Below are positions 1-39,111 of a stretch of 39,111 bases of DNA, piece after piece. The stretch lies in the IMG/VR virus record IMGVR_UViG_3300035097_000009, positions 1 through 39,111 of that record; one strand, written 5' to 3'. Made by a program: the position numbers and the translations under genes. Numbering within the stretch: the first letter of the stretch is position 1; the number at the start of each line of letters is the position of its first letter. The DNA comes from a virus. The notes under the pieces were generated by a model. It did not search any database. It was given only the letters and a program-made list of their open reading frames with translations, and was not told the origin of the DNA.

Positions 1-7
1 AGACACA

Positions 8-781
8 TTGGCACCGAAAGCGACCGAGGCAGTCTCGCCGTTCAAGGTCGGCGACCTCTCGCCAGCTCCCGACTATATTCAAAAGGACCGACGCGGTCTG
101 GAGAACATGACCAAAGACGACATCCTCATGCCGCGTCTCGCGCTGGCGCAGGCGCTGTCGCCGCAGGTGACCGAGGGTGATCCGAACCGTATCGAAGGGC
201 TGAAGGCTGGCGACCTCTTCAACTCCCTCAACGGCACCATCTATGGCGGACGAACGCCGATCTTCGTCCAGATCATCCGCAAGGACCGTCCGCGTGCGAT
301 GGAGTTCCGACCGATCCTCGAAGGTGGTGGTGTCATCGACCCGAACGTGCCGATTGGTGATCCACGGTTGGAGTGGGGCGAGAATGGCGAGAAGCCGTCA
401 GCGACACTGTTTCGCGACTATCTCGCGAACATCCTGCCATCGCGTGAGTTAATCGCGCTCAGCTTCAAGTCGAGCGGCATCAAGGTCGCGAAGGCGCTCA
501 ACGGGCTCATCGCCATGCGTGGGAACAGACCGATCTTCGCTGGCGTCTACGCGATCTGGACCGACATCGAGTTGAAACCCAAGCCACACCAGGTCTTCCG
601 AGTCGACAACGCTGGATGGGCATCGCCTGAAGACCTGGCTTACGGCGAGCAGATGTATGAGGCGTTGAAGGACTTCGACATCGCCTCCCACATCGACCGT
701 GCGAACCCGAACGACGACCCGGATGCCTTCGACCCGGATGCACTGGAGGCGCAGGCGCAGACCGCTAATCCAGGCATGTAA
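8..781 (+). CDS. Conserved phage protein, possibly replication/ssDNA-associated; 5' end may be cut
   Basis: The reading frame gives 257 residues from a TTG at base 8, but it stays open to the window edge, so the real start may lie outside. The core contains GLENMTKDDILMPRLALAQ and later LSPQVTEGDP and GLKAGDLFNS. This resembles a widespread family of uncharacterised phage proteins with the pattern G-x-E-N-x(3)-D-x(2)-x-P-R-L, usually found near replication and recombination genes. The C-terminus is Asp/Asn-rich and acidic (NPNDDPDAFDPDALEAQ), as in many ssDNA-binding proteins, but I see no decisive OB-fold motif. It reads opposite to the late block. The family resemblance is from memory; the function is unproven. 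Confidence 0.8.
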   Translation: MAPKATEAVSPFKVGDLSPAPDYIQKDRRGLENMTKDDILMPRLALAQALSPQVTEGDPNRIEGLKAGDLFNSLNGTIYGGRTPIFVQIIRKDRPRAMEFRPILEGGGVIDPNVPIGDPRLEWGENGEKPSATLFRDYLANILPSRELIALSFKSSGIKVAKALNGLIAMRGNRPIFAGVYAIWTDIELKPKPHQVFRVDNAGWASPEDLAYGEQMYEALKDFDIASHIDRANPNDDPDAFDPDALEAQAQTANPGM

Positions 782-917
782 GCGTTTCGCGGGCAGCGGT
801 AACGCCGTGAGTTCACCGTCCACGGTACATCATCCGCTCAACGGAGGCGGGAACTGCAACCGGCAAAGATTCGGGAGTAGATTGCGCCTCGTCCGCTTTC
901 GACATTTGTCACCAGCG

Positions 918-945
918 CTCTCGTCGGAAGGTAGGCCGACGAAAG
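918..945 (+). other. Inverted repeat in a 248-bp gene-free gap
   Basis: CTCTCGTCGG (918-927) pairs with CCGACGAAAG (936-945) around an 8-base loop, with one mismatch near the base of the stem. No T-run follows, so it is not a standard intrinsic terminator. It lies between the two plus-strand genes, about 85 bases ahead of the next start codon, and could shape the leader of that mRNA. The rest of 782-1029 shows no gene. Confidence 0.35.
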
Positions 946-1029
946 TGGCAATCCTGCACCGGCAACGGTCCGCTCCCCGTGGTCGTCGTCGGTCTGGTGG
1001 CAAACCTTTACCTTTTGAGGAACACGTTC

Positions 1030-1293
1030 ATGGCAAAAGCGACCGTTATCGACGGCAAGCAAGTCCACAGACGTCCCACGAAGCTCGAGCAGCTCTCGGA
1101 CGCTATCGCACAGGACTTCGCGCACGCGAACAGCGTCGTCGTTGGAAGCAAGCGTCGCATCCTGCAGTTCGAGGCGCAGGAGACAGACCGCAGCATCATC
1201 GCCTTGCAGTCGGCGCTCGTCGACATGAAGGAGCGCCGTGCAAAGCTCGAGGCGATGATCGCCGGACTAAGCTCGGTGATCGCGAAGCGATAG
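1030..1293 (+). CDS. Small basic helical protein, unknown function
   Basis: This is an 87-aa protein beginning MAKATVIDGKQ. The ATG at 1030 is preceded by TGAGGA with 8 bases between, a good ribosome binding site, and an in-frame upstream extension has no such signal. The sequence is basic and helical. It has a probable coiled coil in the second half, where heptad-like Leu/Ile/Met spacing runs through SIIALQSALVDMKERRAKL. I do not recognise the family. Its stop codon is only 2 bases from the stop of the convergent endolysin gene, so the two transcripts must overlap or terminate within each other. Confidence 0.75.
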   Translation: MAKATVIDGKQVHRRPTKLEQLSDAIAQDFAHANSVVVGSKRRILQFEAQETDRSIIALQSALVDMKERRAKLEAMIAGLSSVIAKR

Positions 1294-1295
1294 AT

Positions 1296-1784
1296 TCAGG
1301 CGACGTAGAACAGTTGATCACCGACCGTCGTCATCGGCCTGCCGATAGCGCCTGCAGGCACGCGGTTCGGCGGCTCCATCGCCGCAGGCGCGTAGTAACT
1401 GTCCGCGCCTCCCGTGCGGTCGATGATCGCTCCAGTGATGACGCCGTCGGCCAGATACAAGCACTCGTCGAACTGTGTTCTCGCAGGCGTCGGCTGATTC
1501 GCGATGACCGCCTTCGCCAGCGTCATGAGCGCGTCGTGGTTCGAGCCGGACCCAGAGTTCCAGCACGAGAACTGGCGCGGCGCGAGGCAGATGGCCTTGT
1601 AGCTGGAGTTCACCGCGCGCCAGCGCGCGAACCTCGGACGGCGGTTCCGCACGACGCACATCACCGCGATCAACTCCTCGACGGGACTGTGGTCGCCGCG
1701 CGGAATCCTGCGTGCCTCGGCCCACGCAGTCAGCGCCAGCGTGCGACGGTCGTCGAGTGCGGCGAACACCTCCGCGTCGGTCAC
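1296..1784 (-). CDS. Endolysin, SleB-type cell wall hydrolase (Hydrolase_2)
   Basis: This is the predicted peptidoglycan-cleaving lysis enzyme. The 162-aa product from GTG 1784 carries the SleB/CwlJ family signature: LTAWAEAR, with Glu about residue 23 as the likely catalytic residue, then PVEELIAVMCVVRNR, RQFSCWN and GADSYYAPA. Family members cleave the glycan strand, most as lytic transglycosylases. The length fits a stand-alone catalytic domain with no binding domain, signal peptide or membrane segment, so it needs a holin-like partner to cross the inner membrane. GTG 1784 gives a 4-base GTGA overlap with the upstream gene, the junction style used repeatedly here. A second GTG at 1805 would add seven residues. 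It is the last gene of the minus-strand block. Confidence 0.85.
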   Translation of the reverse strand: MTDAEVFAALDDRRTLALTAWAEARRIPRGDHSPVEELIAVMCVVRNRRPRFARWRAVNSSYKAICLAPRQFSCWNSGSGSNHDALMTLAKAVIANQPTPARTQFDECLYLADGVITGAIIDRTGGADSYYAPAAMEPPNRVPAGAIGRPMTTVGDQLFYVA

Positions 1785-1981
1785 TTCGGGTGGGCCGCCA
1801 GCCACCGGTCGTCCTTCGCAACGCTCGATGCCACGGCAGACATCAACGCAGCGAGCGCCGTCGCATCGTCGACGGCAGGTGCAGACGGATCGGCCGTCGC
1901 TGCCTTCGTGCGCAGCATGGCGATGATGTCCGGCAGGATCTGAATCGCAACGCCGACGAGCGGTTGAAGGTTCGTTACCAT
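1781..1981 (-). CDS. Small lysis-cassette protein, unknown (66 aa)
   Basis: This 66-residue protein starts MVTNLQPLVGVAIQILPDI. Its ATG overlaps the upstream stop as TGATG and its stop overlaps the endolysin start as GTGA, so translation of the three genes is probably coupled. The first 25 residues are hydrophobic (LVGVAIQILPDIIAML) but interrupted by Pro-Asp, so a membrane span is only possible. An Ala-rich stretch and a DDRWLAAHPK tail follow. The position just before an endolysin would suit a holin or holin regulator, but no motif proves it. Confidence 0.65.
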   Translation of the reverse strand: MVTNLQPLVGVAIQILPDIIAMLRTKAATADPSAPAVDDATALAALMSAVASSVAKDDRWLAAHPK

Positions 1982-2394
1982 CACTGCACCTCCGCGATGA
2001 GCGTTCGGGCCAAGGCGATGTATGGAGTCAGCGTCGCGCGCTCCGAGTCCGAGAGCGCGCGGTCGATCGCGTCGAGACCGGCCGAGACGGTCGGCTTCCA
2101 CCCGCCTGGCGACGCGCCGATGGTCATGACGGCCGCTCGGTGCCAGACGATGATCGCCCGAGCGGTCTCCGTGCGCACCAGCGGCGGCTGCTGCATCTCG
2201 GCGACGATGGCCGTGTCTCGCACCAGGTCCAGCGCCTTGACGACCTGCGTGCCGTGGAAGGCGGCGACGCCAGAGGGTGAGAGGTTCGGCGGCGCCTTCG
2301 CGCACGACGACGTAGACAAGGCCGAGAGCACCGTAAGGATCGCGACCGCGTAGACCAAGAACAACGACGAAAAGACGACGATGGTCTTCTTCAT
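1981..2394 (-). CDS. Membrane-anchored or lipoprotein-like protein of the lysis cassette
   Basis: This is a 137-aa protein from ATG 2394 with a strong AGGAGG-like site in TAAAAGGAGGAAGC just upstream. Residues 1-28 form a signal-anchor or signal peptide (MKKTIVVFSSLFLVYAVAI), followed by LSTSSCAKAPPN, which resembles a weak lipobox with Cys near residue 33. The rest is helical and soluble, with a conserved-looking ARAIIVWHRAA stretch. Together with the two following genes it looks like a lysis module. Candidate roles are spanin or holin-associated membrane protein, inferred from topology and position only. The -3 residue of the lipobox is Thr rather than Leu, so lipidation is uncertain. Confidence 0.7.
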   Translation of the reverse strand: MKKTIVVFSSLFLVYAVAILTVLSALSTSSCAKAPPNLSPSGVAAFHGTQVVKALDLVRDTAIVAEMQQPPLVRTETARAIIVWHRAAVMTIGASPGGWKPTVSAGLDAIDRALSDSERATLTPYIALARTLIAEVQ

Positions 2395-2405
2395 GCTTCC
2401 TCCTT

Positions 2406-3455
2406 TTACCGCTGCAACTTCACCAACCCGCGCGCAGGCTCCTCGACGACGCGCCAGCCGTCGCGACCGACCGCCTGCCAGTCCGCCGTCGGCCGAATGG
2501 CGACGCAGTACTCCACGCCGTCGACCTGCTTGCAGAACGTGCGCAGCGCCTTCACGTCGACGTGCTCCATCGGCATGTTCCCGACGCCGGGTCCGCCGAA
2601 CTCCGAGCCGCGCTGGTACGGCGCGATCTGCGCCGCTGGCGGCACGAAGAGAAACGCCGTGAAGAACTCCCACGCGCACGCGTACTGAACCGGTCGCAGC
2701 AGCGCGGCGTTCAGCCCGTCGGTCGAGTGGAAGGTCGCGCCAGCGCCCATCAACGCGGCCGTCGCCGCGTAGTATCGGAAGTCGTCCGGCACGTTCGAGC
2801 GACTGCCCGGCTTGTCGACTTCATCGGCGCCCATCGGCTCGTCGCCGACGCACGGGCAGTCGCACGGGTCGAGGCCGCGAAACGTGCGACCATCGCCGTT
2901 GTACCCGTCGCGGTACTCCTGCAGGTCTTTCGCCGTGCGCGGCCATTCGTCCTTGCGCTCGGTGTGGATCGTCACGTAGTCGAGCCTGAAGAGATGCAGG
3001 TTCGGACCCGGCGCCCCGATGGTGTTGTCCGGCAGGTCGTACTTCCCGCTCGCGCGCAGGTAGCCGTCGGACGGCGGCACGACGCGCGTCACGTCGACGC
3101 CGTTCTTGAATGGCTCGTTGCACGTTTCGAGGAACACGTTCCAGAACCCGGAGACGCGCTGCGAGACTTGCGCGACGAACGCCACCTGGTCGCCTTCGCG
3201 CGGCATCACGATTTGCGCGTCGGCGAAGATGGTCAGCTCGACGCGAATCTCGCGCAGCGCGCAGACGGTCAAGAACTCGTCGAGACGCTGCCAGTAGTCC
3301 GGGAAGTCGTTCGGGAAGAACCTCGGCGACAGGTTGTCCCACCCGACCATGAGGAAAACGCGCAGCACGTTCGCGCCGAGCGCCTGGTACTGTTCAAGCT
3401 GCGGCGTGACGTCTTCGCCGATCAAGTAGCGGTAGAACAGCAGGAAGGCCGACAT
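2406..3455 (-). CDS. Glycoside hydrolase-like TIM-barrel protein (clan GH-A type)
   Basis: From ATG 3455 the product is 349 aa, but protein-like sequence (RFPVERGWLRRDGRVFRDE) continues upstream in frame to about 3569 with no ATG, GTG or TTG, so the true start is unresolved. GANVLRVFLM, LTIFADAQIVMP and FLETCNEP resemble clan GH-A barrels, where the Glu of the NEP motif is the acid/base. A later VGDEPMGADE could supply the second carboxylate. It probably acts on host surface polysaccharide as a virion depolymerase, or on host glycans at lysis. It sits between tail-fibre-region genes and the lysis cassette. The substrate cannot be read from the sequence, and the enzyme could be inactive and only bind. 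Confidence 0.75.
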   Translation of the reverse strand: MSAFLLFYRYLIGEDVTPQLEQYQALGANVLRVFLMVGWDNLSPRFFPNDFPDYWQRLDEFLTVCALREIRVELTIFADAQIVMPREGDQVAFVAQVSQRVSGFWNVFLETCNEPFKNGVDVTRVVPPSDGYLRASGKYDLPDNTIGAPGPNLHLFRLDYVTIHTERKDEWPRTAKDLQEYRDGYNGDGRTFRGLDPCDCPCVGDEPMGADEVDKPGSRSNVPDDFRYYAATAALMGAGATFHSTDGLNAALLRPVQYACAWEFFTAFLFVPPAAQIAPYQRGSEFGGPGVGNMPMEHVDVKALRTFCKQVDGVEYCVAIRPTADWQAVGRDGWRVVEEPARGLVKLQR

Positions 3456-3570
3456 GCCGCGCCAGCTCCAGACGGCGCCTGCCTCGTCGCGAAAGACGCG
3501 GCCGTCGCGGCGAAGCCATCCTCGTTCGACGGGAAACCGAAGCGTTGCCGGTGGCGTGCCCGGCCGTCCT

Positions 3571-3840
3571 TTAGAGACGCCGAAGAGACACCCGAGTGAT
3601 GGGCGGCTCGGCCTGCCCAGGCGGCGCCAGGGCGGTGCTGAGATTGTAGGGCTGCGAGACGTAGGACTCGTAACCGGGCGCCTCCACCGTGACGTCAACC
3701 ACGTCGACGTTGGCCAGCCCTGCACCGTCGACCTTCGTGACGCGATGCACGGTGACGGTCGCCGTCGGTATGACGGGACCGGCGTTCGGGTCCGGTCCGT
3801 CGACGCGCTCGCTGACTTTGATGCGTAGGGCGGTGCTCAC
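3571..3840 (-). CDS. Small beta-sandwich-like protein, unknown
   Basis: This is an 89-aa protein from GTG 3840, whose start overlaps the upstream stop as GTGA. Beta-strand-rich sequence such as TATVTVHRVTKVDG, DVVDVTVEAPGYESY and ITRVSLRRL resembles carboxypeptidase-regulatory or Ig-like add-on domains that decorate phage fibres. It ends in TAA directly before the glycoside-hydrolase frame, which has no canonical start of its own. The two could therefore be parts of one protein joined by frameshifting or split by a frameshift mutation. The family is not recognised; the fold is inferred from the strand pattern. Confidence 0.65.
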   Translation of the reverse strand: MSTALRIKVSERVDGPDPNAGPVIPTATVTVHRVTKVDGAGLANVDVVDVTVEAPGYESYVSQPYNLSTALAPPGQAEPPITRVSLRRL

Positions 3841-4217
3841 GAGCGCGCCGCCTCTCTGAGCGCGCGCTCTTTCTCCGGTGCGCCCCACGCCCACTCGACG
3901 GCGTCGACCACGAGGTCCGACACCATCGGCGTCCATGCGACAGCCGTGCAGTAGTCCTTGAGCAGATCGAGGTCTTCCTGGTCGACCTCGATCTGCATGG
4001 GGAGGATAGGCACGCGCTCGACGAACTGAAAGCGGTTCGGAGGCGGCGCGCTCGGCATGCTGACCGCCTCGAACTTCCTGCGCAACGCGCCCTCCTTCTT
4101 CAACTGCTTGAAGTCGCGCGCCTGCTGACCCTTCGTCGACAGGCACAGACCCTGGTAGAGCAGCGTGAATCGGTCGCGGCTGACGTCGTTATCGTCGAAG
4201 TGCAGTACCTTGATCAT
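3837..4217 (-). CDS. Hypothetical protein (126 aa)
   Basis: This is a 126-aa protein starting MIKVLHFDDNDVSRDRF, with AAAGGAT about 6 bases before ATG 4217. It contains a basic middle section (KGQQARDFKQLKKEGALRRK) and an acidic patch (QIEVDQEDLDLLKDY). The C-terminal helix is followed by the GTGA overlap with the next gene. I do not recognise a family and see no membrane segment or catalytic motif. Its place among the fibre and glycosidase genes suggests a virion-associated or fibre-assembly role, which is inference only. Confidence 0.7.
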   Translation of the reverse strand: MIKVLHFDDNDVSRDRFTLLYQGLCLSTKGQQARDFKQLKKEGALRRKFEAVSMPSAPPPNRFQFVERVPILPMQIEVDQEDLDLLKDYCTAVAWTPMVSDLVVDAVEWAWGAPEKERALREAARS

Positions 4218-4228
4218 CGGTCATCCTT

Positions 4229-4582
4229 TCAGAAGTTCTCCGGCAGAGACGAGAATCGAATGAACCACGTACCGGTCGATGGTCGGTAGACGGCGACGTC
4301 CGTCTTGCCGTCACCGTCGTAGTCGCCGGGCATCGGCACGTCGCCGGTCAGCCCGAACTGCACCGCAACGGGACGACGCTCCGTGTAGTGCGACGAGAAG
4401 CGAATGAACCACGTGCTGGTCGAAGGACGGAACACGGCGATGTCTGCCGCACCGTCTCCGTCGAAGTCGCCTGCGACCGGGACGTCGCCGGGCAAACCCC
4501 ACTGAGTGACGGGAGACGTCGTCTGAGCGGACAGCGACGCGGACAGGGCCAGGGCGACGAGAGCGAACGACATGCGTTTCAT
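4229..4582 (-). CDS. Secreted FG-GAP/VCBS-like repeat protein
   Basis: This is a 117-aa protein with a clear Sec signal peptide ([20 protein letters not shown]; cleavage probably after AQ near residue 20). Two near-identical repeats follow: a [19 protein letters not shown]-like block then [14 protein letters not shown], and a [19 protein letters not shown]-like block then [14 protein letters not shown]. The D-x-D-G-D-G-x-x-D loops are calcium-binding motifs typical of FG-GAP/VCBS propeller blades. Two blades are too few for a closed propeller, so it may oligomerise or be a fragment of a longer bacterial protein. Export of a phage-encoded late product is unusual and suggests a host-derived moron. 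An 85-bp gene-free gap precedes it. Confidence 0.8.
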
Positions 4583-4667
4583 TTGACAAACCTCAAAAAG
4601 CGGCCTTCGGGATATTCCTCGGACGCATGGCGATCATAACTCGCGACGGCCTGAAAAGTAAAGCTGT

Positions 4668-6089
4668 TTATTGGACCTTATATGTGCAGTTGAAGAAGAA
4701 CGTCCTGATGGTCGTTTGTTTCGATTTCCAGCGCAGGCGCAAGCGGTCATTTGTGGCGTCAGCGGAGACCTCTCCGCTTTCATCGTCTGCGGAGTTCGCG
4801 AACGTGCCAGCCGCATCCGATGCCGCCGAAAAATTGCTCGCGATCGGCAAGCTGAGATCGATTTCACTGAGAGTCGATCCGGCAGCCGTCGTCGTCAGCT
4901 CCACCGTGCCGCTAACCGTTACGGTATTTCCGACCCTGAGATACAGCCCAGACACGGTGTTCGTGCTGCCAATGTTCGTCACTCCGGTGAGAGATGGCGA
5001 GTAGGTGCCCCACGACACGTTTCCACCGGCCGTGTTGACCGTCAACGTGCCGCTCGCCGTCACGTTCCCGACGAGCGCGCTCGTGCCTGCAACGCGGAAA
5101 TTCGTCGCGCCTGGATCCGTCGTGTCGCCAACCGAGACGCCATGCGAGTTGTGAATCTTGACGACCGCCGTCCACGTGATCACGTTGCCAGCGGTGCCCG
5201 ACGGCGCCGTGTAGAACGTGAACGATCCGACGTGTCCTTCGATCTTCGTCGCGAAGTCACTGACGATATATTTCGAGGTGTCGAGCGCGTCGGACGCCGA
5301 CCGCATGTTCCACCCGACGTAGGCTGCGCCGGACGTCGCGTTGAACGTGGCGACGGTGAAGAGCGAAAGTGCGCCGCCAAGTCCCATCGCGACGACGGGT
5401 GCCGCGTTGCCGCCGTCGCTGTAGAAGACCGAGCGACCGAACGTGTTCACGCTCCCGACGAATCCGCCAGTGGCCGTGATGGAACCGATCGAAGTGAAGT
5501 TCCCGCTGTCGGCCATCGTGAACAGCGTCGTGTCGACCGTCAAACTGCGCTTGGCGAAGAGCAGCGAGAAACCAGAACCGCCTCCGATGTAGACCGTGCC
5601 GATGGTCGCGCCCGAGGAGCCGGTGATGTAGAGCGCTGCGTTCGTGGTCGCTGGCAGCGCGTCGTCTAGATGGATAGTACCTGCGACTAGTGCACCGCTG
5701 ACCGTGACGACCGATCCAGACTCGGTGATGATCGAGTTCCCGAGCGACGTCGATCCGGTGAACTTCGCGATCTTGCCCGTCGTGCCGCTGACGCTTGAAC
5801 CCGTCGCGAGCTGCGTTCCGTTGAACCAGAGCGCCACGCCGTCCGGAGAATAAAGGTTCGACGTCGTAACGCCAGGCGTGGCCGCAGGAAAGGCGATGCC
5901 GTGCGTCGACGGCGTCGCGCCGTCGATCGACATGCCGCCAGCCGAGGCGTTCACCTTGCCCGACCAGAGCGTGCCCGCGTTGTCGATCGAGGTCTTCAGC
6001 AGGTTCAGGTTGTCGCGCACCTGGATGTCCCAGATCGCGGCCGTCATCATGTTGCCGGGAATTGGCGTATACGGAGTCGTCCAGGCCAT
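4668..6089 (-). CDS. Tail fibre / receptor-binding protein
   Basis: This is a 473-aa fibre. The N-terminus (MAWTTPYTPIPGNMMTAAIW then DIQVRDNLNLLK) is the short attachment helix seen on many siphophage tail fibres. The middle is Gly/Ser/Thr-rich with repeated beta strands, as expected for a trimeric shaft. The last about 110 residues (WGTYSPSLTGVTNI, LYLRVGNTVTVSGTVEL, LSLPIASNFS, FFFNCTYKVQ) match a common C-terminal tip domain of fibres. No chaperone or peptidase motif is visible. It follows the hub gene by 8 bases, which suits a baseplate-attached receptor-binding protein. Confidence 0.85.
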   Translation of the reverse strand: MAWTTPYTPIPGNMMTAAIWDIQVRDNLNLLKTSIDNAGTLWSGKVNASAGGMSIDGATPSTHGIAFPAATPGVTTSNLYSPDGVALWFNGTQLATGSSVSGTTGKIAKFTGSTSLGNSIITESGSVVTVSGALVAGTIHLDDALPATTNAALYITGSSGATIGTVYIGGGSGFSLLFAKRSLTVDTTLFTMADSGNFTSIGSITATGGFVGSVNTFGRSVFYSDGGNAAPVVAMGLGGALSLFTVATFNATSGAAYVGWNMRSASDALDTSKYIVSDFATKIEGHVGSFTFYTAPSGTAGNVITWTAVVKIHNSHGVSVGDTTDPGATNFRVAGTSALVGNVTASGTLTVNTAGGNVSWGTYSPSLTGVTNIGSTNTVSGLYLRVGNTVTVSGTVELTTTAAGSTLSEIDLSLPIASNFSAASDAAGTFANSADDESGEVSADATNDRLRLRWKSKQTTIRTFFFNCTYKVQ

Positions 6090-6097
6090 GTCTTATC

Positions 6098-7621
6098 TCA
6101 CGCGTATCCGAAGATCAGGTCGACGTCGAACTTCGATTGGTCGAATATCCACGCCGCCTGCACGAGCGAAGGAATGACCGTCCACCAATGGCGCACGAGG
6201 TCCGACGTGATCTCGAAACGCAGACCGACGATCATCAGCGTCGCGTTCGTCAGTCCGGTCAACGTCTCGGACGCCGTCACGATGTCGCCGATCTCGCGCG
6301 TCAGCGAGTGCGTGAGCAGCGAGGCCGAGTGCGACGGCACGATGAAGATCTCGCGCGCCTGATTCGACGGGTCGTTGAACGACGCGTTGATGAAGTCGGC
6401 GAGGTCCTGCGCGGTCGCCGTGCTCGATATGTATTTCAGGTCGAGCGACAGGAGGCGGTCGCCGTAGTCTTTCGCCGTGTAGGACTGCACCGTGATCGGC
6501 GCGTCGTCGTAGATCGCCTTGCCGCGTATCTGGCGCAGCGTCAAGTAGGCGACGACCGCCGCGCTGTTCGTGAACGTGAACATGACCGAGGAGCTGAATC
6601 CCACGGTCCCTGCCGCGCTGACGCTCGCCGTCATGTCGGAACCGGACCCATCCGACGCGGAGTTCGCCACGTAGTCGGTCGTCGCGACGAGAGGCGTCAC
6701 GACCGAGGCGGCGCCGAGCAGCTTCTCGGTGTTGTTCGGGTCGCGATAGTCTGCCCACAGGACGACCGACTGGCCCGGCTGGATCGCGACGGCCGACGTG
6801 TCGGCGAAAAGCACCGTGTTCGGCGCCGCTGCGAGACCTGCCGCCGTCGGGCGCTTTGGGTGCTGCGTGATCTGAATGCGGTTGAAGGTGTTCTCCAGCC
6901 CGTCGTCGACGACGATGCCCTGGAACGCGTCGTTGAACGTAGCGACGCTGGCACGCCCGGACAGCGTGTGGCGGTTGACGTAGGTCAGCGTCCCATCACC
7001 AGCAACGTAGAGTCTCCCACGAGCGTTCTGCATCACGCTGTCGAGCAGGAAGCGCGCGCTCGGCGTGTCGCCGCCCATGTCGTAGAACGCATAGTCGTAG
7101 ACGTCGAGCGCAGTGTCATAGGACGTCGCGACCGGGCGCGCGCTCGCGGGGACGGCCGCGATGATCGCCTGGGTCAGTTCGACTTCCGTCTTACCGATCT
7201 GCTGCATCATCGACTTCACGTTCGTGTCGGTGAGGTTTTCCATCACGTCCGTCGCGTAGCAGTAGGTCTGCTGCTCGCCGTTCTTGCCAGACGTCGGAGA
7301 AATCTTGCGAATCGTTCCGCGCCACATCGGCCACGTCGTCGCATCCGCCTTGACGGCGATCAGCTTGACGCCGATGCCGCGCTTGAACCCTGCGCGACAG
7401 GCCGCGTGGTACGGCGAGTAGTATCCCTGCGGCTTGCCGGGCCGCGCGTCGTTGCGCAGCCAGAACTCCAGCGTGCCGATCTCGGCCGTCAAGTCGGTCG
7501 GACTGCTCTGCCCGCTGCCGCGCTTGCCGCTGATCGCGCGGCTGCCGCTCGTGACGACGTCGGCCGTGACGTCGGTGAACGCTCCGGCGCTCAGTTCGAG
7601 CCAGACGCGGTAGACGGTCAC
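6098..7621 (-). CDS. Tail hub/distal tail protein
   Basis: This 507-aa protein starts at GTG 7621 with a GTGA overlap on the tape measure stop. It is beta-rich throughout, with LTAEIGTLEFWLRND and WPMWRGTIRKISPTSG near the N-terminus, an insert with DGSGSDMTASVSAAGTVGF, and a C-terminal REIGDIVTASETLTGLTNA domain. This pattern (insertion-rich domain, then a tail-tube-like or hub domain) fits baseplate hub proteins immediately downstream of the tape measure. It is the only gene between tape measure and fibre, so it may combine distal-tail and tail-tip roles. The assignment rests mainly on position. Confidence 0.75.
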   Translation of the reverse strand: MTVYRVWLELSAGAFTDVTADVVTSGSRAISGKRGSGQSSPTDLTAEIGTLEFWLRNDARPGKPQGYYSPYHAACRAGFKRGIGVKLIAVKADATTWPMWRGTIRKISPTSGKNGEQQTYCYATDVMENLTDTNVKSMMQQIGKTEVELTQAIIAAVPASARPVATSYDTALDVYDYAFYDMGGDTPSARFLLDSVMQNARGRLYVAGDGTLTYVNRHTLSGRASVATFNDAFQGIVVDDGLENTFNRIQITQHPKRPTAAGLAAAPNTVLFADTSAVAIQPGQSVVLWADYRDPNNTEKLLGAASVVTPLVATTDYVANSASDGSGSDMTASVSAAGTVGFSSSVMFTFTNSAAVVAYLTLRQIRGKAIYDDAPITVQSYTAKDYGDRLLSLDLKYISSTATAQDLADFINASFNDPSNQAREIFIVPSHSASLLTHSLTREIGDIVTASETLTGLTNATLMIVGLRFEITSDLVRHWWTVIPSLVQAAWIFDQSKFDVDLIFGYA

Positions 7622-10600
7622 GCCGCCCTCGCGTTCTTCATCGCGGCCGTCAAGAGGTTCGGCAGCCGCATGGTAAAGTCGTCGCGGAGCGCCCGGATCT
7701 CCTGACGCACGTCATCGTTCGTCTGCGACTGCCCGCTGTTGATCGCGTTCAGTCCCTCGGGACCAAGGCGGCTCATGCCGAAGACCGTCACGACGCCTTC
7801 GCCCGGCGTCAGCATCGCGGGCACCGTGTCGGTTCCCATCGGCTGCCACGGTCCCTGCACGAGCGTGCCAGCAGACGCGTAGACCACGCCGCCGGTCGCC
7901 ATACCGACCACGCCGCCGGTCGCCGCGCCTTCGATCTTCGGCGCATCGCCCCAGTCCTTCCACGGCGCGTCGACCTTCGGCGTCTTGATTTTATCCAACG
8001 CCGTGTTGACGCCCGCCGCCGCCGATTCGGCCGACGCAGGCAGCTTGACGCCGAAGACGACGGCCAGTCCCTCGACGGCCGTCGTGATGCGCAGCGTCGC
8101 GTCGAGCATCTGCTGCGTAGTGGACTTGTGCTTCTCGCCGACGAGTCCCGACGCCTCGGCTTCGTCGAGCAACGCCTGCGTCGAGTCGTCGAGCGTGTAG
8201 TGGAACTGCTTCTGCTCCTCCCACAGACGCTGCAGGGACGGCTGCATCGCGACCATCACGTCGCCGCCGTCCTTGCCTTGCTTGACGAGACTGTTGAAGG
8301 TCTGCGAAATCTGTCCGCCGAGTCCGGTGAACGTCTCCTGGTTCAACTTGCCCATGTTGCTCAGCGCCACCATGCCGAGCGACAGGGAGTTCACGGATGT
8401 GAGAGCAGGTCCGGCGATCGCGTCCTTCGCGAGCGCGATCTGACCTTTGATGAGGTCGAACGCAGCGCCACCTTCGAAGCCGGTCTGCTGCAAGATCGAA
8501 TCGAGGTTCGTGACGGCCGGAGCGATCGCCTTGATCGCATCGTTGAACGACGCGCCTCCCGCGATCATGCCGTCGAAGCTACCGACGATACCAGCTGCCA
8601 TCGCCGTGGCAGCGCCCTGACTCGCGACGCCGGTCGCATCGATGATGCCGCGCTGCGTCGCGATGTCTGCCGTGACGGTCGCGATCTGCGCCTGCAGCGA
8701 CTTCTGTTGGTCGCCGGTCGCCGTCGTGAGCTGCTCTGTTAGAGTCTTGAGCTGCGTCTGGTCAGTATCGAGCGTCTTGTAGGCCGATGACGTCACGCCG
8801 AGCGCGTCGGCGAACGCCGTCGCACCTGCGGCGCCCTGCTGCCCGAGGTATTCGGCGATGGCCTTCGACTGCGTGCCGAACTGGTCGTTCAATGCGATCA
8901 TCTCGACCATCTTCGCATCGAGCACGCCGACGTTGCTGGTCGCTGCCTTCGTGAACGTCTGCCAGTTCTCGTCGAGGATCTTCGCGGTCTGCGCGATGTC
9001 GAGCTGTCCACGACCGTTGAGGACGAACACGTCGCGCAGCCTGCCTTCGAGCTGCGAGAGGTTCTTGTCGGTCAGGCCGCCTGCCTGCTGGACGATCTTC
9101 GCCAGCGCGTCGTACTCGGCAGCCATGCGGTCGCCGTGGAATAGTTCTTTCGCGTTCTTCGCGATCTCCTTCGCCAGCTCGCCGGAAATCTTCACGCCGA
9201 AGTCGCGTCCAACCTCCTCCGACGCCTTCGCCCACTGCGGCTTACCGCGCACGATGCCGACGATGAGACCTGCCGCTGCGCCGATGGCCATGCCCCAGGG
9301 ACCGAACATCGCGCCAGCCTGCGCGCCTGCCATCGCACCGCTGAGCGCGTTGCCTGCCGCACTCGCATGCGACTCGGTCGCGGACCACACGTTCTGCGCG
9401 CCGTTGACGATGGCTGCCGCGCTCGCGACGCCTGCAGCCGCTTTGTCGGTAGCAGAAGCTTGCGAGGAGAACAACGCGCTGGCGATGCCAGCCGACCCGC
9501 CCCACTTCTCGTTCGCCTTCTGCGCGGCGCTCAGACCGACGACGATGTTCCCGGCACCCTTCATCATGTCGCCGAGCGATCCGCCTGCGATCTGACCGAG
9601 TTGCGCGAACGCGTTCGCGAGGTCCGCAAGCGCCTGCTCGGAGCGCTTCGCCCACTCCTGCGTGTACTGGTCCGTCTCGTCGATGTCCCGCTGAATTTTG
9701 TCCCACTCGATCGCGTCGATGGCCGAATTGGCTGCCCGCGTGTCGAGGTCGAACGACGCCTTCCAATCGCCGCCCTTGGTTTCAAGCGCGAGCTTCTGAT
9801 CAGCGAGGTGCTGCATCACCGCGCGCTTCTGGAAATCGTAAGACGACAGCGTGCGTCGTGCGATCTCGTCGTCGTATCCGCGTTGAGACGCAAGGCGGTC
9901 CGCATAGTTCGTCGCTTCGATCTTCATCAGCGCAACGCCGCGATCGTTCGCCAACTTGCGAAGCTCCTGACCGTGCTTCGCCTCGGCCTCGGCGAGCTTG
10001 TTCGCTGACTCTGCCGCCAGCTTCGACGTCGCGATTTCCTCCTTCAGCAAGGTGTCGATAGCCGCGACCTGCTCGGCGGTCGCTCGGTAGACCGTCGCGA
10101 GCGTCGACTGCGAGATGCCGCGCTTCAAGTCCCACTTGATGCCCTCGACCGTGTCAGACGATAGCTGGTCGTAGATGCTTCCGGCGACGGAGCTGTACTC
10201 CTTCCACGCGGCAGCGCTTTTCTTCGCCGCTTCGTCGGCCGCTTTCGACGTGTCAACCATGTTGCCTTGCACGCGAACGTGCGCCTTGCCGTGCTCGTCG
10301 ACGGTCTTGGAACTTTCGGTCGTCGCCTTCGAGGCAACGATCATCTTGTCGCGCACGTTGAGCAGCGTACCGCCGACCGCGTCGAGCGTCTTGTCGAAGG
10401 CCGAGTTGCCGACGATGCCCCTCGCAGCCTCCTGCACCTGCGCGTCCATACCCTTCGACAGCGCCCACATGTTGTCGGCCGCGTTCTTCGCTTCGATGGC
10501 CATGCGTCGCGTGCCGTCCGACGCGCCTGGAAGGTACGTGGCGCCCTTCGCGATGGCTGCATACGCAGAGGTCGCGGCAGCCGCCATGACGATCAGGCCA

Positions 10601-11544
10601 GTCTCGACGCCAAGCACGACGGACTTCACCAGGCTGAACGCCACGTTGACGACGCGCGCTGCTTCGACCGTGCCGATGCCGAAATCGACGATGATGATCG
10701 CCGCTTTGTTGATCCCGACGACGATCGCGTCGATGTTACTCTTGCTCGTGCCGCCGAACGCAACCTGGAACGCCTCGCCGATGCCTTCCAGGGCCGCCGC
10801 CAGCACCGGCGACTTCGCGACCTGCTGCGACAGGCTGTCGAGGAAGTTCTTGCCCTGCGCGACGACGTATTCCAACTGCTCGCCGAAGTCGCGATGCTGA
10901 GCGCCTGCGTCTTTCACCGCTGCGTTCAGCATGCCCATGATCGCCATTCGCTTCGCTTCAACCTTGCCAGTCTCGGACAATTCGTCCTTCGAGATGCCGA
11001 GCGAGTGCGCGTAGTCTCCCTCGGCGTCCTTGACGTCGATGACGCCGAGCGCCATCGAGAGCGCTCGCGTCCGGCCCGTCACCATCGCGTCGGAGACGAG
11101 GTCCATCATCTCCTTCGTGCCGCCGAGTCCGCGATTCTGCAGCACGAACGCCGCCGACCCGAGCGTCTCGAAGTCTTTCGCGTTGAGGTTGACGCCTGCC
11201 GAAAGCAAGTGTGTCGCGTTCTTCATCAACATGAAGTCATCGACGGTGCCGAGCGTGCCTTTTTGCAAACTGTGAAGTATCGCATCAGCGTTCTCGGCGC
11301 TTCCAGCGAAGTGTTCGAGAGAGTCCGCCACGTCGTTGACGTCTGCTCCACGGTTGCCGAGCGCGGAAATCGCGCCGACCATCGCGCCGATGGCAGCGAC
11401 GCCAGCGCCGATGCCGATCGCCACGCCGCCGAGCGCCCCCTCGAAACTGTCGGCAAACTTCTGGACCTGCTGCGTCGCGATGTTCAGGCCAGACGACAGT
11501 TGATCGTCGATGGAGATTTGTCCGGTGAGACCGCCTATGTCCAT
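7618..11544 (-). CDS. Tail tape measure protein
   Basis: At 1308 aa this is the longest gene in the window. It sets tail length; by the usual ~0.15 nm per residue the tail would be near 0.2 micrometre. Features seen: an N-terminal hydrophobic segment at about residues 37-62 (GVAIGIGAGVAAIGAMVG), a second hydrophobic region at about 270-340, a third around 740-770 (GMAIGAAAGLIVGIVRG), long Ala/Lys/Glu-rich helices, and the family-typical C-terminal GTDTVPAMLTPGEGVV. No lysozyme or peptidase domain is evident. It follows the G/GT frameshift gene by 4 bases. ATG 11544 is preceded by AAGG at a suitable distance. Confidence 0.93.
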   Translation of the reverse strand: MDIGGLTGQISIDDQLSSGLNIATQQVQKFADSFEGALGGVAIGIGAGVAAIGAMVGAISALGNRGADVNDVADSLEHFAGSAENADAILHSLQKGTLGTVDDFMLMKNATHLLSAGVNLNAKDFETLGSAAFVLQNRGLGGTKEMMDLVSDAMVTGRTRALSMALGVIDVKDAEGDYAHSLGISKDELSETGKVEAKRMAIMGMLNAAVKDAGAQHRDFGEQLEYVVAQGKNFLDSLSQQVAKSPVLAAALEGIGEAFQVAFGGTSKSNIDAIVVGINKAAIIIVDFGIGTVEAARVVNVAFSLVKSVVLGVETGLIVMAAAATSAYAAIAKGATYLPGASDGTRRMAIEAKNAADNMWALSKGMDAQVQEAARGIVGNSAFDKTLDAVGGTLLNVRDKMIVASKATTESSKTVDEHGKAHVRVQGNMVDTSKAADEAAKKSAAAWKEYSSVAGSIYDQLSSDTVEGIKWDLKRGISQSTLATVYRATAEQVAAIDTLLKEEIATSKLAAESANKLAEAEAKHGQELRKLANDRGVALMKIEATNYADRLASQRGYDDEIARRTLSSYDFQKRAVMQHLADQKLALETKGGDWKASFDLDTRAANSAIDAIEWDKIQRDIDETDQYTQEWAKRSEQALADLANAFAQLGQIAGGSLGDMMKGAGNIVVGLSAAQKANEKWGGSAGIASALFSSQASATDKAAAGVASAAAIVNGAQNVWSATESHASAAGNALSGAMAGAQAGAMFGPWGMAIGAAAGLIVGIVRGKPQWAKASEEVGRDFGVKISGELAKEIAKNAKELFHGDRMAAEYDALAKIVQQAGGLTDKNLSQLEGRLRDVFVLNGRGQLDIAQTAKILDENWQTFTKAATSNVGVLDAKMVEMIALNDQFGTQSKAIAEYLGQQGAAGATAFADALGVTSSAYKTLDTDQTQLKTLTEQLTTATGDQQKSLQAQIATVTADIATQRGIIDATGVASQGAATAMAAGIVGSFDGMIAGGASFNDAIKAIAPAVTNLDSILQQTGFEGGAAFDLIKGQIALAKDAIAGPALTSVNSLSLGMVALSNMGKLNQETFTGLGGQISQTFNSLVKQGKDGGDVMVAMQPSLQRLWEEQKQFHYTLDDSTQALLDEAEASGLVGEKHKSTTQQMLDATLRITTAVEGLAVVFGVKLPASAESAAAGVNTALDKIKTPKVDAPWKDWGDAPKIEGAATGGVVGMATGGVVYASAGTLVQGPWQPMGTDTVPAMLTPGEGVVTVFGMSRLGPEGLNAINSGQSQTNDDVRQEIRALRDDFTMRLPNLLTAAMKNARAA

Positions 11545-11548
11545 CTTG

Positions 11549-12279
11549 TCAACCTTGATTCAGCCCGAGAAGCATCATCGCCTTCTGGTGCTGCCACGAC
11601 GTCACCGGCACGCTCGCCTGCTTCGACTCGAACTTCAGCAGGAAATGCTCGACGCTCTTGCGATGCTTCTGCGGCACCGCCACGTTGTGAATCATCTCTC
11701 GCACCGACGCGACGAGCAGGTCGATGCGCTGGTCGAGCGAAGGTTCGAGCGCATAGTACGCCTCCCACCAAAGCAGGTCGCGCGCCGTCATGCCTCGCAG
11801 CATCTGGCGCACGTTCACCGTGTGTCCGACTTCGCGCGCAAGTCGATACGCGAACCGTAGATGCGAGTTGCGCGCTAATCGTTTTTTGTCTCGGAGCCTT
11901 TCGTCTTCAGGCCGTTCAGCTTGACGATCGCGCCGACGACCTTCTCGGTCTGCGCCACCGATTTCTTCTTGTAGATCTCGAGGTGCTTGTCGTTGCCGGT
12001 GCGCGGGTGCAGACCCTTGTGCAACGCTCCGTCGGTTCCGCTGCATGCAGGGCAACCGGACAACGATCCGCACATGCTGTCGACGATCAATCGCAACCCG
12101 GCGGTGCGCTTGGCTGGTCCTTCGTTCGCTTCCTGCCACTCGATGAAGTCGTCGGCCGTCAGACTGCCAGCGAGGAAGATGCCGCCCCACACTTCGATCT
12201 CGAAGTACTCCTCGTCTTTGGCCGTGTTGACTTCATCGATCGACAGGAATTTCTTTGTGCCGTTGCTCTGTTCGTCCAT
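11549..12279 (-). CDS. Tail assembly chaperone fusion (GT-type) made by -1 frameshift
   Basis: This is the predicted product of programmed -1 frameshifting: the first 133 residues come from the G-like frame, then 110 residues from the overlapping frame, about 243 aa in total. The extension begins RLARNSHLRFAYRL just after the slippery A_AAA_AAC and includes MTARDLLWWEAYYAL, the W-W-E-A-Y pattern of GT/DUF4035-like tails. In lambda, G and GT wrap and recruit the tape measure before tail-tube polymerisation. The second frame has no convincing start of its own. Its stop is 4 bases from the tape measure start. Confidence 0.87.
11875..12279 (-). CDS. Tail assembly chaperone (G-type, unshifted)
   Basis: This 134-aa protein starts MDEQSNGTKKFLSIDEVN from ATG 12279, with a GGGGAG site upstream. 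The middle (EVWGGIFLAGSLTADDFIEW) is the chaperone core typical of lambda-G-like proteins lying between tail tube and tape measure. It contains a C-x2-C pair (SGCPACSG). The C-terminus is Lys-rich and ends GSETKND at a TAG that overlaps the slippery heptamer. Unshifted translation gives this shorter product in excess of the fusion. It shares its 5' part with the GT fusion. Confidence 0.87.
   Translation of the reverse strand: MDEQSNGTKKFLSIDEVNTAKDEEYFEIEVWGGIFLAGSLTADDFIEWQEANEGPAKRTAGLRLIVDSMCGSLSGCPACSGTDGALHKGLHPRTGNDKHLEIYKKKSVAQTEKVVGAIVKLNGLKTKGSETKND
11881..11887 (-). promoter_or_regulatory. Programmed -1 frameshift site A_AAA_AAC
   Basis: Read on the minus strand, the zero-frame codons are ACA AAA AAC GAT TAG. 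The heptamer A AAA AAC is a canonical X_XXY_YYZ slippery sequence, 4 codons or fewer from the zero-frame stop. After a one-base backward slip the next codons are CGA TTA GCG CGC, which enter the long second frame. The position between G and the tape measure is exactly where lambda-like phages shift. Confidence 0.88.
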
Positions 12280-12376
12280 GACTCACTCTCCCCACGCAAG
12301 CTGAATTTCGCCGGTTTCATCGTACGTTGCACCTGGGAAACCGGCAAAGTCAGGTGCAACGCTGCGTGGGGCAGTT

Positions 12377-12820
12377 CTACGCGCCGAGGGTCGTGCCGTT
12401 GTAGTTATACACGCCGCTGAAGCGGATCGTGTAGTCCACCGACAACTTGCCGTCGACGGGCGCTGAGATGTCTCCGATGGCCTGGATCTGCCCGCTCGAA
12501 ATGATGTAGGTGCCGTCCGGGTAGGTCGACTTCCACCCGGTCATCGTGTTCGCGTTGAACAGCTTCTGCAGGCCGGTCAGGTGGTCCTGCGTCGCGTTCG
12601 ATGGGATGAAGTTCAGCGCGACCTTGAGCGGACTGCGCCGCATCAGGCCGGACACGACGTAGCTGTCGATATTCTCCAGCTGCGTCGAGGAGTCGCTCTC
12701 CGTGCGCGAACGTCCTGGAATGGTGATGTCGCCCTGCTCAGCGATGTCAGTCCACACGCCTCCAGGTATGAGCTGCACCGCAACAACAGTGTGATGCGAA
12801 GAAAGCGCGTTCACTGACAT
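12377..12820 (-). CDS. Major tail tube protein
   Basis: This 147-aa protein starts at ATG 12820 behind a strong AAAAAGGAGAG ribosome binding site, as expected for an abundant structural protein. The sequence is beta-rich: GVWTDIAEQGDITIPGRS, RRSPLKVALNFIPSNATQ, GWKSTYPDGTYIISSGQI and a final VDYTIRFSGVYNYNGTTLGA. The motif run of an I-PG-R start, a DG-Y-I strand and a terminal V-Y-T-I-R-F-S-G strand is typical of lambda gpV/HK97-like tube subunits. It lies between the terminator-like gene and the G/GT chaperones, the standard order. Confidence 0.87.
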   Translation of the reverse strand: MSVNALSSHHTVVAVQLIPGGVWTDIAEQGDITIPGRSRTESDSSTQLENIDSYVVSGLMRRSPLKVALNFIPSNATQDHLTGLQKLFNANTMTGWKSTYPDGTYIISSGQIQAIGDISAPVDGKLSVDYTIRFSGVYNYNGTTLGA

Positions 12821-12823
12821 GGC

Positions 12824-12889
12824 TCACTCTCCTTTTTGCTGCGAGTTAATCGGCGTCGGCAACCCTTCGCCGACATACTCGAATCTCAT
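12824..12889 (-). CDS. Possible 21-residue microprotein ahead of the tail tube gene
   Basis: ATG 12889 overlaps the stop of the preceding gene as ATGA and encodes MRFEYVGEGLPTPINSQQKG plus a final Glu. Its last codons contain the tail tube gene's AGGAGAG ribosome binding site, and its TGA ends 3 bases before that start codon. It may be a real micro-gene, a leader that couples translation, or chance. The composition looks protein-like. Confidence 0.35.
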   Translation of the reverse strand: MRFEYVGEGLPTPINSQQKGE

Positions 12890-13284
12890 GACGGCCTCTT
12901 AAACGCCGAGATGTTGAACCCAGATCTCGGACGGCTCGACCCATCGAGCGGGAAGTCGAACACCTGCTGGTCGGCGATGATCTTCAGGTACCAACAGGTG
13001 CCGAGCGTCGTGTTGCGCACGCGCTTCAGCGAATCGCGAATCGCTTCGGCCTTCGCCTCGGCGACCGCTCGCGTGCTGGCCGTGACGATGATCTGCGCGC
13101 TCGGCCTCGCGTATCCATCGAGGTCGTTATGCGTCAGCTCGTCGCCGCTGCCGCCGGTCGTCGTCAACAGCGTGAACGGACCCGGACCTGCAGGAATGAC
13201 GACAGACGGACCGACGAAGAAGTTCGTCGACGTCACGAGTCCGTCGGCGATGAGCTTGTTCATGACTTCGACGGCGAAGCTCAT
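12886..13284 (-). CDS. Tail terminator/minor capsid-like connector protein
   Basis: This 132-aa protein starts MSFAVEVMNKLIADGLVTST and carries PAGPGPFTLLTTTGGSGDE, then ARPSAQIIVTASTRAVAEAK. These are the strand-helix elements of small phage proteins assigned as tail terminator or Minor_capsid_3-like. Its ATGA overlap with the HK97 gp10-like gene upstream and the tail tube gene downstream give the canonical order of neck protein, terminator, tube. The assignment is by pattern and order; no search was possible. Confidence 0.75.
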   Translation of the reverse strand: MSFAVEVMNKLIADGLVTSTNFFVGPSVVIPAGPGPFTLLTTTGGSGDELTHNDLDGYARPSAQIIVTASTRAVAEAKAEAIRDSLKRVRNTTLGTCWYLKIIADQQVFDFPLDGSSRPRSGFNISAFKRPS

Positions 13285-13658
13285 TTGTCCTTCAACTTGA
13301 TGCGTGCCGCGATGCGATCCCTCATGTGCGGCGCGCTCTCTTTGATCACCGATTCGAGATACTTCGCCTGCCCGTTCGGGTGGTGCGCTTCGAGATCCTC
13401 GTGCACGATCACCGCGTACTGCTCCGCAGCGCCGCCGTAGGCCATCGTCACCGAGATGTTCCTGCCGCTGCGCTGCGGCTCCATGACGAAGCCGCTCGCG
13501 CGAAGCGTGCCCGTGTCGACCGGCACGCGGCGCTTCGACTCAGTCATCTCGATCTGCGCCTCTTGATAGAGCGCCTTCGAGACGTCGTCGGGAAACTTCG
13601 CGGCGATGGCGCGCAGTTTCCCGGTCATCTCCGCAACGCCTGTCATCTTAAACGGCAC
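13281..13658 (-). CDS. HK97 gp10-like neck/tail-joining protein
   Basis: This 125-aa protein starts at GTG 13658. It shows the HK97-gp10 pattern: an N-terminal amphipathic helix region (MTGKLRAIAAKFPDDVSKAL), then RRVPVDTGTLRASGFV, which is the hallmark P-V-D-T-G-x-L-R-x-S motif, then a C-terminal EHHP-like LEAHHPNGQAKYLESVI and a closing basic helix. Such proteins sit at the head-tail junction. Here it is separated from the other connectors by the 6.5-kb glycosylation island; its start overlaps the end of the GT-B gene by 11 bases. Confidence 0.9.
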   Translation of the reverse strand: MPFKMTGVAEMTGKLRAIAAKFPDDVSKALYQEAQIEMTESKRRVPVDTGTLRASGFVMEPQRSGRNISVTMAYGGAAEQYAVIVHEDLEAHHPNGQAKYLESVIKESAPHMRDRIAARIKLKDK

Positions 13659-14910
13659 GCGTCGCCTCTCGATCGCTCATAATGAATCGTGGAAGGGCGT
13701 CCGCGTGCGTCGTCACGTCGAGCATGTCGACGCCGAGAACCGCAGCGACGATCTTCGCGAACTCGGTGCCGACGTGCTCCCACCGATGCTCCGGCTTTGA
13801 CGCGAGCTTGACGCCTGCGTCGGACAGCGCTTTCCACGAATGCTTCTCAAGATACAAGCGATTCAGCGCCTCCTTGACCTCAGGTCCGACTACGCCGCCG
13901 ACCGTGTTGATCTGCGGCGCGACGGCGATAGAGATGCACTCGGCGAGCCACGCTGCATCGACGGCCCATTCGGCGTAGGCCGACCACTTCGGCACGACGC
14001 ACGGCGTGCCGCAGGCCATCGCCTCCATCGCGGGAAGGCCCCACCCTTCACCGACCGTCGTCGAGAGATAGACGTCGATGAAGTTGTAGACCTTGGCCAT
14101 CGTGCCTTCGTCGACGCCATAGCGGGGGTTCACGTCCGGCAGGAGCACGCGGCCTTGCACGCCGAAGTACTTCGCGAGCATCTTGATGTCGAACGCCTGG
14201 TCACCGGTCGGCGCGCACTGCATCCAGAGCACCGCGTTCTTGACGTTCTTGTACTGCACCCACTCCGCGAAATACTGAATCGTCAAGTCCAATCGCTTGC
14301 GCGGCTGATTGCGCCCGATGCAGCCGACGATGAACGCGTCGTCGTCGAACCCGTAGGCGCGCAGCACCGGACCTATCGCATTGCTGCGAACCGCGACGCG
14401 GTCCATCGGATGATAGACGTCGAGATCGACGCCGAGCGGAACGACCGACGACGAACCCTTCCAGCCGCCAACGCGCGCTTCTTCAGCGCCGAACTGCGTC
14501 CAGAAGATCGCGTGCGACAGACCAGGATGCACGTCGGATGGCCCGAGCTTGTCGCCTTGGCAGTTCTTGCCGTCCACCGCGACGACGCCGACGACTGGGA
14601 TGTCCGGATAATCGGCCAACCGTTCGAGGTATTGCGGGAAGTTCCACGGATCCTGCTGAATGACGATGAGGTCCGGCTGCACTTGCTTAACGATGTTCGC
14701 GACGCGCCCGATGCCGAACGGGTCGCCGCCTGGCCAGCACGTATAGATCGGATAGAGCTTGTCGTATTCGTTCGGGTCGCCGGTGTGGTGCATGCCGAGA
14801 ACGTGCACGTCGCATCCTGCCGCCAGCAGACCCGCGCAATAGGCGTGCGTCGCCTTCGCGAACCCAGTGCTCACGACCGCGTCGCCGACGAACAGCACGC
14901 GCTTCTTCAC
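13648..14910 (-). CDS. GT-B glycosyltransferase (GT4-like)
   Basis: This 420-aa enzyme starts at GTG 14910 (GTGA overlap). N-terminal half: KKRVLFVGDAVVSTGFAKAT, a Rossmann-like acceptor domain. C-terminal half: VGCIGRNQPRKRLDLTIQYF (start of the donor-binding domain) and then GEGWGLPAMEAMACGTPCVV, the E-x7-E region that binds the nucleotide-sugar donor in GT4 retaining enzymes. The length is normal for the family. It is the last gene of the island and the only GT-B fold; the four others look GT-A. It probably adds a sugar to a growing glycan in the cytoplasm. Confidence 0.9.
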   Translation of the reverse strand: MKKRVLFVGDAVVSTGFAKATHAYCAGLLAAGCDVHVLGMHHTGDPNEYDKLYPIYTCWPGGDPFGIGRVANIVKQVQPDLIVIQQDPWNFPQYLERLADYPDIPVVGVVAVDGKNCQGDKLGPSDVHPGLSHAIFWTQFGAEEARVGGWKGSSSVVPLGVDLDVYHPMDRVAVRSNAIGPVLRAYGFDDDAFIVGCIGRNQPRKRLDLTIQYFAEWVQYKNVKNAVLWMQCAPTGDQAFDIKMLAKYFGVQGRVLLPDVNPRYGVDEGTMAKVYNFIDVYLSTTVGEGWGLPAMEAMACGTPCVVPKWSAYAEWAVDAAWLAECISIAVAPQINTVGGVVGPEVKEALNRLYLEKHSWKALSDAGVKLASKPEHRWEHVGTEFAKIVAAVLGVDMLDVTTHADALPRFIMSDREATRAV

Positions 14911-15461
14911 GCAACCTCCGGGCGAATCAAGGCGATGACTTCGGGTCGCCACGCAATCTCGTGCGGCTCCCACTTCATCCTAAACATGTAATCGCAGTCG
15001 CCGCCGACGTTCGGACCCCACAAGCCGATGCGCTCGGGCACGTTCGGCACGAAGACCATCGGCGTGCCGACGTTCCCGCACCGAATCTCGGGCTCCCGCC
15101 AGAGCGTCAAGCCGCCGATGTAGTGATACGACATGCGGAAGATCGACGGGCATCCGTTCATGACCGACTCGAACAGCTCACGCGTGCCCGGCACGTAGGC
15201 GTCGTCGTCGTCCATGAACGACAGATAGTCGCCCTTCGCGAAAGGCGTCACGTAGTTGCGCTCGGTGCTGCCCCAGTCGTTGCCGGGTGCGCAGCTCAAA
15301 AAATGCATCTCTGGCCGCTGGTCGAGGAGCGGACGAACGTGGAAGAGCAACGATGGGTCGCCGACGAGCAAGATCTCGTCGCCGGGACGCGTCTCGATGG
15401 ACGCGATCGTGCGCGGAAGCGTCGGTCGACCGATCGTCGGAACGATGTAGCTCACGTTCAC
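14907..15461 (-). CDS. GT-A glycosyltransferase (family 2-like), short
   Basis: This 184-aa protein starts at GTG 15461, with GTGA overlap. It begins NVSYIVPTIGRPTLPRTIAS, the nucleotide-binding start of GT2 enzymes, and carries GDYLSFMDDDDAYVPGTREL with the DxD-type metal and donor site. WRPEVIALIRPEVA ends the protein. At 184 residues it is close to the minimal GT-A core and lacks extra acceptor domains or membrane helices. It lies between another GT-A gene and the GT-B gene and probably acts in the same soluble pathway. Confidence 0.85.
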   Translation of the reverse strand: MNVSYIVPTIGRPTLPRTIASIETRPGDEILLVGDPSLLFHVRPLLDQRPEMHFLSCAPGNDWGSTERNYVTPFAKGDYLSFMDDDDAYVPGTRELFESVMNGCPSIFRMSYHYIGGLTLWREPEIRCGNVGTPMVFVPNVPERIGLWGPNVGGDCDYMFRMKWEPHEIAWRPEVIALIRPEVA

Positions 15462-16123
15462 CGCTGCCTCACCATCTCGATAGGGTGCCCGAGCGTCGCC
15501 TGCAGTCCGCCAGGCATGCGTCCCCACTTGGTGATGAAGTTCTCCTGCGCGATGAGGAACTTGCGATTGTGCTCGGCGTGCTCGGAGGGTGAATACATGC
15601 TCGGCGTCGCGCTGCCGACGTGCTTCACGCCGCAATCAATCGCCATTCGAACGGCACCGACGAGCGCGATGCGTTCGGCGTAGTCGCAATCCTCGAAATA
15701 CGCGTAGCCGGGCGATATGGTCTCGTCGAAGACGCCGACCTTCGCGACGCAACTGTCGCGCAGCAGGAAGCAGGAGCACATGTTGATGCCGACGTGCTCG
15801 ATGAGGTCTCCCTCGGTGTTCAAGAACGCTTCGAGCGAGTTCGGAGCGAACGTGATGTCGTCGTTCGTGATCAAGCGCGCGTCGCTCGTCTGCTCGATGA
15901 ACCAGTTCCACGACTCCGCGAGTCCCATCGGCTCATATGGCATTTCGACGAGCACTTCTACAGGCGCTGCCTGAATCGCCTTGGTCACTCGTTTAAGATC
16001 TCGTCCGTTGTCGATGATGAGCACGCGCTCCGGTTGCACCGTACTCGCTCGCAGCGACTCCAGCATGTCGCGAAGAAGATCGTACCGTTTGAGCACCGGA
16101 ACGCAGACGCTAACGCCCGACAT
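15458..16123 (-). CDS. GT-A glycosyltransferase (family 2-like)
   Basis: This 221-aa protein starts SGVSVCVPVLKRYDLLRDML after ATG 16123, and VLIIDNGRD follows as the second strand of the nucleotide fold. ARLITNDDITFAPNSLEAF supplies the acidic pair. A segment with CSCFLLRDSCVAKVGVFDET and YFEDCDYAERI matches the acceptor side seen in GT2 enzymes of the rhamnosyl- or galactofuranosyl-transferase type, where the E-D-x-D-Y stretch carries the catalytic base. The gene overlaps its upstream neighbour by 14 bases. Confidence 0.88.
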   Translation of the reverse strand: MSGVSVCVPVLKRYDLLRDMLESLRASTVQPERVLIIDNGRDLKRVTKAIQAAPVEVLVEMPYEPMGLAESWNWFIEQTSDARLITNDDITFAPNSLEAFLNTEGDLIEHVGINMCSCFLLRDSCVAKVGVFDETISPGYAYFEDCDYAERIALVGAVRMAIDCGVKHVGSATPSMYSPSEHAEHNRKFLIAQENFITKWGRMPGGLQATLGHPIEMVRQR

Positions 16124-16787
16124 GATGCAGCTCCTTCAGTTTCTCGACAGCCTCGGCGACGGCCTGCGCGTGCACCACCGTCCAATAGTCCGGCACGCGA
16201 CACACGATGTCTTTGTCGGACTCCTCGAACGTGCGATCCGGGTCGTTTCCAGCCCAGTCGTGATCGATGACGACGCCGGGAAGTTTTTCGAGTCGTCCGA
16301 GGCAACCCATCACGTCGCGCAGGTAGATGTCGCCCCAGAAGATGCGTGGGTCCCAGAGGAACCCGAGTTTGTCGACGACGTGCTTCGACACGGTCGAGAA
16401 CGGGTAATGATCCTCGTTGAACGTGCTGACGCCGAGGTTGAACAAGCCGTCGGGATACTGATTCGCCGCTTGCAGGATCAACGACGCCCATCCCACCGTC
16501 TTGAACACCATGTCATCGTTGCCGCAAAGCAACACGTCGCCCATCGAGGAGCGCGCCAGCTCGTTGAAGAACGTCGGCATGTCTCCGTAACCTTTGCCGC
16601 GCGGACCGACGATGACTCTATGTCTGCTGAACTGAAAAAACTCGCGCGTCGCCTCGTCGTCTTCGTCGATGCGAAAGACAAGCTCGGACAGCTCGCCGAA
16701 CGTCGTCGCATCGTACGAGTCCAGCAGCGTCCGCAAGCGCGCCACGCGCCCGCGCGTAGGCACGAGCACCGAGACCTTAGTGAACAT
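16110..16787 (-). CDS. GT-A fold glycosyltransferase-like protein
   Basis: This 225-aa protein starts FTKVSVLVPTRGRVARLRTL, the usual GT-A opening. MGDVLLCGNDDMVFKTVGW carries the likely donor and metal site (N-D-D). LFNLGVSTFNEDHYPFSTVS and WDPRIFWGDIYLRDVM lie in the acceptor half. It resembles phage and cyanobacterial GT-A proteins of unknown specificity. ATG 16787 lies 11 bases inside the preceding 59-aa gene, so translation is likely coupled. Confidence 0.82.
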   Translation of the reverse strand: MFTKVSVLVPTRGRVARLRTLLDSYDATTFGELSELVFRIDEDDEATREFFQFSRHRVIVGPRGKGYGDMPTFFNELARSSMGDVLLCGNDDMVFKTVGWASLILQAANQYPDGLFNLGVSTFNEDHYPFSTVSKHVVDKLGFLWDPRIFWGDIYLRDVMGCLGRLEKLPGVVIDHDWAGNDPDRTFEESDKDIVCRVPDYWTVVHAQAVAEAVEKLKELHHVGR

Positions 16788-16956
16788 GGTTCAGATGAAA
16801 GCGGTTCATGTATTCGAGCACGATCGGAATCTGCTCCTCCGTCAGGTTGCCTTCATCGTCCGTGATAGTCCCGACGTTCCCGCAATACTCCTCGTAGCAG
16901 ATCGAGCAGCTGCGCAGGAGTTCCGACAGTTGATAGCGCGGATCAATGACCGGCAT
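16777..16956 (-). CDS. 59-aa Cys-containing protein between radical SAM and GT genes
   Basis: ATG 16956 lies 14 bases inside the radical SAM gene, and the TAA at 16777-16779 lies inside the next GT gene, so the three are interlocked. The product starts MPVIDPRYQLSELLRSCSIC and continues YEEYCGNVGTI, giving Cys at 17, 20 and 25 (C-x2-C-x4-C), then an acidic DDEGNLTEEQIP stretch and a C-terminal NRFHLNHVH. The Cys cluster could bind metal or an iron-sulphur cluster, or the protein may partner the radical SAM enzyme. I do not recognise a family. Confidence 0.65.
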   Translation of the reverse strand: MPVIDPRYQLSELLRSCSICYEEYCGNVGTITDDEGNLTEEQIPIVLEYMNRFHLNHVH

Positions 16957-18541
16957 ACGTCAATCCGCTCGCGGCCGTCAGCACGCCGTGCTCGACCGCC
17001 TCTTGCTGCTGTTGCTTGATGCGCACGTCTTCGTCCCACTCGGCCTTGGCCCATCCGTGATAGACGAGGAAATCGAACATCTCGCGCTTGATCTTGAACA
17101 TCTCCTCGACAGTCGCGCCGTGCGGACGCACGAGGATCTCGTCGCGCGCGGAGAAGCCGACGATCCACTGGTTGTCATAGTTGTAATCGACGATGTCGAT
17201 GCCGCTCTCCTGCGGGTGCGTCCACCATCGGCTGCCCGGATAGGGAATGCCGACGGCTAAGTTGCACGAATCGAGATACGGCTTGACCGACAGCAGCCAG
17301 TCTTGCGTCTGCTTCATCGTCTCCATCGTCTCGCCAGCCATGCCGATGACCATGAACGCGATGGTGAAGAACCCGTGCTCGCGCGCCTTCTTCAGCGCCG
17401 CCGTGTTCTGCGCGACGGTCGTGCCCTTCTGGTTCGCGTCGAGCACGCTCTGCGCGCCGCTCTCGATGCCGAAGCACGTGACCTTCGTGTTCATCAGCTT
17501 GAGTGACTCGGCGACGTGGTCGTCCATCGTGTTGACGCGCGTGTGGATGCGCGCCGCGAACGAGTCAGGACCGAGCGCCGAGCGGACGGCCGTCGCCAGC
17601 TCGCGAAGCTTCGTCTTGTGCAGCGTGTAGGTGTCGTCCTGGAACTTGAACATCCGCACGCCTTTGTCCATCACCTGCGACATCTCGGCGATGATGTTGT
17701 GCGGCGAGCGATAGCGCGGCTTCTGCCCGATCCACGGCGTCGAGCAGTAGGTGCACTTGTATGGGCACCCGCGCGTTCCGATGAGCGACATCACGGCGCT
17801 CGACGCCTCCGGGTGCGCCGCATTCGGGAAGTACTTGTGCTTCATCACGGCCACGCCGTCGTTGTAGATGTGGTCGTGCGGCAGCAGGTCCCACGCCGGG
17901 AACGGAATCGCGTCGAGGTCCATCGCGTCGGACTTGTCGCCGTAGTAATACGGCTGCAGTTTGCCTGCGTCCCAGTCGGTCAACATCTGCAGCGTCGCGA
18001 CCTCGCCTTCCATGACGATAACCGTGTCGAAGAGCGCGCGGCCGTCGGCTGCGCGATAGTCGCGACGCGCGTTCAACGCGCCTTTGTAGTGGTAGTTCTC
18101 CTGCCTGCCCGCTTCTTTGACTTCGCGCGGTTCGTACGAAGGGTGAGGACCACCAGCCACGAGCAGCGCTTCAGGTGCACGATCTCGGATGTATGCGGCC
18201 AGCTCAAGAGCCTCTCCAAACTGAGGAGTACAGAATCCGAACATGTGGACATCGGAATCCATAACGGCGTCCGGAAGATGGATGTTGCCTTCGTATCTTT
18301 TGTCGAGCATCGACGTGACGACGATTTCATGCCCATGCTCCCTCAGCAGTCCAGCGATATAGAGCACGCCGAGCGGCACGTTCGTCTTCGAGTCGGCCAG
18401 CCACGGCGATGACGGCAGGATGCAATGAATCTTCTTGCGCGGTATGCGCTTGATCGGCAGTCCGGACGACGGCATCGTGCCGCAGAGCGACGCGTCGCTC
18501 ATCTGATAGCCGGACGACGCCATCGTAAGTATCTTGCTCAT
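16943..18541 (-). CDS. Radical SAM protein with B12-binding-type N-terminal domain
   Basis: This is a 532-aa enzyme from ATG 18541 (AAGG 8 bases upstream; a GTG at 18565 would add 8 residues). Residues about 33-200 form the alpha/beta domain common to cobalamin-type radical SAM enzymes (VPLGVLYIAGLLREHGHEIV, LLVAGGPHPSYEP). The canonical D-x-H-x2-G cobalamin ligand motif is not seen, so B12 binding is doubtful. RGCPYKCTYC at about 259-266 is the C-x3-C-x2-C site for the 4Fe-4S cluster. CFGIESGAQSVLDANQKGTT and IGMAGETMETMKQT complete the barrel. It probably performs a methylation, rearrangement or other radical step on the island's glycan or acceptor. An unusual 186-bp gap precedes it. Confidence 0.92.
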   Translation of the reverse strand: MSKILTMASSGYQMSDASLCGTMPSSGLPIKRIPRKKIHCILPSSPWLADSKTNVPLGVLYIAGLLREHGHEIVVTSMLDKRYEGNIHLPDAVMDSDVHMFGFCTPQFGEALELAAYIRDRAPEALLVAGGPHPSYEPREVKEAGRQENYHYKGALNARRDYRAADGRALFDTVIVMEGEVATLQMLTDWDAGKLQPYYYGDKSDAMDLDAIPFPAWDLLPHDHIYNDGVAVMKHKYFPNAAHPEASSAVMSLIGTRGCPYKCTYCSTPWIGQKPRYRSPHNIIAEMSQVMDKGVRMFKFQDDTYTLHKTKLRELATAVRSALGPDSFAARIHTRVNTMDDHVAESLKLMNTKVTCFGIESGAQSVLDANQKGTTVAQNTAALKKAREHGFFTIAFMVIGMAGETMETMKQTQDWLLSVKPYLDSCNLAVGIPYPGSRWWTHPQESGIDIVDYNYDNQWIVGFSARDEILVRPHGATVEEMFKIKREMFDFLVYHGWAKAEWDEDVRIKQQQQEAVEHGVLTAASGLTYAGH

Positions 18542-18727
18542 GGTATCAACCTTTTCCGTTGTCACGGCGCGTTGCCGAGTGGATGCTGGTCATGGTTTAC
18601 GAATCTAAAGAACCGAAGTAGATGTGCCCTTGACTGCAAACGATCCGCTTCTTATCTAATACCGTAAATCTTCGTCTCTTATGACCGCACGAGCGACAGC
18701 GCAATATGCGAAACCGTCTTACACTTT
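18542..18727 (-). promoter_or_regulatory. 186-bp gene-free gap, possible internal promoter region
   Basis: This is the largest non-coding gap inside the minus-strand block, between the methyltransferase and radical SAM genes, and is visibly more AT-rich than its neighbours. A weak sigma70-like pair can be read on the minus strand (TTGCGC, 17 bases, TAAGAG). It is not convincing on its own. No hairpin with a T-run is evident. Confidence 0.25.
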
Positions 18728-19423
18728 TCATGGCTTCCGCATGCAGAGGTTCACGAACGAATACGTGTGCACGAAGTCGCCCGCGTACGCGAAATCAGTC
18801 GGCCCGACAAACTCCAGTCCGAACCGCACTGGCAGCGTCTCGACGAACGCCTGCATATATGGCGTGACCTGCAGATGTCGCGACGGCGACGCCTCCCACT
18901 GTTCGATGTCGCGGAAGTAATCCGAGGTGATCATGACGTAACCGCCGGGCTTCGTGATGCGCACTAGCTCGCGCATCGCCGCGTCGTGATCATCGACGTG
19001 CTCGATCGTCGAGATGCACATCGTTACGTCGAATACCGGATAAGGCCACGAAGACATATCCTCGAGTGGTAGATCGAAGAGTGGCATGACCACGTCGTAG
19101 GCCATGCGCTGGGCTTCGACCATCGGCGTGATGTCGCCATACTTCATCGAGTCCGTGCAGCAGAGGCGCGGATAGAGCATCGCCAGGTACGGGTCGAAGA
19201 ACGACGCGCCCGAGCCGACGTCGATCATCTCGGCATCGCGAGGCACGCCGAGTTCATCGAGCTGCTGCAGGATCGACGCATACTCCCAGAAGCGGTGTGG
19301 GTGCCAGTCGCGGTGCGGCACGCAGTTCTTGACCATGTCGCTCTGGAAGATGCGCAGCGGTATCGTGTACGGCTTCAAGAAGTCGTAGTCGTCCGGGTGC
19401 AGCGAGCGATTGTAAGGTCTCAT
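18728..19423 (-). CDS. SAM-dependent class I methyltransferase
   Basis: This 231-aa protein starts MRPYNRSLHPDDYDFLKPYT at ATG 19423 (ATGA overlap). MIDVGSGASFFDPYLAML is motif I of the Rossmann-like SAM-binding fold. FDVTMCISTIEHVDDHDAAM is the motif II-III region typical of Methyltransf_11/23. ELVRITKPGGYVMITSDYF is the post-III motif. It probably methylates a sugar or small molecule in the island's pathway; such enzymes often cap glycans. It is followed by the 186-bp gap. Confidence 0.9.
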   Translation of the reverse strand: MRPYNRSLHPDDYDFLKPYTIPLRIFQSDMVKNCVPHRDWHPHRFWEYASILQQLDELGVPRDAEMIDVGSGASFFDPYLAMLYPRLCCTDSMKYGDITPMVEAQRMAYDVVMPLFDLPLEDMSSWPYPVFDVTMCISTIEHVDDHDAAMRELVRITKPGGYVMITSDYFRDIEQWEASPSRHLQVTPYMQAFVETLPVRFGLEFVGPTDFAYAGDFVHTYSFVNLCMRKP

Positions 19424-20178
19424 CGGTATGGCGACATCTTCTCGTGTCGCTTCCACAGTTCGTGGATGTCGATGCCGAGGTCCCGCAGTTGCTGGTTCGC
19501 TAAGTTCATGTCGCGCGGCGCTGCGTGCAGCGGATGAAAGAACAGCACCTCGTCGAGACGCACGAACTCGGTGCCTGCCTTCCACAACCGATGTTGAAAC
19601 TCGGTCTGCGCGTGACCCCACGCCGATAGCTTCTCGTTCAACCCTCCGATGCGCACGAACGCATCTCGCTGGGCCATCCACACGCCTGAATCGATGTTCG
19701 TGTAGTCAGCCTGCACGCCTTCGAGCCGACCAAGCACCCTCGAATCTTGCCGCCACACGAACGATTCAACGGTCGCGATGTCGACGTGAAGGTGCCGCAT
19801 GCTGCTCGTCACGAAAACGTTCCAGTCGGACGTCGATTCGACCGTGTCGACGAACCGCTTGACGAGCGAAAAGTCCAACAGGTAGTCAGCACGCGTGAAC
19901 AGCACCCACTGCGTCTGCACCGCCAGAACGGCGACGTTCGTCGACCACGCGTGCGCCTTCGACGGATCGCCATGCTTGAATGAGAGCAAGCGCACTGGCA
20001 CCGGGAACGTTTCGGGATGCACGACCGCGCGAATCATCTCCAACGAGTCTGGCGTGTCGTTGTCTACGATGATGACCTCGCTCACGCGCGAGAGGTCCTG
20101 TCGTCGCACGGAATAAAGCGCTGCGGCGAGGTTCGCCAGCGTCAGGCTCTTGAAATACGTCAAACAGATCGTGATCAT
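19420..20178 (-). CDS. GT-A glycosyltransferase (family 2)
   Basis: This 252-aa protein starts MITICLTYFKSLTLANLAAA after ATG 20178, overlapping the connector gene's stop. VSEVIIVDNDTPDSL is the nucleotide-binding strand of GT2 enzymes; WVLFTRADYLLDFSLVKR is the region of the metal site. MAQRDAFVRIGGLNEKLSAW followed by GHAQTEFQHRL is the classic acceptor-side motif (G-G-x-x-E, then the ED-like base). It opens the glycosylation island and is translationally coupled to a structural gene, which shows that the island is expressed with the virion genes. Confidence 0.9.
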   Translation of the reverse strand: MITICLTYFKSLTLANLAAALYSVRRQDLSRVSEVIIVDNDTPDSLEMIRAVVHPETFPVPVRLLSFKHGDPSKAHAWSTNVAVLAVQTQWVLFTRADYLLDFSLVKRFVDTVESTSDWNVFVTSSMRHLHVDIATVESFVWRQDSRVLGRLEGVQADYTNIDSGVWMAQRDAFVRIGGLNEKLSAWGHAQTEFQHRLWKAGTEFVRLDEVLFFHPLHAAPRDMNLANQQLRDLGIDIHELWKRHEKMSPYR

Positions 20179-20570
20179 CCACCCCACACCTGTGAATAGA
20201 ACGGCACGCCAGTGCCGCCGTCGAAGAACCCATCGACCGCAAGCACGGTCACAAGCGTTCCGTCCGAGAGCGTGAACGTGTCGTCGACGTCGACCGGATT
20301 CGTGCGCAAGTAGCCAGGGTTCGGCGTCGTCGGCGCGATTTCCTCGAGGAGTCCGATGTAGGTGTTCGACACGTCCTGCTGCCCGGTCTGCAAGTTCCGC
20401 ACGATCTTCTGCTTGCGCTCGACGATCGCCAAGCGCTGCACGTCGAGGTACTGCGGCGAGCCGTCGAACGACTGCCCGATCCACGCGTGGTGCGTCACGG
20501 TCACGTGCAAGTCCAGCGTCTCGGTGCGCGCGATGCCGATCGCCTCGCGGATGTCGTCGGCCAGGCTCAT
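20175..20570 (-). CDS. Head-tail joining protein (putative)
   Basis: This 131-aa protein starts SLADDIREAIGIARTETLDL after ATG 20570 (ATGA overlap). It is beta-rich: LHVTVTHHAWIG, RLAIVERKQKIVRNL, FTLSDGTLVTVLAVDGFF. Length, fold pattern and place right after the DnaT-like connector suit a head-closure or joining protein. No family-specific motif settles it. It is the last structural gene before the glycosylation island. Confidence 0.65.
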   Translation of the reverse strand: MSLADDIREAIGIARTETLDLHVTVTHHAWIGQSFDGSPQYLDVQRLAIVERKQKIVRNLQTGQQDVSNTYIGLLEEIAPTTPNPGYLRTNPVDVDDTFTLSDGTLVTVLAVDGFFDGGTGVPFYSQVWGG

Positions 20571-21163
20571 TCGCTCACCACTGCGAACGTCGCGTCGTAC
20601 ATCGAATCGATGCTCTGCAGCGTCATCCACGATGGAACGAGCAGGTCGAGCACCGACTCTGGCAGCGGCTTCGAATACCACGCAGCGCCGGACGCGAACG
20701 AAAGGCTGATCGGACCCGCCTTGATGTCCGTGATGCCTTTCACAACGATGCTGTTGTCGAGCGTCGTGTCCTTCGTGCCGAGCGCGCCAGCCAATTCGGC
20801 CGTCGCGTCCGCGAGTTCATCCGGGAAGACGTTCTCGGGTATGAGGATACCGTTGCGGTCGTACATGCCGCTGCGCGTCCACGCCAGCTTACTGAGGTTC
20901 CCCGCAGCACGCAGGCCGGTCCACGTCGGCCTATTGACGTAGTAACCGCCGCGACCGTTGCCTATCGGCGGCATGAACGTGCGACGAGACGACAACGACG
21001 CGTCGATCACGCGCGTGGCCATCATCAGGAGCACGGCTTGACTGTCTGCATTGTCCCACCCGGCGACCGGAAGGCGCATGTCGAAGTACTGCTGCCCGCG
21101 CGCGACCGTGCAGTAGGAGTTCGCCGTCGCAGCGCCGGGCGTGGCGTCGAGAATCACGGCCAT
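20567..21163 (-). CDS. Head-tail connector, DnaT-like/gp6-like
   Basis: This 198-aa protein starts MAVILDATPGAATANSYCTV, followed by ARGQQYFDMRL, AGWDNADSQAVLLMMATRVI and DASL. The A-N-S-Y and W-x-A-A-T-R-x-I-D pattern is typical of small phage adaptor proteins (the DnaT-like family) that bind the portal. The C-terminal DLLVPSWMTLQSIDSMYD is helical. It follows the small 129-aa gene by a 3-base gap. Confidence 0.8.
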   Translation of the reverse strand: MAVILDATPGAATANSYCTVARGQQYFDMRLPVAGWDNADSQAVLLMMATRVIDASLSSRRTFMPPIGNGRGGYYVNRPTWTGLRAAGNLSKLAWTRSGMYDRNGILIPENVFPDELADATAELAGALGTKDTTLDNSIVVKGITDIKAGPISLSFASGAAWYSKPLPESVLDLLVPSWMTLQSIDSMYDATFAVVSE

Positions 21164-21166
21164 GTG

Positions 21167-21556
21167 CTAGTGCTCCGTCGCCTGCAAGAACGTCAACGAG
21201 CCGTACGAAAAGATGCCCTTGTTCCCGACGTCGAGGCGCTTGAGCGAGTGCCGATAGGCGACATTCGCCTTCAATCCGGTCGCCGTATCCGCAGCCGCGA
21301 ACGTCAGGCGCACGCGCTGCGTGTTCACCGCTGGCACTGCGTTGTAGACGCCGACGATCGAAAGTCCGGTCCCGACGCCCTTGACCAGCAGTGCAGGGTC
21401 GGCCGCTTGGTCCGTCTTCCTCATGTTCCATTCGAGCGGAAGTCCGGTCACGTCGAACGGTGTCGCGTCGTCCTGCCCGAAGATCGTCAGGTCGATGACC
21501 TTGTCTTCACCCAGGAAGAACTTGTCGGTCGCTGTGATGTTGAACTCTCTCGCCAC
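21167..21556 (-). CDS. Small beta-rich virion protein, unknown
   Basis: This 129-aa protein starts at GTG 21556, overlapping the preceding TAG by one base. AREFNITATDKFFLGEDKVI, then DLTIFGQDDATPFDVTGLPL resembles the beta-sandwich N-terminal domain of upper baseplate or fibre-collar proteins; the D-x-T-x-x-D-V-T-G pattern recurs in such proteins. HSLKRLDVGNKGIFSYGSLT ends the domain. Its neighbours are the repeat fibre and the DnaT-like connector, so a neck or fibre-attachment role is inferred. Confidence 0.7.
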   Translation of the reverse strand: MAREFNITATDKFFLGEDKVIDLTIFGQDDATPFDVTGLPLEWNMRKTDQAADPALLVKGVGTGLSIVGVYNAVPAVNTQRVRLTFAAADTATGLKANVAYRHSLKRLDVGNKGIFSYGSLTFLQATEH

Positions 21557-23415
21557 TAAACGACCTCGATGCTCTTCGTCGAACCAGTGCCGATGATGGT
21601 CGTCGTCGAACTGCCGCCGCCAGCCAACGACACCGCAGCGGCTGCTTGATAGTGCGCCAAGACCTCTGCCGCACTCAACGCTCGCGCGTAGATCGCCAAG
21701 TTATCAAGCACTCCGACGACGTCGAGTCCAACGCCACGCGTCGAACCCCACTGACACAAGTTGATGGGGTCCCATGTCGTCGCTCGCGCCTCGTCGCTCA
21801 CGAGCACGCCGTTAACGTAGATCGAACGACCGATCGCCGAGCGCACGCCGACGACATGATAGATGCGCCCAGGCTCGATGATGCCGCCGTCGATCTCGGT
21901 CAGCACGTTGACGTCTTCGCCTGCCTCCACCGTCCATTCGTTCGTCATCCAGGCGACGAACGCGCGTCCGTCCGGAACTGGACTCGTCGGCATCAGCAGG
22001 AGCTGCGCGCCCGTGGACCAGAACAGCGTCTTGACGTCAACGAACGGCAAGTCGATAGGCTGAACCCACGCTTCGATCGATAGTTCGTTGACGAGCGGAG
22101 GATTTCCGAAGTTCGAAAGCTTGGCGCTGCCGGAAATCGTGGCGAACGCGCCAGCAGTCGCCCCGTCGTGCACGAGACCAGGTTTCTCAAGAATAATGTC
22201 GCCAGCATATAGACCGTGGTGATCATTGCCGCTGCTGTCCAATGCCTGCTTGCTTCCGACGACCGGACCCGTTTCGTCGATCTGCCAGTACCCCCACGGA
22301 GCGCTTGCCAGCACGACCTGCGCGTACATGAGATCGTTCGCGACCGCAGACGGTGCGCTGCCGACCGCCTGAATGATCGGCGTGAAGCTCCCTGCGCCGA
22401 CGATGATCGAGATCCTCGGTCCGCGCGAAGACGCGTCGAGCGCCGTCGCGCCTGAGAGACTGCCGACCGCGCTGGCGGTCGCGAGACCGATTGCCGCAAG
22501 GCTCGTAGCGCCGACGACGCTTCCGTCGCCGATGATAGTGCTGCGTCCGGTCGCCGCAAGCGCGCTCGCACCCGCAAGCGCGCCGATGGCCGTGAACTTC
22601 GAGGCGCCGACGCCAGCCAGCGCGCTCGCGCCGCTGAGCGACCCGTTGTTCACGGCGCCATTCACGCCTATGAGAGACGATGCGCCCGACAGGCTGCCGA
22701 CCGCGCTGACGGTCGACTTGCCTACGCCAGCCAGCGCGCTCGCGCCACTGAGCGCGCCGACGCCTGCAGACGCGGCTGCGCCGGTCGCCGCGAGCGACGA
22801 CGCGCCCGACAGGCTGCCGACGGCAAGCACTGTGCTCGCGCCGACACCTGAGAGCGACGAAGACCCGGCAAGCGCACCGGACGGCGTGGCAGCGTTGACG
22901 CCTGCAAGCGAAGATGCGCCGCTCAGCGAGCCGACGCCGACCGAGGCAGCCGCACCGGTCGCCGCGAGCGACGACGCGCCCGAGAGACTACCATCCGATG
23001 ACGCGGTAGACCTGCCGACGCCAGCAAGAGACGAGGCGCCCGAGAGGCTGCCCGCTCCAACCGCTGAGGAAGCGCCTACGCCAGCGAGCGCCGAGGCGCC
23101 CGATAGACTGCCTGCACTGCTAGCGGTCGCCGCGCCCGTCGCGCTGAGCGACGATGCACCGGACAGGCTGCCGGTGGCCGCAGCCGTCGCGACGAGCGCA
23201 GAGGCGCCGGACAGGTTCCCGACCGCAGTCGCCGTCGACTTCCCGACGGCCGCCAGCGCGCTCGTGCCGCTGAGCGAGCCGACGGCGATGATGAGCGCCG
23301 AACCAACTGCAGCGAGCGACGATGCACCCGTCGACGATCCTGCCGAAGACGCAGCGGCTGCGCTCTCTCGTCGATATTTCGCGTTCTGGTATTTCTCGAA
23401 GAGATTGTAAGACAT
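21556..23415 (-). CDS. Ser-rich repeat fibre with LamG-like C-terminal domain
   Basis: This 619-aa protein starts at ATG 23415 (TGATG overlap). Residues 1-25 (MSYNLFEKYQNAKYRRESAA) form a head-attachment segment. Residues 26-327 contain 15 full and one partial copy of a 20-residue unit of the form GSLSGASSLAGVGASTASAV, roughly 25-35% Ser/Thr. Residues about 345-600 form a concanavalin/LamG-like jelly-roll (YWQIDETGPVVGSKQALDSS, ELSIEAWVQPIDLP, YVNGVLVSD, VVGVLDNLAIYARALSAAEV), a carbohydrate-binding fold common in phage fibres. It lies in the head region, not among tail genes, so it may be a capsid or neck whisker fibre. The Ser-rich repeats are possible glycosylation targets. Confidence 0.88.
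   Translation of the reverse strand: MSYNLFEKYQNAKYRRESAAAASSAGSSTGASSLAAVGSALIIAVGSLSGTSALAAVGKSTATAVGNLSGASALVATAAATGSLSGASSLSATGAATASSAGSLSGASALAGVGASSAVGAGSLSGASSLAGVGRSTASSDGSLSGASSLAATGAAASVGVGSLSGASSLAGVNAATPSGALAGSSSLSGVGASTVLAVGSLSGASSLAATGAAASAGVGALSGASALAGVGKSTVSAVGSLSGASSLIGVNGAVNNGSLSGASALAGVGASKFTAIGALAGASALAATGRSTIIGDGSVVGATSLAAIGLATASAVGSLSGATALDASSRGPRISIIVGAGSFTPIIQAVGSAPSAVANDLMYAQVVLASAPWGYWQIDETGPVVGSKQALDSSGNDHHGLYAGDIILEKPGLVHDGATAGAFATISGSAKLSNFGNPPLVNELSIEAWVQPIDLPFVDVKTLFWSTGAQLLLMPTSPVPDGRAFVAWMTNEWTVEAGEDVNVLTEIDGGIIEPGRIYHVVGVRSAIGRSIYVNGVLVSDEARATTWDPINLCQWGSTRGVGLDVVGVLDNLAIYARALSAAEVLAHYQAAAAVSLAGGGSSTTTIIGTGSTKSIEVV
22435..23340 (-). repeat. Tandem 60-bp coding repeats, 16 units
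   Basis: These are coding repeats inside the fibre gene. Most units are exactly 60 bp; units 3, 8 and 12 are shorter (16, 18 and 18 codons). The invariant core is GSLSGASSL or GSLSGASAL. The divergence between units is moderate, showing an old expansion; repeat-number variation between related phages is likely. Confidence 0.9.
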
Positions 23416-24122
23416 CAGGCGAACTCTTCTACGATGATGACGCCGTTCGCTCCGGCTCCACCGGCGACAGACGCACCGCCGCTGAGCGCGCATCCTCCCG
23501 AACCGCCGCCGCCGTAGACGCCGCCAGCCGCGCCTGCACCCTGCGCCTTCTTTCCACCCGTCGAACCGCTGCCGTGATAACCGTTCCCTCCAGCGCCGCT
23601 GACCGCTTGCGCCGCTGCGAGTGCGAGTCCTTCTTCACCGTCCGAGCCAGCGAGCTTCAGATCCCCGACGCCAGATGCACTCACGCCACCTGCGCCGCCC
23701 AACCCACCGACGTGAATGGTCGCGATGGTGTCAGCAAGTCCACCGGAACCACCCTTCGCGGTGCAGATCGCGGGAGAATCGAACGTCGTATCGCCGCCAG
23801 CGTTCCCATTGTTCGCGCCCGCTGCCGCTGCAGTTCCTCCAGCACCAACCGCCACGGTGAAGGCCGTCAGCTTCGGCGTGACCTTCCACGTCTGACTGAC
23901 CGCACCGCCGCCTCCGCCGCCTGCGGCACCAGAGTTCGTCGCGGCCGTGGCTACGCCGCCGCCAGCTCCTCCTGCGCCGACGCACGTGACTCGAATCGCA
24001 CGACACCACGCAGGCACCGTATACGTGGTAGTGCCCTGCTGGATGTAACTGATCGATAGCAACTTGAATCCAGGAGGAGCCGATCCCAGAGGCAGGCCAT
24101 TCGCGTCGTAGGTATTCTGCAT
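23415..24122 (-). CDS. Glycine-rich fibre/adhesin domain protein
   Basis: This 235-aa protein starts MQNTYDANGLPLGSAPPGFK at ATG 24122. After a short head (TYTVPAWCRAIRVTCVGAGG), the rest is glycine-rich with runs such as GGVATAATNSGAAGGGGGGA and GAGGNGYHGSG. It closes with GGAGANGVIIVEEFA. The V-P-x-x-x-x-x-V-x-V-x-G-x-G-G-G start and V-I-I-V-x-E end define the Gly-rich domain of phage fibres, which forms polyglycine-helix or beta-prism-like tips that bind host receptors. It lies between the propeller-like gene and the repeat fibre. Confidence 0.82.
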   Translation of the reverse strand: MQNTYDANGLPLGSAPPGFKLLSISYIQQGTTTYTVPAWCRAIRVTCVGAGGAGGGVATAATNSGAAGGGGGGAVSQTWKVTPKLTAFTVAVGAGGTAAAAGANNGNAGGDTTFDSPAICTAKGGSGGLADTIATIHVGGLGGAGGVSASGVGDLKLAGSDGEEGLALAAAQAVSGAGGNGYHGSGSTGGKKAQGAGAAGGVYGGGGSGGCALSGGASVAGGAGANGVIIVEEFA

Positions 24123-24125
24123 GAC

Positions 24126-25736
24126 CTAGCGCACTCCTGACGAAAACGAGGCTCCGCGCTGATACTGAAAGCTAGGCCGCGTGTTGATGTTCTCCCAGTC
24201 CGGTGGGTCGCCTGCGAGAAACGGCGCGACATACGCGTCGAAGCTGCCGCCATTGGTCACTTGGTAGATGAGACCCGCTTGCGACAAGACGCCGGTCGCC
24301 GGTCCGAGGACCAACGAGCACGAGAGATACTTCGCCGTGCTATCGACGGCACTCACCGTCGTCCATGCGCCCCACGTATCGAATGCTGCGTTGTATTTGA
24401 CAGAGCTGATGACGTTGTTCGTACCGTCGATCACGAACAGCCAGAAATCGACGTTGTTCGTCACGCCGACGACGCCGCCGCCAGCCTTGATCACGCCTCC
24501 GAACGCTGGAGGTTGTGACGGCGTAGCGGCCCACGTATTCGCCCCAGTGTTATATTGACGAACGGCGATGGCCGTGTTGGACGTGCGCCGCGCGCAAAAG
24601 ATGTTCTGCGTGTCCACCCAGACGAGACACCAATCCTGAATGTCATTGGTGACGGATGAGCCGAAGACGGCCGTCCCCGGAGCCGACGTCGCCGGCCAGA
24701 ATCCTTGCGCTTGCGTCTGATTCGCCTTGATCGAGAGCAGTTCGGTAAAATTCGGCGGCACGCCCGCTCCAGAATCGTAAACCGCCAACATGCCGTTGTT
24801 ATCGAGTGGCGCGAACCCGTAGCACTGACACTCGTTCGGCATCGACGTATCGATCATCGGCGTATCGAGCTGCACGCGGTTCGATCCACCCGTGCCCTGC
24901 CACCATCGGAGGTTGACACCGTTGACGGTGACTTGCGCCGTATGGGACATCGTGACCTGCGTCGGCGAATCGATGCTGATCACGCGAGGGTATCGACAGA
25001 TGTTCCAGTCCGTGCCTTCCGACGACAACGCCATCCCAACTTCCAGGCGCGTCTGATTCGACATGCCCGTGATCACCGCGCTCCCGTTGACGTGATTGCC
25101 CGTGGCGTTCAACGCGCCTTCGTTCCACGTGTCGCCGATGTCCGGATCGACCGACGTGACGACGGCGGCATCCACCTCCGAATGCAGATACATGCTCGCC
25201 GTTTGAATGTAACCGTCTGCGGTTCGGCCGATGGCACTACCGGCTTGAAAGGTGTGACCTGCCAAGTTGTTCCACGGAGGCGTCGAGTACCCGCCCCAGT
25301 TGCCCCACGTGATCGTGTTCGCCGTCAGCGACGCGCGAATGAACCCTTGATAAGACGTGCCGCCAGTCAGCTTGTCGGTGCTCTGCATCCCGGCGGTCAT
25401 CAACACGATGTCCTTCTTCGTTCCACCGCCGTTGTTCCAATACAACACGCCCAGCGCGCGCCCGCTGTCGAATCGCGCGAGGCCGTTGTTCCCAGTGCCG
25501 TCGAAGTTCGGACTGTCGATTCCCGCAGTCCACGTGGCGGTGAACAGGTTTTGGCTGGAACTGTAGTAGGACTTGATGGCGTGCGTCCCAGGCGTTCCAG
25601 GCGTATCGGCCGCGCTCGTGATGACGAAAAACCACCACGTCTTCGCGTTCACCGCGTAGATGAGATGATTCTGACCCGCGAGGCCAGGACCAGCGGCATA
25701 GGTGCCGAACGCCAACGTCCCGATCTTCGTCGGCAA
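24126..25736 (-). CDS. Large beta-rich virion protein, propeller-like
   Basis: This 536-aa protein starts at TTG 25736, directly after the upstream TAG, with GAGG about 8 bases before the start. The sequence shows repeated blades: GLARFDSGRALGVLYWNN, YGFAPLDNNGMLAVYDSG, DWCLVWVDTQNIFCARRT, VDFWLFVIDGTNNVISSVKY. The recurring L-x-x-W/V-D and aromatic-strand pattern suggests a beta-propeller or related all-beta fold, used in fibre or adhesin proteins. No enzymatic motif is clear. The position between capsid and connector genes implies a head-attached role. Function unknown. Confidence 0.75.
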   Translation of the reverse strand: MPTKIGTLAFGTYAAGPGLAGQNHLIYAVNAKTWWFFVITSAADTPGTPGTHAIKSYYSSSQNLFTATWTAGIDSPNFDGTGNNGLARFDSGRALGVLYWNNGGGTKKDIVLMTAGMQSTDKLTGGTSYQGFIRASLTANTITWGNWGGYSTPPWNNLAGHTFQAGSAIGRTADGYIQTASMYLHSEVDAAVVTSVDPDIGDTWNEGALNATGNHVNGSAVITGMSNQTRLEVGMALSSEGTDWNICRYPRVISIDSPTQVTMSHTAQVTVNGVNLRWWQGTGGSNRVQLDTPMIDTSMPNECQCYGFAPLDNNGMLAVYDSGAGVPPNFTELLSIKANQTQAQGFWPATSAPGTAVFGSSVTNDIQDWCLVWVDTQNIFCARRTSNTAIAVRQYNTGANTWAATPSQPPAFGGVIKAGGGVVGVTNNVDFWLFVIDGTNNVISSVKYNAAFDTWGAWTTVSAVDSTAKYLSCSLVLGPATGVLSQAGLIYQVTNGGSFDAYVAPFLAGDPPDWENINTRPSFQYQRGASFSSGVR

Positions 25737-26057
25737 CTACGTGACCTCGTCTCCATCGATGATGCAGGTCAATTGACTGGCAACGCTCGCCACGCCCGCG
25801 ATTGTTCCAGCTGCTTCGAGCGACATCGTGCCATCCCACTCCCAGCTGCCGCCTGCAGGCACGGTCACTGCTAGCGCCGTGAAGATGAACGCGGCAGTAG
25901 TTCCGTTGCGATAGAGCGCGAAGGTCCGATCGGTGCTGTCGTTGTTGACCACCGAGATATGCTTGATGATCGCGGCGGTCGCCCCAGGCACCGTGTAGAT
26001 AGTAGCAACGGATGCCGCGAGTTGCCCGCGATAGAGCGTCTTGTATGCGTCAGGCAT
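25737..26057 (-). CDS. Small virion-associated protein, beta-rich
   Basis: This 106-aa protein starts MPDAYKTLYRGQLAASVATI and overlaps the previous gene by 8 bases. VPGATAAIIKHISVVNNDST and FALYRNGTTAAFIFTALAVT followed by VPAGGSWEWDGTMSLEAAGT form alternating strands. This pattern (K-x-x-x-x-x-x-S-D-R-x-F-x-L-Y, then G-G-x-W-E-W-D-G) is seen in small phage proteins flanking fibres and thought to be decoration or fibre-base subunits. I cannot place it in a named family. Confidence 0.7.
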   Translation of the reverse strand: MPDAYKTLYRGQLAASVATIYTVPGATAAIIKHISVVNNDSTDRTFALYRNGTTAAFIFTALAVTVPAGGSWEWDGTMSLEAAGTIAGVASVASQLTCIIDGDEVT

Positions 26058-26406
26058 CGCGGATCCTCGCTTCGATGGCCGCGAGTTCTTCTCGCAGTCC
26101 GAGAGCAGCCTGCGCCAAGCTCTCTTCGTGCAGTCGGTCGAGTTCTTCGCGCCGCAGCTTGTGCACCTCATTCAGGTGCGTGACCTGCGCGTCGTAGGTT
26201 TCTTTCGTGATGACGATCAGCTCACGATCGTGCGCCTGATGCATGCGTCGCCGAATGACATCCGAGTTCTCGTGCGCGTTCGCGATGCCCTCGGCGTTGC
26301 ACTGCAGCACGGCGTCTTCCATCGCCTTCTGCAGCCTGCGCTCGGCAGTGACGCCGTACTGCGACTGAGACATCGCGCCGTGCGCGACGACGATCGTCGA
26401 TTCCAT
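26050..26406 (-). CDS. Coiled-coil protein, unknown
   Basis: This 118-aa protein starts MESTIVVAHGAMSQSQYGVT at ATG 26406, with GGAG about 10 bases upstream. The rest is almost all helix with heptads: RRLQKAMEDAVLQCNAEGIA, HLNEVHKLRREELDRLHEES, LGLREELAAIEARIRDA. There is no membrane segment. It may be a spacer or assembly partner for the surrounding fibre genes. The family is not recognised. Confidence 0.7.
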   Translation of the reverse strand: MESTIVVAHGAMSQSQYGVTAERRLQKAMEDAVLQCNAEGIANAHENSDVIRRRMHQAHDRELIVITKETYDAQVTHLNEVHKLRREELDRLHEESLAQAALGLREELAAIEARIRDA

Positions 26407-26409
26407 ATC

Positions 26410-26838
26410 TTAGGTCTCCGTCAGCGTCGTGGCCGTCGACAGACTCGGCGTCACGCCGTTGCCCATCGTGATGTTCGGCGTCACCGTTCCCGAGACGAGG
26501 CGCACGCCAGCGCCAGACGTCAGCGTGCCGTACGAGCAATGCGTCGCGGTGCCCGAGCCGCCGGTGCCTGCAGGAAACGTGATCGCCGCGACCGGGACGA
26601 CGGTGTTGTTCGTGACCGTCCAGCCGCTCGACGTCCGCACGACGGCCACGCGCGCATAGCTCGTGTAGGCCGCCTCGCTCGTCGTCTGGTCGCCTGCCGT
26701 GCCTGGGTCCGCCGTGTGCAGGGCGACGTAGATGTTCGTGATGGGAGACGAAGTCGCGTTGACCGCGACGTTCGCGAACAGCGTCGCGTTGAAAATCAGC
26801 AGCAGCAGCGAGTTCGCGTAAGCCGTGCTCTTCGCCAT
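26410..26838 (-). CDS. Phage fibre/head-fibre-like protein
   Basis: This 142-aa protein starts MAKSTAYANSLLLLIFNATL at ATG 26838 behind a good AAAGGAG site. NIYVALHTADPGTAGDQTTS, TSYARVAVVRTSSGWTVTNN, and AGVRLVSGTVTPNITMGNG are the hallmarks of a recurrent phage protein often annotated as a tail-fibre protein: the A-L-H-T-A-D-P-G motif with the E-A-x-Y-x-x-Y-A-R-V pair. Its role in the virion is not proven. It sits immediately after a short helical gene in the head region. Confidence 0.8.
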   Translation of the reverse strand: MAKSTAYANSLLLLIFNATLFANVAVNATSSPITNIYVALHTADPGTAGDQTTSEAAYTSYARVAVVRTSSGWTVTNNTVVPVAAITFPAGTGGSGTATHCSYGTLTSGAGVRLVSGTVTPNITMGNGVTPSLSTATTLTET

Positions 26839-26849
26839 TGAAAGCTCCT

Positions 26850-27080
26850 TTACTGACTCACGCGCTTGAACACTTCAAGCAGCGAGACGCCGCTGAAGCC
26901 TTCGCGGATGACCTTCTCGTTCATGACGCGACGAAACTCGACGCGATGGTTGTAGGCGCAGTGCAAAAGAAACGAGCACGCCGCGCCTATCGCGTCGCCG
27001 ATCGGCAACCTCTGCAGGATCATCAACGCCTCGTTTTGTCGAACGAGGCGCTGACCTTCACTGCTCCCGGCGAGCGGCAT
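26850..27080 (-). CDS. Small helical protein, unknown (76 aa)
   Basis: This 76-aa protein starts MPLAGSSEGQRLVRQNEALM at ATG 27080, overlapping the preceding gene by 23 bases. It is helical throughout (RLPIGDAIGAACSFLLHCAY) with Arg/Lys-rich ends and three Cys/His-type residues near CAYNHRVEF. It may be a packaging or head-associated small protein by position. An earlier in-frame start would make a longer product from a region already coding in another frame, so the shorter form is preferred. Confidence 0.65.
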   Translation of the reverse strand: MPLAGSSEGQRLVRQNEALMILQRLPIGDAIGAACSFLLHCAYNHRVEFRRVMNEKVIREGFSGVSLLEVFKRVSQ

Positions 27081-27261
27081 GTCGCAACCTCTTGTCCGCA
27101 CGACGCGCGGACTTGCCGCGCACCTTCGGAAGCTGCCGACGGATCGTGTCGCCGCTATCACCGCGCTGGTAATAGACGCCGTCGTGCGTGTGAAACCGTC
27201 GATCGTTGTATACGAAGACGCGACGAAGTGGATCGAGCTTCATCGCGTCCTTGTCGTTCAT
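27058..27261 (-). CDS. Small basic protein, unknown (67 aa)
   Basis: This 67-aa protein starts MNDKDAMKLDPLRRVFVYND at ATG 27261, overlapping the upstream stop as TGATGA. It has RFHTHDGVYYQRGDSGDTIR in the middle and a strongly basic C-terminus (KSARRADKRLRHAARREQ) that could bind DNA or RNA. The family is not recognised. Confidence 0.65.
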   Translation of the reverse strand: MNDKDAMKLDPLRRVFVYNDRRFHTHDGVYYQRGDSGDTIRRQLPKVRGKSARRADKRLRHAARREQ

Positions 27262-27446
27262 CAGCGTCCCGGCTGATTCGGAAGCGGATTCGGCTGCTTC
27301 CCAGGCTGCGCCGCGCTGTCGTTCGCCGGATCTCTCGCCGTGTCCGTGCCGACGCCGCCGGGCGCAGGACGCGGATTGCTGTTGTCGGGCGGGTTCGGAA
27401 TGCTCTTCGCGTCGTCGCTTCGCGTGCGTGGATCTTTTTCGCCCAT
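27261..27446 (-). CDS. Small Pro/Asn-rich protein, unknown (61 aa)
   Basis: This 61-aa protein starts MGEKDPRTRSDDAKSIPNPP at ATG 27446 with a perfect AGGAGG site. It is disordered: low complexity, rich in Pro, Asn, Asp and Gly, with no aromatic residue. It lies directly downstream of the capsid gene, where small flexible phage proteins are common. The family is not recognised. Confidence 0.65.
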   Translation of the reverse strand: MGEKDPRTRSDDAKSIPNPPDNSNPRPAPGGVGTDTARDPANDSAAQPGKQPNPLPNQPGR

Positions 27447-27504
27447 CGCTTCCTCCTGTTCAACCAGCGCCCCATTGCGCCGGTATCTTTACTGCAGCGT
27501 CGCC

Positions 27505-28620
27505 TTACTGCAGCGTGCCGATGCAGATGCCGCTGTCGCCGTTGTAGTCCGAACGAACGCGCGGAATCATGATGGCCATCACGAGGTTGTGGAACGTGAA
27601 GCCATCCGCGCTGGTCCACGGAATGACCGTCGGCTCCTGCCCAACGACCATGTCGATGACGTCGTTCGTCATCTGCACGAGCGCGACCTTCGCGCCGACG
27701 TGCGTCGCTGCGTCGCCGTCCGGCATCAAGTCCGCCGAGCGGATGCCTTCGAGACCCTGCAGCATGAGCAGCCGGTTGCGGATCGTGAGACCTTGCGCGT
27801 TGTTCACCGCGTTGTAGTCGGTGTCGAGCGCCGCGCTCACCGACGTGCTCGTGTAAAGCCGGTACGGTCCGAACTTCTTGTTCGCGACCAGCTTCGCGAT
27901 CATCGCCTGGATCTGCGCGAAGACCGTCGAGCCGACCGGTGCCGTCGACCACGCAGCCGCCGTCAAGACCTGCGTCTCGGCGTTCGGTGCGTTGAGCAAA
28001 CCCGGCGCGTTGTATCCGGCGATCTTCAGCTCCTGCCCATCGACCGTCTGCGCTCCGTTGAGCGCTGCGTCTTCGATGTTCTCGTTGACGGCGCGCGTCG
28101 ACGACTTGATGCCTGCGGTGTCGAGCGGAATGCCGATGCGCTGCGACTCGCGCAGCGTCCTGATGTCCAGCTCGAAGCCGCTGAGCGTCAGGTAGATCGG
28201 CAGCCTGCTTTCGAGCAGCGTCGGCATGAAGTTCTCGGTGCGCGCCGAAGGCGTCATCGAGCGCTGCGCGTTCGCGACCTTGTTGATCGCGTTCCACGCC
28301 AACTGCGTGACGCTGAGCGGATCAGTCAGGTTGAACGTCAACCCTGCCGCGAGAACGTCGGCGACGAACGTGAGCCGCTGCAGTCCGACCTCGACCACCG
28401 CGCGGTCGAGCAGGAGCTGCGAGCGCTCGGGGAACGGCGCGTTCGCGCGGAACTGCGAGCGCTCCATGTCTTCGATTTGCTTCATTTTGCGGAAGCCAGG
28501 CGAGCGCAGCGCGCGAGCGTCCCACCGTCCGCTCTCCTCCAGCGCGCGAACGACCAAGTCGCCGAGCGGGCTCTTGCTCTCGATGGTGTCGGACTTGCCG
28601 ACCATGAACCGCGTTTCCAT
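27505..28620 (-). CDS. Major capsid protein (HK97 fold)
   Basis: This 371-aa protein starts METRFMVGKSDTIESKSPLG at ATG 28620 (AGGAG upstream). RLTFVADVLAAGLTFNLTDP, FMPTLLESRLPIYLTLSGFE and LDIRTLRESQRIGIPLDTAG resemble encapsulin-related phage capsids, with KFGPYRLYTSTSVSAALDTD as a later P-domain or axial-domain segment. It closes with FHNLVMAIMIPRVRSDYNGD. The order protease-scaffold, decoration protein, capsid supports the call. There is no scaffold-like delta domain at its N-terminus, since scaffolding is encoded upstream. The exact family (encapsulin-like or DUF6260-type) was not checked. Confidence 0.87.
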   Translation of the reverse strand: METRFMVGKSDTIESKSPLGDLVVRALEESGRWDARALRSPGFRKMKQIEDMERSQFRANAPFPERSQLLLDRAVVEVGLQRLTFVADVLAAGLTFNLTDPLSVTQLAWNAINKVANAQRSMTPSARTENFMPTLLESRLPIYLTLSGFELDIRTLRESQRIGIPLDTAGIKSSTRAVNENIEDAALNGAQTVDGQELKIAGYNAPGLLNAPNAETQVLTAAAWSTAPVGSTVFAQIQAMIAKLVANKKFGPYRLYTSTSVSAALDTDYNAVNNAQGLTIRNRLLMLQGLEGIRSADLMPDGDAATHVGAKVALVQMTNDVIDMVVGQEPTVIPWTSADGFTFHNLVMAIMIPRVRSDYNGDSGICIGTLQ

Positions 28621-28678
28621 TGTTGCTCCTCCGGACGCCGAAGCGTCTCAAAATTACGTGTTGACGTTCGACTTCCGA

Positions 28679-29119
28679 CTACACGACCTCGACGCGGAGC
28701 ATGGTCTCGACGGTGACGTTCGCCTTGTTCTCCAGCGCGGAGAACAGTGCAGTGCCCGATGCGATGGCGCGCAGCGTGCCGTCGCCAGCGCTCTCCAACT
28801 TCTGTCCGGCGACGATGTTCTGGCCGCTCGCGATGCGCATCCAGAACGTCGTGCCGCCGCGACCGGCGCTGACCTCGACGAGGTCCGACAGCGCGTAGGC
28901 GTCATCGACGCCTTTGTTCATCATCGCCATTTCGGTGGCGACGAGCCTGCCGGTGTTGCCGCCAGCGGTGGCGTGCTTGCGAAAGCGCATGACGCCTGCC
29001 GCGTTGAACAGCTCGACGAGATGACCAGGCTTGATCGCCTCACTCGCCGTTCGGTCGTTGATCTGCGTACGCTCGCCGCCGAGGAAGATCGTGTTCGGCG
29101 CGTTCAGTGCTACGGACAT
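28679..29119 (-). CDS. Capsid decoration/stabilisation protein (DUF2190-like)
   Basis: This 146-aa protein starts MSVALNAPNTIFLGGERTQI at ATG 29119 with AAAGGAGAG as ribosome binding site. EAIKPGHLVELFNAAGVMRF, SDLVEVSAGRGGTTFWMRIA and ANVTVETMLRVEVV are beta-strand elements like the small head-decoration proteins that sit between protease-scaffold and major capsid genes. There is no enzymatic motif. A DUF2190-like or lambda-gpD-like role is inferred from position and fold pattern. Confidence 0.78.
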   Translation of the reverse strand: MSVALNAPNTIFLGGERTQINDRTASEAIKPGHLVELFNAAGVMRFRKHATAGGNTGRLVATEMAMMNKGVDDAYALSDLVEVSAGRGGTTFWMRIASGQNIVAGQKLESAGDGTLRAIASGTALFSALENKANVTVETMLRVEVV

Positions 29120-29190
29120 GGTTCACCTCTCCTTTGTTCTGCCCGCGCTTCCCCACGAAACGCGCCAACTATGGACTTGAAAGACGCCGA

Positions 29191-29754
29191 TCAGGCGACG
29201 ACGGTTTCCTTCTTCTCGCGCATCGCCTTGAGACCCGCCGCATAGGTGCTCGGAGGCGTCAGGTCCTCGGTGTCCCCGGCGACCGGCGGACGCGCCACGC
29301 CCATGCCGCTGAAGTCCACCGCAGGCTGCGCGACCTTCGCGAACGCGGCCATCGTCTTCAGCTCGTCGAGCGGCATCGCCTTGAGTTCCGCCTCGGTCTT
29401 CACGCCGCACGTCTTGAGCGACGCGACGAGCACGTCCTTCTCGGCCGCCTCGCGCGCCTGGTGCAGGTTCACGACGGACGCGATGCGCGGGAACATCTTC
29501 AGCGCTTCCTCTTCGGTCATCGTCGTCGCGGGCTTCGCAGCAGCCGCCGCGAGCTTGGCCGCTGCCTCGTCGTCGGCAATCTTCTTCGCGGCAGCCGCGT
29601 CAGCCGCGAGCTTGTCGGCCGCGTCCTGCAGCGTCTTGCAGTGCGCCTCCAGCGCCTTGATCGCGTCTTCGCCAGCGGCTTCGAGCGCCTTCTGGTCTTT
29701 CAACGGATTGTGGACATTTTCCATCAGCGCCTTGATGCGTGCCTTGTCGACCAT
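29191..29754 (-). CDS. Nested scaffold protein from internal start
   Basis: Within the protease-scaffold gene, AAGGAGATGACAACATG places a textbook ribosome binding site in front of ATG 29754, in frame. The resulting 187-aa product starts MVDKARIKALMENVHNPLKD and contains the Ala-rich coiled coil and the tail. This mirrors the lambda C/Nu3 arrangement, where the full protein carries the protease and the nested product supplies most scaffold. Confidence 0.8.
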   Translation of the reverse strand: MVDKARIKALMENVHNPLKDQKALEAAGEDAIKALEAHCKTLQDAADKLAADAAAAKKIADDEAAAKLAAAAAKPATTMTEEEALKMFPRIASVVNLHQAREAAEKDVLVASLKTCGVKTEAELKAMPLDELKTMAAFAKVAQPAVDFSGMGVARPPVAGDTEDLTPPSTYAAGLKAMREKKETVVA

Positions 29755-30963
29755 GTTGTCATCTCCTTGTGAGTGGGTGGAGTTCCCGCGAGCCTGCCCA
29801 CCACAGGAGCAGGTCGTTACGCCCATCGCCTTGAACTGCTTGTTGATTCTCGTCAACAGCGCCGCCGGTTCGACCTTCGTCTTCGCGTCTGCTGCCACGC
29901 GCTTTGCCGCGTTGACAACGTAGACCGACTGCACGTCGTCTTCTTCGTCCTGCTGCATCGTCCAGCACATCTCCATGATGCCGCCGAGCAGCGAATAGAC
30001 GGTCATGCACTGAGTGCGGAGCGCATCGAGTCGTGCATCTTCGACGCTCTCTTCGGCTTCCTCGTCGCCGGTCGACTCGGCGTTCTCGTCGAGCAGCAGC
30101 GCGGCAACGGTCTTGTTGGCGTCGCCGAGCGCCACGACCGCTTGATTCAGCAGCGACGACATCGTGTTGTAGCCGACCAACTCGGCAGTCTCTTCGGCGA
30201 CTTCCGCCGGGTCGTCCTGCAGCGTCTTGAGGAACGCTTTGACTCGGTCCTTCAGCTTTTTCGGTTCTGCCACAGGCACCTCCACGGGCACTTTCGGTCC
30301 GAGCGGTTTGCCGTCGCGACCAAGCACCTGCAAACTGACGATGTCTCCCGCTCGCGCGACCAAATGTCTGATAGCCTTGCGCCCTGCACCGCAGCCTGCC
30401 GCGACGCTGCACGCGCCCGTCTCGTCGACGGCGAGGAACGCGAGGTGGTCGCTCACGATGCTGCGCCAGATGCTGTGATACTCCTTGCCCTCGAACGTGC
30501 CGTCCTTTTGCTCCACGTCCACGTAGCAGCCGACGCTAACTTCGACGGTCTCGCCTGCGCGCAGACGCCGAATGACGTCGGCCGCTTCCGTTCCGACGGC
30601 GTCCGCCTTCATCGGGTCGAGCCACGCGAAGAGTTCCAGGCGCCGAGTCGTGAGGATCTGTTTCGACGGTGCCGCGTCGAACACGAGGCCGAAACTCTTT
30701 TCCAACGTGCGCGGCGTGTTCGCCGTGACCTGCGTCCCGTCGTCGTCCGGATGTCCCGCGAAGCATCCGCGACCGTTCCACTGATACGGCGTCTCGGCCA
30801 ACTCCTCCGCAGGCACGAACTCCGGCACGTCGCTGTTCACCGCCCAGACGACGCCTTCGACCATCGCGACGACGGGCACGACGATGTGCTCGCGCTTGTC
30901 GTAGATGGCCGTGCGAATGGTGCCGGTCGCACCGACGAGATGCAGGTGTCGGATCTTCTTCAT
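29191..30963 (-). CDS. Prohead protease-scaffold fusion (DUF2213-like)
   Basis: This 590-aa protein starts MKKIRHLHLVGATGTIRTAI at ATG 30963 (ATGA overlap). The N-terminal half looks like the DUF2213 prohead protease family: KREHIVVPVVAMVEGVVWAV, RGCFAGHPDDDGTQVTANTP and DHLAFLAVDETGACSVAAGC; the His and Ser there are candidates for a catalytic pair. Residues about 404-590 form an Ala/Lys/Glu-rich coiled-coil scaffold with EEALKMFPRIASVVNLHQAR. An internal ribosome site and ATG produce the scaffold alone (separate entry). The protease probably frees the scaffold during head maturation. Confidence 0.85.
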   Translation of the reverse strand: MKKIRHLHLVGATGTIRTAIYDKREHIVVPVVAMVEGVVWAVNSDVPEFVPAEELAETPYQWNGRGCFAGHPDDDGTQVTANTPRTLEKSFGLVFDAAPSKQILTTRRLELFAWLDPMKADAVGTEAADVIRRLRAGETVEVSVGCYVDVEQKDGTFEGKEYHSIWRSIVSDHLAFLAVDETGACSVAAGCGAGRKAIRHLVARAGDIVSLQVLGRDGKPLGPKVPVEVPVAEPKKLKDRVKAFLKTLQDDPAEVAEETAELVGYNTMSSLLNQAVVALGDANKTVAALLLDENAESTGDEEAEESVEDARLDALRTQCMTVYSLLGGIMEMCWTMQQDEEDDVQSVYVVNAAKRVAADAKTKVEPAALLTRINKQFKAMGVTTCSCGGQARGNSTHSQGDDNMVDKARIKALMENVHNPLKDQKALEAAGEDAIKALEAHCKTLQDAADKLAADAAAAKKIADDEAAAKLAAAAAKPATTMTEEEALKMFPRIASVVNLHQAREAAEKDVLVASLKTCGVKTEAELKAMPLDELKTMAAFAKVAQPAVDFSGMGVARPPVAGDTEDLTPPSTYAAGLKAMREKKETVVA

Positions 30964-31322
30964 GCGACAAGCTCTCCGTTGCGAAGGAACCCGTGCCAGC
31001 CTGGAGTCTGAATCGAGCCTGCGCCTGCGTTGCACGTCGCGCCGTCCTTGTCGACGGTGATGTTCGGCGGGTCGCCGTGTCGAACCCAGCAACGATGCGT
31101 CTTGTCTTCTTTCATCGTGCAGTTGCTCGCGCGGCTGTCGATGTTCCACCAGTGACCGTCCGGACACACGACGACCAGATGCATTCGACACGGCGGTTCG
31201 TGGTTGTTGCAGAAGCCGGACGAGAACGACATCCAAAACATGTCGCCAGGCTTCGGCCGCTCAAGCTCCCAGTCGAATGACTCGTGCATCACACACTTGA
31301 GCGGCGTAGGAACGAGGTCCAT
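30960..31322 (-). CDS. DUF6527-like small protein (120 aa)
   Basis: ATG 31322 overlaps the preceding TGA as TGATG; a TTG at 31325 is less likely. The 120-aa product starts MDLVPTPLKCVMHESFDWEL. MHLVVVCPDGHWWNIDSRAS, RHGDPPNITVDKDG and a closing PGWHGFLRNGELVA resemble DUF6527-type phage proteins: a Cys/His-rich core, a W-x-x-x-G-x-x-P-x-x-x-x-P-type middle and an H-G-F-L-R-N-G ending. Seven Cys suggest metal binding. A related but shorter protein lies two genes upstream in transcription order, so they are likely paralogues. Role in the virion unknown. Confidence 0.7.
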   Translation of the reverse strand: MDLVPTPLKCVMHESFDWELERPKPGDMFWMSFSSGFCNNHEPPCRMHLVVVCPDGHWWNIDSRASNCTMKEDKTHRCWVRHGDPPNITVDKDGATCNAGAGSIQTPGWHGFLRNGELVA

Positions 31323-31678
31323 CAAAACCTCGCGTACAACGCGTCGCGCGTCGCGTTGTAATAGAGCAGCGCTGCAGCATCCGGCTGCGCACGCATCGCC
31401 GCATTCAATTGATCCGCCGTGCGGTCGCCGAGTGCCGCACGCACGGCTGCCGTCGCGATCGACGTCGCCGCCTCGCTCATCGCGATCGTCACGTCGTGCT
31501 CCTGCAGGACGAGAGGTGGCCGAGGAAACACGACGGCCGCGCCGGTCGATTCGTTCGTCGCAGTCACGTCGCAGACGATCGTCCTGTTCACGGCGTCGAC
31601 GTGATACGCGGTGATGTCGAGCCGGTCGATGGACTGCGCCGGTTCGATGACGATCGGCTTCGAGAAGCGCTTCGGCAT
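31322..31678 (-). CDS. Small beta-rich protein, unknown (118 aa)
   Basis: The start is ATG 31678, overlapping the preceding TGA as TGATG; a GTG at 31681 is an alternative. The product starts MPKRFSKPIVIEPAQSIDRL, continues with DITAYHVDAVNRTIVCDVTA and AAVVFPRPPLVLQEHDVTIA, and ends in helices (LGDRTADQLNAAMRAQPDAA). It sits between two DUF6527-like-flanked head genes. The family is not recognised; a head accessory role is inferred. Confidence 0.68.
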   Translation of the reverse strand: MPKRFSKPIVIEPAQSIDRLDITAYHVDAVNRTIVCDVTATNESTGAAVVFPRPPLVLQEHDVTIAMSEAATSIATAAVRAALGDRTADQLNAAMRAQPDAAALLYYNATRDALYARF

Positions 31679-32619
31679 CACGCCAGCCCTATCGTGCAGC
31701 GACAGTTCGGATGCAGCGGCGGATCGCTTCCGACGCTGAAGTCTTCATCCATGCCGACCGACTCTCCGTCGACCGTCTGGCACTCGTCGCACGCGCCGTC
31801 GGTCGCGATCCAGACCTTCTGCATCGTCGTCGCATCGATCAATCCTGCCTCGCGCGCCTGCTCCCAAAGCTGTCGCTGGCCTTCGTTCGACGCACGCATC
31901 GTCTCGGTACGCGCGATGGTCTGCGCGCGCGAGTTCAGCAGCTGATTCGCGTAGCGCTCGGCGCGCGCCGTCGCCTTCTCTGGCGCGACGCCGTCGGCGA
32001 GCCACTTCAGCTGCTGCTTCATGACGGCGCCTGCGTCGCGCTCGGTGAGGCCGACGTCGGCACGTATCAAGCGCGCCACGTCGCGCGGTGCGATGCCTTC
32101 CTCGAACGCCTGCACGACCGTCAGTCGCACGGCGTCCTGCACGTCATCGCTGATGCCTTTGATGAGTCCCGCCGCGTGGTCATGCGCCCACTCGACGGCC
32201 GCTGGATTCGTCGCATCGAACGACATCGCGAACTTCGGTATCGGCTTCGCGTTCGCGCCTGCGCGCATCGTGTCGAGCAGCACGTCTGGCAGCGCCTTCT
32301 TCTGCGCCTCCAGCGTCTTGATGTACGTGACGTGCTGCGCCGTGTGCGTCAACTCCTTGCCCATCAACGCGTCGCGCAGCTCCTGCAGCACCGGCTGCAG
32401 GACGTAGAGCGGAGCGCCGGTGCCCGGATGCCCGAGACCAAGCACCTGCTCCAACGCGCCCATCGGCACCGCCTCGCGCGCTTGCTTCGCCGCGCGCACC
32501 AGCAGCGACTTGACGCGCGGCTCGTGCCGCTCGGCCGCCTGCGCCTGCGGCGACAGCTTCGGCTTCGCGAGACGAATCGCGAGGGTCGCCGCCGCGCGTG
32601 CAGATAGTTCGAGGTCCAT
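31678..32619 (-). CDS. Minor head protein (SPP1 gp7/Mu F-like)
   Basis: This 313-aa protein starts MDLELSARAAATLAIRLAKP at ATG 32619. The C-terminal half has the minor-head hallmarks: ARTETMRASNEGQRQLWEQA, then KVWIATDGACDECQTVDGES with the C-x2-C pair, then DPPLHPNCRCTIGLA (H-P-N-C-R-C). The N-terminal half is helical. Such proteins sit on the inner or outer head surface near the portal and are injected or needed for assembly. It follows the portal and a small Cys-rich gene, the expected location. Confidence 0.9.
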   Translation of the reverse strand: MDLELSARAAATLAIRLAKPKLSPQAQAAERHEPRVKSLLVRAAKQAREAVPMGALEQVLGLGHPGTGAPLYVLQPVLQELRDALMGKELTHTAQHVTYIKTLEAQKKALPDVLLDTMRAGANAKPIPKFAMSFDATNPAAVEWAHDHAAGLIKGISDDVQDAVRLTVVQAFEEGIAPRDVARLIRADVGLTERDAGAVMKQQLKWLADGVAPEKATARAERYANQLLNSRAQTIARTETMRASNEGQRQLWEQAREAGLIDATTMQKVWIATDGACDECQTVDGESVGMDEDFSVGSDPPLHPNCRCTIGLA

Positions 32620-32951
32620 CAGTCGGAGGCTTCGTTCACGACGCCACTGTCGGCTTCGAACGTCCAAACGCCGTCGCGCAAGAACCCGTGGAACCGGCAA
32701 TGAGCCAAGTCGCGGATGCTCGGATTCAACGTCGGCTTCTCGACGTCGCCGTTCCAGATCCACGCCGACTGTGCTGGCTTCTCCTGCCCTTCGAGATAGA
32801 CCGGCAGGTTCATGTGCTGCTTGCAGCCGCACGGGCATATGCAGTGGAAGCGCGACATGCCGACGAACGCGGTGTATGCGCCGTCGGGCGTGCCTTCGTT
32901 GAACAAGTTGTTGGAGCGGACGGCGGCGACGGTCTCGGGTGCGCGTCTCAT
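32619..32951 (-). CDS. DUF6527-like small Cys-rich protein (110 aa)
   Basis: ATG 32951 overlaps the portal stop (ATGA). The 110-aa product starts MRRAPETVAAVRSNNLFNEG. FHCICPCGCKQHMNLPVYLE is a Cys-rich metal-binding-like segment. WIWNGDVEKPTLNPSIRDLA followed by HCRFHGFLRDGVWTFEADSG matches the W-x-W-N-G-D...P-T-x-x-P-S-I...C-x-x-H-G-F pattern of DUF6527-type phage proteins. A second related protein is encoded two genes downstream, so they probably arose by duplication. Function unknown. Confidence 0.75.
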   Translation of the reverse strand: MRRAPETVAAVRSNNLFNEGTPDGAYTAFVGMSRFHCICPCGCKQHMNLPVYLEGQEKPAQSAWIWNGDVEKPTLNPSIRDLAHCRFHGFLRDGVWTFEADSGVVNEASD

Positions 32952-34642
32952 TTCCTCACCACGATGTTGACGACGCCGCCGTCCTTCAGCGACGTCTCCA
33001 GTTTGTCGATCATCTTCTGCTCGGCAGCCGTGAGCTTCGGCGGCACGCCCGGAGGTCCAGGCGCGTTCGGCGGAACGGCCGCGTCGGTCATGCGCAGCGT
33101 CTCGCGCGGCAGCAGGCCGAACGGCACGTCGGCCTGCGGATCGACCGCCGGGTCGCCGTCGTACGCCGGAGCGCCGACCGCAAGACGCTTCTCGTTGATC
33201 GAGAGTTGGTCGGCGTTGCGCACGCGGTCCCACGCGCGCTGGTCTTCGGGCTTCAAAGGACCCATGCCGTACCAGTATTCGCGCGTCTCGTTCTCGGTGA
33301 AGACCGTGACGCCTGCGTCTTTGTTGATCTGCATCCACTTCGACGCGCCTTCGGCCTTTTCGGTCTGCGTCAACGTCCCGACGTCCGGCCACTTCGGCAT
33401 CCACTGCTTCGGCTTCGTCATGTAGCCGTTGTCGATCAGCCTGCCGAAGAACGGTCGCAGCAGCGTCGGATGCGCGTAGCCGGTGCGACAGTCGCGCACC
33501 GTGTCGTTCCAGTTGTCGCGGTCCTGCGTCGACGCCAATTCGCCAAGCTCGCTGCCGGTCAAGATGCGCAGCGGAATGTTCGACGTGCCCGCGATGAGCT
33601 TAAGGATGGTGTCCGCGTTGTTGCCGAAGTCCGTCGGGCTCGACGTGAGCTGCGTGACCTTCACGCCGCGCGTCTGCAGCCATCGCGAGAGCTGATGCCG
33701 ATAGAGGTCTGCTTGCACCTTCATCGCGTCGATCTGCGCCTTCGCGCTGGCGTCGATCTCCGCAGGCGTCGTCCCTGGGAACGACATATCCTTGTCGATG
33801 TCGAGGTGCATGCCAGGGTGCATGTTCAACCACGACGCCTCGCCGCCGCCTCCGACGATCTTCATCAGGTCGCAGAAGTAGTTCCACACCGCTTCCAGCG
33901 TCGGAGGACCGAAGATCGCATCGTCGAGGAACCCTTCAGACGGCACGTGCACGACGCGCGACCAGTGCACCGGGCGCGACAGTTCCGGCGCGACGACGTT
34001 CGTGCGGCGCAGGTTATAGGTGTACGGCTGCCCGAAGCGCGGATCTTTGTTGTCTTCGACCCACGAGGCGACCGTCGCATCGGCGCCGAACATCGACGTC
34101 ACCTGCTGCGACGACGTACCGTTCACGCCGCGCTCGTCGTTGATAGCGCCTCCCGCGAACGGCTGCACGTACCATATGTCTTTCGTCGACGTGCCGCGCG
34201 GCAGAGGCGTCGAGAACTCGCCCGCTGCGCCGAGCAGCAGGACCGAGAAGCTGCCGAGCGACGCGAGGATGTGTGCGCGCTTGAACTTCGACCACAGTCC
34301 GAGGCGGTCGTTCAGCTCGAAGAACTCACCTTCCCACGGCGTGCGCACCTCGGGATTCTCGTCCTCGAACATCTCGCCGTCGCCGCGCCAGACCGCCGTT
34401 GGCAGTGCAGTCACAACGCGCTTCGCGATGCCGCCGCGTCGAAAGAGTTCGCGATACTGCTGCGACGAGATGACCGAGTCGTACCCGAGGATGCGATAGT
34501 TGTCGCGTTCCCCGTTGTAGGTCATGCCCATCTGCCGCGCGAGCTGGTAGCGCTGCAGCACGACCGATTCGGTCGCGAGGCGCAGCGCAGGAGGCAGCGC
34601 AGCGCCGAGCGCACGAAGTTCTTCGGGCAGACCTTCGATCAT
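32948..34642 (-). CDS. Portal protein (DUF1073-like)
   Basis: This 564-aa protein starts at ATG 34642. GGIAKRVVTALPTAVWRGDG, FKRAHILASLGSFSVLLLGA, SNIPLRILTGSELGELASTQ and DRDNWNDTVRDC are the core of DUF1073-type phage portals; the G-S-E-L-G-E-L-A-S-x-Q-D-x-D-N-W segment is especially diagnostic. Dodecamers of this protein form the vertex that DNA passes through. It follows the terminase genes and one membrane protein, the usual packaging module order. There is no frameshift; length is in the family range. Confidence 0.93.
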   Translation of the reverse strand: MIEGLPEELRALGAALPPALRLATESVVLQRYQLARQMGMTYNGERDNYRILGYDSVISSQQYRELFRRGGIAKRVVTALPTAVWRGDGEMFEDENPEVRTPWEGEFFELNDRLGLWSKFKRAHILASLGSFSVLLLGAAGEFSTPLPRGTSTKDIWYVQPFAGGAINDERGVNGTSSQQVTSMFGADATVASWVEDNKDPRFGQPYTYNLRRTNVVAPELSRPVHWSRVVHVPSEGFLDDAIFGPPTLEAVWNYFCDLMKIVGGGGEASWLNMHPGMHLDIDKDMSFPGTTPAEIDASAKAQIDAMKVQADLYRHQLSRWLQTRGVKVTQLTSSPTDFGNNADTILKLIAGTSNIPLRILTGSELGELASTQDRDNWNDTVRDCRTGYAHPTLLRPFFGRLIDNGYMTKPKQWMPKWPDVGTLTQTEKAEGASKWMQINKDAGVTVFTENETREYWYGMGPLKPEDQRAWDRVRNADQLSINEKRLAVGAPAYDGDPAVDPQADVPFGLLPRETLRMTDAAVPPNAPGPPGVPPKLTAAEQKMIDKLETSLKDGGVVNIVVRK

Positions 34643-35142
34643 TTCGTTTCAGATTTCGGTTCAACTACATCGTCCGAACGTTTCGCGTCGGTCGACCTGC
34701 TCTGCGATCGCTGCGTCTTAACGATCTCGGTCAACGTTGCGACAGTCTGATTAAGCGCTTGATTCAACTCCAGCGCCTTGTGCAGCTCCTCGCGCACAGC
34801 CGTCAAGTTCCCGTCGACGTCCTTCGCAGCCTTCTCGGTCGTCTGCTTGATTGACTCGACCTTCGAGTGCAGTTCGACGGCTCGCTTCGCCACGTCTTCC
34901 GAGTTCGTCGCAGCCGTCTCGCTCCTCTGGAGGATCAGTTGGCGCTCGACCTTCGCATCCGAGCGATCGCGCGCCGCGAAGAACGCGTTGATCACCGAGA
35001 CGATTACCGCACCGATGCCGCTGATGATCATCACCGCTGCTGCGGCAAACGTCATCGGGTCGACGTTCACGGCGAACAACGACAACGCCGAGTAGGTCGC
35101 GAACGCAACCATGAAGATCGAGAGCGGAGTTACGTTCACCAT
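34639..35142 (-). CDS. Membrane-anchored coiled-coil protein, unknown
   Basis: This 167-aa protein starts MVNVTPLSIFMVAFATYSAL at ATG 35142, overlapping the terminase stop by 7 bases. Two hydrophobic segments at about residues 5-24 and 29-55 (TFAAAAVMIISGIGAVIVSV) form a helical hairpin, followed by a long coiled coil (VELHSKVESIKQTTEKAAKD, LTAVREELHKALELNQALNQ) and a Lys/Ser/Asp-rich tail. It lies inside the packaging module, where a membrane protein is unusual. It could hold the packaging complex or serve superinfection exclusion; both are speculation. Confidence 0.75.
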   Translation of the reverse strand: MVNVTPLSIFMVAFATYSALSLFAVNVDPMTFAAAAVMIISGIGAVIVSVINAFFAARDRSDAKVERQLILQRSETAATNSEDVAKRAVELHSKVESIKQTTEKAAKDVDGNLTAVREELHKALELNQALNQTVATLTEIVKTQRSQSRSTDAKRSDDVVEPKSETK

Positions 35143-36791
35143 GTCACGAAGCTCGGAACGTACTTGGCGGCAGGCACCTCGATGACTGGCGCGAACGACA
35201 TCAACAAACTGTCGGCGCGATTCGGCGATGGACCGTCGCCGTACTCCACCTTGATCTGTCCCTTTGAGTTCGGCGCCCACGATAGTGAGACAAGTTCCTC
35301 GGCGAGGTCTTCGTCGGCCGCATCGAGGTCGATCGCTTCCTTCTCGAATTGATTCACGCGCACGTCCCACCAGAGCTGCGACAAGAGGTTCGCGAACACC
35401 TTCATGACGAACGTGCCGCGACACTTCGGGCACTCCTTCGCGACGCGCGTCAAGTCTTCCCACTCGTAGTGGCACTTCTTGCACGCCGTGCGCGTGCAGC
35501 TCTCGCCGACGCTGATCGGGAAGACCGGCTCCTTCTGCTCGCGGCATCGGTCTACCACTCCACGCCCCACGCCGATGTAGTCGACCTTCGCGCGCTCGGC
35601 ACCCGTCTCGCGCAGCGCCTGCAGCAGGCGTCCGGTCGTCTTCATCGTGTCCGGCTCGCGTTGCTCCCAGAGCACGCGAAACACTGGTCCGCGCCTGCGC
35701 CCGAGGCACGACGGGTCGCCGTCTTCCGAGGCGCCGACGTCGAGGCCGAGTTCATCAAGGCCGATAGGCTCCAGCGTGCGTTCCTGCGCAGCACGTATCC
35801 ACGACAGCGGAATGAGCGAGCCTGCCGCGCTCTGCACCGGGAACTGCCCGAGCACCTTGCTCTGCCAGAACGGGTGCGTGTCTTCGAGCTTCCCGTCCGC
35901 AGGCGGCACGACGCGCACGCCGTCGTGCGGTGCGAGCTGCCCAAGAAGTTCCGGCTCGACGCGCACGCCGTCGGCGTTCACCCAGTGCCACGTGCGCGCC
36001 CACTTCGCGCGTCGCTCTTCGACGTAGCGCGGTCCGATCAGTTGACGCTTGATGTCGGCAGGCAGGTCTTCGCCGGTGAAGTTCGGCGACTCGAACGCCG
36101 AAAGGGTGACGACCGCGAACCCGCTGCCAGGCTTGCACGCCTCGAACATCTCGCCGCTCGGGTCGTCGCCGTTGCCGATGATGAGCAGCTTCGACCCATC
36201 GTTCGCCATCAGCGAATCGAGCGCGTCCCAGAGCGGACCGCGCACGCCGTTGCCTTCGTCTACGATGATGAGCACGAACGGCGCGTGGATGCCCTGGAAC
36301 GCGGTCGGCGAATAGTCGTTCGGCTTGCGGCCCATCGCGACGATCTCCTCTTTCGAGATGCCGCTGACGGGATCGACGACTCGCATCTTCCACTCGCAGC
36401 CGGTCGTGTTGATGCGTCCGCGCAAGTTACCGCGCGAGTGCGCGCGACCGATCTCTTTCCAGAGTATGACTTTGACTTGTGGGTTGGTCGGCGCGGTCGT
36501 GATGACGAACGCCTCGCCGATCTTGTGCGTGTCGATCCACCACGCGGCGAGGATGCCTGCGTCGTAGCTCTTGCCGATCTCGTGGCACGTCACGCCGACC
36601 GTCTTGCGATGATCGCGCACCGCGCGAAGGATGCGCTTCTGTCCGGACCAGAGCACGTCGCCGAGACGCTCTGACGCCCACAGTTCAGGGTCGCGCGCCC
36701 AGCGTTTGCGTTGAATGGCGCGCTCGATCGCCGACAGTTCGAGCGCAGCCTCTTCGAGGGTCGCAGGGAAGTCGAGCAGTGCAGACGTCAG
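35136..36791 (-). CDS. Terminase large subunit with zinc-ribbon insert; start codon unclear
   Basis: The packaging motor. Family sequence begins upstream of the first canonical start (GTG 36656, 506 aa): WARDPELWASERLGDVLW is the usual N-terminal block and VLWSGQKRILRAV is the adenine-binding Q motif. The longer form shown starts at CTG 36791, which overlaps the small terminase stop (CTGA), giving 551 aa; other rare starts are possible. TCHEIGKSY is a T4-like Walker A, FVLIIVDEGNG is Walker B, LDVGASEDGDPS starts the RNase H-like nuclease and DSLLMSFAP closes it. A C-x2-C-x13-C-x2-C zinc ribbon (about 35421-35483) sits within the nuclease half, which is uncommon. Confidence 0.9.
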   Translation of the reverse strand: MTSALLDFPATLEEAALELSAIERAIQRKRWARDPELWASERLGDVLWSGQKRILRAVRDHRKTVGVTCHEIGKSYDAGILAAWWIDTHKIGEAFVITTAPTNPQVKVILWKEIGRAHSRGNLRGRINTTGCEWKMRVVDPVSGISKEEIVAMGRKPNDYSPTAFQGIHAPFVLIIVDEGNGVRGPLWDALDSLMANDGSKLLIIGNGDDPSGEMFEACKPGSGFAVVTLSAFESPNFTGEDLPADIKRQLIGPRYVEERRAKWARTWHWVNADGVRVEPELLGQLAPHDGVRVVPPADGKLEDTHPFWQSKVLGQFPVQSAAGSLIPLSWIRAAQERTLEPIGLDELGLDVGASEDGDPSCLGRRRGPVFRVLWEQREPDTMKTTGRLLQALRETGAERAKVDYIGVGRGVVDRCREQKEPVFPISVGESCTRTACKKCHYEWEDLTRVAKECPKCRGTFVMKVFANLLSQLWWDVRVNQFEKEAIDLDAADEDLAEELVSLSWAPNSKGQIKVEYGDGPSPNRADSLLMSFAPVIEVPAAKYVPSFVTW

Positions 36792-37147
36792 TGGATGGCG
36801 CCCGTCTCTTCGTCGGGTTCACGACGGTGCCTGCGCACGAACTCCAAGGTGCGCAAGGCGCGTTCTTCGAGCTGCTCGATCGTGAGGTCGTCGTGGTCGA
36901 AAGGCACGTCGGTGACTTCGACGCGCTCGACAGGCTTGCCGTATGCGTAATGATAGAGCAGGCATTCGAGCTGCGGCGGAAGGTCGCCAAGAATAATACG
37001 GTTGTGAATCGACTGTCGATATTCTTGCGAGGTCAGAATCTCGAGCGCAAAAGACTTAGCCGTCACTCTTTTCGACGGAGCCGGACCAGGAGAGCGGTCA
37101 GGCTCCTTAGAATCGACGACGCCCAGATAGTCGGCAAGGGACTGCAC
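36788..37147 (-). CDS. Terminase small subunit (putative)
   Basis: This 119-aa protein starts at GTG 37147. No ribosome binding site is visible, and a promoter-like -10 element lies 8 bases upstream, so the mRNA may be nearly leaderless. The sequence carries helical blocks: FALEILTSQEYRQSIHNRII, LPPQLECLLYHYAYGKPVER, DLTIEQLEERALRTLEFVRR. The Y-R-x-x-x-x-R-I-x-x-x-x-L-P-P pattern and position just ahead of the large subunit suit a DNA-recognition small terminase. The N-terminus (DSKEPDRSPGPAPSKR) is disordered. The stop overlaps the large-subunit frame. Confidence 0.78.
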   Translation of the reverse strand: MQSLADYLGVVDSKEPDRSPGPAPSKRVTAKSFALEILTSQEYRQSIHNRIILGDLPPQLECLLYHYAYGKPVERVEVTDVPFDHDDLTIEQLEERALRTLEFVRRHRREPDEETGAIH

Positions 37148-37155
37148 TGCTACGC

Positions 37156-37184
37156 AGAATAGGCCCGATAGTTCGAGAAATCAA
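37156..37184 (-). promoter_or_regulatory. Possible sigma70-type promoter for the late block
   Basis: On the minus strand TTGATT (37179-37184) and TATTCT (37156-37161) are separated by exactly 17 bases, each matching 4 of 6 consensus positions. Transcription would start at about the GTG of the small terminase gene, fitting its missing ribosome binding site. The host sigma factor is unknown. Confidence 0.35.
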
Positions 37185-37226
37185 CTAGGAAGCCGAAACT
37201 ATTTTCTTTTTGTTTGGCGCTAAGAA

Positions 37227-37501
37227 CGATAAGACGAAAAATCCGGCCGCGATTTTATTTTGACGATAAGAACGATAAGACGATAAGACGATAAGAGGCA
37301 GTGGTTAGAATCTTGAAAAGAACGATAAGAACGATAAATTCGATAAATGCGATAAGACGGCAAGCGACGCAAAGCCGTAACCTATTGACCCGTATGGCGC
37401 TTTCCGTCTTACTGTACTTATTGTAACTAACAAACACCATACGGTGGGTAGAGGGCTTTGCCGTAATATAACTCCAGCAAACTGCGATAAGGGACGATAA
37501 C
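37227..37501 (+). repeat. Iteron-like array of CGATAAG repeats in a 396-bp intergenic region
   Basis: The gene-free stretch 37148-37543 is AT-rich against its GC-rich surroundings. CGATAAG occurs exactly at 37227, 37264, 37273, 37281, 37289, 37323, 37350 and 37485; variants ending in A or C occur at 37332, 37341 and 37495. Two clusters of four have an 8-9-base period and lie 34 bases apart. All copies point the same way. An imperfect inverted pair (CCGTATGG near 37390, CCATACGG near 37437) lies within. The placement beside a VapE helicase gene suits an initiator-bound origin or an operator array. No convincing gene is present. Confidence 0.7.
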
Positions 37502-37543
37502 AATAAGCGAAGCTTTGGTTCATGTTTTTATAGCATTCCCACC

Positions 37544-39111
37544 CTAAAAAGGCGCGTTGTCATCGCGTTTCGGCGGCTGCCTAACCCGCTCGCTCTCCGA
37601 AAGTATCTTCACATACCCATTCACCACCTTCTTTTCCACATAAATACTGGTCCTCGTAAAACCCAGCCTCTGCATAATTTCCGAAATCCGTCGTGCTCCC
37701 ATTCGGTCCCGTCGAGAAACATCAACCGTTCCAATGACCGTCCACAACGTATCCGTCGCAACCTGGAGCCGACGTCCAGCGCTCACTTCCAACCCTTCGA
37801 GATGCTCCTGTATCACCTCTTCCCAAGCGTCGATCTCCCGTCGCTTCTCCTGATGCTCACCTGCCGACGACCACAACTCCTCCGGCAGCCGTATCGACTC
37901 ACCGACAGCCTCGCGCACACACGCTTCGGCCCACAATTGGTCTCGATCTCGCGTAATCCCCTCGAGATCAAACCGGCCGACCTTGACCGGCCAGAAGCGT
38001 CGTGCCCCAGTCGCGTCAGCCAAATACTCAGCCGAGTTCGTCGTGCCAACGATAATGAACTGTCGCGGTCGTTCCACCGGCACATGGGCATAGGCCATTC
38101 GTGCTGGGCCATCTATCTGTCGCGACAACATCGACTTCAGATGATCGCGGTCCGCCTTGCGACCACCGACTAGATCCGACGCCTCCACAATCCATTTCCC
38201 GACCGTCCGCTCAATGATTTCCTTCGCGTCGCAGTTCAAGGGCAGATCGTCCGAGAACCACTCGTCGTGCGGGCACAACGCTCGCAGCGCTCCTGACTTA
38301 TTGAACCCCTGCTCGGACTCGAGCACGAGCATCTCGTCATATTTACACCCAGGGTGCATGATGCGACGCACCGCCGCAATCAGCACAATCGCTGAAATCG
38401 CCTCCAGATAGGTCCGACCCTCGGAGTTCTCCGAAGAATCTTCGGCACCGCCATAGGTCGCCAACCATTGATTGATGCGAGGCTCCTTGTCCCAGACCAG
38501 CGACGACAGATAATCGCGGACCGGGTGGAAGGTATTGTCGAAAGCCGAGTCCGTGAGCACCCGCTCGTAGAACGCGAACGACGGCCGGAAGCGATGCTCG
38601 CGGTCGATGCGCAGCCAGATGTTGTTGACTACGCGATCATCCACGAGTCGCACAGGCGCGTCACCCTCGCGTATCAGCATTTTCTCAGCGAACTCCTGAT
38701 AGGACAACTCGACGCCGAGTAGCCGGATCGCGCGTCGAACGTTCTCCTGGTTGTCCTTAAGAATGAGACCGTCGGCGTTCCGAATGAAGTCGCTATCACG
38801 ACCCAGCCAGCGGTTGATTTCAGCAATAACCCTCTTGCCTGCCTCGCCGCCGATGATGCGTGCGAGCGCCGGACCGCCTTTGACCTTCTTCGCTTCGTTG
38901 GTGAGCGCAAGCGCTGTCGATTCAATGGTGCGGCGGACATCGACGATTTCTCGATTGTTGCAATAGACCGAGATGGCCTCACCTATCAGGACGAGGTCGT
39001 CGACCGGGATCGAAGCGCGCAGGAGGAATCCGGCCCAGGCTAGTCGTGCGTCGTGGCCGAAGCCGTTCGTGCCGAGGCGTTTGGCGAGTAGCATACCGAT
39101 AGCAGCGAGAC
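37544..39111 (-). CDS. VapE-family helicase/primase-helicase, 5' end off window
   Basis: From ATG 39094 the visible part is 516 aa, but the frame is open to the window edge, so the N-terminus may be missing. YDEMLVLESEQGFNKSGALR holds the Walker A-like loop (S-E-Q-G-F-N-K-S, with Asn replacing the usual Gly before Lys). GKWIVEASDLVGGRKADRDH is Walker B and the family block; RQFIIVGTTNSAEYLADATG carries sensor-1 Asn and GARRFWPVKVGRFDL the Arg finger. This is the virulence-associated E (VapE) superfamily 3-like helicase, often phage replicative. A primase domain, if any, would lie outside. The C-terminal 60 residues look like a winged-helix segment. Confidence 0.88.
   Translation of the reverse strand, partial: LAAIGMLLAKRLGTNGFGHDARLAWAGFLLRASIPVDDLVLIGEAISVYCNNREIVDVRRTIESTALALTNEAKKVKGGPALARIIGGEAGKRVIAEINRWLGRDSDFIRNADGLILKDNQENVRRAIRLLGVELSYQEFAEKMLIREGDAPVRLVDDRVVNNIWLRIDREHRFRPSFAFYERVLTDSAFDNTFHPVRDYLSSLVWDKEPRINQWLATYGGAEDSSENSEGRTYLEAISAIVLIAAVRRIMHPGCKYDEMLVLESEQGFNKSGALRALCPHDEWFSDDLPLNCDAKEIIERTVGKWIVEASDLVGGRKADRDHLKSMLSRQIDGPARMAYAHVPVERPRQFIIVGTTNSAEYLADATGARRFWPVKVGRFDLEGITRDRDQLWAEACVREAVGESIRLPEELWSSAGEHQEKRREIDAWEEVIQEHLEGLEVSAGRRLQVATDTLWTVIGTVDVSRRDRMGARRISEIMQRLGFTRTSIYVEKKVVNGYVKILSESERVRQPPKRDDNAPF

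Follow-up and report, generated by a model that had tools for sequence, protein, structure and literature searches.

Introduction

Virion glycosylation has reportedly been described by Freeman et al. 2023 in mycobacteriophage Che8 and its relatives. Excerpts of PMC12619734, PMC11256854 and PMC10568470 report that mycobacteriophages carry glycans on the capsid and tail-tube subunits of the virion, and an excerpt of PMC4340712 describes cobalamin- and radical SAM-dependent C-methylation of an aminoglycoside sugar carbon by GenD1, a precedent for such chemistry. Here we analyse a viral DNA stretch of 39,111 nucleotides (IMG/VR record IMGVR_UViG_3300035097_000009; hereafter the window) containing a gene island that is, with high confidence, a glycan cassette, and that is a recurring mobile module of the structural operon in differently built siphoviruses.

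Organization of the island

Eight overlapping genes, all confirmed as present, occupy positions 13648-20178 on the minus strand, on which all features described below lie. They encode four GT-A-type and one GT4-type glycosyltransferases, a class I methyltransferase, a B12-binding radical SAM protein and a CxxC/HxxH mini-protein. The left flank (20175..20570) is a gene at the head-completion position that overlaps GTA1 by 4 bases, and the right flank (13281..13658) encodes an HK97 gp10-like or neck protein (PF04883, 3.4e-5; phrog_5, 2.1e-8). Junction overlaps, both flanks included, measure 4, 4, 14, 11, 14, 4, 4 and 11 bases, and the sole gap in the island (186 bases; 18542..18727) separates the methyltransferase and radical SAM genes; an Rfam search of this gap returned no match, and its single weak promoter-like match, close to its end, is not above chance. 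The first-pass annotation, which described overlaps everywhere save at this gap, is exact by coordinates. All eight genes of its inventory are present, but for the 59-aa product it labelled Cys-rich we prefer small putative metal-binding protein; of its flank names, gp10-like agrees with the PF04883 and phrog_5 matches, whereas the "head-joining" protein, matching no family in Pfam and PHROG searches, is named here by position only.

The GTA1 gene (19420..20178) encodes a GT2/GT7C-like glycosyltransferase with matches above cut-off to PF02709 (1.1e-8) and PF00535 (4.5e-6). The latter family is also found above cut-off in the GT2 family glycosyltransferases GTA3 (15458..16123; 1.9e-6, with phrog_29879 at 1.1e-27) and GTA4 (14907..15461; 3.2e-6), the second of which is a core gene; gene maps show the order of these two reversed in some phages. 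GTA2 (16110..16787), likewise a core gene, returned no Pfam match and is predicted to adopt a GT-A fold, on the basis of a PHROG glycosyltransferase match (phrog_14945, 3e-16) and of a structure model (pLDDT 90) whose best 50 PDB matches listed are all solved glycosyltransferases (TM 0.52-0.68), which we take to be GT-A folds. The gene adjoining the right flank (13648..14910) encodes a GT4-type GT-B glycosyltransferase (PF00534, 7.2e-10, above cut-off; phrog_2170, 6e-29), a homologue of which stands ahead of gp10 in L048-L055 with the other seven island genes absent.

Two further genes are optional. The class I SAM methyltransferase (18728..19423; PF08241, 4.6e-10, above cut-off), perhaps O-methylating, is present in 49 of the 59 island records. 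The 59-aa mini-protein (16777..16956), putatively metal-binding and encoded directly after the radical SAM gene, matched no family searched; a similar short open reading frame holds this position in 10 of 29 radical SAM loci, the window phage counted (L001, L005, L010, L011, L012, L017, L018, L024, L065 and L091, with L017 and L018 identical), and its pattern, judged by eye, is CxxC...HxxH, or HxxxH in L017/L018.

A conserved radical SAM enzyme with a B12-binding domain

The remaining gene (16943..18541) encodes a radical SAM enzyme with a B12-binding domain, a proposed sugar C-methylase. Its radical SAM domain (PF04055, 71 bits, 1.6e-19, above cut-off) carries the CxxxCxxC cysteines, all three invariant in 24 sequences, and its N-terminal B12-binding domain (PF02310, 2.5e-10) scores 40.7 bits against a cut-off of 32.1 and shows a weak sequence match to TokK. 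Judged by these two sequence features, CxxxCxxC and a B12 domain, the protein appears to belong with the cobalamin-dependent (class B) radical SAM methyltransferases. Comparison of its structure model, which has a pLDDT of only 70, suggests AprD4 (Z 24.2), MgmA (21.9) and CysS (20.7) as leading fold matches, with TsrM also among the closest, and near full-length fold matches to CysS, TsrM, OxsB and TokK. By sequence (2.1e-18), by Foldseek and by VIA-align, AprD4 ranks first, and the enzyme falls below the curated cut-off of each of the 25 NCBIfam radical SAM families listed of 27 (BchE, PhpK, HpnJ, HpnR and others).

Between phages the radical SAM enzyme has a median identity of 81%, against medians of 39-55% for capsid, connector and transferase proteins of the same phages. 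Since this identity persists despite silent sites near saturation in its gene, the enzyme must be under strong purifying selection, a conservation that is a new result of this work and had escaped the first-pass annotation.

Distribution of the island

As the first-pass annotation had proposed looking for, the same gene set is found in related phages between the same flanks, which lie 5.9-7.6 kb apart; in the island-free L041 and L042 the flanks are separated by 25 and 13 bases. That annotation had missed both the optional status of the 59-aa and class I methyltransferase genes and a second, differently built siphovirus set, in which the core cassette lies amid the set's own head and connector genes and GTA3 was not detected in the gene map. 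Between the two sets most capsid and connector proteins show no match, yet the radical SAM enzyme is alike in both. The placement elsewhere in relatives that would have spoken against the annotation was not seen: none of the radical SAM islands was seen outside head/tail genes in the flanking DNA examined (up to 10 kb). In L013 the island sits between terminase-like and capsid-like genes, and in G001 the cassette is far from the polymerase gene. Every one of the 49 records that include the DNA upstream of the radical SAM gene has GTA1 there, four further records being too short to tell, and the GTA2 islands without GTA1 (L100, L114, L116) have neither the radical SAM enzyme nor its substitute described below.

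Replacement of the radical SAM enzyme by a putative sugar C-methyltransferase

In five distinct islands the radical SAM slot is occupied by an unrelated protein resembling the sugar 3-C-methyltransferases TylC3 and TcaB9, an exchange that is a new result here, absent from the first reading. Among islands having both flanking transferases, GTA1 and GTA2, 59 records yielded 30 distinct intervals, 25 with the radical SAM enzyme, five with the C-methyltransferase, and none with both or neither. PF08421, PF13489 and PF08484 exceed their cut-offs in 3/3 slot C-methyltransferases scanned, one of which matches D-mycarose 3-C-methyltransferase (4rv9) over its full length (7e-41, residues 5-394), as does a profile of five (2.9e-49). 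No resemblance was seen between the slot protein and the radical SAM enzyme of the window. Of the TylC3/TcaB9 Tyr/Glu/His motif, presumably catalytic, the Glu and His are aligned and retained and the tyrosine position holds a cysteine.

The starred branches of the GTA2 tree require two changes of slot enzyme, and a single change suffices in the GTA1 tree. Homologues of the C-methyltransferase were further present in 12 records that lack GTA1, so this enzyme is not tied to the cassette; some adjoin replication-like genes (L157, L160; by eye). A common slot does not prove a common reaction, and two unrelated enzymes may here perform the same chemistry; the exchange points to methylation as the radical SAM reaction.

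Discussion

The glycan-building set that the first-pass annotation took to be expressed with the structural genes does lie inside the structural operon, its complex modified glycan fits the enzymes found, and its suggestion of an undescribed pathway is plausible within the literature searched. The radical SAM protein probably acts on the cassette's glycan or a glycan precursor, and C-methylation is a rather likely reaction for it. The enzyme would move the methyl group of methylcobalamin onto a sugar carbon, the sugar being made by the host and either a free nucleotide sugar or one already transferred, and would thereby give a C-methyl-branched sugar; a nucleotide-sugar dehydratase of the PF16363 type was found in 0/12 records, so the sugar substrate must be host-supplied. 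GTA1 may handle this branched sugar, because the radical SAM gene is never seen without it, and the case for GTA1 transferring it is evenly balanced. In most phages the class I methyltransferase would attach one more methyl group, perhaps to an oxygen, and GTA2 and GTA4, joined in this lineage by GTA3 and the GT4-type enzyme, would finish the chain on a cytoplasmic acceptor. The virion is a reasonably likely acceptor, the major capsid or tail-tube protein being the best candidate; long Ser/Thr- or Gly-rich proteins are encoded upstream in some island phages and were not flagged in others. We tentatively propose the whole, a cassette that adds a C-methyl-branched sugar to a cytoplasmic acceptor, probably the virion, through a B12-dependent radical SAM C-methylase, as a plausible account whose acceptor and reaction we infer.

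Deoxygenation is a rival candidate for the radical SAM reaction, the nearest fold being that of a sugar dehydratase: an AprD4-like enzyme would make a deoxysugar, and the C-methyltransferase variant another rare sugar, so that the slot would hold rare-sugar enzymes and not one reaction. We consider this unlikely. AprD4 leads all three comparisons and, in an excerpt of PMC5461906, acts on a sugar, but the same excerpt has it working with the reductase AprD3, and no oxidoreductase family is present among the eight island proteins; the N-terminal domain above the PF02310 cut-off and its weak TokK match also speak against it, and the slot exchange favours methylation. It is very improbable that the enzyme has no part in the glycan, methylating instead a residue in one of the virion proteins, with the glycosyltransferases as mere travelling companions. 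MgmA, the second-best fold, is a protein glutamine methylase, and conservation of the enzyme far exceeds that of the adjoining glycosyltransferases; however, it pairs with GTA1, its slot partner comes from a sugar-methyltransferase family, and it is alike in two phage sets whose capsid and connector proteins are mostly unmatched.

Serotype conversion of the gtr type relies on a membrane-bound flippase and transferases, and hydropathy revealed no membrane segment in the eight island proteins (highest 19-residue value 1.33, against a usual threshold of 1.6), which leaves the island without a gtr-like flippase or membrane transferase; values at or above threshold occur in a slot C-methyltransferase (1.61) and in two second-set proteins (1.94, 1.76). 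Modification of the host surface, for superinfection exclusion or serotype conversion, is accordingly given little credence, also in view of a structural-operon position that suggests late expression, even though phage glycosyltransferases alter serotypes in lysogeny (PMC12619734, in excerpt). Glycosylation of phage DNA, reported for virus-encoded glycosyltransferases of other phages through DNA hypermodification (a title cited in PMC12619734), is improbable. The C-methyltransferase homologues near replication-like genes would suit it, as would, in G001, a protein resembling PLP folds and a polymerase whose methylase-like match falls below threshold. Yet the cassette keeps with head/tail genes within the flanks examined, far from that polymerase, and the thymidylate-synthase-like hydroxymethylase family (PF00303) was found in 0/12 records, possibly fragments, with its control matched in 9/14; a search for the Tet/JBP enzyme (PF12851) gave 0/12, and its control was silent. 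The lack of membrane segments and of a PF00303 enzyme together favour a soluble, non-DNA target.

Virion glycans are reported for few phages in the literature searched, and this radical SAM enzyme is linked to none of them. It is conceivable, if rather doubtful, that phages produce C-methyl-branched sugars to decorate their own particles, using a C-methylase slot whose occupant can be swapped: the B12 radical SAM enzyme in most lineages and a TylC3-like enzyme in others. A single phage operon would then supply two unrelated enzymes as a natural pair for one and the same sugar C-methylation, the reaction of the B12 radical SAM enzyme could be tested directly against an enzyme family whose chemistry is known, and the constancy of the radical SAM enzyme amid drifting capsids and glycosyltransferases would be explained. 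Phages would carry a pathway to branched sugars that has switched, within one operon, between radical B12 chemistry and polar methyl transfer, and particle decoration would depend on host vitamin B12 (cobalamin).

Comparison with known systems

Synechococcus phage S-CBS4 carries a mini-island of a GT4-type homologue, a galactosyltransferase and a methyltransferase between its portal and head maturation protease genes; it differs in that the stretch examined has no radical SAM or C-methyltransferase gene annotated. AprD4, a radical SAM diol dehydratase, is the closest solved protein in fold and sequence, with a sugar as substrate, but identity is 22% and the island holds no reductase partner among its eight proteins. 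The variant islands' slot protein matches TylC3/TcaB9 sugar 3-C-methyltransferases over its full length, differing in the cysteine at the aligned motif tyrosine. GenD1 and GenK, cobalamin- and radical SAM-dependent sugar C-methylases to which the island's enzyme is likened by description, act in actinobacterial antibiotic synthesis, unlike the phage cassette. The mycobacteriophage systems for virion glycosylation also rely on phage-encoded glycosyltransferases, whereas the island described here, known from its genes alone, comprises more genes, is interlaced with the connector operon and includes either a radical SAM/B12 enzyme or, in variants, a sugar C-methyltransferase.

Composition of the glycosylation island

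The first-pass annotation had described eight genes (13648-20178), and re-analysis of the sequence confirmed all eight, on the minus strand, together with their family matches and every junction. Four of the five transferases exceed their Pfam cut-offs, and the fifth, the GT-A-type enzyme GTA2, is identified by a PHROG match and a confident model resembling solved glycosyltransferases. No Rfam match to a cobalamin riboswitch was found upstream of the radical SAM (rSAM) gene, and promoter-like signal in the 186-base gap is present at chance level only. The virus record that makes up the window is 39,111 bases long. A near-identical phage is represented by the 67.5-kb record G001, with polymerase and helicase genes beyond the window stretch (Pfam scan over 10 selected proteins); other genes there were read by eye, the lysis gene being named in this way.

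The G001 polymerase (locus L066, 16028-19312) is a 1094-aa DNA polymerase A protein with an N-terminal methylase-like PF01555 match (26.5 bits, under the cut-off of 26.7), and has a homologue, 59% identical, in record G004. It adjoins a PLP-fold protein (PALP, below cut-off; locus L067, 1-216, into L066; G001, 19533-20216) with a 68% identical counterpart in G004; residues 1-72 of the PLP-fold protein are similar to stretches that carry the annotation DNA modification methylase or DNA methyltransferase in phages of Erythrobacter and Microcystis.

The island recurs as a module in two sets of phages

Searching IMG/VR with the rSAM protein yielded 29 loci. Mapping of the window proteins onto these loci revealed, in capsid- or connector-related phages (the first set), the order head-completion position (20175-20570 in the window), GT-A-type GTA1, class I methyltransferase (MT), rSAM, GTA2, GTA3/GTA4, the GT-B enzyme GT4 and HK97 gp10-like gene (13281-13658); some relatives have the reverse order of GTA3 and GTA4, and some have additional ORFs (e.g. 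L017, L024). Chance or a gene-calling artefact was rejected, as many records share the conserved gene order. The two flanks lie 5.9-7.6 kb apart around complete islands in records where both were detected. Their spacing is 25 bases in L041 and 13 in L042; five further loci (L114, L048, L049, L050 and L053) carry a smaller or different gene set between them. At this junction L048 (5836-7888) presents a sub-threshold GT2 match and, likewise before its GT4 gene, a small radical SAM-like protein of a different kind (25.3 bits vs. a cut-off of 29.5).

A second, mixed set (L006, L008, L009, L013, L016, L021, L023, L025, L026, L091 and others) differs from the first in its terminase, protease-capsid fusion and portal genes, these names and that of the connector being by-eye readings. 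Here GTA1, MT (in some cases), rSAM, GTA2 and GTA4 adjoin connector-like genes, with an additional GT-A enzyme in many phages and a GT-B enzyme close to the tail genes in several; in L013 genes resembling those for terminase and capsid flank the cassette core. Quick trees of GTA1 and GTA2 both mix the two sets. In the GTA1 tree, a minimum of two switches between sets is forced by starred branches; the GTA2 tree requires five, of which no more than one is forced.

A protein like sugar C-methyltransferases occupies the rSAM position in some islands

Using GTA2 as bait also recovered islands with a protein of ~410 residues between MT and GTA2 instead of rSAM, to which it bears no detectable similarity. 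PF08421, PF13489 and PF08484 are all above cut-off in each of the three such proteins scanned, and one such protein, compared with solved structures, matches D-mycarose 3-C-methyltransferase (7e-41) and TcaB9 in the PDB over its length; a profile of five gave 2.9e-49. A search with this C-methyltransferase (C-MT) returned 16 loci: six belong to other phages, and 10 lie in islands of this kind, among them L161, which ends before GTA2.

GTA1 precedes GTA2 in 59 records, a number that includes many overlapping pulls of single contigs; these reduce to 30 intervals distinct by exact sequence, a few of them nearly alike: 25 contain rSAM, five contain C-MT, and none contains both or neither. GTA1 lies upstream of the rSAM gene in all 49 records with enough DNA, four more being too short to tell, and a slot enzyme is absent from all three GTA2 records without GTA1 (L100, L114, L116). 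C-MT homologues without GTA1 occur in 12 records of other phages. Only distant GTA2 relatives are present in L118, L119, L129, L138, L141, L142 and L145, and these loci carry C-MT homologues too; enzymes of this type may thus be common across the glycan islands of phages.

In the GTA2 tree, starred branches force two changes of slot enzyme; one change is needed in the GTA1 tree (without L090). Of the phages whose capsid matches that of the window at 66%, L032/L110 and L034/L161 carry C-MT and G004 (L022) carries rSAM.

The rSAM protein is unusually constant

Sequence identity was compared over 25 hand-picked loci, with one row per gene at 75% coverage and no stop (n=24 for rSAM). Within the first set, the rSAM protein shows a median amino-acid identity of 0.81 (range 0.59-0.96). 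The corresponding medians are 0.65 (MT), 0.49-0.55 (the five transferases), 0.55 (capsid) and 0.39-0.49 (six connector/tail proteins). Between sets its identity is 0.80, vs. 0.51-0.58 for GTA1, MT, GTA2 and GTA4. Recent spread is not favoured as an explanation, since four-fold site identity in the rSAM gene is near the chance level of 0.32, with values of 0.37 among first-set phages, 0.42 across the two sets and 0.49 among second-set phages, which include near-copies; neighbouring genes range from 0.28 to 0.49. This comparison indicates that selection, and not recent sharing, keeps the rSAM protein constant.

Search bias was tested as another explanation, and an independent GTA2 pattern bait gave the same result. 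This bait kept 80 of 81 loci, of which the 46 at ~45% identity or more were used and the 34 at ≤37% omitted. Thirty of the 46 carry the rSAM gene, 10 C-MT (counting L113, with 7% coverage only, at a contig end) and six neither, two of these on contigs starting ≤140 bases from GTA2. Identity of their rSAM proteins to that of the window has a median of 82%, a minimum of 59% and a next-lowest value of 78% (n=29 excluding the window phage, some near-copies or partial). C-MT is not unusually conserved (median 0.64 in four islands vs. 0.52-0.66 for nine neighbours), which argues for a constraint specific to the rSAM enzyme. The rSAM frame is broken into two ORFs in L020, perhaps by a sequence error, and in L091 (6981-9839) an intein-like insert matching intein/Hint models (PT-HINT just above cut-off) splits the CxxxCxxC motif where its final cysteine lies.

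Proposed reaction and target

Solved members of the slot C-MT family are named as sugar 3-C-methyltransferases, and the simplest account is therefore that the slot would yield a C-methyl-branched sugar. The window rSAM protein has both domains expected of a cobalamin radical SAM enzyme, a class in which GenD1 is reported to C-methylate a sugar (PMC4340712). Its model aligns near full length with AprD4 (Z 24.2), MgmA (21.9) and CysS (20.7), and further with TsrM (18.9), OxsB (18.1) and TokK (14.7). Because AprD4 is described as a dehydratase working with the reductase AprD3 (PMC5461906), deoxygenation by the rSAM enzyme is a possible alternative; the island genes include no oxidoreductase. The host must supply the sugar itself, since no PF16363 dehydratase was found in 12 records (control positive in 14 of 14).

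The glycan target is suggested indirectly to be the virion: island reading frames overlap connector genes, the cassette lies in the head-tail region in both phage sets, none of the eight island proteins has membrane segments, and no PF00303 enzyme was found in 12 records. Glycans have been reported on the capsid and tail-tube of mycobacteriophages (PMC12619734, PMC11256854). DNA remains a rival target, given that hypermodification of DNA by virus-encoded glycosyltransferases has been reported and that the control of the Tet/JBP search was silent.

Repetitive Ser/Thr- or collagen-like proteins lie upstream of the island in some island phages; as they were not flagged in others, they were rejected as the acceptor. 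Between capsid and connector genes, the window encodes a long repeat protein that is rich in Ala, Ser and Gly and has a Laminin_G_3 domain (21556-23493); it also shows a PF23140 (podophage GP4 fibre protein gp80) match just downstream of the capsid gene (26410-26838). Different repetitive proteins precede the island in L022, L020 and L110, and collagen-like Gly-rich proteins precede the cassette in second-set L009 (6205-7128) and L023 (5657-6979).

Origin and comparison with known phages

Bacterial origin of rSAM was rejected: a profile search at E 1e-60 matched one of 369 genomes in the class of the single MAG hit, and the matching MAG contig also encodes homologues of phage portal, polymerase, exonuclease and helicase, so that this match establishes no host. 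Among isolate phages, the sole match of the rSAM protein is in Streptomyces phage SF3 (26% over 44%; two records), where it adjoins thymidylate kinase and NUDIX genes. GTA1 has no match in isolate phages, GTA2 matches three records (24-27%) and GT4 seven (25-32%). By capsid similarity, Brevundimonas phages (34%) are the closest isolates; one of them, MaInes, has no glycosyltransferase annotated in the stretch examined.

No phage 3-C-methyltransferase appeared in the literature searched, which covered few subscription papers, and no cassette of this kind in the titles and abstract openings examined. Phage glycan islands as such are already known; as far as these searches reach, one with a radical SAM/B12 enzyme in a proposed interchangeable C-methylase slot is a new form of them.
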